Below, one piece after another: positions 1 through 64,000 of a stretch of 64,000 bases of DNA (the stretch's first letter is position 1; each line of letters starts with the position of its first letter). The notes under the pieces are model-generated. The model saw nothing but the letters and a program-made list of their open reading frames with translations, was not told the DNA's origin and searched no databases. The translations under genes and the position numbers were made by a program. The DNA comes from Bacillota bacterium (lineage in GTDB: Bacteria; Actinomycetota; Aquicultoria; Aquicultorales; Aquicultoraceae): NCBI GenBank assembly GCA_023511485.1, contig JAIMBH010000014.1:1-64000 (forward strand), written 5' to 3'.

Positions 1-26
1 TGAGAGATTGCATGCTACTACGAGAG

Positions 27-203
27 TCAACTGTTTATTAGTCTTATCTTTTTGTCCGGCACTAGGGGTGCAGTCCACTGAGCAGTGGCCTCATAAGTGG
101 GCGTCGTATAGGCAGTCGCCACTACTGACGAGAGGAAACAAACCAGCACGCCCATTATAATTAAAACTTTTCTTTTCTTTATAACTTCTAGAAACTTAAG
201 AAG
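27..203 (-). pseudogene. Wzz-like chain-length determinant, N-terminal remnant
   Basis: A reading frame on the minus strand opens just after a stop at 204-206 and ends at a TGA at 27-29. It encodes a basic stretch (EVIKKRK), one hydrophobic segment, then a TPTYEATAQ-like motif. That order (basic tail, membrane helix, 'P-x-YEA') is what the start of Wzz/Wzc-type polysaccharide chain-length proteins looks like. The frame ends about 40 residues after the helix where a real Wzz continues for 200 or more, and there is no good ribosome site before it. I read it as a decayed fragment. A short genuine membrane peptide starting at 155 is the alternative. Confidence 0.35.
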
Positions 204-413
204 CTAGTACGATTCTTTCAAGCCAGTATTACCTCTAAGATTAGTGTAAAATTAGTGATAGAATTTTAGGCGATCATTCCATCGATCTTCTACTCCTATC
301 AATACCTTAAATCATACTGGCTTAAACTTTTTGCGTTGGACTAATTTAAGATTGTTTATTAGTAGAACTTCAGGATAGTTAAATCGGTAGCATGGCGATA
401 GCACCAATGCGGA
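204..413. other. Intergenic stretch with a 10-bp inverted repeat
   Basis: No gene is visible here. The 10-bp arms AAGCCAGTAT (220-229) and ATACTGGCTT (314-323) form an inverted repeat around an AT-rich interior, which could be a worn miniature element. No T-run follows either arm, so it does not look like a terminator. Confidence 0.3.
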
Positions 414-692
414 TTACCGCAAATATTTTCTTGCTAATCCAAGTAAGCCCTCGCTCAAAAATAGTTCCCACATCTGCTGCCTTCTTTGCCTGTCATAAGC
501 AGCGCGCTTTTCATCATCTGATAGAACCTCGTAAGCTTCCCTAATCTCCATCCATTTCTTGGACGCCGCTTCTCTGTCCTGAGCTGGATTTTTGTCTGGA
601 TGATACCTTAAGGATAATGCTCGATATGCTTTTTCTATTACCTCTCTAGAGGCCTGGGGGTCTACTTCTAAAACTTTATAGTAGTCAGTCAA
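414..692 (-). CDS. Short J-domain (DnaJ-like) protein
   Basis: This is a 92-residue protein made almost entirely of a J domain. It starts TDYYKVLEV and has the HPD motif at residues 31-33, between helices II and III, which stimulates the ATPase of Hsp70 (DnaK). It has no G/F region, zinc fingers or C-terminal substrate-binding domain, so it is a type III J protein rather than DnaJ itself. The start chosen is a TTG at 692 with GGAGG about 8 bases upstream. The frame stays open to 902, but that part reads as non-domain sequence and overlaps a dispersed repeat. No dnaK is adjacent, and the client is unknown. Confidence 0.8.
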
Positions 693-741
693 TGCGTAAT
701 CCTCCAGATCGGTTCTTAATGAGTATTTTTTGAAAATTGCT

Positions 742-795
742 GCAGTTACTTGTTGCTTGTTTTCATTAGCTGGCAACTGGTAACTGCAGCACTGA
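742..795. repeat. Dispersed intergenic repeat, copy 1
   Basis: The stretch contains TTTCATTAGCTGGCAACTGG followed by TAACTGCAGCACTG. Close relatives lie at 8731-8784 (same strand) and at 5401-5455 (opposite strand). The shared core is TTTCA-n2/3-AACTGG-YAAC-n-GCAGCA. Function unknown. Confidence 0.45.
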
Positions 796-925
796 CCGCT
801 AATGGGTGACCTTGGCACCCTAATTATACTATGCAAAAACCCGTCGATGACAGTATAATTAGAAACAGCAGAGAGGTGCCTCCTGGCTAGGCTTAATTCC
901 AAAGCAGTATCATAAGGTGAATAAT

Positions 926-1051
926 ATGCGCATTATCGAGTCATTTAAAGATTTTATTAAGAATGAGGATCCTATCGTTTGGAAGAGCCTGATTATAGCT
1001 TCAAGTTTAACGCTTGCTTTTTATATCTTTGTCTTGATCTATACCAGGTAG
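926..1051 (+). CDS. Small single-pass membrane protein (41 aa)
   Basis: An ATG at 926 is preceded by AAGGTGA with good spacing and opens a 41-codon frame ending in TAG. The product starts with an amphipathic, charged stretch ([16 protein letters not shown]) and then has one hydrophobic helix ([19 protein letters not shown]), ending TR. This resembles the very short membrane peptides common in bacteria. I recognise no family. The ribosome site and the clean helix favour a real gene, but at this length chance cannot be excluded. Confidence 0.5.
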
Positions 1052-1066
1052 AAATAGTAAACTTAG

Positions 1067-1978
1067 CTACTCTGGTAGCCTTACTAAATAATCGTAAGCG
1101 GTAAGCGCTGCTTTTGCGCCTTCGCCTGCCGCTATTATAATTTGCTTTTCCGGAACATTTGTTACATCGCCTGCAGCAAAAAGACCTTCTACATTAGTGC
1201 GATTGCTGCAATCCACCATAATTTCCTGTCGTTCATCCAGATTAACTAGCCCTTTAACAATTGCCGAGTTTGGCTCTGAACCGATCTCGACAAATATCCC
1301 CCTCACAGAAAGCTCCCGTTCTTCTCCTGTTTTTCTTTCTTTTATCTTCATCCACTCTACAAAGTTATGCCCTTCTACCGCTGTAACTTCGTAGCCTTTG
1401 TAAACCTCAATATTTGTCGCTCTTAAGACTTTCTCTTGAAGAACTGGATCTGCACTCCAACCGGCTATTGATATTATATAGACCTTCTTTGCAATTTTAA
1501 TCAACTGCTCTGCGGATTCGAGAGCCGCGTTGCCCCCGCCGATAACGGCAACATCCAATTTTGAAAAAAGCGGTGCATCGCATGTAGCGCAAAAGCTAAT
1601 TCCCCTTCCAATAAACTGATTTTCGCCCGGTACATTTAGCTTGCGAGGCGACCGCCCGGCAGCTACAATCACGGTCTTTGCCTGAATAACCTCTCCGCCC
1701 TGGATAACAACATTGAAAACCGAGTTTTCTTTAGTTATTTTCTCCGCAGTTTTATATACGATAGGTATGTTGAACTCTTCAACTTGCGCCTCAAATTTGG
1801 CCATAAGCTCCGGGCCTGAGATTATATTGTATCCCATATAGTTTTCTATATCTGCACTCCAGGCAGCCATACCCCCTATGTTTTTAGTTAATATCATGGC
1901 ATCTAATTTCTTTCTAGCTGCATATACTGCGGCGGTCATTCCGGCCGGCCCTGCGCCAATTATCACTAAATCCCTCAA
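1067..1978 (-). CDS. trxB: Thioredoxin reductase-like flavoprotein
   Basis: FAD- and NAD(P)H-dependent pyridine nucleotide-disulfide oxidoreductase of the thioredoxin-reductase class, about 303 residues, the normal length. Visible motifs are the FAD site GAGPAGMTAA at the N-terminus, the redox-active CATC (Cys130 and Cys133), the pyridine-nucleotide site GGGNAALESA and the closing FAD motif GLFAAGDV. The start is taken as a TTG at 1978 behind a G-rich ribosome site (GGGGGG); the frame also runs into the upstream glutaredoxin gene. It lies 25 bases downstream of that gene, so the two are probably co-transcribed as an electron donor and its small disulfide carrier. Whether it uses NADPH, NADH or ferredoxin cannot be told. 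Confidence 0.9.
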   Translation of the reverse strand: MRDLVIIGAGPAGMTAAVYAARKKLDAMILTKNIGGMAAWSADIENYMGYNIISGPELMAKFEAQVEEFNIPIVYKTAEKITKENSVFNVVIQGGEVIQAKTVIVAAGRSPRKLNVPGENQFIGRGISFCATCDAPLFSKLDVAVIGGGNAALESAEQLIKIAKKVYIISIAGWSADPVLQEKVLRATNIEVYKGYEVTAVEGHNFVEWMKIKERKTGEERELSVRGIFVEIGSEPNSAIVKGLVNLDERQEIMVDCSNRTNVEGLFAAGDVTNVPEKQIIIAAGEGAKAALTAYDYLVRLPE

Positions 1979-2003
1979 AAATATAGACCCCCCGTCACCG
2001 TTA

Positions 2004-2240
2004 TCAAGCAGCCAAAGCTGCTTCAAGACTTCCGCGGTCGTAACCAATAATTACTTGCCCGTCAATAACTGTGACCGGTACGGCCAGTTGCCCAGAAACC
2101 TCGACTAGCTCACTAACTCGAGCTGGGTCAGCAACCAGATCTATCTCTTCATATTCAACGCCCATATCGGTAAGAAAATTCTTTACCAGCGTGCAAAAAG
2201 CACATGTAGGAGTTGTGTAAACCTTTACTGTTTGCGCCAC
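2004..2240 (-). CDS. Glutaredoxin/NrdH-like redoxin
   Basis: A 78-residue thioredoxin-fold protein with the N-terminal redox motif CAFC (Cys13 and Cys16), the cis-proline stretch VPVTVIDG and a GYDRG glutathione-site-like turn. The size fits a glutaredoxin-like or NrdH-type disulfide carrier that would be reduced by the flavoprotein encoded next to it. The start is a GTG at 2240, 9 bases after a perfect AGGAGG; an upstream ATG in the same frame lies on the wrong side of that site. It probably supplies electrons to ribonucleotide reductase, peroxiredoxins or other thiol enzymes; the partner is not visible here. Confidence 0.88.
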   Translation of the reverse strand: MAQTVKVYTTPTCAFCTLVKNFLTDMGVEYEEIDLVADPARVSELVEVSGQLAVPVTVIDGQVIIGYDRGSLEAALAA

Positions 2241-2312
2241 CTTGCTAACCTCCTGGTTCTTTGCCAATTTGTTCCTAGCGCAATATTACCGTGCAATTAG
2301 CAGCTTGCACAA

Positions 2313-2984
2313 TTATGCAGCAGGTCTTCGAATACCGTGAACGTGAAGCTCGTTTAGTACATCAACCACACCGGGCACAGAGAATGCTACAAATTCCGCG
2401 ATTCTTTTTTGCGTAAAATTAGGAACCTCACCAGTTAGAGTCACAACGCCATCTGTAACATCGACTTCCATCTCGGTAAGGTCAAGTCTCGTATTCTTAA
2501 TCAAAGCGGCTCTAACATCACGAGCTATCTCTGCATCAGCGATCTTCATCTCTGGTTTTACCACAATGTGGTTTACAACATCAATAACACCGGCAACCCA
2601 GCGCGCATCGTTTTCGGCCTCTTGCTTTTCTACCCGAGACTTCACAGTTCCTCTTAAAAACACAACACCATCAATCGTCTCTACACTTATCCCTGCCCAA
2701 TCAACCCATGCATCAAGTTTAAGATTTTGAATAACGTTTTCCGTTATTTCTTCATCGCTTCTAGCAATCGGCGGAACTACGCGGATATTATTTATAACAT
2801 CTGCGACTCCCCTGACTCTACCGGCTATCTCCTCTGCTAACACCTTCTCGTTATAGGTATCTACCTGTCCATCGAGAGTTATCACGCCGGGCTCTTCGCT
2901 GCTTACTCTTATCATCGATTGATCTATTCGTGTATCTGAAGCTAGTGCTCGTTCAACGTCATTGACAATATTAGAGCTTGCCAT
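2313..2984 (-). CDS. Triple BON-domain protein
   Basis: This 223-residue protein is three BON (OsmY/nodulation) domains in tandem, roughly residues 5-70, 75-145 and 150-220. Each follows the pattern 'D.V..AL..d.rid...I.V....GVVTL.G.V......A...A..V.GV.dV.N.l.V'. BON domains bind phospholipid surfaces or hydrophobic ligands and often appear in stress-induced proteins. There is no signal peptide, so it is probably cytoplasmic or membrane-peripheral. A strong AGGAGG lies just upstream of the ATG. It seems to stand alone. Confidence 0.88.
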   Translation of the reverse strand: MASSNIVNDVERALASDTRIDQSMIRVSSEEPGVITLDGQVDTYNEKVLAEEIAGRVRGVADVINNIRVVPPIARSDEEITENVIQNLKLDAWVDWAGISVETIDGVVFLRGTVKSRVEKQEAENDARWVAGVIDVVNHIVVKPEMKIADAEIARDVRAALIKNTRLDLTEMEVDVTDGVVTLTGEVPNFTQKRIAEFVAFSVPGVVDVLNELHVHGIRRPAA

Positions 2985-3173
2985 CTCCGTTATGACCTCC
3001 TTTTTTACTTAAAACCCAGGTTAAATGGTTTTCTACCCGAATAGCGAATTTTGAAAACCAAGGGATTGTCTTGAAACGCCAATGTTTCAACATGTCAAAG
3101 TCAGTAAATTAAAAGCACCGGCATTTAAGTACTACCTGGCTTCAGCACTTAAAAATACTTTATTGTAGGATTT

Positions 3174-4448
3174 TTACCTGCTGTAAACTATCTTTCCACC
3201 GAGGATAGTATGAGAGATTGAATATTTTGAAGCCTCCTCAATTATATAGGTATAAAGATCGGTAGTAGATTCGGCGATATGTTCAATAGCTATAAAATCA
3301 GCCCTTTTGCCAGGCTCGATACTGCCTAGCCTGTCATCCAGACCAAGTATTGCAGCCGCCTCCAGAGTAATCATTTTTACCAATTGCTCGGCACATAGAC
3401 CCGGCTGCCCTGCCCCGCCACCGGTCTGTTTTTCATAAATAGCAAAGACCTTTCTCGCTTCTGCAAATAAATCCAGATCAGGATTACTTGCCAGACTATC
3501 TGTGCCGATGCCAAACCTTAAACCATGTTCAACAAATTTGTGAATTGGTGCTTCGCCCGACCCCAGTAATTCATTTGATGTCGGGCAAACCGCAACTGCG
3601 ACGCCGCTAGAGCCGAGCAACTCGATATCATCATCGCTTAGCCAAACACCGTGTGCTGCTATAAGCGATTCATTTACTAAACCGCTATCAGCTAGAAATT
3701 GCGCAGGTGTCACACCCGATCCACCATCCCTGATAATCTCAAGCTCAAGTCGCTTGCTAATCGCAGAAGCAAGCGACCCTGTACCGTCCCTTATCAATTC
3801 AACTTCAGGTTGAGTCTCAGCCAGGTGCACAGTTATTGGCAAATCGTAATCCCTCGCAATGCCTGCACATACTTGGAGGGCAGATCGTGAGAGCGTATAG
3901 GGTGAGTGAGGCGACAAGCCTAATTGGAAATTGTCAGCTTCTATAATGCTCTCCGAGCTCTTTATTTTTTCAAATAAATCAACAACTGCATCTTTAAGGT
4001 TTCTTTCATCAATACCGACCGCTTCTATATATATAACAGAAGGCAAACCGACCTCAGCTACAGCTTGAAGCCCAAGTCCTGTTCGGGTAATATCTGCTGT
4101 ACACGTTATCCCGGATTCCAGGTACTTTTGGACACCCTTGCGCGCTGCCGTAAGCCAACCATCCCTCGTCATGCTGCGTCCAGCCTCTATAATTCCTCCA
4201 AGCCACTCCGAAAAAGGTGTTGGCCTGGCAAGGAAATCAAACGATGAGCATTCGAGATGACCATGAAGGTTAACCAAGCCTGGCATGATGATTGCGCTAC
4301 CAAAATCGATAACTTCTTCCTCTTGATTATCATCAAGCAGGCTATCGATATCGCCAACAGCTGTTATAAAACCATTTCTTACTAAGATAGCTCCTCTTTT
4401 GATTGGCAAACTTGAGATCGGAAGAACTGTATTTGCTGTATAGATCAT
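3174..4448 (-). CDS. Amidohydrolase, MtaD/aminodeoxyfutalosine deaminase type
   Basis: A metal-dependent amidohydrolase of the TrzN/AtzA/MtaD class, 424 residues. Motifs seen are the metal-binding NLHGHLE near residue 60, HLAETQPE in the middle, AAHGVWL, and GTDSLASN near residue 315, followed by the usual C-terminal PGKRADFIAI. Family members deaminate S-adenosylhomocysteine, methylthioadenosine, 5'-deoxyadenosine or, in the futalosine pathway, 6-amino-6-deoxyfutalosine. Because it heads a menaquinone (mqn) cluster, the last role is the most attractive, but clearing 5'-deoxyadenosine made by radical SAM enzymes is an equally sensible job. The start ATG follows AAAAGGTGA. Substrate is inference; family is firm. 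Confidence 0.85.
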   Translation of the reverse strand: MIYTANTVLPISSLPIKRGAILVRNGFITAVGDIDSLLDDNQEEEVIDFGSAIIMPGLVNLHGHLECSSFDFLARPTPFSEWLGGIIEAGRSMTRDGWLTAARKGVQKYLESGITCTADITRTGLGLQAVAEVGLPSVIYIEAVGIDERNLKDAVVDLFEKIKSSESIIEADNFQLGLSPHSPYTLSRSALQVCAGIARDYDLPITVHLAETQPEVELIRDGTGSLASAISKRLELEIIRDGGSGVTPAQFLADSGLVNESLIAAHGVWLSDDDIELLGSSGVAVAVCPTSNELLGSGEAPIHKFVEHGLRFGIGTDSLASNPDLDLFAEARKVFAIYEKQTGGGAGQPGLCAEQLVKMITLEAAAILGLDDRLGSIEPGKRADFIAIEHIAESTTDLYTYIIEEASKYSISHTILGGKIVYSR

Positions 4449-4518
4449 GTTTATTTCACCTTTTAGCCCTTTAAAGGAACCTCATACTAGGCTCACATAC
4501 TATTGGCCTTTTCGCCCT

Positions 4519-5346
4519 CTAATTGCTTTCTTTCAAAAGAGTTGGTTTCCTTAAGCTTGCACATTCGCAAGCCGAACTTTCACTAATTGAACGGAGAGCC
4601 TGGATAATAATCCTGCTTATCACCCTGGACTCGCTATAGAAGATATCGGATAGCTCCTCATGCTTCCAATCTTCAACTATACCTTCGGCATAGTTGACTA
4701 CTAAGTAGACGCCAGCATAGCACGCGCCTATCTCTCTCGCGAGGTAAACCTCAGGACAAAGGCTTTGACCCACAATGTCCGCTCCCCACTGTTTTAGAAC
4801 AGATACCTCAGCCGGGCTTTCGAAGTGACGGCCGTCGGTTACTGCGTATATCCCACGCTCAAAAACCTTTGCCGGAGCAATCTGCTTGGCTGCCTGAAGC
4901 AAGTTGTTGTGTAAATCCGCACAAATCGCCTTTCGCATAATAAGTAGATAATCGGAGCCAAGACTTACATCTTTTCGCATGGAGTTATCGATATAGTCAG
5001 TAGGGATTATTATGTCGCGTGGATTCAAAAGATGGTTGATTGCACCAACGCCACCCTCGGCAAGTATCTTCTTAACGCCAGCTTCTTTAAACACCCAGAA
5101 GACCTGTCTTGAAGCATCGGCCCTGCTCACTCCCGATCGCCATCCATGCATTTTGCATGTGAGAGTTAATTTGTCACCTGCTTTGAAATATTTAAAAGGC
5201 GGACTATCCCCAAACGGAGTATTAAAGACAAGCCCATCATCGATGATATCAACATCAGGCTCATTTAAAGCCTCCGGAAACTTTATAGAGAATGTGCTTG
5301 ACCCGCCGATTATTGCGTATGGCGCTTTAGGTATGTTAATGCTCAT
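4519..5346 (-). CDS. 5'-Methylthioadenosine phosphorylase-like nucleoside phosphorylase
   Basis: A 275-residue member of the purine nucleoside/MTA phosphorylase family. It starts with the strand AIIGGSS, has the phosphate-loop-like GWRSGVSRAD, the EGGVGAIN turn, the TDGRHFESPAEV substrate motif (TxGPRFET in typical MTAPs) and GQSLCPEVYLAREIG near the base-binding aspartate region. It lies 70 bases downstream (minus strand) of the mqn genes and upstream of the deaminase. It may cleave methylthioadenosine or 5'-deoxyadenosine. A role on futalosine itself is possible, because no mqnB is present, but a phosphorolytic product would not suit MqnC. The extended Cys-containing C-terminal tail is unusual. 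Confidence 0.8.
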   Translation of the reverse strand: MSINIPKAPYAIIGGSSTFSIKFPEALNEPDVDIIDDGLVFNTPFGDSPPFKYFKAGDKLTLTCKMHGWRSGVSRADASRQVFWVFKEAGVKKILAEGGVGAINHLLNPRDIIIPTDYIDNSMRKDVSLGSDYLLIMRKAICADLHNNLLQAAKQIAPAKVFERGIYAVTDGRHFESPAEVSVLKQWGADIVGQSLCPEVYLAREIGACYAGVYLVVNYAEGIVEDWKHEELSDIFYSESRVISRIIIQALRSISESSACECASLRKPTLLKESN

Positions 5347-5400
5347 TAGTATTCAACACTCCAAACCATATGATTGCACTTCGATTTTATAGACGTTTTG

Positions 5401-5510
5401 CGGTACTGCCATGCTGCGGTTGCCAGTTGCTGAAAGTAAATCGAAAAGTTAAAACCTTCATATATATTTCCGGTATATTATTGAGATTCTTCGACTCAGG
5501 CGCTTGCATT
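5401..5510. repeat. Dispersed intergenic repeats between mqnC and the phosphorylase gene
   Basis: This gap holds an inverted copy of the AACTGG-YAAC-GCAGCA repeat (5401-5455; relatives at 742-795 and 8731-8784). It also holds a GATTCTTCGACTC motif (about 5484-5497) that is the reverse complement of GAGTCGAAGAATC at 8711-8724. No gene is visible. Confidence 0.45.
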
Positions 5511-5556
5511 ACATTGCACTACAATTCAACATTCGAACTTCGAAATTTGTAATTTT

Positions 5557-6624
5557 CTAGAATCTCTCTATTACCTCATATACCGTATTTCTTCTTGCAG
5601 CACGTTTTCCTGTTGCCTGTATAAGGCGTATCATCTCTTCCTTCGACATGGCATAAGCAACTCCAGCCGCTCGCACCACGTTTTCCTCTATCATTATGCT
5701 TCCCAGGTCGTCTGCGCCAAATGAGAGGCTTAGCTGGCCGATTTCTTTGCCTTGAGTGACCCATGAGCCCTGTATGTGTTTGACATTATCTAAAAACAAT
5801 CTTGCAACCGCCAACGTCTTCAGATATTCCCGTGACGAGATAGTCTTTCCCCCAAGCTCTGTGTTGCCCGGCTCATACGTCCAAGCTATAAAGGCTCTAA
5901 AACCGCCGGTTTTGTCCTGGAGATTCCTTATTTTGCTCATATGCTCGACTCTATCTTCTATAGTATCGGGACCGCCCATCATCATAGTAGCCGTGCTCTC
6001 AATGCCCAATCCATGCGCTTTTTCCATGATTTCAAGCCAGCGCTTGGCCGATACTTTATTTGGACTGACATTTTTGCGATAGTGGTCTACCAATATCTCG
6101 GCACCTGCCCCAGGCAATGAATCTAGACCTGCATCCTTTAATCGCTTTAATGTCTCATCCACACTAATACCCGATATATCGGCAATATAGGCGACCTCTG
6201 GGGCACCAAAAGAATGGATAGTTATCGAATATCGCTCTTTAATGCTCTTGAGAAGGTCTTCGTAGTAATCAATTTTTAGATCCGGATGAAGGCCGCCCTG
6301 CATCATTATCTGCGTACCTTCTAATTCCAAAGTCTCCTCTATTTTTTGGAATATCTCTTCTTTTTCTAAAAGGTAAGCATCGGGGTCATTTTTGTCGCGG
6401 TAAAAAGCACAAAACCTGCACTTGCTCGTACAAATATTGGTGTAATTAATATTGCGGTCGATAATAAATGTTACGGTATCTGGATCGTTGAACATGCGCT
6501 CTCTTACAGCATTTGCAGTAAAACCTAAAGCCAACAGGTCACCCTCTCGGATAAGGAAGACCGCCTCTTCTTCAGTTAGCCTTCGCCCTTCAAATACCTC
6601 GTTTAATATTTTGCCCTGATCCAT
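5557..6624 (-). CDS. mqnC: Cyclic dehypoxanthinyl futalosine synthase
   Basis: Radical SAM enzyme of the futalosine menaquinone pathway, 355 residues. It cyclises dehypoxanthinyl futalosine by 5'-deoxyadenosyl radical chemistry. The [4Fe-4S] motif is CTSKCRFC (Cys65, 69, 72), followed by MQGGLHPDL and LPGAGAEIL, all typical of the MqnC/MqnE/CofH group. It is assigned as MqnC rather than MqnE by the pattern NINYTNICTSKCRFCAFYR and by comparison with the second paralogue at 7492-8589. The ATG shares one base with the stop codon of mqnA (TAATG), and its ribosome site GGAGGT lies inside the end of mqnA, so the two are translationally coupled. Confidence 0.92.
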   Translation of the reverse strand: MDQGKILNEVFEGRRLTEEEAVFLIREGDLLALGFTANAVRERMFNDPDTVTFIIDRNINYTNICTSKCRFCAFYRDKNDPDAYLLEKEEIFQKIEETLELEGTQIMMQGGLHPDLKIDYYEDLLKSIKERYSITIHSFGAPEVAYIADISGISVDETLKRLKDAGLDSLPGAGAEILVDHYRKNVSPNKVSAKRWLEIMEKAHGLGIESTATMMMGGPDTIEDRVEHMSKIRNLQDKTGGFRAFIAWTYEPGNTELGGKTISSREYLKTLAVARLFLDNVKHIQGSWVTQGKEIGQLSLSFGADDLGSIMIEENVVRAAGVAYAMSKEEMIRLIQATGKRAARRNTVYEVIERF

Positions 6625-7454
6625 TATACCTCCACAAACTCCAGCTTCGGTATTTCCTGGATGAAGCCGAGTTCATATGCCCTCGTCGCATAGGCAAGTA
6701 AATCCTCCTGGTAGGCGGCATCTAAATCGAAGCTTAAAGTCTGAAAATAGTTCTTCATAAAATCGGCATCAAATATTTCCCATCTTGATGAGGCCTGCGC
6801 TATTTCATCAACCTTCTCAATGCTGTATTTCATGGACTTCATAAACGCATGGTAAACTTCTGCTACAAGATCAGGGTTCTCTGCTGCAAATATGCGCCTT
6901 ACCGCCCACACTGCAAAAACCATACGCCGGCCTGTAAGCTCCTTCCACTCCCTACCCAGGTCGTAAAGATAAAGATCCTGCGGAGGTTTATAAAGCGTGC
7001 GAAGGGCATCATCTCCGATAAGAAGCGCGCCGTCTGCCTCCATCATCATCTGCGGAAGGTCGGATGGGCAGACGAAGTATTTAGGTGACACCTTATATTT
7101 ATCGCGCAAGATAATCCGGGTAAGTGCCTGAGATGTCGCAGATGTGTTAGTAAGTGCAACAGTCCGCCCGTCCATCTCGCCAATCGGAACTTTGCTTACA
7201 AAAAGAATGCTTTTGACTTCGCCATCTGCCGCCACGGCAATATTTGGCAAAAGCATTAAATCCTTATAGTTACGGCAATACTCAATTGAAGATATCGGAC
7301 TTATATCGAGCTTACCTTCAATTAACATCTTATTTAGCTCAGTTGGCGTGCCTTTTATAAGTTCAACATCCATTAAAACATTGTTATGCACTAAACCGTA
7401 ATAAAGCGGTAGACAATTTATAAACTGTATGTGACCGACTCTTGGCCTGAACAA
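6624..7454 (-). CDS. mqnA: Chorismate dehydratase
   Basis: First enzyme of the futalosine pathway, converting chorismate to 3-enolpyruvoyl-benzoate; 276 residues, normal length. The N-terminus VGHIQFINCLPLYYGL and the stretch DISPISSIEYCRN are characteristic of MqnA, which has a periplasmic-binding-protein fold. MqnA and MqnD are distant homologues, and the 'NCLP' signature favours MqnA. The start is a TTG with GGGGGAG 6 bases upstream. It lies between mqnE and mqnC, overlapping mqnC by one base, clearly one operon. Confidence 0.92.
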   Translation of the reverse strand: MFRPRVGHIQFINCLPLYYGLVHNNVLMDVELIKGTPTELNKMLIEGKLDISPISSIEYCRNYKDLMLLPNIAVAADGEVKSILFVSKVPIGEMDGRTVALTNTSATSQALTRIILRDKYKVSPKYFVCPSDLPQMMMEADGALLIGDDALRTLYKPPQDLYLYDLGREWKELTGRRMVFAVWAVRRIFAAENPDLVAEVYHAFMKSMKYSIEKVDEIAQASSRWEIFDADFMKNYFQTLSFDLDAAYQEDLLAYATRAYELGFIQEIPKLEFVEV

Positions 7455-7491
7455 GAGAGCTCCCCCTTATCTATTGCCCTAAATGACCCTT

Positions 7492-8589
7492 TTACTTATA
7501 AACCTTTATCACATTATATAGCGTATCTCTCTCGACCGGCGTGCGGCCTGCGTCTTTAATAAGGTTAATTAGCTCTGATTTTTCGATATACTCTTCAGTT
7601 GTTGCGCCGGCCATGTGAGTTATTTTTTCTTCGACTACGGTGCCATCAAGGTCGTCTGAGCCAAAATCTAGCGATAGCTGGGCTACCTTAAGACCAAGCA
7701 TGATCCAAAATGCCTTGATGTGGTCAAAGTTATCCAGCATAAGCCTTGATATCGCTATTGTTTTTATATCATCATAAGCAGTCGTTCTTTTTATATCCGT
7801 CAATTCGGTATTGTCTGGATGAAATGGCAGCGGTATAAAACTCTGGAAACCTCCAGTTTCATCCTGCAGCTCGCGAAGTTTAAGAAGGTGATCTATTCGC
7901 TCTTCTTTCGTCTCAACATGGCCGTAGAGCATGGTCGCATTAGAGCGCAAGCCTAGCTCGTGAGCGGTTCTCATAACCTCTAGCCAGCGCTTTCCGCTTA
8001 CTTTATCGGCGCAAGTGATCCCACGCACACGCCCGCTGAATATCTCTGCACCGCCACCGGGCAGCGACCCAAGTCCTGCTTCTTTTAAGGTCTCCAGTAC
8101 CCCGCGGACATCCATACCGGTCAGGCGGGTAAAATAATCAATCTCAACTGCAGTAAAAGCCTGTATATGGATATCTGGCAGAGCTTCCTTACATTTTCTT
8201 ATCACGTTAAGGTAGTAATCAAAAGGAAGGTCCGGGTGCAGACCGCTTACAATATGAAGCTCTGTCGCGCCTATGGATGGTGCCTCGAGGGCGCGCTCAA
8301 GGGCTTCATCGAGGGTCATTGTGTAAGCATGCGGCTCGTCTTTATCCGCGCTAAATGCACAGAACTTACATCTATTTACACAAACATTGGTCAAATTGAT
8401 GTGTCGGTTGACGTTAAAGTAGGCATAATTTCCAGTCTTTTTCTCTTTTACGTATCTTGCAAGGCCGCCCAAGAATAGGAGATCTTTAATTTCATAAAGA
8501 GCTAGTCCATCCTCTTTGGTAAGCCTCTGCCCAGACATCACCTTTTCTTCTATTTCTTTTAGGTTGATGGTCGCAGTAGTAACTAACAT
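7492..8589 (-). CDS. mqnE: Aminodeoxyfutalosine synthase
   Basis: Radical SAM enzyme that joins 3-enolpyruvoyl-benzoate to the adenosyl group of SAM, giving 6-amino-6-deoxyfutalosine; 365 residues. The cluster motif is CVNRCKFCAFS (Cys70, 74, 77), followed by HIVSGLHPDLPFDYY and LPGGGAEIFS, typical of MqnE. The start is the ATG at 8589 with GGAGG 7 bases upstream; an in-frame ATG further up has no such site. Because MqnE makes the amino form, a deaminase or direct nucleosidase is needed next, which fits the amidohydrolase encoded at 3174-4448. It leads the tight mqnE-mqnA-mqnC unit. Confidence 0.92.
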   Translation of the reverse strand: MLVTTATINLKEIEEKVMSGQRLTKEDGLALYEIKDLLFLGGLARYVKEKKTGNYAYFNVNRHINLTNVCVNRCKFCAFSADKDEPHAYTMTLDEALERALEAPSIGATELHIVSGLHPDLPFDYYLNVIRKCKEALPDIHIQAFTAVEIDYFTRLTGMDVRGVLETLKEAGLGSLPGGGAEIFSGRVRGITCADKVSGKRWLEVMRTAHELGLRSNATMLYGHVETKEERIDHLLKLRELQDETGGFQSFIPLPFHPDNTELTDIKRTTAYDDIKTIAISRLMLDNFDHIKAFWIMLGLKVAQLSLDFGSDDLDGTVVEEKITHMAGATTEEYIEKSELINLIKDAGRTPVERDTLYNVIKVYK

Positions 8590-8659
8590 AAAATTACCTC
8601 CAAAATTAGAGCTTGCGCGTAATACAAAATGCAAAATTAAGTATACATACTTCTATTAA

Positions 8660-8784
8660 TTTATCATTCTGAGCGAAGTCCCTTAGTATAACGGAGGGCT
8701 GGAGTCGAAGAATCTAAATAATTTATCAAAAGTTACTGCTCTTGTTACTTGCTTTCAATAACTGGTAACGGCAGCACTGCAGCA
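8660..8784. repeat. Two dispersed repeats in the mqnE/mqnM gap
   Basis: The gap carries CATTCTGAGCGAAGTCCC ... GAGTCGAAGAATCT (about 8664-8725), a type of repeat seen scattered in many bacterial and metagenomic genomes. It is followed by a copy of the AACTGGTAAC-GCAGCACTG repeat (8731-8784). Poor AT-rich sequence (caattgcaaatcgacaatc-like) follows to 8827. No gene is visible. Confidence 0.5.
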
Positions 8785-8827
8785 CGGATTTATCAATCAA
8801 CAATTGCAAATCGACAATCGAAAATCC

Positions 8828-9445
8828 CTACCCCCACCGTGTAAACAAATTGTGCTCCACGCCCAACTGATCAAGTACTTTGCCCACGACAAAATCAACG
8901 ATATCTTCTATAGTTTTTGGACTATTATAAAAAGCAGGCATCGCCGGTACTATTTTTGCACCCGCCTCCTCTGCCTTAAGAAGATTCGCAAGATGGATGC
9001 GATTCAGCGGCGTCTCCCTTGGCACTATTATAAGCCGTCTGGACTCCTTTAGCATAACATCAGCCGCTCTTTCTATTAGACTTGACGATATACCATTGGC
9101 TATGGCGCCCAGTGTCGCCATGCTGCACGGTATGACCACCATCCCTGATGAAACATGTGAGCCACTACATATCGGTGCCATTAAATCATTATCGCTGTAA
9201 TATTTTAGACGATGTGCCACATCCAATCTATCCAACCAACCAGCTATCTCCGCAGAGGCATTGTCCTCGTTAAAGGAGAAGCCAAGCTCATGTTTGATTA
9301 CAAGTTTTCCTGGCTCGGATATGATCAGTGATACATTGTAGTCTTGCTCTAAGAGGACTTGCAGAAGCCGTTTGCCATATATTGAGCCGCTGGCGCCGGT
9401 TATTGCAACCGTGTATTCCAAATCACTTTTTATGTTGGACAGCAC
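8828..9445 (-). CDS. mqnM: UbiX-type flavin prenyltransferase
   Basis: A 205-residue flavoprotein of the UbiX/Pad family. It makes prenylated FMN, the cofactor of UbiD-type decarboxylases. Motifs: ITGASGSIYGKRLL near the N-terminus (FMN phosphate site), IPCSMATLGAIANGIS in the middle, and VPRETPLNRIHLANLL near the C-terminus. In the futalosine route the UbiX/UbiD pair acts on 1,4-dihydroxy-6-naphthoate derivatives. Translation starts at a GTG directly abutting the TGA of the upstream prenyltransferase gene, so the two are coupled. Family is firm; the menaquinone role comes from its place next to UbiA- and UbiD-type genes and the mqn cluster. Confidence 0.9.
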   Translation of the reverse strand: MLSNIKSDLEYTVAITGASGSIYGKRLLQVLLEQDYNVSLIISEPGKLVIKHELGFSFNEDNASAEIAGWLDRLDVAHRLKYYSDNDLMAPICSGSHVSSGMVVIPCSMATLGAIANGISSSLIERAADVMLKESRRLIIVPRETPLNRIHLANLLKAEEAGAKIVPAMPAFYNSPKTIEDIVDFVVGKVLDQLGVEHNLFTRWG

Positions 9446-10342
9446 TCAAGCCAGCCCCTTTAGTAAGTATCTGGCTGCGAAATCTAGACCTGTAAATGCA
9501 AATATTTGAAGACTAATAATCCCATTCATAGTAAAGAATGCCATGTTTACCTTCGAAAAATCATCCGGTTTTACGAGCCGGTTCTCGTAAGCCAGCAGCA
9601 ACGCTGTAAGCATTACGCCGAAATAATAAACCGCACCTAATTTAAATGCTATACCAACTGTAAAAAGCAGGATTACCGTTAAGACGTGAAAGGATCTCGT
9701 CACCAAAAGCGCCTGCTTTACACCAAAAACTGCAGGGATAGAAAAAAGTCTGTCGCGCCGGTCAACGTCGATATCCTGGCAAGCGTATATAATATCAAAA
9801 CCGGCAGTCCAAAGCATAACCGCCGCTCCAAGTACGACAACTGGCCAGCTCAACCCATTGGTAATAGCAATCCAAGCCCCAATGGGTGCAAGCCCGAGGC
9901 TTATCCCAAGAACTACGTGGTTTAACCAGGTAAAGCGTTTTGTATAGGAGTATATAACTAGCGGTAGGACTACCGCAGGCCAAGCTATTCGTGCAAGGGG
10001 TGCTAGCTGGTATGTTGCGACAAAGAACACGATAAGGCTTACAACTGCAAACCCCATTACGTATGTTGGTGTAAGTTTTCCGGCCGGTATGGCGCGATCC
10101 TGCGTGCGGGGATTGCGGGCATCTATTTCGCGGTCGATATAGCGGTTCATCGCCATTGAGAAGCTTCTTGCTCCTACCATCGCAACTGTAATCCAAAGAA
10201 ACTGACTTAAGGTCGGCAGACCATTTGCTGCAAGCATCATTCCCATATATGCAAAGGGGAGAGCGAATATAGTGTGCTCAAATTTTATCATCTCAAGAAC
10301 TGTCCTGAACTTACCCAAGTCCGTATTCACTCCATTTTTCAT
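9446..10342 (-). CDS. mqnP: UbiA-family prenyltransferase of menaquinone synthesis
   Basis: Integral membrane aromatic prenyltransferase, 298 residues, with about eight hydrophobic helices. The two Asp-rich Mg-diphosphate sites are present: NRYIDREIDARN (Asn66-Asp74) and QDIDVDRRDRL in the second half. This family attaches the polyprenyl tail to the naphthoate ring in the membrane. It overlaps the end of the UbiD-type gene by 32 bases if the ATG at 10342 is used; TTG or internal ATG starts 25-55 bases downstream are possible and would remove most or all of the overlap. The gene order UbiD-UbiA-UbiX resembles the mqnL-mqnP-mqnM set of Streptomyces. Confidence 0.9.
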   Translation of the reverse strand: MKNGVNTDLGKFRTVLEMIKFEHTIFALPFAYMGMMLAANGLPTLSQFLWITVAMVGARSFSMAMNRYIDREIDARNPRTQDRAIPAGKLTPTYVMGFAVVSLIVFFVATYQLAPLARIAWPAVVLPLVIYSYTKRFTWLNHVVLGISLGLAPIGAWIAITNGLSWPVVVLGAAVMLWTAGFDIIYACQDIDVDRRDRLFSIPAVFGVKQALLVTRSFHVLTVILLFTVGIAFKLGAVYYFGVMLTALLLAYENRLVKPDDFSKVNMAFFTMNGIISLQIFAFTGLDFAARYLLKGLA

Positions 10343-11756
10343 CTACCATGCGTTTTGTGGCTTCATCCATCTCGATATCATCCGGCCACTCCCGGGTGTG
10401 GCCTTCTTCAGGCCATTTCTTGGTCGCGTCGATGCCCATCTTAGACCCAAACCTCGCCATGTTTGATGAGTGGTCAAGCACATCAAGCGGTCCCTTTACT
10501 ACCATGATATCACGGGCCGGATCAACATTGTTAAAGACCTTCCAAAGGACCTCGGACATGTTCTGCACATCGACTGTTTCATCAACCACGATTATCATCT
10601 TGGTAAACATCATCTGGCCCAAGCCCCAAAGCGCGCTCATCACTTTGTAAGCATGGGCAGGGTAGCTTTTCTTTATCGATACAACCGCACAGTTGTGGAA
10701 TACACCCTCCAATGGTAGGTTTAAATCCTTTATCTCGGGCAGTGCGGCCTTTAAGACCGGCAAAAATATCCTCTCGGTTGCTTTTCCCATATAGCAATCT
10801 TCCATCGGCGGCTTACCGACAATTGTTGCCGGATAAATTGCGTCCTTGCGCATCGTTATGCACTTTATGTGAAAGACAGGGTAATAGTCTGCCAGCGAGT
10901 AGTAGCCGGTGTGATCGCCAAACGGTCCCTCCCAGCGCTTCTCCTCGGGGTCGACATATCCCTCAAGGATAATCTCTGCGTGCGCTGGAACCATTAAATT
11001 GACTGTTTTTGCCTTTACAACCTCAACAGGCTTTCTGCGAATAAGACCAGCAAAAAACAACTCCTCAATATGCGGCGGAAGAGGAGCCGTTGCTGAGTAT
11101 ATCGTTGCAGGATCGCCCCCAAGTGCAACCGCAACCTCCATAGGCTCTCCTCTTTTTTGATATTTGCGATAATTCTGCGCACCATCATGGTGCTCATGCC
11201 AGTGCATACCGGTTGTTTTGCCGTCATATACCTGCATGCGATACATGCCAAGGTTTTGCCTTCCGCTTTCAGGGTCTTTTGTTATGACAAGCGGCAACGT
11301 AATAAATTTGCCACCGTCCTGCGGCCAGCATTTCAAAATTGGAAAGTCGTCGAGGGAAAAATCATCGGTTAAAACAATTTCCTGACACGGAGCATTTTTG
11401 ACTTCTTTAGGCTTGTAATCAGCTATATTTTTTAGCTTAAGTAAAGCCGATAGCCTTTGCCAAAAAGTTTCCGGTTCGCCATCAGGTAGTAATTCAGCCA
11501 GCCTCTTCGGAACCTCATCTAAGTTTTTTGCATCGAGGGCCAGGCTCATCCTCTCATATGAACCAAAGGTATTTATAAGAATAGGATATTTCGAGCCTTT
11601 TGGATTTTCAAAAAGAAGAGCCGGTCCATATTGTTTGCTTATCCTATCGGTTATCTCTGTAACCTCTAGGCTTGGGTCAACTTCGGCGTTAATCCTCTTA
11701 AGCTGGCCTATTGACTCCAAGAAACTAATAAACTCACGCAGGTCACGGAATGCCAC
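10311..11756 (-). CDS. mqnL: UbiD-family decarboxylase of menaquinone synthesis
   Basis: Prenyl-FMN-dependent decarboxylase, about 481 residues. Recognisable stretches are FRDLREFISFLESIGQLKRI at the N-terminus, PLVITKDPESGRQNLGMYRM, the catalytic-region WEGPFGDHTGYYSLADYYP and the C-terminal GIDATKKWPEEG. The start is taken as a GTG at 11756, behind AGGTGG; an ATG at 11771 overlaps that ribosome site and is less likely. It is expected to remove a carboxyl group from the (prenylated) dihydroxynaphthoate late in the futalosine route. It is the first gene of the UbiD-UbiA-UbiX run; the upstream 600-base gap contains an independently transcribed RNA on the other strand. Confidence 0.9.
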   Translation of the reverse strand: MAFRDLREFISFLESIGQLKRINAEVDPSLEVTEITDRISKQYGPALLFENPKGSKYPILINTFGSYERMSLALDAKNLDEVPKRLAELLPDGEPETFWQRLSALLKLKNIADYKPKEVKNAPCQEIVLTDDFSLDDFPILKCWPQDGGKFITLPLVITKDPESGRQNLGMYRMQVYDGKTTGMHWHEHHDGAQNYRKYQKRGEPMEVAVALGGDPATIYSATAPLPPHIEELFFAGLIRRKPVEVVKAKTVNLMVPAHAEIILEGYVDPEEKRWEGPFGDHTGYYSLADYYPVFHIKCITMRKDAIYPATIVGKPPMEDCYMGKATERIFLPVLKAALPEIKDLNLPLEGVFHNCAVVSIKKSYPAHAYKVMSALWGLGQMMFTKMIIVVDETVDVQNMSEVLWKVFNNVDPARDIMVVKGPLDVLDHSSNMARFGSKMGIDATKKWPEEGHTREWPDDIEMDEATKRMVDEKWSEYGLG

Positions 11757-11989
11757 TCTACATCCATCCACCTTTTCAATTCATTAAAGTGAATTGTAGC
11801 GTAAACATTGATTAACTTGCAATTTAAGCTCCTGAACACGCTGAAGTTTTGAGCGCAAGATAGGGTCAAATAACTAAGCTCCAACAAATCCTTATTAATT
11901 ATAAATCTTTTGCGGTCAACCTCGTTCGTAACGTTAGCGCAAGTATTATTAAAGCGCGGCTAAATTTTTTAGCAATTTTTAAACTTGTG

Positions 11990-12018
11990 TTGACAGATAT
12001 TTTTCTATCTGGTAAATT
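11990..12018 (+). promoter_or_regulatory. Strong sigma-70-type promoter for the 12025-12214 RNA
   Basis: A consensus TTGACA (11990-11995) is separated by exactly 17 bases from TAAATT (12013-12018). Transcription would begin near 12025. No coding gene starts for 400 bases, which points to a non-coding transcript. Confidence 0.7.
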
Positions 12019-12024
12019 ATAAAT

Positions 12025-12214
12025 AGACCCCAAGGGGCTGGACGAGAAAAGACTTAAGAAAATGAACGTACCAGCAGCGGCCTTGAGGTGGGACATGAGA
12101 TATAAAGTGGTCGCAAGACCACCATTGGACGAGTGTCTACCGAGAGGAACGAAACGGGAAGTTCAGGAGTATGAGTCGGATTAAGGAAGGTTCCTTGGGG
12201 TTCTTTATTTTTAT
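12025..12214 (+). ncRNA. Structured non-coding RNA of about 190 nt, 6S-like shape
   Basis: The 5' segment GACCCCAAGG (12026-12035) pairs with CCTTGGGGTT (12193-12202), closing the whole molecule. Inside, GACT/AGTC, TGAAC/GTTCA and GGTGGGACA/TGTCTACC can pair in order. The tip is a perfect hairpin, GTGGTC-GCAA-GACCAC, with a GNRA loop. A T-rich tail (TTCTTTATTTTT) follows. A rod with bulges, a closed end stem, its own promoter and about 190 nt is the layout of 6S RNA, but no conserved 6S sequence was recognised. Other structured RNA families (for example raiA-type) are possible. The 3' end can also form the competing small hairpin AAGGA-AGGT-TCCTT. No open reading frame of note lies inside. 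Confidence 0.6.
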
Positions 12215-12451
12215 CCATTTCTTTTATCTTACCTTTTTATTCCTCTTGACTATTTTAATGCTTAATAATATTCTTCAGCAGATAGGCTTTTTTAACGGTT
12301 TACCAATTAATGCATGGCAAGTAGGCTTGTAATATGTACCCAACCTGTAACAGTTTTGTCTAAATCTTAATTAAGGCGCAATAATATTGGACAAGCTATA
12401 CGGTCAATGATTTGGGTAAAACCTCAACAGTATTTTATAGAGGTGTCAGGT

Positions 12452-13321
12452 TTGGACTCTCATCCAAGGTACAATAGCATTCGAACGACGCTCATACTCG
12501 TACTTATACTAAACCTTGCAGTTGCACTGACAAAAGCAGGATACGGCTACCTGACTAATTCGGTAAGCATGCTTGCCGATGGGTTTCACTCTCTCTTCGA
12601 CGGAACTTCAAATGTTATTGGACTTGCAGGAATTTATATTGCTTCTAAGCCGGCCGATCTAACCCATCCATACGGCCATGCAAAATACGAAACAATCGCC
12701 TCTTTAGGCATTGGCGTGCTCTTGTCAGTTACTGCTATCGAGATATTTATGTCCGCTTATCACCGAATTTTTAGCGGGACAATACCAGAAGTTACAACAG
12801 CAAGCTTTGTGATAATGCTAATAACTATGGCAATAAATTTGAGCGTCACGACTTATGAAGGAAGACGGGGTAAACAGCTCAAGAGCGAGCTTCTTATATC
12901 AGATGCAAAGCACACACGAAGCGATATTTATGTTTCTTTATCGGTCATTGCAAGTCTAGTTGCGGTAAAGCTAGGGTTTCCGCTAGTCGACGTGGTAATT
13001 GCATTTATTATTGCCGGTATTATTGGTTATATGGCTATATCTGTGTTTAAAGAAAGCTCCGATGTACTATGCGATGCTCGGGTGATTGAAAATCACGAAA
13101 TACACGCAGTTGTGTCTAAAATTAGCGGTGTTCATGAAAGCCACGCCATAAGAACGCGGGGCAAAAAGAGCGAAGTATATGTAGACTTACATATAGTGGT
13201 CGATCCCAAACTTAACGTCGATAAGGCACATGACATTGCAAGCAAAGTAGAAGAAGAAGTTAAGAAGTCCTTCCCGGATATTACCGATGTTCTGGTTCAC
13301 GTTGAACCGCATGAACATTAG
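12452..13321 (+). CDS. Cation diffusion facilitator (CDF) metal transporter
   Basis: Inner-membrane cation/proton antiporter of the CDF family, about 289 residues. Six hydrophobic helices are visible. The metal site in helix II is seen as SVSMLADGFHSLFDG (D..H, rather than the D..D pattern of ZitB/ZnT), followed by the HPYGHAKYE signature. Helix V has SDAKHTRSDIYVSL. The cytoplasmic C-terminal domain has HEPHEH-type histidines. The TTG at 12452 behind AGAGGTG is preferred to an ATG at 12407 that lacks a ribosome site. Substrate is probably Zn, Fe, Mn, Co or Cd and cannot be told. Confidence 0.88.
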   Translation: MDSHPRYNSIRTTLILVLILNLAVALTKAGYGYLTNSVSMLADGFHSLFDGTSNVIGLAGIYIASKPADLTHPYGHAKYETIASLGIGVLLSVTAIEIFMSAYHRIFSGTIPEVTTASFVIMLITMAINLSVTTYEGRRGKQLKSELLISDAKHTRSDIYVSLSVIASLVAVKLGFPLVDVVIAFIIAGIIGYMAISVFKESSDVLCDARVIENHEIHAVVSKISGVHESHAIRTRGKKSEVYVDLHIVVDPKLNVDKAHDIASKVEEEVKKSFPDITDVLVHVEPHEH

Positions 13322-13369
13322 CTGAAATAGCACTGACTGAAATGATCCAGCGCCCTCTGCAGACTAAGA

Positions 13370-13846
13370 CTAAAATAAACTTCCCTGTTCAGGAATATCC
13401 CCCAACCTAAACTCCCTTTTTTCACCTTTTTTAAACTTATCTATCGCCTCATTTGCAAGCACATCAGCGCGCGCGTTCTCGCTCCTGTAGATATGCTTTA
13501 CGCCGACCCTTTTATATCCTGATAGAAGCGATCTTACCCTCTCAACTAGTGGTTTTAGCCCTTCATTTTTAACCTTATACTCACCGGATAGTTGCCTTAC
13601 AAGCAATTCGCTATCAGAGCGAATTTCAATTTCTTCTGCATTGAACTTCGAGGCTTTCTCGAGCGCTAGTATAAGCGCCGTGTACTCAGCGACATTATTC
13701 GTTGTCTCACCCAAGTACTCGGACATTTCTGCAAGAACATGTCCCTCCGGATCGATTATCAGAGAACCTGCGCCCGCTGGCCCAGGATTACCACGTGCTG
13801 CGCCATCAGTAAAGATGATTAGTTTTTTGTGTTTGCTCTTAGTCAT
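13370..13846 (-). CDS. rnhA: Ribonuclease HI
   Basis: Cleaves RNA of RNA-DNA hybrids; 158 residues, the compact single-domain form without an N-terminal hybrid-binding domain. The four acidic metal ligands are visible: Asp14 (FTDGAARGNPGPAG), Glu54 (NVAEYTAL), Asp78 (RSDSELLV) and Asp128 (ARADVLAN). It is downstream of the zinc-ribbon and nif3 genes, the same trio as Mycobacterium Rv2228c-Rv2230c, but the mycobacterial RNase H carries an extra phosphatase domain that is missing here. Confidence 0.93.
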   Translation of the reverse strand: MTKSKHKKLIIFTDGAARGNPGPAGAGSLIIDPEGHVLAEMSEYLGETTNNVAEYTALILALEKASKFNAEEIEIRSDSELLVRQLSGEYKVKNEGLKPLVERVRSLLSGYKRVGVKHIYRSENARADVLANEAIDKFKKGEKREFRLGDIPEQGSLF

Positions 13847-13885
13847 ATCATGCTCACTAGTTTATCGAGCGGTTGTAAAATTGTT

Positions 13886-13980
13886 AACGCTTAGCGTTCA
13901 CAGTTCATCGTTCATGGGTAAATCCCTGAACCCTGGACCTTAGCCCCTGGCTCCTGAGCCTTAGCCCCGGTCCCTAGACC
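13886..13980. repeat. CCTGG-rich imperfect direct repeat
   Basis: A CA-T-rich lead (ttcacagttcatcgttcatgg) is followed by about five imperfect copies of a CCTGRMCCTTAGCCCC-like unit, ending at the stop of the next gene. The same composition recurs at 45768-45821. It sits in the gap between two minus-strand genes. Unknown role; not a CRISPR, because the units are contiguous and irregular. Confidence 0.5.
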
Positions 13981-14688
13981 CTATGCTTTCGCAATAATCC
14001 TACTACAATTCGGGCATCTCTCTAGCTTTGCAGAGCTTTCGATTCGCTCGGCCTCGGTACTTGGAAGCTCAACCATACACCCCTGGCATATACCCTCTGC
14101 AAGGACTGTTACTGCAATCGGGTGTTTAGTTCTTACCCTATCATATAGTTGCCTGGTGTCTTCACTTAAGGCCCCATAGACAGGCTCGCGCTCAGCCTGT
14201 AGCTTAGTTCTCTCGCCTCTAATTTCGGCTAACGCGGTATCCATCGCGGATTTTGCCTCGTCTAATTCGCTCTTTCTCGTATCAAGCCGCTCGGAGATGA
14301 CCTTAACGTTGCTTTTTAGCTTATCGACAACATCAATTTGCTCCAGCAGGGCTGTTTCTTTTTCATCAGCCACCTCTTTTAAATGGTTTATTTCCTGCTG
14401 AACGTTGGATAATTCTTTGGGGCTAGTTATCGTGCCGCTGTAAAGACGATTTTGTTCCTTGTCAATCTTTTTGGTAAGGCTATCAAGCTCATCCTCAATA
14501 CGCTTTTGAATTTGCGCTTCATCATGCAGTTTTTTATCAACAGTATTGTAGAGCGCCTTAGTTTTAGATACCTCTTCGCTAAGGTTTAAGTAACGATCAC
14601 GCTCAGGTAGATGTTTTTCGCGATAGTTAAGCGAATCGATCTGCGAATCTATCTTTTGTAGTTCTGCTAAAATCTTATGCTCATCCAT
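13981..14688 (-). CDS. Coiled-coil protein with C-terminal zinc ribbon (CT398/DUF164 type)
   Basis: A 235-residue protein. Residues 1-170 are highly charged heptad sequence that should form a long coiled-coil hairpin. The C-terminus holds a C4 zinc ribbon: Cys201, Cys204, Cys225, Cys228 (CQGC ... CPNC). This is the family of Chlamydia CT398 and Mycobacterium Rv2229c. It may bind nucleic acid or flagellar/secretion or sigma-54 related partners in other organisms; its role here is unknown. It starts 6 bases after the nif3 stop, so the two are co-translated, and the nif3-zinc ribbon-RNase HI order is an actinobacterial hallmark. Confidence 0.88.
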   Translation of the reverse strand: MDEHKILAELQKIDSQIDSLNYREKHLPERDRYLNLSEEVSKTKALYNTVDKKLHDEAQIQKRIEDELDSLTKKIDKEQNRLYSGTITSPKELSNVQQEINHLKEVADEKETALLEQIDVVDKLKSNVKVISERLDTRKSELDEAKSAMDTALAEIRGERTKLQAEREPVYGALSEDTRQLYDRVRTKHPIAVTVLAEGICQGCMVELPSTEAERIESSAKLERCPNCSRIIAKA

Positions 14689-14694
14689 GTTTAT

Positions 14695-15813
14695 TTAATC
14701 CTTGTTCCATGGGCTTGTGTTAATGTCCGATACCAAAACTTCCACGGTCAAGCCTGACCCGTAAATTAATTGTTGCAACCTTTTGGCAAGCTCCGGCACA
14801 ACTAACCTTTCGGTCTCGCCGTGCCCTGCATCAACAATTGCCAGCCCGATTGCTTTTGCAGCATGCGCCGCGTGATATTTAACGTCACCCGTAACGTACA
14901 CATCGGCTCCGGATGCCTTTGCAATTGGGATAAGCTCACCACCACTTCCACCACAAACCGCAACCCTCTTAACAATTTTATCTCTATCTCCGGATATTTT
15001 AAGGTTGCTTTCTAGTATATCGCACCAAGTATCTGCTAGTTCACCAAGCTTTCTTGGTTTCGCCAAGTTCCCTATCCTGCCAAATCCTACTCCGGCAGGA
15101 GCGTTTTTTACCTGGTAGATGTCGTAGGCCACCTCTTCATATGGGTGGATGGCAAGCATCGTCTGTACTACTCTTTCAATCTTGTCAGGACTCACCAAAA
15201 CCTCGAGGCGATATTCATCAACCTGGTTTAGCTCGCCAACCTTGCCAAGGTAAGGTTGTGCCCCAAGCATCGGGTAAAAAGTGCCTGTTCCTTCTGTCCT
15301 AAAACTACAGTGGCTGTAATCGCCGATGATACCTGCCCCCGCATTTCCCAGAGCTGCTATCATCTCATCGATGTTCTCTTTTGGGACAAAGACCACCAGC
15401 TTATACATCGCGATATCACGAGCCTCAAGCAAGACTTCAATATCCTGCAAACCAAGAGCGCGGGCAAGAACATCGCTTACGCCATCTTTTGCTCTATCAA
15501 GATTGGTATGGGCAACAAGCAGAGATATATCAGATTTAATCAGTTTGGTTACCAGCCCACCGACATCATCAGTAGCTAAAACGCGACTTAGGCTCTTATA
15601 GATTAGGGGATGATGCGAGAGAATCATCTGCGCACCTTTATCCCGAGCTTCGTTTATAACCTCTGGTATAACCTCAAGCGTTACCAAGAGCCTATTGACT
15701 GAGCTGTTGGGATCGCCCACGTGAAGACCAACATTATCCCCCTCAGATCTTAAATAGCCGGGGGCAATGCTATCGACAATCCCCATTATTTGCGATACAG
15801 TTGCCGTCTTCAC
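14695..15813 (-). CDS. Nif3-like dinuclear metal-centre protein
   Basis: A 372-residue NIF3/YqfO family protein. Metal ligand stretches seen are LSHHPLIYKS near residue 65, VAHTNLDRAKDGVSDVLA near 100, and C-terminal YVTGDVKYHAAHAA plus VDAGHGETE. The middle (about 130-240) holds the inserted YqfO/PII-like domain typical of the longer members. Often annotated as GTP cyclohydrolase I type 2, which is not proven for the family. The GTG start lies 10 bases after GAGGAG. It is the first gene of the nif3 trio. Confidence 0.9.
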   Translation of the reverse strand: MKTATVSQIMGIVDSIAPGYLRSEGDNVGLHVGDPNSSVNRLLVTLEVIPEVINEARDKGAQMILSHHPLIYKSLSRVLATDDVGGLVTKLIKSDISLLVAHTNLDRAKDGVSDVLARALGLQDIEVLLEARDIAMYKLVVFVPKENIDEMIAALGNAGAGIIGDYSHCSFRTEGTGTFYPMLGAQPYLGKVGELNQVDEYRLEVLVSPDKIERVVQTMLAIHPYEEVAYDIYQVKNAPAGVGFGRIGNLAKPRKLGELADTWCDILESNLKISGDRDKIVKRVAVCGGSGGELIPIAKASGADVYVTGDVKYHAAHAAKAIGLAIVDAGHGETERLVVPELAKRLQQLIYGSGLTVEVLVSDINTSPWNKD

Positions 15814-15893
15814 GCTTTTAATCTCCTCGCAAAAACCGGATTAATTAATAGACTCTTATATATTGACACACATGCTTAGGAGGGTCTAGATGT

Positions 15894-15931
15894 GGACAGA
15901 GAGACGCATGGGAAATAACGTCTCTCTGTCC
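15894..15931. repeat. REP-like hairpin, 13-bp stem
   Basis: GGACAGAGAGACG (15894-15906) and CGTCTCTCTGTCC (15919-15931) form a perfect 13-bp stem with a 12-base loop. It lies downstream of the frameshifted regulator. No T-run follows on either strand, and the GGACAG/GACG wording is like REP elements linked to Y1 transposases. Confidence 0.5.
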
Positions 15932-15997
15932 TTCATCGCTGTCCCTGTCTTTCTTTTATAAAAAGCTAAAGAGTTCTTATGCTGCCTCCTTAGCTTC

Positions 15998-16350
15998 TTA
16001 ATACTTTTGATAAGCCATTTTCGCAAGCCCACCAGCAATATGCGTATGTACCTTTGTTTCCTCTTCCTCAAAATATTCACTTAAACGCTTCTCTACCTCT
16101 TCTACATTTGCTCTCAAAATATTCTTAACTGATTGCTCAGTAATTCCTAAAAACTCGGCAATCTCCCGCTCGGTCTTTTTTGTTCTTCATGAAGAACAAC
16201 AGCGTAAGCTGACTCTATTAAAGCGGGAACCCACGTTAGATTCCTGTACTTTATAAGCTTTCGTGGCCCACCAGCTATATCCAAAGCCTTATTAAAAATA
16301 TCCATTGCAATCTTATCAATATCAACTTCTTGTGGTTTTATCTCTTGCAC
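15998..16350 (-). pseudogene. KaiC-associated HTH regulator, frameshifted
   Basis: The gene starts at GTG 16350 behind a near-perfect AAGGAGGTGAT. The first frame gives about 57 residues (DIDKIAMDIFNKALDIAGGP ... VVLHEEQ) and then hits an early stop. At the run of six A (plus strand T6, 16176-16181) the reading continues in the -1 frame with KKTEREIAEFLGITEQSVKN, a helix-turn-helix, and about 60 residues to the TAA at 15998-16000. One extra A would restore a single protein of about 117 residues. It is downstream of the KaiC-like gene, and such pairs are known in archaea. A sequencing error, transcriptional slippage or a true mutation would all look like this. Confidence 0.7.
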
Positions 16351-16412
16351 TTATATCACCTCCTTGCTACTTAATATTCACAACTTTAAAATTTCTAAGC
16401 AATTAAAAGGCT

Positions 16413-17285
16413 TTAGCTTCTTGCTGCAATTTCCCTTAGAGATGGCCCAATCCTTACAAGACCCGTCTCTAATATTTCCATGATATGGGTGCTTGTATCG
16501 TGGCCACATAACCTGCAGCCATCAATCCTGAAAAGCCTTACTGTTTCACCAATTGGTGCCCTATATAACCTTTCCTGATTCCTGTTTTCAATAATTATCT
16601 TTGCCAAAACAATTGAACAATCTACGATGTGGGAGACAGCAAAACCACCTGCAGCCTCTGCCGTAAGAAGTTCATGACCTGATCTTTTTTGAGAAACAAA
16701 TATTGCTGTTTGATACCACTTTTTCATAAAGTTAAAGAAGCGCCTAACTATACCTCGAGCTAACATTTCTTGCTCTTCAAAAAAACCAGTTATTGCATCA
16801 ATAACAAAATGATTTATTGAATATTCCTTTATTGCATAGGCTAAAGTGTTAAAAAGAGTCATTAAATCTTCTCGAAGCCTCGTATAAGAAGCTGCATCAA
16901 TAATTATGATCTTATCTTCGATAAGATCATAGGGAACGCCCATTGCATTAGCTCTAATTTTTAAGGCATAAGCAACAAAGGGGCCTGGTGTCTCCACAGT
17001 TAGAAAGCCAATATTGTTACCTAAGCTTGCCTGCTTTACCGCGAATTGCTCAACCATTAATGTTTTTCCGGTATCGGCTACACCTGTAAGATTTACAACT
17101 GAATAGGCTGGATATCCTCCAAGAGGAACCTTTACAGGCTTTCCATCCACTACGTTAGTAACATAAAACAAATTATCAAGTCCCTCAACGCCTGATTCTA
17201 CTCCATAAAGCTTAGGCGCTCTTTTACCAGCTTCAGCTAAACTTATTACTCCTTCCTCAATTATTTCTCCTTTTCTTTGACTCAC
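16413..17285 (-). CDS. Archaeal-type KaiC/RAD55 RecA-fold ATPase
   Basis: A 290-residue single-domain RecA-superfamily ATPase. Walker A is GVADTGKT (residues 68-75) and Walker B is HFVIDAI; VSQKRSG is a possible sensor strand. The C-terminus carries a CxxCxH motif (DGCRLCGHDTSTH) of the kind I associate with archaeal KaiC-domain proteins rather than cyanobacterial KaiC. The role is unknown; relatives are suggested to be signalling ATPases. The partner regulator follows 62 bases downstream. The pair is probably acquired from archaea or shared with anaerobic bacteria by transfer. The ATG lacks a strong ribosome site. Confidence 0.82.
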   Translation of the reverse strand: MSQRKGEIIEEGVISLAEAGKRAPKLYGVESGVEGLDNLFYVTNVVDGKPVKVPLGGYPAYSVVNLTGVADTGKTLMVEQFAVKQASLGNNIGFLTVETPGPFVAYALKIRANAMGVPYDLIEDKIIIIDAASYTRLREDLMTLFNTLAYAIKEYSINHFVIDAITGFFEEQEMLARGIVRRFFNFMKKWYQTAIFVSQKRSGHELLTAEAAGGFAVSHIVDCSIVLAKIIIENRNQERLYRAPIGETVRLFRIDGCRLCGHDTSTHIMEILETGLVRIGPSLREIAARS

Positions 17286-17639
17286 ATGGTTAACCTACTT
17301 TCGTCCTTACACTATCTATTGAAGTCTATCTTGGTGCTAAAATATTTTAGTTTAATTTTTATTGCTTTTCAGTAAGCATTTTAAACTACCGTGTTAGTAG
17401 TGATAACAAATACTTTAGGGGACACTCTTTACTTGTTAAACTTACCCCCATCAAGCATTATCGCTTCTGCCTCCCCCTCGCCCCAACCTGAATTTAAGGT
17501 GCGACAGACAGCAGTTGCAGTTGCACTTACGTTTAAGTTCTTGGCTAAAGTGCTTGATTGGATAGTTAAGTGCCTTGTTGCAAGCCAGATTGCTTAAGGC
17601 TCTTGCTTTTACAATTATCTGCCTTAACATTAAAATTAA
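17286..17639. other. Intergenic, no convincing gene
   Basis: Short open stretches exist on both strands but none has a ribosome site or family resemblance. The region is likely decayed sequence between the KaiC gene and the repeat element that follows. Confidence 0.4.
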
Positions 17640-17856
17640 GGGGTCAAGTCTAGAACCCTTGCCTGATCCTTGATACAGTGAGGTAACTGGCATGTTTACG
17701 CTGGATAAACTAATTGAAAAAACAGAGGAAGTGCTTTTTAAACCGGCCTACCCTGGATAAACTTGACGAAAATATCTTATCCGTCTTTGACTTAAGAAAA
17801 ATATTTGATAAAAGCTTATAAAACTTTAGAGATACCAAAACCCAAGACCTGACCCC
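17640..17856. mobile_element. MITE-like element with GGGGTCARGTCT ends
   Basis: The left end GGGGTCAAGTCTAGAACC (from 17640) and the right end, read on the other strand from 17856, GGGGTCAGGTCTTGGG, are imperfect terminal inverted repeats spanning 217 bp. The interior has broken coding-like pieces (for example a frame starting at ATG 17692 reading MFTLDKLIEKTEEVLFKP, soon stopped). This wording at the ends is typical of small elements mobilised by a transposase in trans. No target duplication was checked. Confidence 0.5.
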
Positions 17857-18013
17857 TTTTTCTGCTTTTTCTGCTCTTGGCATATAACAAGACTATCGCT
17901 TATTTATATAGATGTCAATCATTTATGCTTATGTGCTTATGGATTATTGCAAGGCAGTCTTTTGGCTGTCAGTGCTCTTGGGTCAAGATCAAGACATGCA
18001 AATATCCCCATAC

Positions 18014-21000
18014 TCAAAGATAAGATAGCTTAAGTTTAATAAGTAAAGAGCGTCCCCGTATCGCCCCGGTTTGGCTGATTAGCTCTCCCCAGGGGCCGTA
18101 TTTGTATGTGGCAACTCTGTTCTTGTTGGCATCGGTTATCGCAAGGATGTCTCCTCTGTGATTTGTGTGGGTGTAATACATCGCCCCGTTTTTCTCAATT
18201 GCAACTAGCTGGTCCTTGTCGCTATAGTAAAGAGCAATTGTGTTGCCAGAAGTATCTGACTCTCTGACTAAACGATCCTTGTTGTCCCAGTGGTAGCGAG
18301 TTGTGCCAGATGAGGTGGTTTTAGATACTCTTAAGCCCCTGTAGTCATAGGTGTAGGTGGCTACAGTTGCGCCATCTGATACCTTGGTGACTTTTGTGAG
18401 CTGGTTTTCGCTGTTGTAGGTGTAGTTGTAGGTGCCATCACTTGTTAGATTGCCATTTGAGTCGTAGGTATAGCCGGGGTTTGTGATCTCGTTTGCGGCG
18501 TTGTAGGTGAAGGTTTTGTCACCCTTCTTTGTTAAGTTTCCTACCGCATCATAGGAGTAAGTGGTTAGAGCCCCTGCCTCATTGGTCCAGCTTATTAAGC
18601 GATTTAGGGCATCATAGGTAAAGGACTCGACACCGCTTAAGCCGTAGATGTTTACAATGTTGCCGTTGGCATCGTATACGTAGTCGTAGATGCTGCCATC
18701 GGGGTTGCCAACATCTGCGATCTCTTTTACTCTTCCGGCCTCGTCGTAGAGGATGTCGGCCTCAAGGCCGTTTCCTTTAACAATTGCAAAGGGCCTTCCC
18801 GCTTCGTCGTAGTAGTACTTCGTCTGCCGCCCCGATGTGTCGGTTAGCGCTAGAAGCTGGTTGGCAGAGCCATAAGTGTATGAGACGGTTTTGTTATTGG
18901 AGTCGGTGATCGAAGCCAAGTTTCCAGCCTTATCCAGGCTAAAGTTTAGCTTGTAACCAAAGATGTCGGTTAGGCTTGTTAGCCTGTTTGCCATGTCGTA
19001 GGCATACGAGTGGCTTCTTGATTTGTCATCAGTTACCTGGCTTAAATTGCCTGCAGCGTCGTAGGAGTACGTGTACCTTGTGGGCTCAGCTGAGTAGCTC
19101 TTCTCACTTAGGCGATTTGATGAGTCGTAAGAGTAGAGCGTCTTTCGGCCATCAGGTTGAGTAACTGACGCAAGATTGCCAGTATCATCGTATGTGTTTG
19201 TTATCTTCCTGCCTAAGGGGCCGGTTGTGCTTGTTATCTGGTTTAGCTCGTTGTAGGAAAAGACCGTCTTGTAGGTGTCATCCGCCTCGCTTGCGCTTCT
19301 CCCGTCTCGGTAGGCAACTTGCAGAGATACCGAGTCGTAGTCGAATCTAAAGATTGCCCCCAAGGGGTCCTTAACTGAAGTTAAGTTGTTTAGAGCATCG
19401 TAGGTAAAGTAGGTGATGTTTCCTTTAGGGTCATTTACCATGGTGCGGTTTCCGGCCGCGTCGTAGGCAAAGTCGGCCCAGTTGCCGAGAGGATCGATGA
19501 CATCGGTTACATAGTTTGCAGCCGAGTCGTAGTAGTACCTGGTCGTTGACCTTGGAACGAGCTTTAGATTGTCAAAGTAGGCGACTCCGGTAGAGGAGTA
19601 GACCACCCCGTATACCACCGCATATGCCGCGTTTGTTGGCGCAGTGGTAGCGACGGCGTAGCGGGTGTAGTCTTGTGTTCCCGTCTGAATCTTGGTTGCG
19701 CTTATTCCCAGGTAGTTATAGTACTTGTCATAATACTCAACCTCGACCCTGGCGCCTGAGCCCGATAGACTCGACGTCTTTACAAAGCCTGAAAGGGTTA
19801 AGGGCTCACCCGGCCTTACCTTTATATCCTGGCTCTCTACCCAGGCGGTACCGGATGAGGAGAGGTTGATCTTGGCGCTGTTTTTCCCCGCCCAGGGTGA
19901 TTCCGTGCTGATACTTACCGCGTTCGTTGTCCCACCGGCGTATCAGTAGGTTCCCCCTGCCTCAAAGCTGGAATTTTCAACGTAGTCGAACCTGGTTAAG
20001 ATATGCCCCTCGGTGCTGTTTACCGGGGACTCAAGCTGCGCTCCGTCAAACCAGACGGTTCCGCTTGCGTTCCAAAGCTCAAGAACAACGATGGCATAAA
20101 CGGCGCCCGTTGGAGCGGTTGATGCGATCATGAGCTTGTCGGTGCCGGTGCCAAGATAAAGGTCGGTATAGTCGCTTCCCACGTAGTTCCAGTTGGCATC
20201 GTAGTACTCGATGCCCGCATCCACACCGCCTGCGCCAGAGACGCCCTCCATCTTGATGGGCACGCTTAAGGTAAGCTTCTGCCCTGCTACTACACTTACT
20301 TCACGGCTGTAGAGATACGCGATTGTCTGACTCAGGCTTTTAATCCTAACAGATGCATTGCCGTAAAACGCAACTGTCTTGTCCACACTGATAGCCGAGG
20401 TAGCCCCACCCCGGGTCCAGAACTGCGGCCTTCCATAGGAATCCGTCCACTCAAAGCTTCCGTTTTGCAAGAAGTTGTACGTTGGTGCACCCGGCTCAGT
20501 GGCAGACGTTAGGTTGCCGTATGAGTCATAGGTGTTGGCATCAGCCTCTTTTCTTGCCAGATTGGAAGATGAAAGCTTATTGGAGCTTAAGTCGTACTTT
20601 GCCGTTACCTGGTTGTTGTTTGGGTCGGTTACGGTCGTCGGGTTGTTCGCCCCATCGTATGAAATGCTGGTCTTGGCATTTGCGTTGGAGTTAATCGTGT
20701 CAGAGATAGATGTTACGTTGCCGTTAGCGTCATAGCTCGCACTCGTTGAGCCGCTGGCATCGGTGATGCTGACGAGATCGTTTTTATCCCAGCTGTAATC
20801 GGTCTCCTCAGCTGCGCTTTTAACCTCAACTGCGTTTCCTGTCGAGTTATGGGTATAGGTGACGCTTTTTCCGGCAGGGTCGGTTATCGTGGTCTTAAGA
20901 AGGCTCGTGTCATAGGCGAGTGTTGTCGCATATTCCTTGGATTGGTTAGACCTGGCATCTTTTACCTTTACTGTCCTGCCGCTTGCATCATAGACAAAAG

Positions 21001-21867
21001 AAGTGATGCGGCCGTTGGCATCAGTTATACTTATCATCCTGTTTGACCCATCATAGGCAAAGCGGGTTGCGCCACCCTTAGGGTCGGTAACAGAGATAAG
21101 CCTTGCGCTCGCATCGTAGCCAAATGATATGGTCCTGTTTGCCGGATCGGTGATGCTGGCCAGTTTGCCGTTTGCGCCATAGTAGTAGCTGAGTTTCCTG
21201 CCAGATGGGTCGGTGACTACGCTCAGTCGGCTGCTTGCATCATAGCTAAACGAAGTCGTGTTTCCCTTCTCGTCTTTAATACTAACCAGCAAGCCATTCT
21301 GAAATCGGAAAACGTTGTTGGCTTGATCTTTGATGGTAAATGTCGCCGCATCGACTTTGGTTAATTTAAGGTTGATACCGTCAGGGGCCGTATAGGTTCC
21401 GTCTGCATTTTTAGTAAACCTGTGGTTGGTTGCATCCCCGTCCTTAAAAGTTACGCTGCCATCGGCGTTTTCTTTAACAAAGAGATCGCTTGTAAGCTGC
21501 CAGCCGACTCCAACCACCCCGGCCTGAGTCGATAGCGAGTTGTAAACCAGCCCTTCACCAAGACCAGTTCCTCTTCCAGGAATACTTACCAGGCCCTTCT
21601 GGATAACCAGGTTGCCGGTAAAGGTGTTTATCAAGTACTTCCAGCCGGTGCCTAAATCCTTGCTATAGTAGCTCCAGAAACTCTCCACACCTAAGCCGTC
21701 CCGGTCTGCTACAGCGGCCTGCGCTACCGGCGTTCCAGCCACCTCTTTGAAAGGAGAGAACGGTGCCAGATCAAAGGCTATAGGGTTAAATAGAAGGGTG
21801 AATACGACTAGCCATGCAATTTTTTAAATATCTTGGTCTTTAACAGATAGCTAATTCCCTGCTTCAT
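18014..21867 (-). pseudogene. Decayed RHS/YD-repeat surface protein gene
   Basis: A gene for about 1,280 residues broken three times. (1) The true start is an ATG at 21867 behind GGGAGGGG; it gives MKQGISYLLKTKIFKK and then a frameshift at six A (plus T6, 21820-21825); one more A would continue into a clean signal peptide (IAWLVVFTLLFNPIAF). (2) An in-frame TGA at 19943-19945 interrupts FEAGGTY/YAGGTTNA; the frame is unbroken on either side. (3) The 3' end stops after YKYGPWGELISQTGAI, short of the usual RHS core end and toxin tip. Intact parts: a DUF6531/RHS-like N-terminal domain, many YD repeats (about residues 160-410 and 740-1,220), and two carbohydrate-binding-like beta-sandwich modules (FLQNGSFEW and ENSSFEAGG). 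Confidence 0.8.
18025..18060. other. Element-like end at the RHS 3' truncation
   Basis: The RHS frame runs into AAAGAGCGTCCCCGTA (plus strand, about 18043-18058). GGGGACGCTCTTTA-type ends are common on small repeats linked to Y1 transposases. This suggests the 3' end was lost through insertion or deletion at such an element. Only one end is seen. Confidence 0.35.
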
Positions 21868-21881
21868 ATTTCCACCCCTCC

Positions 21882-22184
21882 CTAATTCGTGCTCTGGGCA
21901 GGCTTGAAGATTGAGGTCTTGCTGGAGTGGCGTGGCCTGCTCTCGATAATTGCCTTATCTTGAGCGGGGTCGGCTGTGCCTTTGAGGTTTTTCTTAGGTT
22001 TGGGTTTACCATTAGGTTTAATGACGCCCTTTGTGTCCCAGTTCTTTCCGATTGCCTGCTTTGGGTTTTTCTGCTTCGGTACTTGCTCTTTCTTGCTTGA
22101 AGCTGCATACGCTCCCGCCGCCAAGCCCGCTATAAGCATGATGACAAGCAGTAGAATGCCGATTCGCTTGGTTTTTGCTGACAT
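21882..22184 (-). CDS. Small exported basic protein
   Basis: A 100-residue protein with an N-terminal signal peptide: basic MSAKTKR, a hydrophobic core (IGILLLVIMLIAGLAAG) and a likely cleavage after AYA (about residue 27). The mature part is short, Lys- and Pro-rich and low in complexity. A strong AAAGGAGG precedes the ATG. It sits just upstream of the RHS gene (15 bases between its stop and the RHS start), so the two were probably one transcript; it may have been an accessory of the surface protein. No family recognised. Confidence 0.7.
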   Translation of the reverse strand: MSAKTKRIGILLLVIMLIAGLAAGAYAASSKKEQVPKQKNPKQAIGKNWDTKGVIKPNGKPKPKKNLKGTADPAQDKAIIESRPRHSSKTSIFKPAQSTN

Positions 22185-22595
22185 TGATCCTCCTTTGGTC
22201 TGTTTAAATGATGTACTGTTTTGGTGCTGGACAATTGCTTAAGTACCTGATAATCCCCCCTTTATTACCTGTTTGCATGCAGTAAATAGGTAGTAAAAGT
22301 AAGCAAACTTGCGATTAGCAGAAATAGGGTCATGCCTTTAATTATTTTTGCTGCCGCTTGCTAAGCTAGCAAAAAAAAAACAAGTGGATGTCAATAGTAA
22401 TATGCTGGTTTTATCCTGTCATGTTGGTGGATTAATTAGGCATTGTTTGGCAAGCACAAAGTTCCCTATTGCATAGGCTGGTAATATCTGTTATATAGAA
22501 GATAAGAACAAAATAGATTTTGCGTAGTCTTCCCGTTCGCGCATGATTGTGGACGGGAAGAATGTTTCTATAAAGGAATAAGGAGGTTGAACACG
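22185..22595. other. clpC upstream region
   Basis: About 400 bases without a gene between divergent units. It has an A10 run at about 22371-22380 and the hairpin noted separately. No CIRCE (TTAGCACTC-N9-GAGTGCTAA) or HspR box was found. Confidence 0.5.
22528..22561 (+). promoter_or_regulatory. Leader hairpin upstream of clpC
   Basis: TCTTCCCGT (22528-22536) and ACGGGAAGA (22553-22561) form a perfect 9-bp stem with a 16-base loop, ending 20 bases before the ribosome site of clpC. No T-run follows. It may be an mRNA-stability or operator element. Confidence 0.45.
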
Positions 22596-25268
22596 TTGCT
22601 GTGCCAGAGATGTAATGAGAGACCAGCTAGTGTTACGTACACGCAGATAAAAGGCGATAAGAAAGATGTTTCTTACGTTTGCGAAGATTGCGCACGCGAG
22701 CTCGGGATACTGCCTTCATCGCCCTCTGATGATTTTGGGGGAATGTTTGGCATACCGGATATATCAAAGCTATTTCCGGAGTTTTTCAAGCAGTACCGTG
22801 GAAATATATTAGAGATGCTTTCATCTAATGCGCAGGAAGCAATAAATCTTGCGGCTAACGAGGCGGTTAGGCTTAACTTCGACTATGTCGGAACTGAGCA
22901 CCTGCTTCTTGGCTTAAGCCGTGAGTCGGTCGGCTCTAAAATCCTGATGAATCTTGGTGTCAACCTTGATGATTTAAGGAAAGAGATCGAGGACTTAATC
23001 GGCCGCGGCAGTGGCGCAGCTGAGAAAGAGATCCCGCTCTCCCCGCGAAGCAAAAAAGCTCTTGAGCTTGCCCTTGAAGAGGCAAGATCAGCTGGTGAAA
23101 GATTCATCGGCTCTGAGCACCTGCTGCTTGGTTTAATCCGAGAAGAAGAAGGTATTGCTGCGCAAGTACTTAAGAAGCGCGGCGTAGATCTTGCCCGTGC
23201 AAGACAGGAGATCATGGATATGGCCGGTGCTGGCGAGATGCCGCAGGCGGCGCCTTCAAGACCGCGCCAGAAAAGCAAAACGCCAGCCCTTGATCAGTTC
23301 AGCCGCGATTTGACCCATCTTGCGAGGGAAGGCAAGCTTGATCCTGTGATTGGCCGCGATAAAGAAATAGAGAGAATCATAAGGATTCTAAGCCGGCGCA
23401 CTAAGAACAACCCGGCGCTTATAGGCGAGGCCGGTGTCGGCAAAACTGCTATTGCCGAGGGTCTTGCGCAAAAGATAGTCGCCGACGAAGTGCCCGAGAT
23501 ATTAAGAGACAAAAGGGTTGTCGCACTTGATCTAGCCGGCATGGTAGCCGGAACCCGCTATCGTGGTGAATTCGAGGAGCGTCTCAAGAGGGTCATGGAA
23601 GAACTTCGCGATAGAAGCGGCGAGATCATCGTCTTTATAGACGAGCTTCACACCATTGCTGGTGCGGGTGCGGCTGAGGGTGCAATCGATGCATCCAATA
23701 TGTTAAAACCTGCACTCTCAAGAGGTGAGCTCCAGGTAATTGGTGCAACGACTCTCGATGAGTACAGAAAGCACATCGAGAAAGACCCGGCCCTTGAGAG
23801 AAGATTCCAGCCGGTAATGGTTGGCGAGCCAACGGTTGAGGAAACTATCGAGATACTAAAAGGCCTACGCGATCGCTACGAGGCACACCATAGGGTGAAA
23901 ATCAGCGATGAGGCCATTGCAGCTGCGGCTGAACTATCCGATATGTACATAACAGACAGGTTCTTGCCAGATAAAGCTATTGACCTTATCGATGAGGCAG
24001 GGGCAAAAGTAAGGCTGCAGTCAACCGTTCCTCCCGTTGATGTAAAAGGTATCGAGGAAAAACTCGAGACAGTTCAAAGAGAGAAAGAGGCCGCAGTTAA
24101 AGCCGAGGATTACGAAAAAGCCATGAAGCTTCGCGAGAAAGAGCATGAGCTGCGTCAAGAGCTTGAGGCAGCCGAGCGCGACTGGGCCCGCGCAAAGGGT
24201 ATGGCAAACTCAACGGTCACAACCGAGGATATCGCTGAGATAGTCTCAAGCTGGACCGGAGTCCCGGCAACTAAACTCGTCGAAGAAGAAAAGACTAGGC
24301 TCCTTACTATGGAGCAGGCGCTACATAAAAGGGTTGTTGGCCAGGAGGAAGCCATTAGTGCAATATCCGAGGCGATTAGAAGAGCCCGTGCAGGCTTAAA
24401 AGACCCGAAGAGGCCGATCGGCTCGTTTATATTCCTTGGACCAACTGGTGTCGGCAAGACCGAGCTTGCAAGAGCTTTGGCCGAGCATCTCTTCGGCGAG
24501 GAAGAGGCCATGATTCGCATTGACATGTCCGAGTACATGGAGAAGCATACTGTCTCAAGACTAATCGGTGCTCCCCCCGGCTATGTCGGGTATGAAGAGG
24601 CCGGGCAGTTAACCGAGCCGGTAAGGCGCCGTCCGTACTCGGTTGTGCTCTTTGACGAGATCGAGAAGGCGCACCCGGATGTGCTTAACATCCTGCTCCA
24701 GATAATGGACGATGGCCGGATAACCGATGCGAAGGGGCGTACAGTAAACTTCAAGAATACGGTTATTATTATGACGTCTAACATCGGAAGCCAGCTCATC
24801 AAACAGGCGCGCGGTCTTGGCTTTAAGCCAGCACGTGAGGAAGAGCAGCGGTTTGAAAAGGTTAAGGATCAGGTTCTTCGCGAGCTTGAGAAAAGCTTCA
24901 GACCTGAGTTCCTAAACCGTGTCGACGAGATAATCGTCTTCCATCCGCTAACTTCCGAGCAGATAAGGGCGATCGTCGATATTCTGATGGCAAGAGTTGA
25001 GCGTGAGCTCAAAGCTCAGCAGATAACGCTTGAGCTGACCGATTCAGCAAAAGACGTGCTCGCAAAAGAGGGCTTTGACCCACTTCTTGGCGCAAGGCCG
25101 CTTAGGCGAACCATTCAGCGCCGTATTGAGAACCCGCTTGCCTCTAAGCTATTGCGGGGCGAGTACTCGGAGGGCGACATTGTGGTCGCCGATGCTGAGA
25201 ACGGCAAGATAGTCTTCAGAAAGCGAGTCGAAGAGAAGGCAGCTGATGGCGGAATGCCTACCGCATAA
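22596..25268 (+). CDS. clpC: Zinc-finger ClpC/ClpE-type AAA+ unfoldase
   Basis: Hsp100 unfoldase of about 890 residues that feeds proteins to ClpP. Order: an N-terminal C4 zinc finger (CQRC ... CEDC, residues 3-35) like that of McsA and ClpE; two Clp_N repeats (about 75-205); AAA1 with Walker A GEAGVGKT (about 276); a UVR-type coiled segment (about 485-525); AAA2 with Walker A GPTGVGKT (about 614); a probable ClpP-contact loop ARGLGF (about 735); the D2 small domain. Start is a TTG 9 bases after AAGGAGG; an earlier TTG touches that site. Normal ClpC lacks the zinc finger, and ClpE has a zinc finger, so this is a hybrid layout. It is a single-gene unit with its own terminator; no ctsR, mcsA or mcsB adjoins. 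Confidence 0.92.
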
Positions 25269-25282
25269 ACCGCGTAATTTAA

Positions 25283-25313
25283 AAAAGGGGAGTTGAACGA
25301 CTCCCCTTTTTTT
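25283..25313 (+). terminator. Rho-independent terminator after clpC
   Basis: AAAAGGGGAGT and ACTCCCCTTTT pair around a 6-base loop, followed by more T. Ends the clpC transcript. Confidence 0.9.
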
Positions 25314-25538
25314 CCGTTGACAGGCACCGGGCAGGTTTGCTAGCTGCTGTTTTAGTATACCATGAGCAAAAAGTGTGGGATTGTGAAATAACAGGTTTAA
25401 CCAGTTTGCAATTCAAGCGAGATATTCTAGAAAAACACCTTTGACCTTTGTGAGATTAATCCGGATTAAGGGTAAAGTGTTGAATTGATCCATTTTAGAT
25501 ATTTTTCTGGATTGTTAAAAAAGGAACCGTGGTGACCG

Positions 25539-25685
25539 ATGAGATTGAGATCGATAATGCGGCTTATCGTCCTTGCTGCGGCCGGATATATCGTAGGCCG
25601 CATATTTGGAATGGGCAAAAGAAGTGCTGATTATTCTAAATCAACATGGCGTGAGCTACAGGCGATGAGAAAGCTTTCGGCTTAG
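25539..25685 (+). CDS. Small membrane-associated protein (48 aa)
   Basis: ATG at 25539 after GGTGACCG opens a 48-codon frame. The product has a basic start (MRLRSIMR), a short glycine-containing hydrophobic segment (LIVLAAAGYIVGRIFG) and a charged tail with STWRELQAMRKLSA. Such one-helix peptides are common in actinobacterial-type genomes. No family recognised. It lies between clpC and the convergent MAT gene. Real gene likely but not certain. Confidence 0.5.
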   Translation: MRLRSIMRLIVLAAAGYIVGRIFGMGKRSADYSKSTWRELQAMRKLSA

Positions 25686-25717
25686 TCACTTGCCAAAATT
25701 GATAACCCTGCTTCATG

Positions 25718-26941
25718 CTAGTAAACCCTATATCTGCCTTCGGCAAGCTCGGAGGTAAAAGCTTTGATGTTGGAAAGTTCAAGATCTATTACCTCTTGAA
25801 CGAGTGGAGTTATTTTGTCTATTGAAACACCCGGCTCAAGCCTTAGCTGAGCTGAAGCTACTTTTGGTTCATCAATCGGCGCGCCTATTTCGCTGCAGAG
25901 CCAGACGTAGATTTCTTTTATCCCCTGAACTGCATTATAGACCTCATTTGCAATCCTATGTGTAAGTATTGTGTAGATTTTTCCGACATGGCTCGTTGGA
26001 TTTTTGCCTGCCGCTGCCTCGGCTCCCGTTGGACGGTTTAAGGCTATTACTCCATTGACGCGATTCCCCCTGCCGACTTCCCCAGAGTCCGCATCTTCAG
26101 CCGACGTTCCGGTTACTGTTAAGTAAACTCCATCCATCCCACGCTTAGGGTCATCAAGCGTGTTGAGGTCGATATAAACATTCTTTAGGTCTTTGGTCTT
26201 TCTTTCGTTTGCAAAATCTATTGCAGCTTGCAGTATATCTTGCTTTTGCTTGAAGTAGGATTCCACACCATCAACAAAGCGGTCGATAAGCGGCATAGCT
26301 ATAATAAGACGCAGGTCTTCACCAGTACGGTATCCCATAACTTTGATGTCCTCGCCGGAGGAAGGAAACTCATCTTTAAACCCTGAGCTATTTAGATAGT
26401 GCTCTATATCAAGAACCATTTTCTCAGTCGGCGATAGAGGAGCATATCCGACAGCGGCCGAAGTATCATTCGCCAAAGGAACCGGGGTTGCCCGCATAAA
26501 AATATCTGCAAGCTCAGGCGATCCCGGCTTTAACTCAACATCAAATACCATATCCTCGTCGGGATTAACAAATCTAAGGTTATCCCGTATCCATTTTTGA
26601 GCCGTAGTGATAGCGATTTTATCGACCGGCACCAGCTCGGCATCAAATCCAAAGGTTGCCCTGTCGCCGATGATAAGGCGCATTGGCTCAACTACAACAC
26701 CGCCACCAAATCTGTGCGCGACCTCGCCTGCAACAAGCAGTCCTTTATCGGTATTGTGATGCAGGATACGCCCAAAGCGGCTCAAATATTCCCTACTTAA
26801 AGCGATGGATATCTCTTCCATTATTGCATCGCAAATGGAATCGGGATGGCCTATGCCCTTTCGTTCGACAATCTCGACCCCTTGCTCAAAAACAGGTTTA
26901 CCGGCAAGTTCTTCAACAAGAATATTCCTCGCTTTTTTCAC
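25718..26941 (-). CDS. Archaeal-type S-adenosylmethionine synthetase
   Basis: Makes SAM from methionine and ATP; 407 residues, the length of the archaeal/second bacterial MAT family (AdoMet_Synthase), which shows little resemblance to bacterial MetK. Diagnostic stretches are VERKGIGHPDSICDAIMEE at residues 26-44, HHNTDKGLLVAGE, GDRATFG, and the C-terminal SEIGAPIDEPKVASAQL. Start is a GTG behind GGAGG. SAM is used heavily by the radical SAM enzymes in this window. The gene is not in an operon. Whether a canonical metK exists elsewhere cannot be known. Confidence 0.93.
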   Translation of the reverse strand: MKKARNILVEELAGKPVFEQGVEIVERKGIGHPDSICDAIMEEISIALSREYLSRFGRILHHNTDKGLLVAGEVAHRFGGGVVVEPMRLIIGDRATFGFDAELVPVDKIAITTAQKWIRDNLRFVNPDEDMVFDVELKPGSPELADIFMRATPVPLANDTSAAVGYAPLSPTEKMVLDIEHYLNSSGFKDEFPSSGEDIKVMGYRTGEDLRLIIAMPLIDRFVDGVESYFKQKQDILQAAIDFANERKTKDLKNVYIDLNTLDDPKRGMDGVYLTVTGTSAEDADSGEVGRGNRVNGVIALNRPTGAEAAAGKNPTSHVGKIYTILTHRIANEVYNAVQGIKEIYVWLCSEIGAPIDEPKVASAQLRLEPGVSIDKITPLVQEVIDLELSNIKAFTSELAEGRYRVY

Positions 26942-27042
26942 GAATCCTCCAGGCTGGATAACGGTTTGTATTAGATAAATAAAGCCACAACTACGTTTTA
27001 TAATAGATACCCATTAAACCAGCCTTGTTAGAACTATAAATC

Positions 27043-27468
27043 CTATAAATCCTCGAAGCCGCCGTCCAGTTTTTTCCGGTCGTAGAAATCCATCCAGTTT
27101 GTATTTATCCAATCCTTCGCTGCATAGTGGGTCTCTCCAAGTCCCCTTCTTATCATCTCTCTCGCAACAATTCCGCCTCGATGCGGATATTTATACAACC
27201 TCGGCCTATTTGAGCCAAAACCGTGGACGTAATGAGTCAACTCATGCGCTACTACGGCGTCGCACACAAATTCCGGAATCTCCGGCTCTCTCAAAAAACC
27301 GTTTATTTTTATTTCGCTAATTTTATTATTTACCAGACGAATGGAGCCTAGTCTGGTCTTGCACCTCTTGCTAAAATGAATCACGACCTTGTCAGATTTC
27401 GGAACATCTGGAAAATACTCCGACCAAACCTTCTCAAGCTTATCACGCAACCACTGGTTATCCCGCAT
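27043..27468 (-). CDS. SprT/M48-like zinc metallopeptidase-type protein
   Basis: A 141-residue protein with the zinc site HELTHY (His75, Glu76, His79) in a helix after VCDAVVAHELTHYVHG. The small size and the beta-rich N-terminal part (VVIHFSKRCKTRLGSIRL) recall SprT-like or WLM-like proteins. A later His could be the third ligand (HRGG). Start ATG at 27468 is preceded by GGAGG; the frame opens a little earlier without a site. Role unknown; SprT relatives act on DNA-protein crosslinks. Isolated gene. Confidence 0.75.
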   Translation of the reverse strand: MRDNQWLRDKLEKVWSEYFPDVPKSDKVVIHFSKRCKTRLGSIRLVNNKISEIKINGFLREPEIPEFVCDAVVAHELTHYVHGFGSNRPRLYKYPHRGGIVAREMIRRGLGETHYAAKDWINTNWMDFYDRKKLDGGFEDL

Positions 27469-28177
27469 CGTTATCCTCCGCTCGTTAGTCAAGACAAAAA
27501 TTGCCCTAAGAAGCCTACATTACAATAAGCGTGACCATCCGTAAAAATTGATTATTTATCACCCCCTTTCAGCTAAAGCCGGAAGGCAGCTTTATATAAC
27601 TTGCTTAAAGGGCGGATTCGCTTCAGCCAGTAAAAAGTGGTGCTATCTGGCGCATAGTATTCTAATACTGTATAGAATGAACCACTTTGGCACCAGATTG
27701 CAACAGCAAGCGGTTCCTTAAATACACCTGCTTTCTCCCCGTGTATTCAGGCGATCTTGAATTATTACGTTCTCTACCACTGCAAAATAATTTTATTCGC
27801 GCGCCTCCAGACCGTTGACATGAAACTCTGCAGAATTTTATAAAGAATAAATAAAGGCTTTAAGAGAAAATGATTGGTTATGCATAGTATGTGGTTGCTA
27901 CATATCCATTTGCCATGAGATGCCGTTGCTCATGGAGCCAAACCAAAATATTTCAACCAAATATCCCTAATCCAGTTTCAGGTTAAGTTCCCACGGGAAC
28001 ATTAGAGTAGAATTACCCTTATCTACTGCGGCTATAGCAGTTGTCGTTACATCAGCTGTGGGCGCTGCAAGATATTGCAAGCTAAAATAGTGGCTATAAG
28101 TACTCTGCTTGAGCTACGTTAACCAGCGGACTATAGCTTGTATATAAATAGCGTTTAAAATCTGGAAGGAGGTAATA
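27469..28177. other. 700-base gap with a promoter and unexplained leader
   Basis: No reading frame stands out. A plus-strand promoter is visible, TTGACA (27815-27820), 17 bases, then TTATAA/TATAAA (27838-27844). From there an RNA of about 300 nt would run to the next gene; it contains CCATGAG-n9-CTCATGG (about 27912-27934) and GTTCC-CACG-GGAAC (about 27987-28000) hairpins. It could be a long 5' leader or a separate small RNA. Confidence 0.4.
27815..27844 (+). promoter_or_regulatory. Sigma-70-type promoter candidate
   Basis: TTGACA and TTATAA spaced by 17 bases, reading toward the membrane protein at 28178. Confidence 0.5.
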
Positions 28178-28834
28178 ATGGCAATATCTAAAGTTCGACT
28201 GGGTGCAATTTTTGTCGGATGGATTACCGCTATGTTCCTAATGCTTATGCTAGCTACTGCTATCGTTGCTTATGTCATAACCTCCGGTATAGATTTGGCA
28301 TCGTTAACCCATAATGTTAGCCGGTTTACGATGCTCTCTTTTGGATTCCTTATTATACTGGCAGTATTTTCTATTTTCTTTATCGGTGGCTATGTCGCAG
28401 GACGCATGTCAGCGTTAGCCGGACCATTAAATGGAGCAATGGTGCTGGTTACGAGCATAATCGCAGCTATTCTGGCAATAACGTTTGCAGTAACATTTGG
28501 AAATAAGCTTGGCGTAAATGTCCTAGCCCCTATTTTAAGTTCGCTAGCTTCGCAATCCATGATTATATTCGTCTTGACGGCTTTTGCCTTTATAGGAAGT
28601 ATCGTTGGTGGAAAATTCGGTGAGGGCTATATTGACCGGCTTGATTTGGCACTAGGAATAGCAAAGCCGGCCCAAATACAGCCGGTACCCAAGAAAGACC
28701 AAAAAATGCCCACACCAAAGATATATCAAGAAAGCGATAAAGAAAAAGCAGGGGATAAACCTAAAGAAGCTGCTGAAGATAAATCTAAAGAAACAGCCAA
28801 AAAACCTTTCAAGAGAGACAGGGTGGCAAGCTAA
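28178..28834 (+). CDS. Four-helix membrane protein with charged tail
   Basis: A 218-residue protein with four hydrophobic helices (about residues 8-35, 48-75, 82-108, 120-145), the second pair carrying a GGYVAGR / GGKFGEGY pattern like the TIGR04086/YrzE type of membrane protein. The last 60 residues are a Lys/Glu/Asp-rich, disordered cytoplasmic tail with 'DK-K-EAAEDK' repeats. Strong AAGGAGG upstream. Family placement is tentative, function unknown. A good terminator follows at 28911. Confidence 0.75.
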   Translation: MAISKVRLGAIFVGWITAMFLMLMLATAIVAYVITSGIDLASLTHNVSRFTMLSFGFLIILAVFSIFFIGGYVAGRMSALAGPLNGAMVLVTSIIAAILAITFAVTFGNKLGVNVLAPILSSLASQSMIIFVLTAFAFIGSIVGGKFGEGYIDRLDLALGIAKPAQIQPVPKKDQKMPTPKIYQESDKEKAGDKPKEAAEDKSKETAKKPFKRDRVAS

Positions 28835-28910
28835 TTTTTAGCGGCAAGCTGCTTTTAGCAAAGCCCAGCGCTGGTAGACTACTAGCCAGAGGCTGTGAAT
28901 TTAAGAAGTG

Positions 28911-28941
28911 GGCAGCGGACCGTACCGCTGCCTTTTATTTT
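28911..28941 (+). terminator. Rho-independent terminator
   Basis: GGCAGCGG-ACCGTA-CCGCTGCC followed by TTTTATTTT, closing the transcript of the membrane protein gene. Confidence 0.85.
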
Positions 28942-29100
28942 CATCGCTTTTACCCCAAGCGCTGACAACTGGCCGCTGAACCTGCTAATAACGCTTGCAT
29001 AAAACAGGCCAGTTCCTTAGTATATTTAGGGTAGCTATATTTGTGACATTGGTATAGCTATGTACATCTGGCAATTAGATTTTCTCAAAGAAGGTGCAGA

Positions 29101-30381
29101 TTGGCGGAAATTAAAGCTTTCAAAGGTCTATTTTACAACAGAAGCATCGTCGGTGACCTCGCAGAAGTAGTAGCCCCTCCCTACGATGTAATAAGTGAAG
29201 GCGAGCAGAAGGAACTGTTAAACAAGAACAAGTACAATGTTGTAAGGCTAATTCTCCCTCAGGGAGCATCCAACAATAAGTACAGCCGGGCAAGCTCATT
29301 ATTTAACCAGTGGATTGATGATTGTGTGCTTGTTCGGGACTATGAGCCAGCTCTATACATCTACGAACAGGAATACAATGCAAGAGGAAGCCGTAAAAAG
29401 AGAATAGGGTTCATTGCACTAGCTAAGATAGAGGATTTTTCGACTGGCAAGATTAAGGCCCATGAGAGAACTCTCAAAGGGCCTAAAGCCGATAGGCTGC
29501 GCCTCCTTAAAGCATGTAAGGCGAATTTTAGTCAGATATTCAGTCTGTTCTCAGACCCAGCGCAAGAGATAGATAGCATTCTCCGAGAGCATACACAAAA
29601 ACCCCCGCGCATAGATATAGAAGTCGACGGGATAAACCATCGTCTGTGGGTTCTAAACGACGAGAAAGCTATTTTAAGAATCGCGGCCTTGATGCATGAC
29701 AAGCCTCTCTTTATCGCCGATGGTCACCACAGATACGAAACGGCTCTCAATTACCGAAACGAGATGCGTCTCTTTACGGGAAAGCAATCGGGAGAAGAAC
29801 CCTTTGATTACACAATGATGATGTTTGTAAACATGGATGGCGAAGGCCTTACTATCTTGCCAACCCATAGAGTATTAAAAAACTTGCCCAAGATAAATCA
29901 TGATAAGTTCCGCGAAAACCTCAAGCAGGTGTTTACAATTGAACAACTAAAATCAATCGACGCGGTTATGTCCAAGCTTGCGGCGGATGAAAACACGCAT
30001 GCCATAGGTATGTACCTTGGCAACGGCACTTTCCACTTGCTTACAGTCAAGGACGAAGACACGCTTGTTGAAATTCTTGACGGCAACCAGTCAAGGGCCT
30101 GGAAACTCCTCGATGTAACCATCCTTCATCAGATAATTATTAACCGTATACTGGGTTTTGGTGGAACCAATATTGAGAACAGCATAAAGTTCACAACCGA
30201 TGAAAAAGAAGCGGTATCCCTGGTTGCTAGCGGCGGATATCAAATGGCGTTTCTCCTGAATCCAACCAAAATAAGCAGCGTAAGAGAAATCGCAGATAAC
30301 GGGGAAATCATGCCTCAAAAGTCCACCTACTTTTACCCGAAACTTCTCTCCGGTCTAGTATTTAACAAGCTGGAGTGGTAA
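29101..30381 (+). CDS. DUF1015 family protein
   Basis: A 426-residue conserved cytoplasmic protein of the DUF1015 family. The start EIKAFKGLFYN and VAPPYDVISEGEQ, and the mid-protein FIADGHHRYETALNYRNE, are hallmark stretches. The family is widespread in anaerobes and archaea; its biochemical role is not established. Start is a TTG with AAGGTG a few bases before. It ends at a bidirectional terminator shared with the convergent selenoprotein operon. Confidence 0.9.
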   Translation: MAEIKAFKGLFYNRSIVGDLAEVVAPPYDVISEGEQKELLNKNKYNVVRLILPQGASNNKYSRASSLFNQWIDDCVLVRDYEPALYIYEQEYNARGSRKKRIGFIALAKIEDFSTGKIKAHERTLKGPKADRLRLLKACKANFSQIFSLFSDPAQEIDSILREHTQKPPRIDIEVDGINHRLWVLNDEKAILRIAALMHDKPLFIADGHHRYETALNYRNEMRLFTGKQSGEEPFDYTMMMFVNMDGEGLTILPTHRVLKNLPKINHDKFRENLKQVFTIEQLKSIDAVMSKLAADENTHAIGMYLGNGTFHLLTVKDEDTLVEILDGNQSRAWKLLDVTILHQIIINRILGFGGTNIENSIKFTTDEKEAVSLVASGGYQMAFLLNPTKISSVREIADNGEIMPQKSTYFYPKLLSGLVFNKLEW

Positions 30382-30473
30382 TCTTTTGCGCTGTAGTTTG
30401 TGGTTGCCAGCGCTAGGGCGCTGCAGAATCTCTTTTATTTGCTGATAACCGATAATTGAAAACTGGTAGACTA

Positions 30474-30497
30474 AAAAGCTCCCCGGAGGGAGCTTTT
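30474..30497. terminator. Bidirectional terminator
   Basis: AAAAGCTCCC-CGGA-GGGAGCTTTT is a perfect 10-bp stem with A and T tails, placed between two convergent units (DUF1015 on plus, the selenoprotein operon on minus). Confidence 0.9.
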
Positions 30498-30510
30498 GCT
30501 TTATGGGCTT

Positions 30511-30840
30511 TTATTGTTCTTCTTTCTTAAGGATCTGGTCAAGCCTTCTGACTATGTCATAATAAGATATATAGCCTGCGCTTATCGCTTCACCATTTAA
30601 AAACGTCAAAGGAAATGGCAGGTGATGTGTTTCGATTAACCGCCTAATATCGGGATGGATCTCATCCCCATTGATATCAAAGTAGTTGATATTTACCGCA
30701 TCACCATAATCGGCTTTAAGAGGCTCAATTACCATCCAGCTTATCTCGGCCCGAGACAGACCATATGAGCCTCACCCAAAACCGCATGAACTTCCATCGT
30801 TAAATATGTCTATCCTTATCGGCTTTGTAACAGCATCCAA
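30511..30840 (-). CDS. Probable selenoprotein: thioredoxin-like with C-x3-Sec motif
   Basis: The frame runs from a TTG at 30840 (GGGGAGG 8 bases upstream) to a stop at 30511 and is interrupted only by a TGA at 30772-30774. Read as selenocysteine, the protein is 109 residues. It starts KPIRIDIFNDGSSCGFG, then Sec23, then GSYGLSRAEISW. The strand-turn-Cys layout, the following helix, and LPFPLTFLNGEAI near residue 75 (a cis-Pro-like turn) fit a small thioredoxin-fold redox protein somewhat like YuzD. Both codon context and protein sense continue across the TGA, and a SECIS-like hairpin lies just after it. Without readthrough, an internal ATG at 30735 would give 74 residues lacking the active site. 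It is the last gene of a ferredoxin/coiled-coil operon. A nonsense mutation is the main alternative. Confidence 0.75.
30742..30758 (-). promoter_or_regulatory. Bacterial SECIS-like hairpin
   Basis: On the mRNA, UGUCUCG-GGC-CGAGAUA forms a 7-bp stem (one G-U) with a 3-base loop beginning GG. The loop starts 20 bases after the UGA. A short stem, a G in the first loop positions and that distance match the general bacterial SECIS pattern bound by SelB. Confidence 0.65.
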
Positions 30841-30854
30841 CCCAAAAACCTCCC

Positions 30855-31094
30855 CTAGGCTTTCAAGGCCTCTTTAACAAGATTTATTTTCTCCTCAATT
30901 ATCGAGATCTCGCGATCAAAAGAATTGCGGTAGGATTCTATCTTGCTGGCGTTGACATGAACACCGGTCTGGCCCAGTATTAATCTTCTCTCGATTTGTA
31001 TATCCTCGAGATTTTCTTCAAGGATTTCAAGTTCTTCTTGAAGCTCATCCTTGCTCATTGCTTTAATCTTCTCCAGATACTCCTCGGCAACCAT
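30855..31094 (-). CDS. Small coiled-coil protein
   Basis: A 79-residue, almost wholly helical and acidic protein (EEYLEKIKAMSKDELQEEL, then EENLEDIQIERR), predicted to form a helical hairpin with a turn near GQTGVHVNAS. The ATG at 31094 follows GGAGGG; it starts 11 bases after the ferredoxin stop and its end lies 14 bases before the selenoprotein start, so all three are co-transcribed. No family recognised. It may be an adaptor holding the redox proteins together. Confidence 0.75.
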   Translation of the reverse strand: MVAEEYLEKIKAMSKDELQEELEILEENLEDIQIERRLILGQTGVHVNASKIESYRNSFDREISIIEEKINLVKEALKA

Positions 31095-31105
31095 CGTTGA
31101 CCCTC

Positions 31106-31345
31106 CTATCGCATATTTATTGCGCCAACAGGACACCTGGTTGTGCAAATACCACAACCTAAGCATAAATCCTCATTAACCGTATATGACGGCCTGGGAC
31201 CGAAGCCAAAGAATGCAGCTAGCGGATCCGTTTGCATTTCGCTTGTAATTGCTTTTGTCGGGCATATCCTGCTGGCCGGGCATGCCGGCGAACGGTCGCA
31301 TCTGCTTTGATCGATCTCTGCTTTTTTTAACGTTTGTCTTGGCAT
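31106..31345 (-). CDS. Two-cluster ferredoxin-like protein
   Basis: A 79-residue protein with seven cysteines: Cys16, Cys22 and Cys28 (C-x5-C-x5-CP) and a canonical C-x2-C-x2-C-x3-CP at Cys61, 64, 67, 71. The second set plus a Cys from the first would bind one [4Fe-4S] cluster; the first set is short by a ligand for a normal second cluster and may bind a modified or [3Fe-4S] cluster. First gene of the ferredoxin / coiled-coil / selenoprotein operon, so a likely electron donor or acceptor for the redox protein. A CsoR-type palindrome lies 29 bases upstream. Confidence 0.85.
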   Translation of the reverse strand: MPRQTLKKAEIDQSRCDRSPACPASRICPTKAITSEMQTDPLAAFFGFGPRPSYTVNEDLCLGCGICTTRCPVGAINMR

Positions 31346-31370
31346 ATCCGTCCCTCCGTTTACTTTATTT

Positions 31371-31389
31371 ATTATACCCCCTAGGGTAT
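31371..31389 (-). promoter_or_regulatory. CsoR/CstR-type operator overlapping a -10 box
   Basis: ATACCCCCTAGGGTAT (31374-31389) is an inverted repeat of the 'ATACC-n-GGGTAT' kind used by CsoR-family repressors, which sense copper, formaldehyde or persulfide. On the minus strand TATAAT (31376-31371) overlaps it. So the ferredoxin-selenoprotein operon is probably repressed by a CsoR-like protein encoded elsewhere. Confidence 0.5.
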
Positions 31390-31583
31390 CGTACTAATCC
31401 TGATTTGTCAAGCGTTAGCTCGTTGTTTACTGGGGCTTTACTGCAAGATACCAGTAGGGAGTATTATACCCTGGAGACTAAAATTTGAAAATAAAATTTA
31501 GCTTATTACCTGCAAAACTATAGGTTCCAAAACTTCTCAACTTTAACTTTCAATTTTCCAGCATATTATGGCCATAAAACTTA

Positions 31584-31886
31584 TTAGGTCCGTTTTCTAA
31601 AGGTTGCCTCAAAAATTAATACGACTAAAAGGAGAAGCAAAGCGGCTTCAAGAAGCGGTGTGGTTACATTTCTATCAAGATATAAAAGCAGGAAATATAC
31701 CCCAAGAAGCAACGCAACTACAACATACCCAAAATTTGTAATTATGCCAATACGGAAAAACCGTTTGTCACCGCTAAAAATATGCCTTCGCACATTATAT
31801 GCTTTTAGCCCGAAGCTTACTCTCGCAACGGCGACCAACAAGGCTAATATGAAAAGTATCAGTTCGATAGTTTTTGGCAACTTCAT
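31584..31886 (-). CDS. Three-helix membrane protein
   Basis: A 100-residue protein with three hydrophobic helices: ELILFILALLVAVARVSFG, IITNFGYVVVALLLGVYFLLL and LLEAALLLLLVVLIFEA. A short basic loop follows the first helix (RRHIFSGDKRFFR). Start is the ATG at 31886 behind AGAGGAT; the frame stays open a little further upstream. No family recognised. Single gene in an AT-rich area. Confidence 0.65.
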   Translation of the reverse strand: MKLPKTIELILFILALLVAVARVSFGLKAYNVRRHIFSGDKRFFRIGIITNFGYVVVALLLGVYFLLLYLDRNVTTPLLEAALLLLLVVLIFEATFRKRT

Positions 31887-32187
31887 AGATCCTCTGTACC
31901 GATAATTAATTATAGGGCTATCTATCAATTAACTATAGCCTTAAATTATCCTTTTTTATTTAAATTTATTAAGCCGATTTTTCGGAAATTTTGCGACTTA
32001 AAGGTAAGTAAAGTAGGTAGCTAGAGCCGCTTAAAGAAGACCAGGTTGCTATCCCCTGCAATATTTGGTAAAAATAGAAATCGAGTGCAACCTATCTTTA
32101 CAAAGCCATGCTACTCGCACGGCAGCAATGCTTAATGCATAACAATATCATTAATATAGCAGTTATTTATCAAGAAAGTCGCAAAGC

Positions 32188-33183
32188 ATGAACAAATTAT
32201 CCGCCCAGATAATCGACAGGTGCATCATGAGCATACTGTCACCAAAATTTGACTCATCTGATGCATTTAAAGCGCAAAACCTGTATCTGCTGAACAATCC
32301 TCCCCGCCCACCAAAAAGAATGATAAAAACGCCAAAGGTATTCCTTAAAGAAGTTGGGAGAAAGGGCTCGCTTAACGTATATGAGTATGCCTTTCCAAGC
32401 AGAATCCAGACGGCGCAGCTAAAAAACAACACCGTTTACGGCAGATATTTTAAGTTAAGCAATGTAAACCCGAAATCAACATTTATACTTTTGCATGGCA
32501 TGCATAGTAAAAATTATCGCTACCTGGAAAAACATGCACTAAACCTGGCCAGGAACGGGCATAATTGCATTACCATAACGCTTCCCTATCATATCGAAAG
32601 GGCAACAAAAAGCTCAGCAAGCGGCAAACAATTCTTAAGCACAAACCTAAGAATTGTTTTTGAGGCCCTTCAGCAAGCGGTAAAGGATGTTTTATCGCTT
32701 GTTAATTGGCTCTCGGCAAACGGTGACAAAAAAATAGGGTTGCTTGGAATTAGCCTTGGCGGCCTGATAGCCAGCTACGTATCTTCAGCCACGCGAAAGA
32801 TTAATTATCTTGTCCTTTTGACACCGGCAACCAATCCAATGCAAATTATGGGTTATATGTCTTCTGGCAAAACTGCCAATGATAGAATTGCGAAAACCGG
32901 TCTCACAGAAAAGCAGATGTTAGAATTGACCGAACCTTGGGACCTCAAAGAAAGCAAACCGCACACACCGGCCAATCGTACCTTGATCTTAAAAGCTGCA
33001 TATGATGCCATTGTGCCGAGCGATTCTATTGAGAAAGTTTTGGATGCTTGGGGCAAACCACAAATTATAAGGTATAACCATAGTCATTTAAGCATACTGA
33101 TAAGCCGACAGGTATTTAAAGACATAAATAAGTTTTTGGCCGATACCTTTAGGTATCAAAGCAGTACGGGCCTTTTGAAATAG
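32188..33183 (+). CDS. Alpha/beta hydrolase
   Basis: A 331-residue serine hydrolase fold protein. FILLHGMHS gives the oxyanion strand, GLLGISLGGLIAS carries the nucleophile Ser in G-x-S-x-G, YDAIVPSDS holds the likely acid and NHSHLS the histidine. There is no signal peptide. The first 80 residues are unlike the family core. An ATG at 32227 has a better ribosome site (AGGTG) and may be the real start. Substrate unknown. Isolated gene, convergent with the diguanylate cyclase. Confidence 0.82.
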   Translation: MNKLSAQIIDRCIMSILSPKFDSSDAFKAQNLYLLNNPPRPPKRMIKTPKVFLKEVGRKGSLNVYEYAFPSRIQTAQLKNNTVYGRYFKLSNVNPKSTFILLHGMHSKNYRYLEKHALNLARNGHNCITITLPYHIERATKSSASGKQFLSTNLRIVFEALQQAVKDVLSLVNWLSANGDKKIGLLGISLGGLIASYVSSATRKINYLVLLTPATNPMQIMGYMSSGKTANDRIAKTGLTEKQMLELTEPWDLKESKPHTPANRTLILKAAYDAIVPSDSIEKVLDAWGKPQIIRYNHSHLSILISRQVFKDINKFLADTFRYQSSTGLLK

Positions 33184-33210
33184 GAACCTAAACTCCAGAC
33201 AGGCCCTCCT

Positions 33211-34209
33211 TTATGCGGTCCTATTCTTTGCTTTGCGGATATCTCCGTAGTAGACAACGCAGTTGCGGCCTCTCTCTTTGGCCGCAAACAACGCAGCATC
33301 TGCATTAGCAACAAGAACATCTTTTTCTTTAGCGCATTTCGGAAAATCGGCAACGCCAATACTTACAGTGCATTTCAAGCCTTTGTGGGTAGCAAATTCT
33401 CTTTCCACTGCTTGTGAAAATTTCAGACCAAGACGGCGGGCGACTTTCACGGCATCCTCTGCAGATGTATCCGGCAACAGGATTATAAACTCCTCACCCC
33501 CGTAACGAGCCGCCACATCGCTTGCCCTTGTCGAACTCTTAACTATATCCGCAAAAAGCTTCAATACGTCATCGCCAACTTGATGACCATATGTATCATT
33601 TATGCGCTTAAAATGGTCAAGATCGGCCATAAGAACTGATAGCGATCCACCGCTCCTGCTTATCCTCTTGATTTCGGTATCAAACTTGTTTTCTACCGCC
33701 TTACGGTTGTAAAGACCTGTTAAGACATCTCTTTCTGCTTCTTCTTTTGCCAGACAGAGGTTATGCTCAATTTGAAGCCACAAAAGCTGATCCTCTTGTT
33801 CTTTTTGCTCAAGGAGTATTTTCATCGAATCTACCTGCTGTTCCTTCTGCTTGATTGCAGAGAGCAGGTGGTTTATCTCACTGGATAGTTCTTTAAGATT
33901 ATCATCCAGCGACATATCAACCTTATAGCTATAGTCCTTAGCCCCTGCGATCGCCCTTAAATCATCAACGATATGGGCAATTGAGTGGACCATCCTTATA
34001 CTGATAAATGCAAACACAGCTGCCACAGTAAAGGTCAGCCACGGCGTCGCTATTAAGAACAACCGTATCGTGAGCGATTTTTGGAATGTAGAATATGCCA
34101 GAGCCGTTATCAACGAGCTCGCAGCAACAAGCAACAATACTGCACCAAGTAAAACCAATACGGTCACGTAGAATCTTTTTGACGCGCTTCCTGTTAAGGG
34201 CCTTGACAA
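33211..34209 (-). CDS. Membrane diguanylate cyclase
   Basis: Makes cyclic di-GMP from two GTP. About 332 residues: two transmembrane helices (about 12-40 and 50-72), a HAMP-like linker, a coiled coil (about 105-160) and a C-terminal GGDEF domain (about 165-325). The catalytic motif is GGEEF (about 237-241), with the inhibitory I-site RASD five residues before it, so the enzyme should be product-inhibited. DLTGLYNRKAV-like opening of the domain is normal. Start is a TTG at 34209 behind AGGGTGG; the frame begins earlier without a site. The sensed signal is unknown because the outer loop is tiny. Confidence 0.92.
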   Translation of the reverse strand: MSRPLTGSASKRFYVTVLVLLGAVLLLVAASSLITALAYSTFQKSLTIRLFLIATPWLTFTVAAVFAFISIRMVHSIAHIVDDLRAIAGAKDYSYKVDMSLDDNLKELSSEINHLLSAIKQKEQQVDSMKILLEQKEQEDQLLWLQIEHNLCLAKEEAERDVLTGLYNRKAVENKFDTEIKRISRSGGSLSVLMADLDHFKRINDTYGHQVGDDVLKLFADIVKSSTRASDVAARYGGEEFIILLPDTSAEDAVKVARRLGLKFSQAVEREFATHKGLKCTVSIGVADFPKCAKEKDVLVANADAALFAAKERGRNCVVYYGDIRKAKNRTA

Positions 34210-34305
34210 CTTATACCACCCTAAAGTTATTAGCCAGGATAAATCACATTTATGATTTAATATCGGCAAAATGTAGTATCATCATAAGAGTCTTTCGCAA
34301 TGCTG

Positions 34306-36249
34306 CTAGATTTTTTCTAGCCTAACCATTGTTTGGTAATAGCTGGCATTCTGGCCATCATAGCTCATAAGTGCCGGCACTAGGTGGTTTATAGATTGGC
34401 CGAACCTGCCCCACCGTCCCTGCACAACTTTGATAGCGTCTTCTCTTATGCTTTCATCGTGCTCAACTACAACCACAGCCTCGCCTGTTTGGGAGACTAT
34501 GCGGGCATCTGCCCCGTTGGGCAATCCATAAGCCATAGCAGTTGCAGGATGCACCTTTGCTTTAAGAGGCAAATTATGCTCCGGTGGCAGTATTTGGGAA
34601 TGTATCCACTGCCTCGAGTGGGTGGTTAGGAGGATAAGAGGAAACTCGTCAGAATCTAGCGTTGGCGTCGAGAAGCTGGTGATAAAGTTAAATTTACCGC
34701 TTGCAGTTTCAAAAACCTTATCTTTAAAGGGAACCATTGGGGCATCCGGCACACGCTTATGGGCCTTTCTTAAAGTATCCAGAGTAATGCCCCTACTCTC
34801 CAATGGCTTTATGATCCGTTTAATCCAGTAATCGGCTGACCCTGCCATTTGCTCGCCGAACCCCAGAAGCTCGGCAAGTTCCTGGTATATCTCAAGGTCA
34901 GTTTTGGCCATCCCAACTGGCTCGATCACCTGGTTAACGGCCCCAACATAGTTATGCCAATAGCTTGCCACCACATCGGTCTCTTCAAGAAAAGTCGTAA
35001 CCGGAAGAACTAGATCTGCAATTTCAGCGGTATCCGTTAGGAACTGCTCAAAAACAACCACAAAATCAATGCCTTTAAATGCCTCCACTACAGCGGCCGT
35101 ATCCGGTGACTGGTTAATCGGATTTGCGCCATTGATAAAGGCCATCTTTATTGGAGGGTCGGCCATCTCCTTTATTGCCTTGCCCAGGAGAGGTTTGGGG
35201 ATTTGTCTCGTTTTTACTGCAAATTCTTTTCCCTTTACCGATTCATCAAAATAGCCATAGTTATCTTTACCATGGCTGACCCCTCCTCCAGGAATGCCAA
35301 TATTTCCTGTTATAGCAGCTAAAGCATCTATAAGACGAAATACTTCTGCACCCCACTGGTACCGCTGTAGCCCCCATCCCAGAACAATTGCGGCCGGTTT
35401 TCTCTCAACATAAAGGTTTGCAAGTATCTCTATATCTACCGCTGAAACACCTGAACGTTTACTTAAAAACTCCATACTAAAGCCGTCAATCATCTGCCGG
35501 TAGGCTTCAAAGTTCTCGGTATGGCTAATAATAAAATAAGCGTCGTCCTTGGCGGATTCCAGAATAACTTTTGCCATGCCAAGCGCCAGATATCCATCCA
35601 TGCCAGGCTTCGGCCTGATATGCATATCGCTGTATCTGCCGGTATCGGTATTAACCGGATCGATCAGCACAATTCTTGCACCGTTAGCACGGGCTTCTTT
35701 GAGAATAGGCATCAGGTGAAGATTTGTATCTGAGGGGTTTCTACCCCAGAGGATTATCAGTTCCGAGTTAAATAGGTCTAGTGGGTCATGGCTTGCACGA
35801 ATACCAAAATCCATGGTTTGGCCGGCACTGCCTGCTCCGCCACAAAGACTTCCACTTGCCTCAGTTACCCCGCCTAAAAGATTAAAGAACCTCTTGTTAA
35901 GCATCTTAAGAGCACCGAGCGAACCGGACCCCTGATAGTGAAGGATGGCTGTACTGCCATATTGCTCGATAACTTTTTCTATCCGGTCTGCAATCAACCT
36001 AAGAGCTGCATCCCAGCGCAATTGCTGCCATTCTCCATCGATTTTACAAAGCGGCATTAGCACCCTATCGGGACTGTAAACTCGCTGGATATAGCTTAAA
36101 GCTTTTCTGCATAAGAAGCTCCGGGTGATCTCGTGCTCGTTAATGCCAGTTAAACCAACCAATCTGTCGTTGGTAACAAAGGCCTTTATGCCGCATGTAT
36201 CAGGACAATCTCTAGTACAGGTTGTAAGTACAGTCCGGCGTTCCGTCAT
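34306..36249 (-). CDS. Molybdopterin oxidoreductase with N-terminal 4Fe-4S
   Basis: A 647-residue member of the DMSO-reductase/formate dehydrogenase superfamily. The N-terminal cluster Cys are at 11, 15, 19 and 47 (CTRDCPDTCG ... FLCRK). The active-site region is SGSLCGGAGSAG, with a Cys as a possible Mo/W ligand. Later stretches ILWGRNPSDTN and the C-terminal dinucleotide-binding domain with LTTHSRQWIHSQ are typical. There is no Tat signal, so it is cytoplasmic. Substrate cannot be assigned; it has no adjacent membrane or electron-transfer subunit. The Mo cofactor genes at 59859-63023 would serve it. Start has GGGAG 8 bases upstream. Confidence 0.88.
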   Translation of the reverse strand: MTERRTVLTTCTRDCPDTCGIKAFVTNDRLVGLTGINEHEITRSFLCRKALSYIQRVYSPDRVLMPLCKIDGEWQQLRWDAALRLIADRIEKVIEQYGSTAILHYQGSGSLGALKMLNKRFFNLLGGVTEASGSLCGGAGSAGQTMDFGIRASHDPLDLFNSELIILWGRNPSDTNLHLMPILKEARANGARIVLIDPVNTDTGRYSDMHIRPKPGMDGYLALGMAKVILESAKDDAYFIISHTENFEAYRQMIDGFSMEFLSKRSGVSAVDIEILANLYVERKPAAIVLGWGLQRYQWGAEVFRLIDALAAITGNIGIPGGGVSHGKDNYGYFDESVKGKEFAVKTRQIPKPLLGKAIKEMADPPIKMAFINGANPINQSPDTAAVVEAFKGIDFVVVFEQFLTDTAEIADLVLPVTTFLEETDVVASYWHNYVGAVNQVIEPVGMAKTDLEIYQELAELLGFGEQMAGSADYWIKRIIKPLESRGITLDTLRKAHKRVPDAPMVPFKDKVFETASGKFNFITSFSTPTLDSDEFPLILLTTHSRQWIHSQILPPEHNLPLKAKVHPATAMAYGLPNGADARIVSQTGEAVVVVEHDESIREDAIKVVQGRWGRFGQSINHLVPALMSYDGQNASYYQTMVRLEKI

Positions 36250-36467
36250 TCATAACTCCCAGTTGTTTTATGCAGCTTATAGTTTACGATGCGCATCTGC
36301 AATACGATAAATGTCCTGCAGTATTCATCGGATAAGCAAACCATTCACTTTATAGCTATACATGTAATAAGGCGTTAGCTTAAGGCAAAATCGACAACTT
36401 TTTTGAATAAGATTTCCATATTTTTCCTTAGACTGTTTATCATATAATATCTTGCTGCTTATTCCTA

Positions 36468-37361
36468 TTAAACGTTACCAAGGTAAACGTAATCAAGTCT
36501 CTTTTTTGCAATTTCCTTTGCGAGCAGAAGAGTATCAATCGGAGTAGGATTTATTGCCGATTTGTAAGATGGGAAATAGCGTGAGAAATGAAGCGGTGTA
36601 TCTTTACCCAAAGCACTTGCAATCCAATCGACCAGCTTGCCGATATCCTCTCTTGAGTCATTAAGCCCAGGAATAATTAAATTAGTTATCTCGATATGGC
36701 AGTGCTGTTTTGCAAACTCTGCAGTTTTCATTACAGGCTTTAAGTGCCCACCTAGCTTGCGGTAAAATGCCTCGCTAAATCCCTTTACGTCGATGTTCAT
36801 CGCATCTATAAAGGGAATTAATTCCCTCAAGGGCTGATTAAGAACGTAGCCATTAGTAACCAAAACATTGTACATACCGGCCTCCTTAACAAGAGGAGCA
36901 GTATCCCTAATAAACTCATACCAGGTGAACGGCTCATTATAAGTATATGCAATGCCGATATTTCCCATCGGTGCGTACTGCTTGGCAGTTGAAACTGCCT
37001 GATCGGGCGTGATTTTATCCGTATAAATAGCTATGGCATCTTCCGGGGCAGCGTCCTTGAAGCTATCAACCGGTTGGGCAATACTCCAGTTTTGACACCA
37101 GGGACAAGCAAGATTGCAACCTAAACTTCCAATTGAGTAAATCCTCGATCCTGGGTGGAAATGATAAAGCGGCTTCTTCTCAATTGGGTCGAGGTGACCC
37201 GAACTTGCCCGTCCATACCCCATTGCATAAAGTCTGCCGCCTGAATTCTTCCGGCTGAAACATTTACCTGTGCCTCCGGGCTCGATCAGACATAGTTGCG
37301 GGCATAGTCTGCACCTTACTCTGCCATTTTCGCGTTGCGTATAAAACATAGCTTCTTTCAT
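36468..37361 (-). CDS. AmrS-like radical SAM enzyme, short C-terminus
   Basis: A 297-residue radical SAM protein of the PflA-like/AmmeMemoRadiSam group. N-terminal Cys 17, 20, 24 and 34 form an extra metal site (CRLCPQLC ... GKC). The SAM cluster motif CNLACPWC has Cys82, 86, 89. NEPFTWYEF and MNIDVKGFSEAFYRKLGG are family signatures. Members usually continue for about 30-40 residues after YLGNV with a Cys pair (CPxCG); here the frame ends at two consecutive stops. No AmmeCR1 or Memo gene is nearby. The product is likely still active in the core but truncated. Confidence 0.85.
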   Translation of the reverse strand: MKEAMFYTQRENGRVRCRLCPQLCLIEPGGTGKCFSRKNSGGRLYAMGYGRASSGHLDPIEKKPLYHFHPGSRIYSIGSLGCNLACPWCQNWSIAQPVDSFKDAAPEDAIAIYTDKITPDQAVSTAKQYAPMGNIGIAYTYNEPFTWYEFIRDTAPLVKEAGMYNVLVTNGYVLNQPLRELIPFIDAMNIDVKGFSEAFYRKLGGHLKPVMKTAEFAKQHCHIEITNLIIPGLNDSREDIGKLVDWIASALGKDTPLHFSRYFPSYKSAINPTPIDTLLLAKEIAKKRLDYVYLGNV

Positions 37362-37539
37362 AAATATGTCACGTAAGTAATTGTAGACGCTAATTTACAA
37401 CATGCAAAGCGCTAGCTTTTGGTAAATCACTGAATAGGTAGAGCGGTAAGTAAAAAGCCGTTCCTTATTTTCAAATTGGTATTTACAATCTCATGTTGGG
37501 GAATATAAAGTTGGGAGTCCGACAAGACAAGGAGGAATT

Positions 37540-37719
37540 ATGAGAGTTGCCGGTGGGAGTCCAAAGATTTTCCCTGAAGAGATAATAGGAAAAAGCAAGG
37601 AGGCTGTTGACAGTCAGCTGGATATTCTGCGAGGGCGCATCCGCAAATATCCCTCCCAATCCCTTCTTGCAGCGTTTGGAATAGGTCTTGTGCTTGGTTT
37701 TTTAGTTAGGAGGCTTTAG
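37540..37719 (+). CDS. Small YqjD/ElaB-like membrane protein
   Basis: A 59-residue protein: polar, helical N-terminal part (EEIIGKSKEAVDSQLDILRGRIRKYPSQ) and a C-terminal glycine-rich helix LLAAFGIGLVLGFLVRR. This is the layout of the DUF883/YqjD and ElaB proteins, which tether ribosomes to membranes in enterobacteria. A perfect AAGGAGG precedes the ATG. First gene of a three-gene membrane cassette with holin-X and DUF3618 genes, 2 bases apart from the next. Confidence 0.7.
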   Translation: MRVAGGSPKIFPEEIIGKSKEAVDSQLDILRGRIRKYPSQSLLAAFGIGLVLGFLVRRL

Positions 37720-37721
37720 AT

Positions 37722-38153
37722 ATGGCAAGAGCTATGCCGGTGCCACCCGAGGGCAAGAAACCGATAGAAGAAAAGTCAACGCCTAATCTGGTTCGTCAGA
37801 TAATACAAGAAACCGGCGAGCTAATTCAGCAAGAGTTTCGGCTTTTACGGCAGGAGCTGTTAGAAGCTTTAGGCAAAGCGTCCACTGCAGGTGCTCTTAT
37901 AGGTGTTGGTGCGATCCTGCTGCTGCTTGGGGCAGTCTACCTCGGCGCTACGTTTATGCTGCTCCTCTCTCTAGCGGTAACGCCGTGGATTTCTGCGGCT
38001 ATTGTAACGCTAATCTTCCTAGCGATTGGAGGCATTGTTGTTTACGTTGGAATTCGTAACTTCAGGAACTTGAAATTAGCGCCAAGAACGGTTGAAACGT
38101 TAAAGGAGGATGCTGAATGGCTGAGTCACCCGACGAAACTAGAAGAGAAATAG
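37722..38153 (+). CDS. Holin-X-like (phage holin superfamily III) membrane protein
   Basis: A 143-residue protein with a helical basic/acidic N-terminus (ETGELIQQEFRLLRQELLEAL) and two transmembrane helices (about 60-85 and 92-115), matching the actinobacterial holin-X family. Despite the name these are usually housekeeping envelope proteins, not lysis proteins. It is followed by an overlapping DUF3618 gene, the usual partner. Confidence 0.82.
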   Translation: MARAMPVPPEGKKPIEEKSTPNLVRQIIQETGELIQQEFRLLRQELLEALGKASTAGALIGVGAILLLLGAVYLGATFMLLLSLAVTPWISAAIVTLIFLAIGGIVVYVGIRNFRNLKLAPRTVETLKEDAEWLSHPTKLEEK

Positions 38154-38446
38154 AAGCAACACGCCAAAGGATAGCTGAAGCGGCCGGGGAGCTTGAGGAG
38201 CGATTTCAGGAGGCAACCAATTGGAGAAAGATAGTCGCCAATTATCCGCTCGAGAGCACTGCTGTCGCATTAGTTAGCGGGTTTATCTTAAGCTCATTAA
38301 TCTTGCCTGGAGTATTTGCCGCGGTGCGCTCGTCTCGCGAAAGGGTAACGCACCGGGAATTCAGGATACTTGACTGGATAAGGCCCATAGTAGTCCCGGT
38401 TGTTGCAGCGAGAATCATAGATTATATGCGTGAGAGACCAAAGTAG
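38117..38446 (+). CDS. DUF3618-like membrane protein
   Basis: A 109-residue protein beginning with the DUF3618 motif (DETRREIEATRQRIAEAAGELEE-like), then one helix (ALVSGFILSSLILPGVFAAV) and a basic C-terminus. It overlaps the holin-X gene by 37 bases, a sign of translational coupling. Its stop codon is inside a 10-bp stem. Such cassettes are common in Actinobacteria. Function unknown. Confidence 0.8.
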   Translation: MAESPDETRREIEATRQRIAEAAGELEERFQEATNWRKIVANYPLESTAVALVSGFILSSLILPGVFAAVRSSRERVTHREFRILDWIRPIVVPVVAARIIDYMRERPK

Positions 38447-38465
38447 ACCTCTGACCTACTTTGGT
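38437..38465 (+). terminator. Hairpin at the end of the holin cassette
   Basis: ACCAAAGTAG and CTACTTTGGT make a perfect 10-bp stem around a 9-base loop; the TAG stop of the gene is in the stem. No T-run, so weak as an intrinsic terminator, but it may act as one or stabilise the mRNA. Confidence 0.5.
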
Positions 38466-38490
38466 ACTTCAAAACTTCGGCACCTTATTT

Positions 38491-39036
38491 TTATGCCGCT
38501 TCCATCTTTGCCTTTCCTTCAAGGATGTTTACTATTGTTTGAATAAATGCCGGTAGATCCGTTACACTGCGCGACGTTACGATATTGCCGTCGATGGCCA
38601 CTTCTCTATCGACAACATTTGCGCCGGCGTTTTTAAGATCGATCATCACAGAAGGCCAAGAGGTCATCATCTTACCCTCAACAATCCCGGCCGATATTAA
38701 GAGCCACGGTGCATGGCAAACCGCAGCAATAAGTTTGCCCTGGTTATACATCTCCCGCACAAATCCTATTGCTTTTTGGCTCAGTCGCAATTTGTCTGGA
38801 GAATAGCCTCCCGGAATAACAAGCGCGTCAAAGTCGGCCGGTGATACGTCATCAAAACTTGCATCAGTCATTACTTCCATTTGTCTGTGGTGACCAATAA
38901 GCATCTGCTCGGCCTCTACTCCGACAACAACTACATCTGCTCCCTCTTGTTTTAATCGCTCGTAAGGCTGGCTAAATTCCCGCTCATCGAATTCGTTAGC
39001 AATAATTATCGCTACCCTTTTACCCTGCAGCGACAT
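38491..39036 (-). CDS. PfpI/DJ-1 family protein
   Basis: A 181-residue DJ-1/PfpI-family protein. Motifs are DALVIPGGYSPDKLR, the nucleophile elbow AVCHAPW (Cys107) and a GR/GVDREVAIDGNIVTSR-type C-terminus. Relatives are called proteases, glyoxalases or protein deglycases; the exact activity is not set by sequence. The start is ATG 39036, 7 bases after AAAGGTGG; the frame opens slightly earlier. Convergent with the membrane cassette. Confidence 0.9.
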   Translation of the reverse strand: MSLQGKRVAIIIANEFDEREFSQPYERLKQEGADVVVVGVEAEQMLIGHHRQMEVMTDASFDDVSPADFDALVIPGGYSPDKLRLSQKAIGFVREMYNQGKLIAAVCHAPWLLISAGIVEGKMMTSWPSVMIDLKNAGANVVDREVAIDGNIVTSRSVTDLPAFIQTIVNILEGKAKMEAA

Positions 39037-39064
39037 TTGAATTCCACCTTTCAATCTATTAATT

Positions 39065-39484
39065 TTACTTCTGACTACGCCTTTGCTTATAATTACGACT
39101 ACCGCAATACCCTCTACTCATACCTTTAGACATAAGTTTGAAAAGCTTAAGAGCTGCAAGGGACAAAACGAGCCCGCCGATTTTCATGACTGGGCCGATA
39201 TCCACTATTGGTTCGTATTTGACCTTATCGGCCGTAACAGTAATAAAGCCAATGGGTACCACGTTGACCTTCATGCCCAAGCCAAATCCTTCTCCTTCGC
39301 CCTCGGCCTCCGGCTTAGGCCCGCCTCTGCCTTTTCCGCCACCGCTTCCCCATCTATAGCATATTTTGCCAACCGGAATTACAACCTTGTCGCCAATCTG
39401 GCGTGATTCCCCAAAAATCATCTCGACGTTTGTTCCGCTAACCCGGGCCATTACATCTTTGACTACGTTTTCATAATCAGCCAT
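39065..39484 (-). CDS. GerW/YtfJ-like protein
   Basis: A 139-residue protein of the GerW (spore protein YtfJ) family. It has the typical N-terminal 'VMARVSGTNVEMIFGESRQIGDKVVIPVG', a glycine-lysine linker (GSGGGKGRGGPKPEAEG), and a beta domain with VVPIGFITV. The family is found in spore formers but also in many non-sporulating anaerobes and actinobacteria, so it does not prove sporulation. Its tail is Cys/Arg-rich. Clear ribosome site. Confidence 0.85.
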   Translation of the reverse strand: MADYENVVKDVMARVSGTNVEMIFGESRQIGDKVVIPVGKICYRWGSGGGKGRGGPKPEAEGEGEGFGLGMKVNVVPIGFITVTADKVKYEPIVDIGPVMKIGGLVLSLAALKLFKLMSKGMSRGYCGSRNYKQRRSQK

Positions 39485-39613
39485 ATCTTCACCGCCAATT
39501 CGTTTATTTTAATTAAGTATTCCCATGCACAGAAAAAGTTAATAACGGGAGTTAATCAGAAGCACATCACAATAACATGAGGTCAAATGCAGATTTACTT
39601 TTTATGCGCACTT

Positions 39614-40939
39614 TTATACATCGCGCCTTCTTAAACGTGCTCTAACCGATACTACGACCTGCCATATTATAAGAGCAGCAACTAGAACTGAAGCGGCTAC
39701 TGTTATGGCATCAACGATTGAATATCTGGGTTTGGTATAGATACTATCGGCCTGAGCTAGGCCGATTTTCCATCTTGATGGTTCAAATTTTGTTTGCGAT
39801 TGCAGCTCGCCAAACTCGATTTCGCTTATATAGGTAACATTTGAGTAAATTCCCTTATAAACGTCGTCTACCTCAAGTTTTACATAGCTCGTCTCAACCG
39901 GTTTTACTGAGAAATACTGCATATCAAGTGAGTCCTGCAGTCTAAAATGCTGGCTTGAGCCGTCAGAAAACCTTAATGTGACCGAACTCGGGCGATTATA
40001 AAATTTGTACATACTCTCAAGACTGGCAAAACCGGGGATAATCCTGAACTCCCTGATCCACCGCTTACGCCCTAAATCAAATATTAGCCATTCCTTCAAA
40101 TTGGAGTTCATAATACCCCAGGCAGTAGCCGGGTCCTGATCTGCAACAAACTTAGGTAAATATTCCTTGCCATCGTCATTGAATGCTCCAGAGGCTTTAA
40201 CATCTGATATCAGGTTTTTGCCCCTGCCAAATATCAAGATTTCCAGGTCTTGATTCGGCTTATAATTCGAGAAATTCCATTTTAGCTCGCCTTGACTAAC
40301 AGTAAACCCTGCCGGTTGTACAGCGTATTTGTTAGCATAATCACCATACGTAGCAGGATATTTAATATCCCGATCACTTAAACCGCCCATAAAATGAACT
40401 ACATAAGAAGCCTCGCCAATTCCTCCCTTCCAGCTCGCTCCAGGCTGAAGCGGTATCGTTAACTTACGCTTCCAGGGATCTAGCCTAATCCAATATCTTT
40501 CAACGACAATTCGCCTTTCATTTTTAGGAATAAAAACATTGTGGGTATGCCAAACGATTTTCCCGCTTAATCCTGCGACCGTCTGCTCATTTGCGTTTAC
40601 CGTTCTAACGTCTGTTTCCTTGCCATCCAAAAAAGCCCTAAAATTGTAGATTCCGTAGATAACTGTAGCCTTGGTATTTTCCTCGTCTGGCAGACCCATC
40701 GCAAATTCCTGCGCATCACCGGTATTATACAGCTGGTAAACGCTTTCAACCTCAGCAAAACCACGATGGAGCCATATCTGCATGACCTGCTTCTCAAGCA
40801 CAATATCGGAGCTTTCCTGATACTTTAAGGAAAATCCCGGCGCACCAAGATATGCGCTATTTGCATATGCGGCTGCAGGTATTGCCAGAGCTAAAATCAC
40901 GGCAATGATTAGCGCACCTATTAGCCTGCTTATTTTCAT
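39614..40939 (-). CDS. Exported protein with discoidin-like domain and C-terminal anchor
   Basis: About 441 residues. A signal peptide (MKISRLIGALIIAVILALAI, cut near AYA) is followed by an all-beta domain resembling DUF4424-type secreted proteins (YLGAPGFSLKYQESSDIVLEKQ...). Residues about 260-370 hold a galactose-binding/discoidin-like domain with DPATAWGIM...EWLIFDLG, as in carbohydrate-binding secreted proteins. A final transmembrane helix and basic tail (RARLRRR) anchor it with the body outside. Start is the second ATG, spaced from AGGA; the first ATG is 9 bases upstream. Function unknown; binding of a glycan is likely. Confidence 0.7.
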   Translation of the reverse strand: MKISRLIGALIIAVILALAIPAAAYANSAYLGAPGFSLKYQESSDIVLEKQVMQIWLHRGFAEVESVYQLYNTGDAQEFAMGLPDEENTKATVIYGIYNFRAFLDGKETDVRTVNANEQTVAGLSGKIVWHTHNVFIPKNERRIVVERYWIRLDPWKRKLTIPLQPGASWKGGIGEASYVVHFMGGLSDRDIKYPATYGDYANKYAVQPAGFTVSQGELKWNFSNYKPNQDLEILIFGRGKNLISDVKASGAFNDDGKEYLPKFVADQDPATAWGIMNSNLKEWLIFDLGRKRWIREFRIIPGFASLESMYKFYNRPSSVTLRFSDGSSQHFRLQDSLDMQYFSVKPVETSYVKLEVDDVYKGIYSNVTYISEIEFGELQSQTKFEPSRWKIGLAQADSIYTKPRYSIVDAITVAASVLVAALIIWQVVVSVRARLRRRDV

Positions 40940-41157
40940 CAAGCCCATCCTAACAACTATGTGGCATTATGATTCCCAGGTTTATCAGTAAATTCCTGAA
41001 CAACCATTAATATTTGCCTTTATTTAGCTTTTACTTAGCTTTTATTATATATCTTTGGTAAGACGAGGGTAAGAGGCAGGATTAAAGGGCATTTCAAGAG
41101 GCACTTCAAGACATGGGCACATTATCGATTCATCATTCGCAGTTCAAGATTCGATGC

Positions 41158-42909
41158 TTATGCAACCTTGCGGAGCTTGGATCTATACATCTCAACTATC
41201 TCTTGAACCGTGGTAGCATCTTCTGGGGCTTTGTCTTTTCTATATTTGCCAGTAAAGCGGGGGAACCTGATAGCTAGGCCACTGCCGTGCCTGAATATAT
41301 CCTGCCCCGCAGTATGCAAAGGGCTCAGCGTTATTTCTGCTCCTATGACCTCAAGTACAACCGCCGGCACAAACCATACATCGGGTTTCTCTTTTGCGTT
41401 AACTCTCGCATGGCAATTCGGGATTTTATAGGGCTCCAGCATTGCCGGAAGCTCGGCTAAGTCTTTATCGGTAAAGCCTGCCCCCAGTCGTGTTACCGTA
41501 TCGAACATATCCCTATCCGGGTCGTAGGCCGCCATCAGAAGTGAACCGTATACGCCGGCCCTCTTGCCGCGCCCATAATAGGCTCCGACTACAACCAAAT
41601 CTACAGTATCAGTCATTTCGCTTCTGTACTCGCGTTTATATTTTATCCAGAGCCATCCACGAGAGCCCGCCTGGTAAAAAGTATAAGGCCCGATAGCTTT
41701 ACATATCACACCTTCGGTTCCCTCTTGAATCGCGCGCTCAAAGAATACTTGCAGTTCACCTACATTGTCTACCATCTCATACTCAACAAGCCGTGCCCTA
41801 TCGATAGGTTTGATGATCCGCTTAAGTTCTTCCCTTCGCTCTAAAAAGGGGAGTTGGGTCAAGTCGCGCCCGTTTGAATAAAGGCAGTCGAAGTAAAATA
41901 GCGATGCCGGAAACTCCTTTGCCATCTCTTCAATACCGTATTTACGCCGTCGTCTCATCAGCTCCTGGAATGGTCGCATCTCGCCTGTCTCCGGATTGAG
42001 TGCCACAATCTCCGCTTCAAGTATTGCGATGTCAGCATCGACCGATTCTCTTGCAAGCTCAACAACATCTGGATACTGGTTGGTTATATTTTCTATTCTA
42101 CGCGAGAACAGGATCACTTCGTTCTCGCGTTTGTGTATCTGAATGCGCTCTCCATCGTATTTGAACTCCACAACACACCGGCCGCCCATCTTGGCAAGGA
42201 TCTCCTCAGGGGTTTTTAATCTTTCAGCAAGCATTGGGCGCACTGGTTTGCCAACCGTTATCCTGAAATCCCTTAAGCCATCAAGACCCCTTCTCTCAAC
42301 AGCTTCAGCAACAGCACCTAAATCAGATGTTATATTATAGGCCCGTTCAATCTCAGCTCTTGATTCTTTGCCGCCTCCGAAAACAATAGCAAGAGCATCA
42401 AGTATGGTCATATCCGCAACGCCAAGCCTTAGCTTTCCGGTAACAGTCCTTACGATATATTTGGCTTCAAGCGGGGTTGCCGCCTTTAACAGGTCGGCAA
42501 GCATGCTTATTTTTGTATCTGTGCTACCGGGGCCGGAGGTTCTAGCAATTTTATCCAGTGTTGAGTAGACCCTGTCAACAGTAAGAGGCTCCTTCGCTTC
42601 ACGGGGAACTTTCTGCAATTCTTCATATGCAGTATCGCCAATATCTCCCGTGCGATCCAAAGTCCTAATTACATCATCGGCAGAAAGTCCAGTTGCAATA
42701 GATACTGCCCTTACGGCGAGCTTTTCTGCGATGCCTATCTCGATACCTACAAAATTGGGATAAAGCCTGCCCTGGATTAGATAAACTACCTTACCAATAA
42801 GATCGGGCGGGGTTTGCCTAAGTAGTTCAGACAGGTAATCGGTTAAAGCTATCCGCTTAGTGGTCGATTCCATTTTAAGAAAGGCCTCTGCTAACTTTAT
42901 ATATTCCAT
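41158..42909 (-). CDS. ATP-dependent DNA ligase
   Basis: A 583-residue archaeal/eukaryotic-type DNA ligase: N-terminal DNA-binding domain (about 1-215), adenylation domain with active-site Lys in FKYDGERIQ (near residue 251), and OB-fold domain with WLWIKYKREY (motif V). Its length and layout match archaeal ligases and differ from the NAD-dependent LigA of bacteria. Probably a repair or alternative ligase acquired from archaea; a canonical ligA elsewhere cannot be excluded. Start has a G-rich site upstream. Confidence 0.93.
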   Translation of the reverse strand: MEYIKLAEAFLKMESTTKRIALTDYLSELLRQTPPDLIGKVVYLIQGRLYPNFVGIEIGIAEKLAVRAVSIATGLSADDVIRTLDRTGDIGDTAYEELQKVPREAKEPLTVDRVYSTLDKIARTSGPGSTDTKISMLADLLKAATPLEAKYIVRTVTGKLRLGVADMTILDALAIVFGGGKESRAEIERAYNITSDLGAVAEAVERRGLDGLRDFRITVGKPVRPMLAERLKTPEEILAKMGGRCVVEFKYDGERIQIHKRENEVILFSRRIENITNQYPDVVELARESVDADIAILEAEIVALNPETGEMRPFQELMRRRRKYGIEEMAKEFPASLFYFDCLYSNGRDLTQLPFLERREELKRIIKPIDRARLVEYEMVDNVGELQVFFERAIQEGTEGVICKAIGPYTFYQAGSRGWLWIKYKREYRSEMTDTVDLVVVGAYYGRGKRAGVYGSLLMAAYDPDRDMFDTVTRLGAGFTDKDLAELPAMLEPYKIPNCHARVNAKEKPDVWFVPAVVLEVIGAEITLSPLHTAGQDIFRHGSGLAIRFPRFTGKYRKDKAPEDATTVQEIVEMYRSKLRKVA

Positions 42910-43247
42910 AAAAAATCATCCCCGGTTTTTCTGATGATGCCCAAGAAGTTTTTACCCTAAAATGAAGGCAAAATGGAGTCCATCCTCGCAGGCTAGCTAA
43001 GTCGCAATCTCTCGATTGCATTGTCACAGCGAGAATGGACTCCAAATGTAGCACGAAACTCCATCTTATTAATGATAATTATCGGTAGGATGACGTACTG
43101 GGTTAATACTTTATTACTAAATAGTTCGCAGGTTGAGAGCAACAGCCTTAGAATGGAGACTTCTCAAGTACTCGAAGCTGCCGTGGAACTGAAGTTCTTA
43201 CTACAAATCTAATATTTTCCATTCAGGGCTCTTAAGTTCAACATTTA
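42910..43247. other. Gap holding a large inverted repeat
   Basis: 338 bases between the ligase gene and an unknown gene. No convincing coding frame was seen. It contains the long hairpin described separately. Confidence 0.4.
42974..43044. repeat. Long imperfect hairpin (16-bp outer stem plus inner hairpin)
   Basis: TGGAGTCCATCCTCGC (42974-42989) pairs 15/16 with GCGAGAATGGACTCCA (43029-43044). Inside, GCAATC-TCTC-GATTGC makes a second hairpin. No T-run on either side. Could be a mobile miniature repeat or a structured RNA. Confidence 0.55.
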
Positions 43248-44045
43248 CTAGATATTTTCGAGGTTTTCTTGCAAATTTTCGAGGACAGCGAGCGACCAGC
43301 CCAGAAACCCCATGAAGAAAAAGTTATCCTCGTCATGGTCACCTATATGCCATAGTGCATGTGCAGTTTCACCTGGGCTAAAACCAACCCAGGGAATCGA
43401 TAGCTCTATTATTGTTTCTTCAACATCAAATAGCATATTTTCATAATCACCATCTACGGTTATCAGGCGATTGACAAGCGCAACCATGTTGTCAGTTTCA
43501 TGTTTTAGCTCAAAAAGATTCTCGGTGAAATAATTTGCAACATCTTCTGGGCAGCCTTTTGATATAAGTCTCTTTACTATGCTGCTGAACTGCTGTCGGG
43601 TATGCGCCTCGATTTCACTTCTCATATTGCTTTGCAAGTCGTCGCCGCCCAGACTATCAAGAAACTCTCCTGTACTGTCTAATCCCCCGCCGACATCTTC
43701 GTCATCCATATCAAGCCGCCCCTCGGTGAGTGCAGTTAGCTTGTCCATGAGTACATAGTAGCCGCGGCCAAACTGGTCGGCAAAGTGCCTGAGACTTTTT
43801 ACAGCCTCGCGCATTTCTAAGATCTTCTCTGCAATATCCGTGGTTTCAACCAGCTTAACTAGATCGTTAACCTTTACTCCAAAATCATGGGCCTGTATAT
43901 ACATTTGTGCAAGGTTATATGCAGGCTTTGCCGCAATCATCGCTGGAACCTGGCAAGCCAACAACTTATGGTATATTGCCCTATTTAACCTGGTCAAATT
44001 GTTTTCACTGTTAATCGAGTCTATCAGATTCTTGTTCTGGTCCAT
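43248..44045 (-). CDS. Conserved-looking hypothetical protein, mixed helical
   Basis: A 265-residue soluble protein I do not recognise. The first 110 residues look helical (LVKLVETTDIAEKILEMREAVKSL). A central acidic linker follows (LDMDDEDVGGGLDSTGEFLDSLGGDDL). The C-terminal third has more helices and an aromatic-rich end (IPWVGFSPGETAHALWHIGDHDEDNFFFMGFLGWS). No signal peptide, membrane helices or metal motif, though HIGDHDED could bind a metal. Clear ribosome site (AAGGGATATAG). It stands alone. Confidence 0.65.
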   Translation of the reverse strand: MDQNKNLIDSINSENNLTRLNRAIYHKLLACQVPAMIAAKPAYNLAQMYIQAHDFGVKVNDLVKLVETTDIAEKILEMREAVKSLRHFADQFGRGYYVLMDKLTALTEGRLDMDDEDVGGGLDSTGEFLDSLGGDDLQSNMRSEIEAHTRQQFSSIVKRLISKGCPEDVANYFTENLFELKHETDNMVALVNRLITVDGDYENMLFDVEETIIELSIPWVGFSPGETAHALWHIGDHDEDNFFFMGFLGWSLAVLENLQENLENI

Positions 44046-44231
44046 CTATATCCCTTCTATCAATCTTAAATTGTGGTAGTAAAAACATTATACACTTTAT
44101 TCATTTTTTAATATTGCCGGGCAATGAATAAAATTCTAACCGGTGAGGAATAATAAGTTAGTGATCCCTTTAATAGGCGGTCTTTTACAGGACATCCAGG
44201 TAATAGCATTTAAAACTATGGAGCGATCTTT

Positions 44232-44447
44232 ATGGAGGTATCTACTCTTTTTATTTTGTTTTTGATCGGCTTTTTTATCGGACTATTCTCCAGGCTGATT
44301 TACGCGCTTATGACCGGAAAATTTCCAGCCGGAAATTTAAAGACTGTAAATAAAGTCCGCTATATAAGCCCTAAAGTAGACATTTATGAGGAATCAGAAA
44401 ATGAGCAAAACGAATCTTCTCAGGATAAGAAAGCGGCTAATCAGTAA
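44232..44447 (+). CDS. Small membrane protein with acidic tail
   Basis: A 71-residue protein: one or two short hydrophobic helices at the N-terminus (LFILFLIGFFIGLFSRLIYALM) and an acidic, Asn/Gln/Glu-rich C-terminus. ATG is preceded by GGAG at a good distance. No family known. Convergent with core-MetE. Confidence 0.55.
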   Translation: MEVSTLFILFLIGFFIGLFSRLIYALMTGKFPAGNLKTVNKVRYISPKVDIYEESENEQNESSQDKKAANQ

Positions 44448-44463
44448 TATCTAACCTGTATAT

Positions 44464-45525
44464 CTAATCAGTAATATACCTCTGCCGCATCAAAGCTGAT
44501 ACTTGGCTTGCAAGAGTAAAGGTGAGCTCAGCGTTTTCAGGCTTCATCGAACCGGTTCCACAGTTCGGCGTAATTAAAGCCTGGTTTACCAAAACTTCTT
44601 TGTCTATCCCTTTATCAACAAGTAGCTGCATCCCAGCCTCTAGCTTTTCTACAAGCCCTGCAGCTGTCTCTTGCGCTACCTGCTCGGGAGTTGGAAGCCC
44701 TGAGGGCACTATTCCCCAGGCAAGAATACCTCCCCTATCCAAAAACGATTTTATCTCACTAGGATAGAGTGCGATGGTTTCACTATATCCGTAGGCGTCG
44801 AAGCTTATGACATCAACACCTGTCTCGGTAAGCAAACCCCAATCAGTATTTCCGCAGCAGTGAATCCCTGTAAAGCCATCTATCGCATTGATTAGCTCAT
44901 TAAGATAGCTTATAACCTCATCTCTGTTTAGGCTCACGAAAGCAGAACCAAACGACATCAGATAAGGCTCATCTATGAAAATTAGCACGGGAAGTTCGGC
45001 TCTTAGTTCTTTAAACCTCTTGACTTGATACTTTGCTTTCATTGTAAGCGTCTTTAATATACCTTCGCGAAGAGTATCGTCGTAAAGCCCTGGGCGCTTG
45101 TTCTGATCGGCAACTGCAAGACCCATGCTTATTGGTCCGGTCACATGGCCCTTTAAGGCCTTTGCATCCGGATATTCGTTTGCTTTAAGCAACTCCAAAA
45201 ACCTGTACAGGCCTCGCGCATAGTCTTCTCCAATAGCAAGAGCGTCGATATCATCTGCTATATATTGCCCGAATAGCTTCTCGAGCTCGCCGATAATGTT
45301 ACGGGTTGTATCAAAGTACACCCTGCGCTCGGTCTCATCTACTACTATTCCTGGCATGCCCTCGGTATACTGCACATACATGTTCTCTTTAAAGCTTATA
45401 TTGGGAAGCTGTGGCCACATTGGTATATGGCGCATGCTGCCAAGCACTATATTGCAGGCAGCATCTACATTTGTATGCGGAACGCTTCCAATGGCAGTTG
45501 CCATACATTTAGCCTCAAAAGCCAT
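44464..45525 (-). CDS. Core-MetE type methionine synthase
   Basis: A 353-residue protein of the UROD/MetE-like barrel family, without the N-terminal half of normal MetE. Possible zinc ligands are the His-Cys of GIHCCGN (about residue 225) and the Cys of TPNCGTG (about 322). Short MetE-like proteins (core-MetE) in anaerobes and archaea transfer a methyl group from a methylcorrinoid protein to homocysteine. That role fits well because the genes just upstream make homocysteine. The substrate donor is inference; a uroporphyrinogen decarboxylase role is unlikely. GAGGTAGATAA precedes the ATG. Confidence 0.78.
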   Translation of the reverse strand: MAFEAKCMATAIGSVPHTNVDAACNIVLGSMRHIPMWPQLPNISFKENMYVQYTEGMPGIVVDETERRVYFDTTRNIIGELEKLFGQYIADDIDALAIGEDYARGLYRFLELLKANEYPDAKALKGHVTGPISMGLAVADQNKRPGLYDDTLREGILKTLTMKAKYQVKRFKELRAELPVLIFIDEPYLMSFGSAFVSLNRDEVISYLNELINAIDGFTGIHCCGNTDWGLLTETGVDVISFDAYGYSETIALYPSEIKSFLDRGGILAWGIVPSGLPTPEQVAQETAAGLVEKLEAGMQLLVDKGIDKEVLVNQALITPNCGTGSMKPENAELTFTLASQVSALMRQRYITD

Positions 45526-45589
45526 TTATCTACCTCACAGCTTACATAATCGATTTGCACTATTATACAAGAAAAGGAGTCAAGCGTTA

Positions 45590-45821
45590 GAAATAGGTCT
45601 TGATGTTCCAAGGTGCCAAGGTCAATTAAAGCTGTCAACTTTTAACTGTCAGCTTTCAGCTAGTGCAAGTAGGTAACGAGGGCAGTGATTTTGATACTAT
45701 TTAGATGTTCGGCTCCGCTCCTTGCTACCTGCTGCCTGTTAGCAGCCCTAAAGGGCTACACTACATTTTTATAAACCCTGTCTTTTATAAACCCTGGTTC
45801 CTGAAACCTGGCCCCTGGCCC
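45590..45821. repeat. Low-complexity intergenic repeats
   Basis: A run of imperfect repeats including TTAACTGTCAGCTTTCAGCTA and, at 45768-45821, CCTGG-rich units similar to 13916-13980. No gene. Confidence 0.45.
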
Positions 45822-46226
45822 CTAAAATTGTACCTTAATAGCTCTAGTTGGGCATGTGTTTATACAGAGCTCACAGAATATGCACTTCTCTAGGTCAAAA
45901 TCAAGCCTCCAATCATCCGGTTTGATAGCAAGAGCCCCGGGTTTGCAAACGCCGGTGCATGCACCGCAGTCAACGCACCGATTTGGGTCTATTGTTAAAT
46001 CCTGTATGGCCTCTTGAATCCCTACACCTTGCTCTTTTAGAAAACTAATCCCTTTGTCGATCTGTTCAGCCGAGCCAGTCAAATCCACAACAAGCGTTCC
46101 TTCGTTCTCATCAATTTGCGCACGCAAGATGTTAGGTATAAGATTGAAGTCTTTTACCAGGTGATAAGTTATCGGCTTCTCAACGCTTTCTTCTGGAAAG
46201 TGGAGGACGTATTTTTTCTTTGCCAC
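45822..46226 (-). CDS. NIL-domain / 4Fe-4S ferredoxin of homocysteine synthesis
   Basis: A 134-residue protein: NIL (ACT-like) domain at residues 5-75 and two [4Fe-4S] motifs (RCVDCGACTGVCKPG and KCIFCELCINTCPT) at the C-terminus. It is the usual partner of DUF39 in methanogens (MA1822-type), together converting aspartate semialdehyde and sulfide to homocysteine. The GTG start abuts the HcyS stop (TAA-GTG). Ferredoxin electrons would drive the reduction. Confidence 0.88.
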   Translation of the reverse strand: MAKKKYVLHFPEESVEKPITYHLVKDFNLIPNILRAQIDENEGTLVVDLTGSAEQIDKGISFLKEQGVGIQEAIQDLTIDPNRCVDCGACTGVCKPGALAIKPDDWRLDFDLEKCIFCELCINTCPTRAIKVQF

Positions 46227-47399
46227 TTAAATCCCCTCCTCAGTTACAATCTCAAGTGGCTTAAACGATTGGTCGAGTGAGAAGTTTTCAACCGGCTGCT
46301 GCAGATAGAAATTGCCTTGCTTGATCCATTCCTTTAAGGTTGCAGCTATTTTTCTCGCTTTACTATAGCTGGATATTGGAGCCGTGCGAACTTGCTTGCC
46401 GTTTATTTCTATCTTTCCGCTTCTAAGCTCGGCATAACTTACTTTGCCTAAACTTGGTTTAGAGCGTTTTTCCACGCTGTAATCTAAAATCGTGCTGTAG
46501 ATATCTTTGTCGCTAATACTTGCTTTCTCGACAACATCCGTATCGAGCACTGGTATCGGGACTCCCACACCAACAAACATCGTCGTACCATAATTATGGA
46601 AAGTCGCTGCTCTCAAGAACTCAGTACTCATTTTCTTTAAGTCACCGATTAGCGCAAGTGTACCTGCAGGGGCTGTTGGAACTCCGTTTTCACCACGGGC
46701 TTGGTTTGGGTTAAACTGCGTTCCCTGCCAGGCAACATACCCTGGAGCGCCTCCTAAAAATATCCTGGTTCCTATCCCGATGGTGCGGTAGAATGGATCA
46801 TTTATCAATGGGCTAAGCTGACTTGCGCTGCAGTATGTGGCATTGCCAAGGCGCGGCAAAAGCGTCCCCATGTACGTGTATAGAATCCTCGACGATGTGT
46901 TTGTGGCTATTGCGTAGTTTTGGTATGCGTTTCTTGGGTTAAATAAATACGCTTCGTTTAGTGTGTCTTTATGGATAAAAGTTGCGATATCTTTTCTTGG
47001 ATAGCAATCCGTGCCGTAAGCTTTGGATACAAGCTTTACTCTCTTGCCGGCGACAAGGTCCTCAATAACGTGAGCACCGCCATACATCATGCCCGCCGTT
47101 TCGGAAAGTTCAGTCGCGCCGATATAAGCATCGACCGCCGCAAGACCCGCATACGCCGGAACATCGTTTAGCCATACCTTCGTCATTTTTATTGGCGGGT
47201 CGGAGTGGCCAAAGTTAATGAATGCACCGGTCGAGCACATAGGGCCAAATGTCCCTGTGGTAATAACATCTACTTTTTGGGCAGCTTTCTCAACGCCCAC
47301 ATCATTGACTATGTCAATGATTTCTTCGGCGGTCACAACAACCGCCTCGCCTCGCCGTATCTTCTCATTGATTTCTTCATAAGTCTTTTTAACGGCCAT
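46227..47399 (-). CDS. Homocysteine synthase, DUF39/HcyS
   Basis: A 390-residue DUF39 protein, homologous to MA1821 of Methanosarcina, which with its NIL-ferredoxin partner makes homocysteine from aspartate semialdehyde and sulfide. Signature stretches: ITTGTFGPMCSTGAFINFGHSDPPIKM near the N-terminus and IFLGGAPGYVAWQGTQFNP in the middle. GGAGGTAAGT precedes the ATG. First gene of the hcyS-NIL-ferredoxin operon controlled by a methionine T-box; core-MetE lies just after. Confidence 0.9.
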   Translation of the reverse strand: MAVKKTYEEINEKIRRGEAVVVTAEEIIDIVNDVGVEKAAQKVDVITTGTFGPMCSTGAFINFGHSDPPIKMTKVWLNDVPAYAGLAAVDAYIGATELSETAGMMYGGAHVIEDLVAGKRVKLVSKAYGTDCYPRKDIATFIHKDTLNEAYLFNPRNAYQNYAIATNTSSRILYTYMGTLLPRLGNATYCSASQLSPLINDPFYRTIGIGTRIFLGGAPGYVAWQGTQFNPNQARGENGVPTAPAGTLALIGDLKKMSTEFLRAATFHNYGTTMFVGVGVPIPVLDTDVVEKASISDKDIYSTILDYSVEKRSKPSLGKVSYAELRSGKIEINGKQVRTAPISSYSKARKIAATLKEWIKQGNFYLQQPVENFSLDQSFKPLEIVTEEGI

Positions 47400-47595
47400 A
47401 CTTACCTCCTTTACACCCGCACATTGAAAACAATTCTTTCAATGCAAAGAATTGAAATTAGAAAGCAATAAGTAGGATTAGCTATCGCACTGTTTGGTAA
47501 TTAAGGTTTTTATCGCCCCGTATTAATTTCATGTCGGCCTACTTATGCTACCTCCTGCTCTTACAACGCTAATATTTGTACGTGACACAGGTAAT

Positions 47596-47910
47596 AAAAA
47601 AATCCCGCCCCATAATGGGACGAGAGATATTCCCGCGGTACCACCCAAATTCAGCCAGTAACTGCAAATACTTTGCGCCTGCTAGGTTTTTACTGCATAA
47701 ACTGGCTGCCCTTGAGACCAGATAACGGCTGGCCAACCGTCCGGCTCTACTCGAACGCCATCATATGCGCTCTTTCTTCCGAAAGCTCAGGGACCATGTT
47801 CAATCCGCACACCGCCCCAGCTTTCACCTCACCTGGGTCTCTTTTAGCGGCTGATATAGGATTTACTCATTCCCCTCTCAGCTTAGGCGATTTTTTGGCA
47901 CTTTGTGCCT
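47596..47910 (-). promoter_or_regulatory. T-box riboswitch, methionine-type
   Basis: The conserved T-box GGGTGGTACCGCGGG lies at 47632-47646. The 5' stem I (about 47783-47885) has the AGTA motif (47864-47867) and its specifier codon is ATG (47795-47797) in AACATGG. The terminator (stem 47603-47611 / 47617-47625, then a T7 run) lies at the downstream end. Binding of uncharged initiator- or elongator-type tRNA-Met would favour the antiterminator and turn on the homocysteine operon. A TTGACA-like -35 (47942-47947) precedes it. T-box assignment is firm; the codon is read from the expected place in stem I. Confidence 0.9.
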
Positions 47911-48015
47911 TTGTAATAAGCTAGCACGCAGCCATGACGGTTGTCAACAAAGTTATTTATCTAGCGATTATTGTCAATAAAACCTCAAGTTGCTAATTAT
48001 GCATCTAGATACTAA

Positions 48016-48456
48016 TTATGTATCTGGAGCTTCCGCAGGCTCTATCTCATATGTGTGGGTGATCTCAGGATTGCCTTCTAAAGTTGCTCTTACCGAACAG
48101 TATTTCTCCTCAGATAACTGAATAGCCCTTTCAACCGCAGCTTTATCGACATTTTCACCCTTTATTCTGTAAATAAGCTTTATATTCTCAAATGCCTGCG
48201 GATAATCCTCACGCTGTATTCCCTCAACTTCCACCGAAAAATCGGTTATAACCTGGCGCTTTTTCCCTAGTATCGATATGACATCCATGGCAGTGCATCC
48301 AGCCAAAGATATGAGCAACAATTCGGTTGGCTTAAAGCCAATCCCTTCCCCGCCAGCCTCAATCAATGCATCCATAACAACGCCTGAATTCCGCTCATTA
48401 ATACCGATAAACTGCCTTCCATCAACCCACTTCACACGTGTTTTAAGTTCTTTCAT
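48016..48456 (-). CDS. OsmC/YhfA family peroxidase-like protein
   Basis: A 146-residue OsmC-family protein. The two reactive cysteines are Cys54 (SLAGCTAMDV) and Cys120 (EEKYCSVRATL). This places it with the OsmC/Ohr/YhfA organic hydroperoxide reductases; YhfA-like members have the two-Cys layout shown. Good start (GAGGAATAG). Confidence 0.88.
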   Translation of the reverse strand: MKELKTRVKWVDGRQFIGINERNSGVVMDALIEAGGEGIGFKPTELLLISLAGCTAMDVISILGKKRQVITDFSVEVEGIQREDYPQAFENIKLIYRIKGENVDKAAVERAIQLSEEKYCSVRATLEGNPEITHTYEIEPAEAPDT

Positions 48457-48693
48457 CTATTCCTCGCTTTCTACGTAAATACATAAACCTGGTGCAACAT
48501 AGCACAGCTTTTTAAAGAGTCAGCTCACGCCCTTTATTTTGCTCAGGATAGTTCCCCAAAGGAGCTGCGCAAGGGCTGCGTAAGATTCTTGATTCTGCAA
48601 TTTAAATTTTGAATTTCCTATATACCCCCCTACCGTATATTGCCATATGCTTTATAATTAGATTATAACCAGACATCAAGGAAAGGAGACCTG
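48457..48693. other. OsmC / suf intergenic region
   Basis: Divergent promoter region. A -10-like TATAAT (48653-48658) faces sufC; an operator-like palindrome is at 48620-48640. Weak copies of the dispersed 'GAAGATTC'-type repeat are also present. Confidence 0.4.
48620..48640 (+). promoter_or_regulatory. Operator-like palindrome before sufC
   Basis: ATATACCCCCCTACCGTATAT is an imperfect inverted repeat close in wording to the CsoR-type site at 31374-31389. It lies just before a TATAAT. Confidence 0.4.
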
Positions 48694-49422
48694 ATGCTAG
48701 AGCTAAGAAATTTAAAGGTTGAGGTTTCCGGTAAAGAAATTCTCCACGGAGTTAATCTTAAAATTAACGACGCACAGACACACGTTCTCTTCGGGCCAAA
48801 CGGAGCCGGTAAAACAACCCTGCTTATGGCTATAATGGGATTTCCAGAATACAAGATAACCGGCGGGCAAATCCTATTTAACGGTGAGGACATTACCCAC
48901 CTTCCACTGCATGAAAGGGCCAGAAAAGGTATCGGGATGAGCTTCCAGCGTCCACCCACTATAAAAGGGTTGAAAACACACAAGTTAATTGAGCTCTCGG
49001 CTGGAAACGGAGTCGATGTGGAAGCGATCGCCAGAGAACTCAATCTGGATTACCTTCTTAACCGCGATGTTAACGATGGCTTTTCTGGCGGCGAGATCAA
49101 ACGCTCAGAACTTGCCCAGCTAATGGCACAAAAACCGACCTTTGTTCTCTTAGACGAGCCAGAGTCCGGTGTTGACCTTGAGAACATCGCTATGCTGGGT
49201 GGCGCAATAAACAAGCTGCTGCAAAAAGACCTTAAGCGGCAGAGAGTAAACTCCGGGCTCATTATTACTCATACCGGATATATCTTGGATTATGTAGATG
49301 CCGATGTTGGTCACCTGTTAATCGATGGAATTATCCCCTGTGGTGGTAATCCAAGGGAGATGCTTCAACACATAAAAGAAAACGGATACGAGGTGTGCTC
49401 ATTATGTCCTACAAGCTGTTAG
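48694..49422 (+). CDS. sufC: SufC-like Fe-S assembly ATPase
   Basis: A 242-residue ABC-type ATPase of the SUF system. Walker A GPNGAGKTT, signature FSGGEIKRSE and Walker B FVLLDEPESG are present. The C-terminus ends with three cysteines (Cys235, Cys238, Cys242; CSLCPTSC), which ordinary SufC lacks, and this stretch overlaps the start of the SufB gene. Paired only with one SufB, no SufD, SufS or SufU, as in the minimal (SMS) systems of archaea and anaerobes. Confidence 0.92.
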   Translation: MLELRNLKVEVSGKEILHGVNLKINDAQTHVLFGPNGAGKTTLLMAIMGFPEYKITGGQILFNGEDITHLPLHERARKGIGMSFQRPPTIKGLKTHKLIELSAGNGVDVEAIARELNLDYLLNRDVNDGFSGGEIKRSELAQLMAQKPTFVLLDEPESGVDLENIAMLGGAINKLLQKDLKRQRVNSGLIITHTGYILDYVDADVGHLLIDGIIPCGGNPREMLQHIKENGYEVCSLCPTSC

Positions 49423-50633
49423 ATGAGTTAAAAGAGCGTGCAACGCTCGCAGTAGATAAAAAAGCCGCCTTTGGCGAGGATATCGACCTGGCAAAATATA
49501 TTGAGCCGTCAAATAGGCACGAGTACGTAGAGGATCTCGAGACGCTTCCCGAAGAGGATAAGGAACAACTTATCGCAGTTGGTGTCGATACCAGTGCAGA
49601 GCAGCGCTCAGGAAGTTTTGTCCAGCACGATACCAAGGTCTTACACCGCCGCTCAACGCAGGAGGGCGTCGAGGTTATGGGCACCAGGGAAGCCCTTGAA
49701 AAATACGACTGGCTTGAAGAATATTGGTGGAAAGCTGTTGCGGTCGACCAGGATAAGTACACAGCCCATGTCGAACTGCACCAAAACGACGGCTACTTTA
49801 TAAGAACGCTTCCCGGCGTTAAAACCACCTTCCCGCTACAGGCATGCCTGTATTTACGCGAGGAGCAAGTAGCGCAAAACGTGCATAACATCATCATCGC
49901 CGAAGAGGGCTCAGAACTTCATATAATTACCGGCTGCACGACCGGCCCACATGTCAAAGAGGGTATCCATCTTGGGGTCTCCGAGTTCTTCGTAAAGAAA
50001 GGCGCAAAAGTCTCCTTCACTATGATTCATGGCTGGAATGAAAATGTGGCAGTACGGCCAAGAACTGGTGTGATCATTGAAGAAGACGGTGTTTTTCTAT
50101 CTAATTACATTTTGCTTAAAAGGGCAAGATCGCTTCAGATGTACCCAAACGCATATCTCATCGGCAAAAACTCAACGGCACGGTTTAACTCAATTATTGC
50201 AGTGCCGGAGGGCTCGCATGTAGATAGCGGGGCCAGAACTTATCTTCGGGCTCCCGGAGCTAAAGCCGAGATCATCTCAAGAACAATCAGCACCGGTGGA
50301 ACCGTTATCTCGCGAGGGCATATGATTGGTGAAGTCCCGGGCGTCAAGTCCCATATGGAGTGCAACGGTCTTATATTAACCGAGACAGGCATCGTCTCGG
50401 CCGTTCCCGAAATAGAGGGGCGTGTCGCCGATGTCGAAATGTCGCATGAGGCCGCCGTCGGCAAGATTGCGAAGGAAGAAATAGAATATCTGATGGCGAG
50501 AGGCTTAAGCGAAGACGAGGCTAAAGCTACAATCATCAGAGGATTTCTCGACGTAAGCATAATGGGGCTTCCGCCCCATCTTGAAGCAGCCATAAAGAAG
50601 ACTGTGGAGACCAGCCAGAAGGGGTTCATGTAG
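49404..50633 (+). CDS. sufB: SufB/SufD-family scaffold protein
   Basis: A 409-residue SufBD-type beta-helix protein; with SufC it builds or carries Fe-S clusters. Conserved regions: GARTYLRAPGAKAEIISR in the helix and MSHEAAVGKIAKEEIEYLMARGLSE at the C-terminus. The ATG at 49404 lies inside the end of sufC, 19 bases before its stop; a GTG 9 bases earlier is also possible. A single SufB paralogue suggests a minimal SUF (SMS-type) system. Confidence 0.92.
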   Translation: MSYKLLDELKERATLAVDKKAAFGEDIDLAKYIEPSNRHEYVEDLETLPEEDKEQLIAVGVDTSAEQRSGSFVQHDTKVLHRRSTQEGVEVMGTREALEKYDWLEEYWWKAVAVDQDKYTAHVELHQNDGYFIRTLPGVKTTFPLQACLYLREEQVAQNVHNIIIAEEGSELHIITGCTTGPHVKEGIHLGVSEFFVKKGAKVSFTMIHGWNENVAVRPRTGVIIEEDGVFLSNYILLKRARSLQMYPNAYLIGKNSTARFNSIIAVPEGSHVDSGARTYLRAPGAKAEIISRTISTGGTVISRGHMIGEVPGVKSHMECNGLILTETGIVSAVPEIEGRVADVEMSHEAAVGKIAKEEIEYLMARGLSEDEAKATIIRGFLDVSIMGLPPHLEAAIKKTVETSQKGFM

Positions 50634-50683
50634 AGTTTAAAAAACTGATTCAGCGTGGCATAAACAGTGAGGAGATGATTTTT

Positions 50684-50899
50684 ATGGCGAAAACAACAGC
50701 AAAACTAGTTTCACCGGCAATAAGCTGCGATCATTGCGTGCAGGCGATCACTGGCGGGCTTAAGGGGACTCCCGGCATTGAGAGCGTTTCTGTCGATAAG
50801 GACAGCAAAGAGGTGACTGTGACCTACGATACCGATTATCTTACTGAGAAGAATATTAGGGACAAAATGAAGGATATCGGATACGAGGTAGTCGGATAA
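50684..50899 (+). CDS. HMA-domain copper chaperone-like protein
   Basis: A 71-residue heavy-metal-associated domain. The metal motif is SCDHC (Cys15, Cys18) after the usual VSPAI strand. It likely binds Cu(I) or another soft metal and could pass it on. GAGGAG precedes, with the ATG at 50684 favoured over one nine bases earlier. It follows sufB by 50 bases and may be part of that transcript. Confidence 0.9.
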   Translation: MAKTTAKLVSPAISCDHCVQAITGGLKGTPGIESVSVDKDSKEVTVTYDTDYLTEKNIRDKMKDIGYEVVG

Positions 50900-50927
50900 A
50901 TAGATAAATATACTGTGGCGAACAATC

Positions 50928-50957
50928 AAATCCCCCGTTATTTCACGGGGGATTTTT
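50928..50957. terminator. Bidirectional terminator
   Basis: AAATCCCCCGT and ACGGGGGATTT pair around a 6-base loop and T follows on the plus strand. It ends the suf transcript and may also serve the minus-strand gene at 51005. Confidence 0.88.
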
Positions 50958-51004
50958 AGGTCCCTTATTAAGAGATGTCTATTTCCGAGGCGATTAACCT
51001 AAGA

Positions 51005-51382
51005 TTAAGTAACTAACCTTACCGAGAATACAACAAACCCAAATACAGCCGCTAAAACGCCTAATACTAACGCGATTAATCCAAGGATGACTCCAATAAC
51101 CGCCCAAACTGCACCCGAATGAGTGCCGGCAAATGCCTGTCCTATGCCAATAGCTCCAAAAACTATCGCCAAAACGGACAAGAATATACCAGCAACCGGA
51201 CCAATTACTCCACCAACATTGATTATATCGGCGATTAAGGCAAGTACGCCAAGGATAAAGCTCAATATAGCCGAAGTACTGGTCGGCTTGGCCACAGGGA
51301 CTGCTGGCCTCTCTACATATCTTTCTTCTGCGGGCTGCCTAGCTGCAGGCTCTTGCCCATGCTCCCTCTCTGGCCTGGCCAT
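51005..51382 (-). CDS. DUF4190-like membrane protein
   Basis: A 125-residue protein with a charged, proline- and alanine-rich N-terminus (RPEREHGQEPAARQPAEE) and three or more glycine-rich helices (AILSFILGVLALIADIINVGGVIGPVAGI..., GAIGIGQAFAG, AVIGVILGLIALVLGVLAAVFG). It resembles DUF4190. Start ATG at 51382 with AGGAGG at good spacing. Function unknown. Confidence 0.75.
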   Translation of the reverse strand: MARPEREHGQEPAARQPAEERYVERPAVPVAKPTSTSAILSFILGVLALIADIINVGGVIGPVAGIFLSVLAIVFGAIGIGQAFAGTHSGAVWAVIGVILGLIALVLGVLAAVFGFVVFSVRLVT

Positions 51383-51694
51383 ATACCACACCTCCTCTTT
51401 CTGTCTAAATTTATCTATACCCTCGGATTATCAACAAACCACGTTTCCATTTTTAAGGTTATGAGGTTGAAGCTTACGAGCTGAGATCACTCTGTGAAAT
51501 GGCTGCACTGCTGAATCGCCGTTTACAGTAAATACCAGCCCGTTTCTGATAGAGTCAACGGTAAAGCGAATGGTTAGGCATGTGGACAGGCATTTTTATG
51601 CACCGCTTACCTTTTACTGACACCCATTTACCAGTTTTAGTGCACGTTTGCCAGATATTTATTATCAAACTCTGCATTTAATAAGATAATCAAC
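51383..51694. other. Intergenic, nothing recognised
   Basis: A gap of about 310 bases between divergent genes. No family, strong hairpin or repeat was seen. Confidence 0.4.
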
Positions 51695-52054
51695 ATGACA
51701 AAAAATACAGGCTTAAAACGCTTGCAAGGCGTAGAGCCAGATCTGGGGGTGGCAAGGATGGCAAGAACAGCGATTTTAAGAGGAATCTTAGATAAGGTTT
51801 TTCCAGTGGTAAAACCCACAAACACCTGGAGTGTCATCAAAGTAGAGAAAATGCTGAAAGATGCCGGTATAAGTAAATACGAGTTTGACTATGAGACAAA
51901 GTGTGTATGCCTTGCCAGTAAAGACGACCTTATGGAAATCATCATACGGCTTATGCCGTCCGAGATCACGCAAGACCAAGATGTGGTTATCTCTAAATTC
52001 AATGGTGCAGCGGAGTTAAGGATCGGTAATTGGAAATTCAAAGTACAAAACTAG
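51695..52054 (+). CDS. Small hypothetical protein (119 aa)
   Basis: A soluble protein of mixed charge that I do not recognise. If the ATG at 51758, which has GGGGGTGG just before it, is used, it is 98 residues long (MARTAILRGILDKVF...). It contains TNTWSVIKVEKMLKDAG and a Cys pair CVCLASKDD. The C-terminal ELRIGNWKFKVQN coincides with AT-rich repeat-like DNA. No neighbours suggest a role. Confidence 0.5.
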   Translation: MTKNTGLKRLQGVEPDLGVARMARTAILRGILDKVFPVVKPTNTWSVIKVEKMLKDAGISKYEFDYETKCVCLASKDDLMEIIIRLMPSEITQDQDVVISKFNGAAELRIGNWKFKVQN

Positions 52055-52090
52055 GGTAACGGCCCTTTAAAGGCATTATATAAATATCAT

Positions 52091-52133
52091 AACCTATCAA
52101 CGCGGGGCATATCAAACCCCGCGTTGATAGGTT
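52091..52133. terminator. Strong bidirectional terminator
   Basis: AACCTATCAACGCGGGG and CCCCGCGTTGATAGGTT form a 17-bp perfect stem with a 9-base loop between two convergent genes. Confidence 0.85.
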
Positions 52134-52974
52134 ATTGCGTTTCAACCGGATTGGCCAATATGCCGACGAGCATCTCTTTTAATATATCAATCATTATGTA
52201 GTTTGATTTGTGGGTAATGCTATCCTTAAATTCGGGATCAACTTTGGTACTTGCGGTGCATGGGTAGCTTGAGAGACCCTTGCATGCAACTTCAATGATT
52301 CTCTCATCAGCTTTCAACCCCTCGAAAATACGGGCTAGATAATAAGTTGCGCCGCATGGTGCACTAACCTGCACATCAACTCGTTCGATAACACCGTCCT
52401 TTATTATCAAGTCGAGTTTTGGTCTACCTATCTTAAACTCCTCGATAAACTGCTTTATGTAAGTGTAGTCGCCGGGATTCAGGCTACAAAACGGCTTTGG
52501 TGCGGCAAACTCAAGGCCAAGCTCAAAGCATTTTTCTTCAAGCTTGCCCTTTGTCCAGTTACCCAGCCAATCAGGATCCTCAACCGGTACAATCAAGGCT
52601 TTGCTCCCCGCTTTTACTGCAAGATTTGGTAGCTCGAGCAGCAGGTCGCTATGGATATTTATCGCTATGGTAACATCGTGAGCTGGCAGTTCATCTGGCA
52701 AAAAATCATCCGGCTCGTCTATAAATTGGTCAGTAAGAAGTGGCATCTTCAGGTGCCCGGCAATCTTATCTGATAAATCCTCAACTACACCGTCACGGCA
52801 GAATATGCAATCTTCACCGCACGCTGTGCAGAATGACAAATAATCGTTTTTAAGATGCTTTATAAACCGCTGTGCAAAGCCTTCGTCGAATTTTAGCTGA
52901 TAAACACGCTCTCCTTGGTGTGTGACAGCCGGTGCCCCTCCAGCCGAAACAATATAAATCTTAATCCTTATCAC
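52132..52974 (-). CDS. DUF166 family protein
   Basis: A 280-residue DUF166 protein, a family seen mainly in archaea and anaerobes. A cysteine cluster (Cys49, 52, 56, 59: CTACGEDCIFC) and others (APCGATYY, YPCTAS) suggest metal or Fe-S binding. Sometimes called thymidylate synthase, which is not supported. Start (GTG 52974) is uncertain; AAAGGTGATAAGG lies right at it. Function unknown. Confidence 0.82.
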   Translation of the reverse strand: MIRIKIYIVSAGGAPAVTHQGERVYQLKFDEGFAQRFIKHLKNDYLSFCTACGEDCIFCRDGVVEDLSDKIAGHLKMPLLTDQFIDEPDDFLPDELPAHDVTIAINIHSDLLLELPNLAVKAGSKALIVPVEDPDWLGNWTKGKLEEKCFELGLEFAAPKPFCSLNPGDYTYIKQFIEEFKIGRPKLDLIIKDGVIERVDVQVSAPCGATYYLARIFEGLKADERIIEVACKGLSSYPCTASTKVDPEFKDSITHKSNYIMIDILKEMLVGILANPVETQ

Positions 52975-52983
52975 CTTTGAGTC

Positions 52984-53018
52984 GTTGATGATGCAGCTAC
53001 AGTAGCTGCATCATCAAC
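52984..53018. repeat. Perfect 16-bp hairpin between two minus-strand genes
   Basis: GTTGATGATGCAGCTA and TAGCTGCATCATCAAC flank CAG. No T-run follows on the minus strand. It is just before the DUF166 start, so it may act as a stabiliser or operator, or as a factor-dependent end of the upstream gene. Confidence 0.7.
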
Positions 53019-53048
53019 TATAACATTGGTCAAGAAGAAAAGTCATCT

Positions 53049-55943
53049 TCAAGGAATACCGAGGGTTACCACATTTGATGCCTCGCTTTCGTTACCTGCT
53101 ACATCAATTGCAGTTACATAGTATGAATAGTTTTCACCCGGCTGGTTTATATCGTCCTTAAACTGAACTGAGATTACCGGATAGCCGTTCAGTTGTTTCG
53201 TTACCCCATTACTATCTACTCTATAGATATTATATCCTGCAAGGTCCTTCTCCTTGTTCGGACTCCAGACAAGATGTATGGTTTTGTCACTTAGGTTGTA
53301 TTTCAGCCCTTCTGGGGGTTCCGGTGCCTTACCATCATCTTGCAGATTGGGGCTATTCGGCATATTCAACACTTTGATATCAATAGTATCGGTTGCCGTG
53401 TTGCCCGCCTCATCGGTTACTGTAAGCGTTGCTGTATATTTTCCCTTTTTGTTATAGGTATGGCTAATTATTGGACCAGCTGCGGTTTCAGTCATACCAT
53501 CGCCAAAATCCCAGTAATAGCCAAACCAATCGACATTTTTAGAGCCAGAAGCATCAAAGACCACTTCAATGCCTTCACGAACCTTTTTGTCTTCTCCAGC
53601 ATCGGCAATCGGCATAACGTTATCCACAATTAAAGTCACCCCCTCTTGACCTGAGGCAGACTCCGAGTCAAACGCCATGCTTGCAAAATAGTAATATCCA
53701 TCGGGAATACCCAGTGTATCCCAGGTGTAATTTATCGTCGACATGGATGTGCTCGTAGTATCGGCGGTCTTTACAAGATTGCCATTTAAGTAGAGCTCAA
53801 AATCGGTGATCTCTTTATCGTCTTTGGCCTGGGCTGCAATAGAAGTTATGCCTCTAACAACCTGCCCATCCTGCGGAGAACCGATGGTTACTTCCGGCGG
53901 AGTCTCAGCAATACCTGAGACGTCAAGTTTTACTTCTTCACCACCTTGCGGAATATCGACCCCCTCCATGTATATCTTCCAATCACCCGGCATCGGATTA
54001 TCTATACGATAGAGCTCATAAGTTGGCCCTTTTATGTGAGAGACATCCGGGTCGTCTGTGTTGCAATCTATTACCGCACCATCCGGAGATACTAGCGTTA
54101 AGGCAACATCGCTTCCTGTCCAACGGGTGTTAAACGTGGCCTGCAGGTTATTTGAAGATATGTAAACAATCTTCTCAATTTTTTGTCCTTTCTGGATACT
54201 GGCACTCATCTTAGAGATGGAAACCCCACCTTGCAGAACCTGCGATAAATCGAAATAAATCTCGCTTATTCCACCTGGGGTGTAAGTGCTAAAATACCGG
54301 CCTCCAGTTTGCAAGGCTATACTGTTGAGAAGACCTGGATTGGTATCCGTGCCCAGACCAATAGTAAAAACAGCCCACCCTCTGTTTTTAAAAAGCACTT
54401 CGGGGTTAGTGTAGACCCCAACGTTATGTGAACCATCAGTTAGTAGGATAGCTGACTTCTTGTTGCTAGAGCCATCCTTTAGTAATTCATTGAACGCAAC
54501 TTTTAGCGCGGCATCGATATTTGTCGAGCCTGAAGCACCAATCCTATCCACAGCAGCCTTTAACACTTGTCTGTCTGCATTGGTTTTTATCTCTCTTAAT
54601 CCTGCAAGCGTATAAGCGCTTGTATCAAAACCAATAACAGCGATCCTATCCCCTGGCCGAGCAAGATCGATAAAATATTTTGCTGCCTCTTTTCGTAAAC
54701 CATTTTGGTCATTCCAGTCCATACTGCCGCTGCTGTCTATGATCAAGGCTACCGATATATTGCTACCTGAGAACGCAGGCTGTGTCCCAGACGGTTTAAT
54801 AAATATTGGGTTGGTATATGCCATCTTACCTTTATCGGTCTCAATTTTAGCAAGAATATAGCCTTTACCCTTTACTTCGTAATCAAGACTCATGCTTCCA
54901 GTTAGCCCGCTAATTGGATAAACGGTACCTGCACCCGTTAAGTCTCTTGTCTGATCATATATCCTGATTCTGGTCGGATTGCCGTACGCAGAAGCAGAAC
55001 TCCAGGAAACATTCACTTTAAGTTTGCTCCCAATGGCAACGTTTTTAATAGAATCGCCCGGATATTTACCGCTAACATTAAAGTGTAGAGAAGGGCCATT
55101 TGAGGCTACTGCGCGACCATTTTTCAGCGCGTTTAGAATCTCTGACTCAGAGTTATTATTAGCAATAATGGACGTATAGGAAGAGGCCATAAAGGGTGGG
55201 ATTAATCTCTGCCATACATTATGAGTATCGCTGTTGCCCACAACCCAAAAAGGCCTCTGCTGTCTTAAAAATCCCTGCCATTTCTTCAAGGCGGCATTGC
55301 CTTGAAATTTACCGGCGCTAAAAAGCTCCATCCCTTTTACTACATCTAGATTATTAGTTACACTACTCCAAACCTGCCAGGTATCGCACGGCAATATGCT
55401 GGTGTAAGGGTGTGCAATAAAACCGAATCCTTTCTGGCTTCTTATATCAGGAAATATTTCATAAGCTGTTCTGCGATATTGTGGAGTCGATCCTTTTGCC
55501 TGCGTGCTGGCTATTGATCTGTTAAAAACCTGGATTGGCTCATTGATATTGTAAGTAAGAAAATGGCCCCTGGTTTTCAGATCCTTTCCGTTACCAACCG
55601 TTACCTCTTCCCCTAAAAGAACAGGAGTGCCCCAATTTTTCCCAGTTTCCTGCTGCAAAATAGACCACTCGGGTATGGTTAGCTCGTCCTTAAACAACTT
55701 ATTATTTAAAACAAGGTCACTATGATCTGTAACCGAAAACCAGTTTAGGTTTTTTTTGGTTGCCACATTGACCCATCGGTCAATCGTCGCACCGGTAGTG
55801 AGTGCTACCTCACCGGATAAATAAGTATGCACGTGTCCGTCGCCGGCATAATAGCTTGCAGCAAAAGCTGATGAGGTTAAAAGAGATAAAACAATCCCCA
55901 GAGCAAGTATTTGTCGTAATACTTGCCAACATTCCTTAAACAT
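53049..55943 (-). CDS. Secreted PHP-hydrolase / vWA / PKD multidomain protein
   Basis: A 964-residue exported protein. Signal peptide (residues 1-29, cut after FAA). PHP-type metallohydrolase domain of the CehA/McbA kind with GDGHVHT (34-40), VTDHSDL (71-77), AHPYTS and GNSDTHN. A von Willebrand A domain (about 395-590) with the MIDAS DSSGSMDWND. Then an Ig-like pair (about 670-775), a PKD domain (about 776-860, YWDFGDG) and an FN3-like domain (about 870-964). The hydrolase is likely a surface phospho-ester or organophosphate-type enzyme tied to adhesion modules. Start has GGAGGGG. Single gene. Confidence 0.88.
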   Translation of the reverse strand: MFKECWQVLRQILALGIVLSLLTSSAFAASYYAGDGHVHTYLSGEVALTTGATIDRWVNVATKKNLNWFSVTDHSDLVLNNKLFKDELTIPEWSILQQETGKNWGTPVLLGEEVTVGNGKDLKTRGHFLTYNINEPIQVFNRSIASTQAKGSTPQYRRTAYEIFPDIRSQKGFGFIAHPYTSILPCDTWQVWSSVTNNLDVVKGMELFSAGKFQGNAALKKWQGFLRQQRPFWVVGNSDTHNVWQRLIPPFMASSYTSIIANNNSESEILNALKNGRAVASNGPSLHFNVSGKYPGDSIKNVAIGSKLKVNVSWSSASAYGNPTRIRIYDQTRDLTGAGTVYPISGLTGSMSLDYEVKGKGYILAKIETDKGKMAYTNPIFIKPSGTQPAFSGSNISVALIIDSSGSMDWNDQNGLRKEAAKYFIDLARPGDRIAVIGFDTSAYTLAGLREIKTNADRQVLKAAVDRIGASGSTNIDAALKVAFNELLKDGSSNKKSAILLTDGSHNVGVYTNPEVLFKNRGWAVFTIGLGTDTNPGLLNSIALQTGGRYFSTYTPGGISEIYFDLSQVLQGGVSISKMSASIQKGQKIEKIVYISSNNLQATFNTRWTGSDVALTLVSPDGAVIDCNTDDPDVSHIKGPTYELYRIDNPMPGDWKIYMEGVDIPQGGEEVKLDVSGIAETPPEVTIGSPQDGQVVRGITSIAAQAKDDKEITDFELYLNGNLVKTADTTSTSMSTINYTWDTLGIPDGYYYFASMAFDSESASGQEGVTLIVDNVMPIADAGEDKKVREGIEVVFDASGSKNVDWFGYYWDFGDGMTETAAGPIISHTYNKKGKYTATLTVTDEAGNTATDTIDIKVLNMPNSPNLQDDGKAPEPPEGLKYNLSDKTIHLVWSPNKEKDLAGYNIYRVDSNGVTKQLNGYPVISVQFKDDINQPGENYSYYVTAIDVAGNESEASNVVTLGIP

Positions 55944-55966
55944 TGGCGCCCCTCCATTATTTAAAT

Positions 55967-56455
55967 TTATTTTCTTATCATTGCTCGCAATCTATCCAAT
56001 AGATAGCCAATAAACAACCCCAAAAGGCCCCAGCCTAGCCAGGAAAACGTAACAACAATAAAGTAGAATATAGCAGGTGTTGGAATAAACGGTTGAAAAG
56101 GTATAGATATTAAGCTCCCGGGTAAATAATAAGTTAAAAATATCCTAGCAACGTCAGTATCGCCTTGTACAGGCCCATCAATCAGCGACAGGATAAGTAC
56201 TAGCGCAACCATAATAGCACCGGCATAAACAGCAATAACCCTCTCTCTCCTATAAAACCATCGCAGCAATAGAGAAAATATCATCCCGACAACCGCTGAG
56301 CCTAATCCGAGTAAAAAAATAGAAACGGGAGTTAATATCTTATCATTGGGTGGATTTGTATATGGCCCCGAGAAAGGCCCCAGAGCAAATATTACTATCC
56401 CATAGATGAACATCAAAATGAAGCCAACCGTTGCCCATTTTAGTCGCTCGCTCAT
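55967..56455 (-). CDS. Four-helix membrane protein
   Basis: A 162-residue protein with four hydrophobic helices (about 7-28, 44-65, 76-95, 130-155). No family recognised. Start ATG 56455 with AGGAG 5 bases before. It is just upstream (minus strand) of the PHP/vWA gene and could be co-transcribed, being 23 bases apart. Confidence 0.65.
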   Translation of the reverse strand: MSERLKWATVGFILMFIYGIVIFALGPFSGPYTNPPNDKILTPVSIFLLGLGSAVVGMIFSLLLRWFYRRERVIAVYAGAIMVALVLILSLIDGPVQGDTDVARIFLTYYLPGSLISIPFQPFIPTPAIFYFIVVTFSWLGWGLLGLFIGYLLDRLRAMIRK

Positions 56456-56602
56456 TACTACTCCTATTGCTTTGAATGCCACATTTGGCTTAATTGCTTT
56501 ACTAGCGTTTTATATCAATACGATAAATTAGCAACCTAGTTATCATGTTACTACTAAACGCTATTTAGTCAATAGCTCATTTGTACATTTATATATTTTC
56601 TC

Positions 56603-56640
56603 AAAAAAAAGAAAGGGCCAATTTTCAGACCCTTTCTTTC
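56603..56640 (-). terminator. Rho-independent terminator
   Basis: AAAGAAAGGG and CCCTTTCTTT form a stem followed on the minus strand by a T-run. It ends the lipoprotein transcript. Confidence 0.85.
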
Positions 56641-56666
56641 AACCATAGGATATGTTTTTAACACGG

Positions 56667-57404
56667 CTATTGCTTAGGTAGATTGGGAAGCTGCTTTTGA
56701 AATTCGCTTAAGTCAGTGACTTCCATACCAGCTGGAATCTCAAACATCTCTGCCGGCTGCTTTCCCACCTTTAGATTCTTGTAATCTATGGCCATCTTGC
56801 TGCCGTCTGGCAAAGAGGCTTCTATACGAACAGGTAAGCCATTGTCCTCGGTAATCCACATCTTTGTGTTGATTTTGCCAGTTTCGTCGTTGGATACCTG
56901 TATGGAAATTACCCTGCACTTAATACCGTTATAGGTGGTAGTTTCCAGAGACTTGGCTGTTTTAATATCAATATTTTCTAGATAATCGGTCGGCTTATCC
57001 GGTAAACTACTGGTTTCACCCATAGGTATTTTCATCGCCTTCTTATTTTCTTCATCGATCATATAGGCAACGTTTTTCTCACCATCGACTATAACAGTTG
57101 ATTTTTGACCGAGGAATGTACCCTCGGTTCTCATTTTCTTGCCTGTCATCCAAACCTTGCCTTCCATCTTCTGCCCCACAGCATCAACCACATACTCATA
57201 ATACATACCATCAATTTTTTGACCCTTTGAGATTAGATCTCCAAGTGCCAGATCTTTTTTAACTGATGAACCCTTCTTGATCGCTCCATCTTTTTCGTTA
57301 CCTGCCTCTGTTGAGCCGCCCCCTGATTTTCCAGCACATCCTGAGATAGCTAAACTTAAGGCTACAAAAATTGCTACTGTTAATACCGCTAGTCGCTTCT
57401 TCAT
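56667..57404 (-). CDS. Lipoprotein, LolA-like fold
   Basis: A 245-residue lipoprotein with signal peptide and lipobox LAISGC (Cys23). A linker rich in Gly, Lys and Ser follows. The main domain repeats beta strands with 'GKVWMTGKKMRTEG' and 'MWITEDNGLPVRIE', typical of outer-surface LolA/LppX/DUF4412-like proteins. A likely cell-surface lipid or ligand binder. Start has GGGGGGAAA. A terminator follows. Confidence 0.82.
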   Translation of the reverse strand: MKKRLAVLTVAIFVALSLAISGCAGKSGGGSTEAGNEKDGAIKKGSSVKKDLALGDLISKGQKIDGMYYEYVVDAVGQKMEGKVWMTGKKMRTEGTFLGQKSTVIVDGEKNVAYMIDEENKKAMKIPMGETSSLPDKPTDYLENIDIKTAKSLETTTYNGIKCRVISIQVSNDETGKINTKMWITEDNGLPVRIEASLPDGSKMAIDYKNLKVGKQPAEMFEIPAGMEVTDLSEFQKQLPNLPKQ

Positions 57405-57458
57405 TTTCCCCCCAGATGATAGATTTGGCCTGATTTACTTAAAATACGGTGTCCCATA

Positions 57459-57534
57459 AAAAGGTTGCCTATTAATTATATACTAGCCGTTTGGCATATG
57501 TTATAAGAAAAATGGACTCTAAGGCAACCTTTTT
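57459..57534. repeat. 13-bp inverted repeat with 50-base loop
   Basis: AAAAAGGTTGCCT (57459-57471) and AGGCAACCTTTTT (57522-57534). Located between the lipoprotein and helicase genes. Both arms carry A/T tails, so it might be a weak bidirectional terminator, or a repeat. Confidence 0.5.
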
Positions 57535-57647
57535 GTATTCGCACAGCTTAAGGTTATAACAAAAGAGTTAAAAACTAGCTTCAGACCGTCTGTAAGCCTT
57601 TCCTTCTTTGCCGGCGGCATTGAACTTAAAAATCGGCCCCGCCCTTG

Positions 57648-59753
57648 CTATCTCTTCTCAAGTGGAGCATAGCTTAAAAGAAGCGTCTTTTCGCCCTCCG
57701 TAACAAAGAAAACAGTTACCTGATCCTCGCCTTTGACGCCAGTTATGCGGCCTTCGCCGAACTTTTTATGGTGGACGTTATCTCCAATAGAAAAAATACC
57801 AACCTGAGACGGCGGCTTTGCCTTGACATCTACCTTTTGGTCGGCATTCTTTATAAGCTCTGGTGGTATCTCATGCAAAAAGCGAGATGGTGAGTTGTAG
57901 TTCACGCCACCCCAGAGATTTCTTGACCAGGCATAGCAGAGGTAAAGTTTCTGCATAGCGCGAGTTATACCGACATAAAAGAGGCGTCTCTCCTCTTCCA
58001 GCTCGTCTGTCTCTGTCATTGCACGAATGTGCGGGAAGATGCCTTCTTCTAACCCAACAATAAAAACGATGTTAAATTCAAGCCCTTTCGCGTTATGGAC
58101 TGTCATCAGGGTAACAGCGTTATTATCGTCATCGTAATTATCAATATCTGTGATGAGAGATATCTCCTCTAAGAACTCGTCAAGCCCGCAAGAATTGCGG
58201 TTTTCTTCGAATTCCCTGATTACCCCCAAGAACTCTTTTACATTTTCCGCACGGTTCTCGGCCTCAATTGTGCCCTCGTTTTCAAAAGCAGATAGATACC
58301 CTGTCCAGTCAAGCAGGGCTCTTGTGAGCCCCTCAATCGTTTCTTTTTCTCTTATCGCTTGAAGTTCATCCATTAGGGCGAGAAACTTCTTAACATTTTT
58401 CTGTGCGCCGGTTGATAGAGTATGGATTTCGTCGACGTTGTTTAGGGCCTGGTAAAAGCTTATGTTGTTCTTTAACGCATAGGCATCTACTTTTGCAACA
58501 GTGGTATCGCCGATTCCCCTTTTAGGCACATTTATTATCCTTTTTAAGCTTACAGTATCATTTGGATTTGAAAGTACACGCAGATATGCAAGGACATCCT
58601 TTATCTCTGCACGATCATAGAACTTAAGCCCTCCCACTATTTTATAAGGCACACCGTAGCGAAGGAAAATCTCCTCCAGAACGCGGGACTGGGCATTGGT
58701 GCGGTAAAAGACGGCTATCTCTTTATACTGTACCCTATCCTTTACCATCTGCTCGATCTCATTTGCGACAAACGCTGCCTCTTCGTGCGCGTTTTCTCCT
58801 TGATAGCATACAATCGGCTCGCCTTCATCGTTTTCCGTCCAGAGGTGCTTCGGCTTGCGGGCACGGTTGTTTTGCATCACGCTGTTTGCCGCCTGCAGGA
58901 TAGTCCTAGTTGAGCGGTAGTTCTGCTCTAACTTAATAACCCGGCAATCCGGATAATCACGCTCAAATTCAAGAATGTTTCGGATATCTGCCCCACGAAA
59001 TCTATAGATTGACTGAAAATCGTCTCCTACGACACAGAGGTTGCGGTACTTGTTTGCAAGCAATCTTACCAACTCATATTGGGCAAGGTTGGTATCCTGG
59101 TACTCATCGATCAATATATGCCTGAATTTCTCCTGGTATGCATCAAGAACCGATGGAAATGCCTGGAATAAGTTTACGGTAACCATAATCAAATCATCAA
59201 AATCAAGCGCGTTGCTCTGGTATAGCCTTTCCTGGTATAGCTTGTAGACCTCAGCAATCGTCTGCTCAAGATAAGTTGTCGAGCGTGCGGCATAAGTCTC
59301 GGCATCTATTAACTCATTTTTTGCATTGGATATTGCGACTGCTATCTTGTTTGCCGGGTAACGTTTGCTGTCAAGATTTAAATCCCGAAGACAGTAGGTT
59401 AGCAACCTTTTGGAGTCATTGCTGTCATAGACGACAAAGCTCTTGCTATAGCCGAGACGATCGATCTCTTGGCGCAATATCCTTGCACAGGCGGAGTGAA
59501 AGGTGCTTATCCACATTGCCCGGCTAACCCGACCAACCAGATGTGCAATTCGCTCCTTCATCTCATTTGCAGCTTTGTTTGTAAATGTAATCGCCAGTAT
59601 ATTAAGTGGATTTACGCCTTTCTCTTTAATAAGATAAGCAATTCTGTGGGTTAATATCCTAGTTTTTCCGCTCCCCGCGCCAGCTAAGATAAGCAAAGGT
59701 CCTTCACTGTGCGTTACTGCTTCGAGCTGAACCTGGTTTAAGTTATCTAGCAT
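57648..59753 (-). CDS. pcrA: UvrD/PcrA-type superfamily 1 DNA helicase
   Basis: A 701-residue SF1A 3'-5' helicase of the UvrD/PcrA/Rep group. Motifs: Q-motif LDNLNQVQLEAV; Walker A AGAGSGKT; Walker B region IDEYQDTN; FRGADIRNILEF; motif VI ITRAMQKLYL. C-terminal Tudor-like stretch GDNVHHKKFGEGRITGV is that of PcrA. Role in DNA repair, replication or rolling-circle replication. Start ATG has GAGG at 8 bases. Confidence 0.93.
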   Translation of the reverse strand: MLDNLNQVQLEAVTHSEGPLLILAGAGSGKTRILTHRIAYLIKEKGVNPLNILAITFTNKAANEMKERIAHLVGRVSRAMWISTFHSACARILRQEIDRLGYSKSFVVYDSNDSKRLLTYCLRDLNLDSKRYPANKIAVAISNAKNELIDAETYAARSTTYLEQTIAEVYKLYQERLYQSNALDFDDLIMVTVNLFQAFPSVLDAYQEKFRHILIDEYQDTNLAQYELVRLLANKYRNLCVVGDDFQSIYRFRGADIRNILEFERDYPDCRVIKLEQNYRSTRTILQAANSVMQNNRARKPKHLWTENDEGEPIVCYQGENAHEEAAFVANEIEQMVKDRVQYKEIAVFYRTNAQSRVLEEIFLRYGVPYKIVGGLKFYDRAEIKDVLAYLRVLSNPNDTVSLKRIINVPKRGIGDTTVAKVDAYALKNNISFYQALNNVDEIHTLSTGAQKNVKKFLALMDELQAIREKETIEGLTRALLDWTGYLSAFENEGTIEAENRAENVKEFLGVIREFEENRNSCGLDEFLEEISLITDIDNYDDDNNAVTLMTVHNAKGLEFNIVFIVGLEEGIFPHIRAMTETDELEEERRLFYVGITRAMQKLYLCYAWSRNLWGGVNYNSPSRFLHEIPPELIKNADQKVDVKAKPPSQVGIFSIGDNVHHKKFGEGRITGVKGEDQVTVFFVTEGEKTLLLSYAPLEKR

Positions 59754-59858
59754 TCTTGAAACCTCTTGCTATGTTTTTGACCGTATGCTCTGTTATTTAT
59801 AGATCATTTTATCTTTTCTTGCAATTGCGCCTAGATTCTTAATTTAAAGCTTCTTCGC

Positions 59859-61781
59859 TTAATTGACAAATTTTCCGGTTTCATCGACCTCATATCCACC
59901 CATTGCAAGAACTCGCTGTTTAAATTCATCAGAGCGAATAACCTGCAGCATAAGCTGAATCTTTTCGTCCTCCAAATACTCGCTGGGAATTACTAGGTCA
60001 TACCTCTCTTTTGCAATGGGAATAAAGTCTAGTGAGAGGGCTTTAGCAGCAGCAAGAATCCCGAGGCCAACATCGGCAGCCCCAGAGGCAACAGCCATTG
60101 CCACATTCATGTGTGTGTACTCTTCGTTGTAGTAACCAGCAATGGTATCAGCAGGTATACCAGCTTTGCGAAGCTCGTAGTCAAAAAGAATACGTGTACC
60201 GGAACCGGCCTGGCGGTTAACAAAGACAATATCTGAACGCTTGAGGTCTTGAATGTTCTGGATGCTTTTTGGATTGCCGGCGGCAACCATAAATCCCTGC
60301 CAGCGGTGCACAAGGGTAACCAGCTTAACTGGAGTAGAGGGCAGGTACCGTTTAATAAACGACTCGTTATAGCCTCCTGTCTCTTCATCTAAGAGATGAG
60401 AGCCTGCAAAATGCGCCGTTTGTTTCCTTAAGGCAATAAGCCCTCCAAGGCTTCCGACGTTGCTGGATGAGATCTGCACTCTGCCGCCAGTTCTTTCTTT
60501 GAGCATGCTGCCAATAAGGTCTATGGTCAGATCATGGGAGCCGATGGCCACAAGCCTGCCGCTAATTGATTCAGGCAAAGAAAGTAATTCTGCCTCAGTC
60601 TCTTCTCCCTCAGATAAACCGCCGACTTCCTGCGGTATACGAATGATCCCATCAGCACGTACGATAGATGAAATAACTCCAGCACCTCCAGCAAGAGGAA
60701 TGGCTACAAGTCTTCCACCTACGTTTCCAATAATAACCCTCACATGCTCCTCAAGTCCCAGTTTAGAAGGTATCTTTCGCCCAACCGCAACAGTAACTTT
60801 TTCCGGCTTAGGGGCTTCAATCCCTTGAAGCATGTACAATAGAGGCCGCACGAATTCCCTGAAGGCTACTGCAGCCGACACAGGATATCCCGGTATACCA
60901 ACAACCGGTCTGCCCTCTACTTCTGCTATTAAGGTTGGCTTGCCCGGCATTACTGTCACGCCATGGACAAGCAAACGGCCCATTTTCTCAAGCAGGGGAG
61001 GTGTGAAATCTTCAGTACCCGCAGAAGAGCCGGCTATTAGCATAATTAGATCGTATTGCTTTGCCAAAGCTTCTTTCAAAGCTTTTTTGAGCTCACTCTC
61101 AATATCTTTAACCGGCTCATGGATTCTCACACTTGCGCCGCACTCTTCAGACATTGAAGCCAGCATCTGCCCGTCAACCTCAAGGATTGCACCCTTGGGT
61201 AATGATTCAGGTGCTTCCTCAGGAACAACTATCTCGCTTCCTGTTGGGATAATAAGAACGCTCGGCTTACGCATGACTTTAACCGTGTAGATGCCAGCAG
61301 CAAGCATTGCAGCCTGGTCAAAAGCGCGAATACGGTGTCGGGCCGGCAGGATGATTTCTCCCTTAACCATATCTTCTCCAGCTTTACGCACATTTCGCCA
61401 TGGGTAAACTGCTTCTCGAATTTTCCAGCCCTCTTCTGTCTCCTCGACCTTTTCGATCATGACCACAGCATCTAAGCCTTCCGGCATGGGATCGCCCGTG
61501 TCAATCATGACAGTATGGCCACCCTTTGGAAGAATGATTGGCTTTTCAGGCAGAGCTCCAAACGTCTCAGAAGCTTTAACGGCAATACCATCCATAGCGG
61601 CAGCATGGTAGGCCGGAACGGACTCTCGCGCAACTACAGGTTCTGCCAATATGCGCCCCAGGGATTCTCGCACAGGCACTTGTTCTGTCCCAACACGAAT
61701 ATCCTTAAAGGCTTCGATAACAATCTGCCTGGCCTCGTCTAAAGGTTTTAGCTTGCGATATACTCTCTTCTTTCGCTCCAT
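59859..61781 (-). CDS. MoeA fused to periplasmic-binding-like domain
   Basis: A 640-residue protein: MoeA (molybdopterin molybdotransferase) module (about 1-410) with AAAMDGIAV, GDPMPEGLDAVV, the G-S-E-I-V site and VMPGKPTLIAE. It is followed by a C-terminal PBP-like domain (about 430-640, YLPSTPVKLVTLV ...) often found in anaerobes. The extra domain may sense or bind a ligand of the Mo cofactor. It starts 9 bases after the upstream moeA, so the two are an operon. Both presumably load Mo or W onto molybdopterin. Confidence 0.9.
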   Translation of the reverse strand: MERKKRVYRKLKPLDEARQIVIEAFKDIRVGTEQVPVRESLGRILAEPVVARESVPAYHAAAMDGIAVKASETFGALPEKPIILPKGGHTVMIDTGDPMPEGLDAVVMIEKVEETEEGWKIREAVYPWRNVRKAGEDMVKGEIILPARHRIRAFDQAAMLAAGIYTVKVMRKPSVLIIPTGSEIVVPEEAPESLPKGAILEVDGQMLASMSEECGASVRIHEPVKDIESELKKALKEALAKQYDLIMLIAGSSAGTEDFTPPLLEKMGRLLVHGVTVMPGKPTLIAEVEGRPVVGIPGYPVSAAVAFREFVRPLLYMLQGIEAPKPEKVTVAVGRKIPSKLGLEEHVRVIIGNVGGRLVAIPLAGGAGVISSIVRADGIIRIPQEVGGLSEGEETEAELLSLPESISGRLVAIGSHDLTIDLIGSMLKERTGGRVQISSSNVGSLGGLIALRKQTAHFAGSHLLDEETGGYNESFIKRYLPSTPVKLVTLVHRWQGFMVAAGNPKSIQNIQDLKRSDIVFVNRQAGSGTRILFDYELRKAGIPADTIAGYYNEEYTHMNVAMAVASGAADVGLGILAAAKALSLDFIPIAKERYDLVIPSEYLEDEKIQLMLQVIRSDEFKQRVLAMGGYEVDETGKFVN

Positions 61782-61790
61782 TTTCCCTTC

Positions 61791-63023
61791 TTAAAATAGA
61801 TATACGTCGATAGCTTCTCCATCTGCCATACCTTCAGTGTGAATTGGCACAACGAAGAAACCATCCGCCTTAACAAGAGTAGACATCATACCGGATTTTC
61901 CAAAAACAGGGTAAGCCAATAGCTGGTTATTTCTGCGCATAAGCTTCACCCTAACATAATCCTCACGACCGTGCGGTGAGTGCACTGGCGTAGCAAGTAC
62001 TGCGCTCACTCGCTGCCCCGAAGGTTCCTTAACAAGATTTTCACCTTCTAGATATTTTATAAATGGTAACACAAATACTTGAGCTACAATTAATGCAGAT
62101 ACCGGATGCCCTGGTAGTCCAAAAACAGGTTTCCCGCTCACACCTGCCAGCAATGTCGGCTTTCCTGGGCTTATGGCGATGCCGTGCGCATAAATTTCCG
62201 CTTGGGAAAAGCTGCTTATGACATCAACAATATAATCCCGTTCACCTACAGAGCTGCCACCGGAGATAACGACTACATCTGCCGTATCAAGCGCATTCTT
62301 AAGTGAACCTTTTAAAAGCTTCGGCTCATCCCGAATAATCCCACAAGAAATCGGCGCCGCGCCAACAGTTTCAACCAATGCGCGAATAGCATAGCTATTG
62401 ATATCCCTTATCTGTCCCAAAGATGGTGTTTGCATTACCGGGACGATCTCATCACCCGTCGAAATAATGGCGACTTTAGGTTTCTTAAAGACGGAGATTT
62501 TGACCATGCCAAGTGCCGCTAATATGCCAATGTCTTGCGGTCTAAGCCGCTTGCCTGCCTTCAGTACAACCTCACCCAGAGCAACGTCTCCTGCTCTATC
62601 TAGCACATTGTCGCCTTTTGTTACAGGTCTGGTCACTTCAATTTCCCCATCAGCTACAGGGTTGGTATATTCCACCATAACAACTGCATCTGCTCCCTCG
62701 GGTAGAAAACCCCCTGTAGGAATCTCTGCCGCCTGGCCCTGGGCAATTATCATATCAGGAAGAGACCCCATGGAGACTCGTCCAACAGTTTTAAACAGTG
62801 CTGGCACGGTATCTGAAGCTCCAAATGTATCCACTGCCCGCACTGCATATCCATCCATTGTTGCTCTTGCCCGAGGCGGCAGGTCTTCTTTTGAAACAAC
62901 ATCTAGCCCAAGAACCCGCCCTAGAGAATGTTCCAGGTCTATCCTCTCAAACGCCAATCTCGAAAACCCGGCCATCATATCAAAAACCTGCTGAGGCGTT
63001 ACAACTTTAAAAAATTCAGGCAT
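61791..63023 (-). CDS. moeA: Molybdopterin molybdotransferase MoeA
   Basis: A 410-residue MoeA/gephyrin-E-type protein. ATMDGYAVRAVDTFG, GGFLPEGADAVVMVE, STGDEIVPV, GGSSVGERDYI and SPGKPTLLAGVSGKPVFGLPGHPVS are the expected stretches. Inserts molybdate (or tungstate) into adenylylated molybdopterin. Upstream gene is the TauE/SafE permease; the second MoeA follows. Two MoeA paralogues could serve Mo and W separately. Confidence 0.93.
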   Translation of the reverse strand: MPEFFKVVTPQQVFDMMAGFSRLAFERIDLEHSLGRVLGLDVVSKEDLPPRARATMDGYAVRAVDTFGASDTVPALFKTVGRVSMGSLPDMIIAQGQAAEIPTGGFLPEGADAVVMVEYTNPVADGEIEVTRPVTKGDNVLDRAGDVALGEVVLKAGKRLRPQDIGILAALGMVKISVFKKPKVAIISTGDEIVPVMQTPSLGQIRDINSYAIRALVETVGAAPISCGIIRDEPKLLKGSLKNALDTADVVVISGGSSVGERDYIVDVISSFSQAEIYAHGIAISPGKPTLLAGVSGKPVFGLPGHPVSALIVAQVFVLPFIKYLEGENLVKEPSGQRVSAVLATPVHSPHGREDYVRVKLMRRNNQLLAYPVFGKSGMMSTLVKADGFFVVPIHTEGMADGEAIDVYLF

Positions 63024-63077
63024 AGTTCACCTTCAAATAAAAAATGTGGATGAAGATAGTTTAGCAAATAGCGGTTC

Positions 63078-64000
63078 TTAATGGAAAAAATCCACAACGT
63101 ATTTAAAAGCGGTAAAGATGATAATCCCACTTAGCATCCATTTAATTGCTCTTGCCGGAACGTATTTCTGGCATCTTGCGCCAAGATACATTCCGGCCAT
63201 GCCGCCGAGTCCAAACAGGATACCAAGTAGTAGATCTGGAGCTACCGACATCTCAGGATAAAACGGTGCAATAGCCTGGTAGAAAGCAACACCTGCAACT
63301 GATGTGACAAAGGTTCCCATCAGTGCGGCACCCGCTACCGTGTAGACCGGAAGGCCAAAGAATGAGACAAAAAACGGTGCAATAATGGCACCACCACCGA
63401 TGCCGTATATACCACCCACGATTCCTACAATGAAACTGAGAGCGAAAATACCCCAGAACGAAACGTCGAACTGCTGACCATAAAATGTGTATCCAAGTTT
63501 TTTTGAATTGAAATGCGTGACCTTAATAGCCTGCAAAGCCCCACCGTCGGCAGTCTCAGCAGCTCCCTTGCGATAATTGCGCACGAGTTCCTGGAACCGC
63601 TTTTCACTTTTTTCTTTTTCCGAGGCACCAGCACTTTTGCTTAACAAATCGCGAATCATTTTAACGCCAATATAAAGCAAGATTGCCGCAGCAAAGAGCT
63701 TGAAATTCTTTGGGTCGGGCAGATACCTAACGCGTACGATAGCGCCAATAAGTACACCCGGAAGCGTACCGGCTACTACAACCCAGGTTAGCGGCCACAC
63801 CATACGGCCCTCTTTATAGTAACGATATACACCGCTCGGGATAGCAACGATATTAAATACTTGATTGGTAGAGCTAACAGAAGGGTTAGTGTATCCGAGA
63901 AAAGACATTTGAAAAGGGAGGAGTAAGAAAGCTCCCGATACACCACCCATCGAGGTAAAAAATGAAATTGTAAAAGCTACTAGCGGCGGTATCCATGGTG
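63078..64000 (-). CDS. TauE/SafE (TSUP) family permease, 5' partial
   Basis: An integral membrane protein with at least eight helices, cut at the right window edge. The frame is still open past 63950 (the sequence WIPPLVAFTISFFTSMGG is seen upstream). The 4-TMS duplicated layout, GGVSGAF and GGIYGIGGGAII, belongs to the TSUP family, which exports sulfite, sulfoacetate or similar ions or carries organic acids. A charged loop of about 60 residues (SAGASEKEKSEKRFQEL) is in the middle. It is next to moeA. Oxyanion transport (sulfite or molybdate-related) is inference. Confidence 0.85.
   Translation of the reverse strand, partial: PWIPPLVAFTISFFTSMGGVSGAFLLLPFQMSFLGYTNPSVSSTNQVFNIVAIPSGVYRYYKEGRMVWPLTWVVVAGTLPGVLIGAIVRVRYLPDPKNFKLFAAAILLYIGVKMIRDLLSKSAGASEKEKSEKRFQELVRNYRKGAAETADGGALQAIKVTHFNSKKLGYTFYGQQFDVSFWGIFALSFIVGIVGGIYGIGGGAIIAPFFVSFFGLPVYTVAGAALMGTFVTSVAGVAFYQAIAPFYPEMSVAPDLLLGILFGLGGMAGMYLGARCQKYVPARAIKWMLSGIIIFTAFKYVVDFFH

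Follow-up and report, generated by a model that had tools for sequence, protein, structure and literature searches.

A predicted thioredoxin-fold selenoprotein related to DUF1462 and ArsD in Actinomycetota

The minus-strand gene at 30840-30511 of the stretch of DNA analysed here (64,000 nucleotides of an Aquicultoria contig, hereafter the window) very probably encodes a selenoprotein of 109 residues from the thioredoxin-fold DUF1462/YuzD-ArsD group, most likely a redox protein with a Cys/Sec pair. The selenoprotein prediction, which is made from sequence, is strongly supported, and the recoding, the family and the fold are backed computationally. A sequence-only reading of this DNA had already proposed a probable selenoprotein here, and the findings agree: the sel genes are present, homologues carry TGA or Cys at or beside the site, and none of the outcomes named in advance as refuting the proposal was observed. 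Annotation routinely cuts selenoprotein genes at UGA, so that a family represented in dozens of genomes can go unseen; in this case a standard gene call would retain just a remnant of 74 aa.

Gene, fold and candidate roles

The gene and the elements around it are as follows.

30511..30840, minus strand: predicted selenoprotein gene, 109 aa, thioredoxin-fold, DUF1462/ArsD-like, with TTG start and TAA stop
30772..30774, minus strand: in-frame UGA, predicted Sec23; the homologous codon is TGA in all close homologues and Cys in most non-Sec relatives
30784-30786, minus strand: Cys19, partner of Sec23
30742..30758, minus strand: core of the predicted bacterial SECIS hairpin, a 7-bp stem (30758-30752 with 30748-30742) and a GGC triloop
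30849..30855, minus strand: Shine-Dalgarno-like GGGGAGG, 8 nt 5' of the TTG, overlapping the upstream gene's stop codon
30473..30497, minus strand: terminator-like inverted repeat AAAAGCTCCC-TCC-GGGGAGCTTTTT 3' of the Sec gene, read by eye and absent from the output of the automatic terminator scan

The translation from 30840 to 30511 is LDAVTKPIRIDIFNDGSSCGFG-U-GSYGLSRAEISWMVIEPLK...KKEEQ*, with the TAA stop at 30513-30511, and confirms a frame interrupted by a single TGA at 30772-30774. The TTG start aligns with ATG in two homologous loci (L010 and L012). AGGAGG is found 5' of the ATG or TTG in relatives, aligned with the GGGGAGG of the window (30855-30849), which lies 8 nt ahead of the TTG.

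AlphaFold2 models, in which Sec was entered as Cys and the active-site C..U loop has low confidence, show a beta-alpha-beta-alpha-beta-beta-alpha thioredoxin fold (pLDDT 81 and 83). The top Foldseek match is the DUF1462 protein 1xg8 (E 1e-5, TM 0.63), and ArsD structures rank next, among thioredoxins. The family profile likewise matches 1xg8 (E 7e-10) and weakly matches ArsD (E 0.7). The window protein itself scores 19 bits against Pfam DUF1462 (PF07315), under the gathering cut-off of 25, whereas a distant relative (L038) clears this cut-off with 34.7, so the protein is related to DUF1462 and is not a member by that family's own cut-off. The ArsD models of Pfam and NCBIfam have no match to it at E up to 1, and ArsD sequences (L076 and L086) surface at the tail of the family search. 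The protein is thus kin to DUF1462 and more remotely to ArsD, and belongs to neither family as each defines its own members. The earlier description as thioredoxin-like stands at the level of fold, but the nearest kin are DUF1462/YuzD and then ArsD, not thioredoxin itself.

With DUF1462/YuzD (PF07315; PDB 1xg8 from S. aureus), the window protein shares the thioredoxin-like fold, the size, the location of the Cys pair and the C-terminal half with the pattern around P77 and NGE..GYI; it differs in having Sec for the second Cys and the spacing C-x3/4-U in place of C-x2-C. With ArsD (3ktb, 3mwh, 3kgk) it shares the fold, and C-x4-C-G-P of ArsD matches C-x3/4-U-G-[SP] of the family, but the vicinal CC, the C-terminal Cys pairs and an ars operon are lacking. 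The As(III) site of ArsD is formed by Cys12, Cys13 and Cys18 (Lin, Yang and Rosen 2007, as cited in PMC4562236); SCGFGU of the window protein offers one Cys plus Sec.

The neighbouring genes of the window with counterparts near the Sec gene in other genomes are as follows.

30855..31094, minus strand: charged protein of 79 aa, coiled-coil-like by eye, with no Pfam family over cut-off; co-directional with the Sec gene and adjoining it in relatives too
31106..31345, minus strand: ferredoxin-like protein of 79 aa with two Fe-S motifs; near the Sec gene in L012, L022 and L038
31584..31928, minus strand: small hydrophobic membrane-type protein with no NCBIfam match; conserved in the neighbourhood in L012, L016, L020 and L021
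34306..36249, minus strand: orphan molybdopterin oxidoreductase, upstream, scoring under every NCBIfam equivalog cut-off; a conserved neighbour in L012 and L020

Farther along the same strand, a T-box leader (47613-47888(-), Rfam RF00230, 104.5 bits) lies upstream of the gene at 46227-47399(-).

The ferredoxin gene is found near the Sec gene across three lineages. In other lineages, the Sec gene lies beside genes for thioredoxin and an FmdB-like zinc ribbon, and in family f32 (L069:26-1370) it is located 3' of the genes for 2-thiouracil desulfurase (TudS) and a ThiI-like ATPase, a context that suggests a role in sulfur or selenium transfer. Given this variation among lineages, the ferredoxin link may not be general. 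The theme common to the neighbours is the chemistry of soft atoms (S, Se, As), which makes both redox and carrier roles possible; together with the ArsA and ACR3 genes seen on a side branch, these neighbours point to sulfur, selenium or arsenic handling as candidate roles.

Under the mechanism that we propose, SelB and Sec-tRNA would insert selenocysteine at the UGA (30774-30772) under the direction of the hairpin immediately 3' of it. Sec would then replace the second member of a Cys pair of the ArsD/YuzD type, located between strand 1 and helix 1, and the conserved Pro77, directly ahead of the third strand, would occupy the cis-Pro place of thioredoxins. We infer that Cys19 and Sec23 most likely alternate between selenenylsulfide and thiol/selenolate forms, with electrons that would come from the ferredoxin encoded two genes upstream, and that this cycle would serve to reduce or carry a soft substrate, be it a disulfide, a persulfide or a species of As, Se or S.

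There is also a tentative case for a carrier, namely that the Cys/Sec pair is not that of a redox enzyme and serves to bind a metalloid or chalcogen (As(III), selenide or persulfide) and pass it on, as ArsD passes As(III) to ArsA. The alignment of C-x3/4-U-G-[SP] with CC-x4-C-G-P of ArsD and the rank of ArsD structures just behind DUF1462 are consistent with this possibility, as are two contexts in relatives. One relative, with Sec at an extra site (GG-U-GPVCEPADCGP; L024, G016:C6), is flanked by the genes for an ArsA-type ATPase and for an arsenite transporter, ACR3, and is possibly a Sec-containing ArsD-like chaperone, and Cys forms adjoin an arsenite methyltransferase (L039). However, no ars genes are found near the window gene, its product combines a single Cys with a single Sec and does not have the vicinal CC of ArsD, and the neighbouring ferredoxin points to electron transfer, all of which argues against a carrier.

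Conservation and decoding of the TGA

A search with the single sequence over 100 relatives located the gene in 12 genomes, its own among them. The relatives identified by name are Candidatus Aquicultor and its neighbours (class Aquicultoria, phylum Actinomycetota). All nine homologues within the taxonomic family of the window (56-83% identity) keep the TGA, as does one in a different family of the order (38% identity). A profile search extended the set over 397 genomes of Actinomycetota, and 15 further, more distant homologues from other families and classes have TGA at the homologous codon. In the broader profile search, 29 matches contain one TGA each, and the sole match with a TAA (G122) has it at the end of the protein; no internal TAA or TAG was found within any of the homologues read. 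Within the class of families f32 and f38, exactly one TGA is present in 28 of 28 matches, 17 of which come from genomes new to the survey and were scored by TGA count, not by codon-by-codon reading. Searches of viral contigs and, with tblastn, of plasmid records returned no homologue.

The motif around the site, C-GFG-U-GSYGLS in the lineage of the window, becomes C-FSGG-U-GPSW and C-SGG-U-GPSWS in f55 and f32 and C-RGGG-U-[AG]P[PS]LS in f38. The C-x3-U arrangement described for Cys19 and Sec23 accordingly applies to the window gene, but the spacing varies, with C-x4-U in L014 and several distant members. In one locus (L073), Trp replaces the first Cys, so that a partner Cys is not strictly needed.

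Aligned across 41 relatives, the Sec column has U in 25, C in 14, Y in one and a gap in one. The Y is that of a Cys-rich form (L063) with a Cys adjacent to the column. Homologues thus have TGA at the site, or Cys at or beside it, and none terminate there. Since the TGA recurs across independently assembled genomes, it is not a read error for TGG, TGC or TGT.

It is highly improbable that the TGA is an ordinary stop, in which case the locus would be a pseudogene or would encode a short peptide ahead of a distinct gene that begins with the ATG at 30735. TGA is a stop in table 11, and an ORF of 74 aa does begin at this ATG; as had been pointed out from the sequence, it is a remnant without the active site. 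The TGA, its flanks and the frame are, however, kept across several classes, and in L025 and members of f32 and f38 another codon stands in place of the ATG while the TGA and the site are retained. None of the homologues read has a TAA or TAG inside. Furthermore, the impression of protein-like sequence on both sides of the TGA is borne out by purifying selection: 3' of the TGA, dN is 0.08-0.10 vs dS of 1.4-1.8 for the two nearest relatives (dN/dS of about 0.06), and the codons 5' of it, few as these sites are, evolve under similar constraint.

The genome that carries the gene (58 contigs, 100% complete) encodes selC (76 bits), selB, selA and selD, clustered on contig C47, so that all four genes looked for are present. 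Genes resembling hypB and hypA share this cluster (L026). The selD gene of this genome (L026, upstream of 5240(-)) itself has an in-frame TGA ahead of the first annotated Met (LTQYSHKSGUAAKMSPGDL), accompanied by a GG-loop hairpin of its own at nucleotide 18, and the organism therefore holds a second, well-known kind of Sec gene. Two draft genomes, G001 (97% complete) and G010 (77%), contain the TGA gene, and selA or a full selB was not detected in them; because the sel genes are clustered, a single missing contig would most simply account for each case. In a test of selB at E 1e-70, the gene is present in 14 of 14 genomes with Sec forms and absent from all four genomes with non-Sec forms only (G102, G142, G122 and G384, the last of which carries an ArsD). 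Many genomes without the family also have selB, and the association is therefore one-way.

The hairpin core follows the UGA closely, with the GGC loop starting at nucleotide 21 (MFE -13.0), and the geometry proposed from the sequence (a 7-bp stem and a GG loop at +21) is thus as described. The single-sequence fold, however, is not exceptional (z -0.95 vs dinucleotide shuffles, no better than chance; P 0.067 vs synonymous recoding), so that the case for a SECIS element rests on comparison with relatives. RNA folding across the group predicts mostly stems of 7-12 bp with a GGC or GGA triloop 18-24 nt past the UGA, within the published limits for bacterial SECIS elements (PMC13188914). Paired cells amount to 98.9% for 13 distinct sequences and 97.7% for 19. 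One stem pair is broken in L061 and L064, and another in L016. The covariation score exceeds those of 500 of 500 shuffles and of every slid control; the pair adjacent to the loop by itself takes all of the forms AU, UA, CG, GC, GU and UG. Codons within the hairpin show 25% synonymous change vs 54% in the remaining gene. Paralogs with Sec at a second site were excluded from this main test and considered separately because several have shorter or weaker stems.

That the TGA is read as some residue other than Sec, through a code change or a suppressor tRNA, would leave the frame open in any code in which TGA specifies a residue, but this is scarcely credible given the full Sec system with tRNA-Sec, the conserved SECIS-like hairpin, the Cys at the homologous column in relatives and the lack of selB where non-Sec forms stand alone. 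Sequencing error, ordinary stop and code change were all rejected on the evidence of conservation.

Sec at other positions and comparison with known selenoproteins

A second relative in the same genome (L089, G000:C25:11279-11572(-)) has its in-frame TGA at a different Cys position, VVYTTVPSG-U-RSCISASGDKEF, the site being PSG-U-RSC. Related genes in five related genomes follow the pattern PSG-U-[SC]S[ST]...[GS]CG (in one form, PSG-U-SSSGPAGGCG), with Sec at the first and not the second Cys. A third group of paralogs (L083, L085, L084) has PRSG-U-GPRFTAGSC; L084 carries TTA (Leu) in place of the Sec codon, possibly a recent loss of Sec, along with a weaker hairpin. The hairpins of the second-site paralogs are weaker than those of the main group.

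In the tree, the label of Sec at the second Cys takes three changes, and this state may have had a single origin. We consider it probable that these genes represent a large set of thioredoxin-fold selenoproteins that has escaped recognition in Actinomycetota. Its basis would be a Cys pair like that of ArsD and YuzD, with Sec at the second Cys in some lineages and, in others, at the first or at an additional site upstream. If so, the group connects selenocysteine in these bacteria with the chemistry of metalloids or sulfur or with ferredoxin-dependent reactions. The alternative positions of Sec within one fold amount to a natural experiment on its part in the Cys pair.

The description as an unrecognised type agrees with the searches. 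No model of NCBIfam release 20 matches the window protein (E up to 1), and the family is absent from the catalogue of 119 prokaryotic selenoprotein families in a 2026 review (PMC13188914), where DUF1462 does not appear in Table 1 and no CxxxU or CxxxxU motif is given. Among the models of the catalogued families, those from NCBIfam, TIGRFAM and Pfam were compared, and none of them matches either. The window family is not among the new families of the deep-Sep paper; those of Haft and Tolstoy 2025, compared through their NCBIfam models, gave no match. Paper searches on selenoproteins with DUF1462, YuzD, ArsD or Aquicultor turned up no account of the family. It would bring selenium to the DUF1462/ArsD fold, for which the catalogue (PMC13188914) has no selenoprotein.

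Among known systems, SaoT, the HUIPC-motif proteins and UXX-star (NF040730, NF047660, NF041114; PMC13188914) are likewise Trx-like or Grx-like selenoproteins, but their motifs are UxxC or UxxT and the window protein has no NCBIfam match. The Brachyspira proteins Sec.1 and Sec.2 (PF13192; PMC5330540) resemble it as small thioredoxin-fold selenoproteins; PF13192 gave no match to the window protein in the Pfam search, and the Brachyspira proteins differ from it in belonging to the Thioredoxin_3 family and in carrying Sec in an N-terminal extension (PMC5330540).
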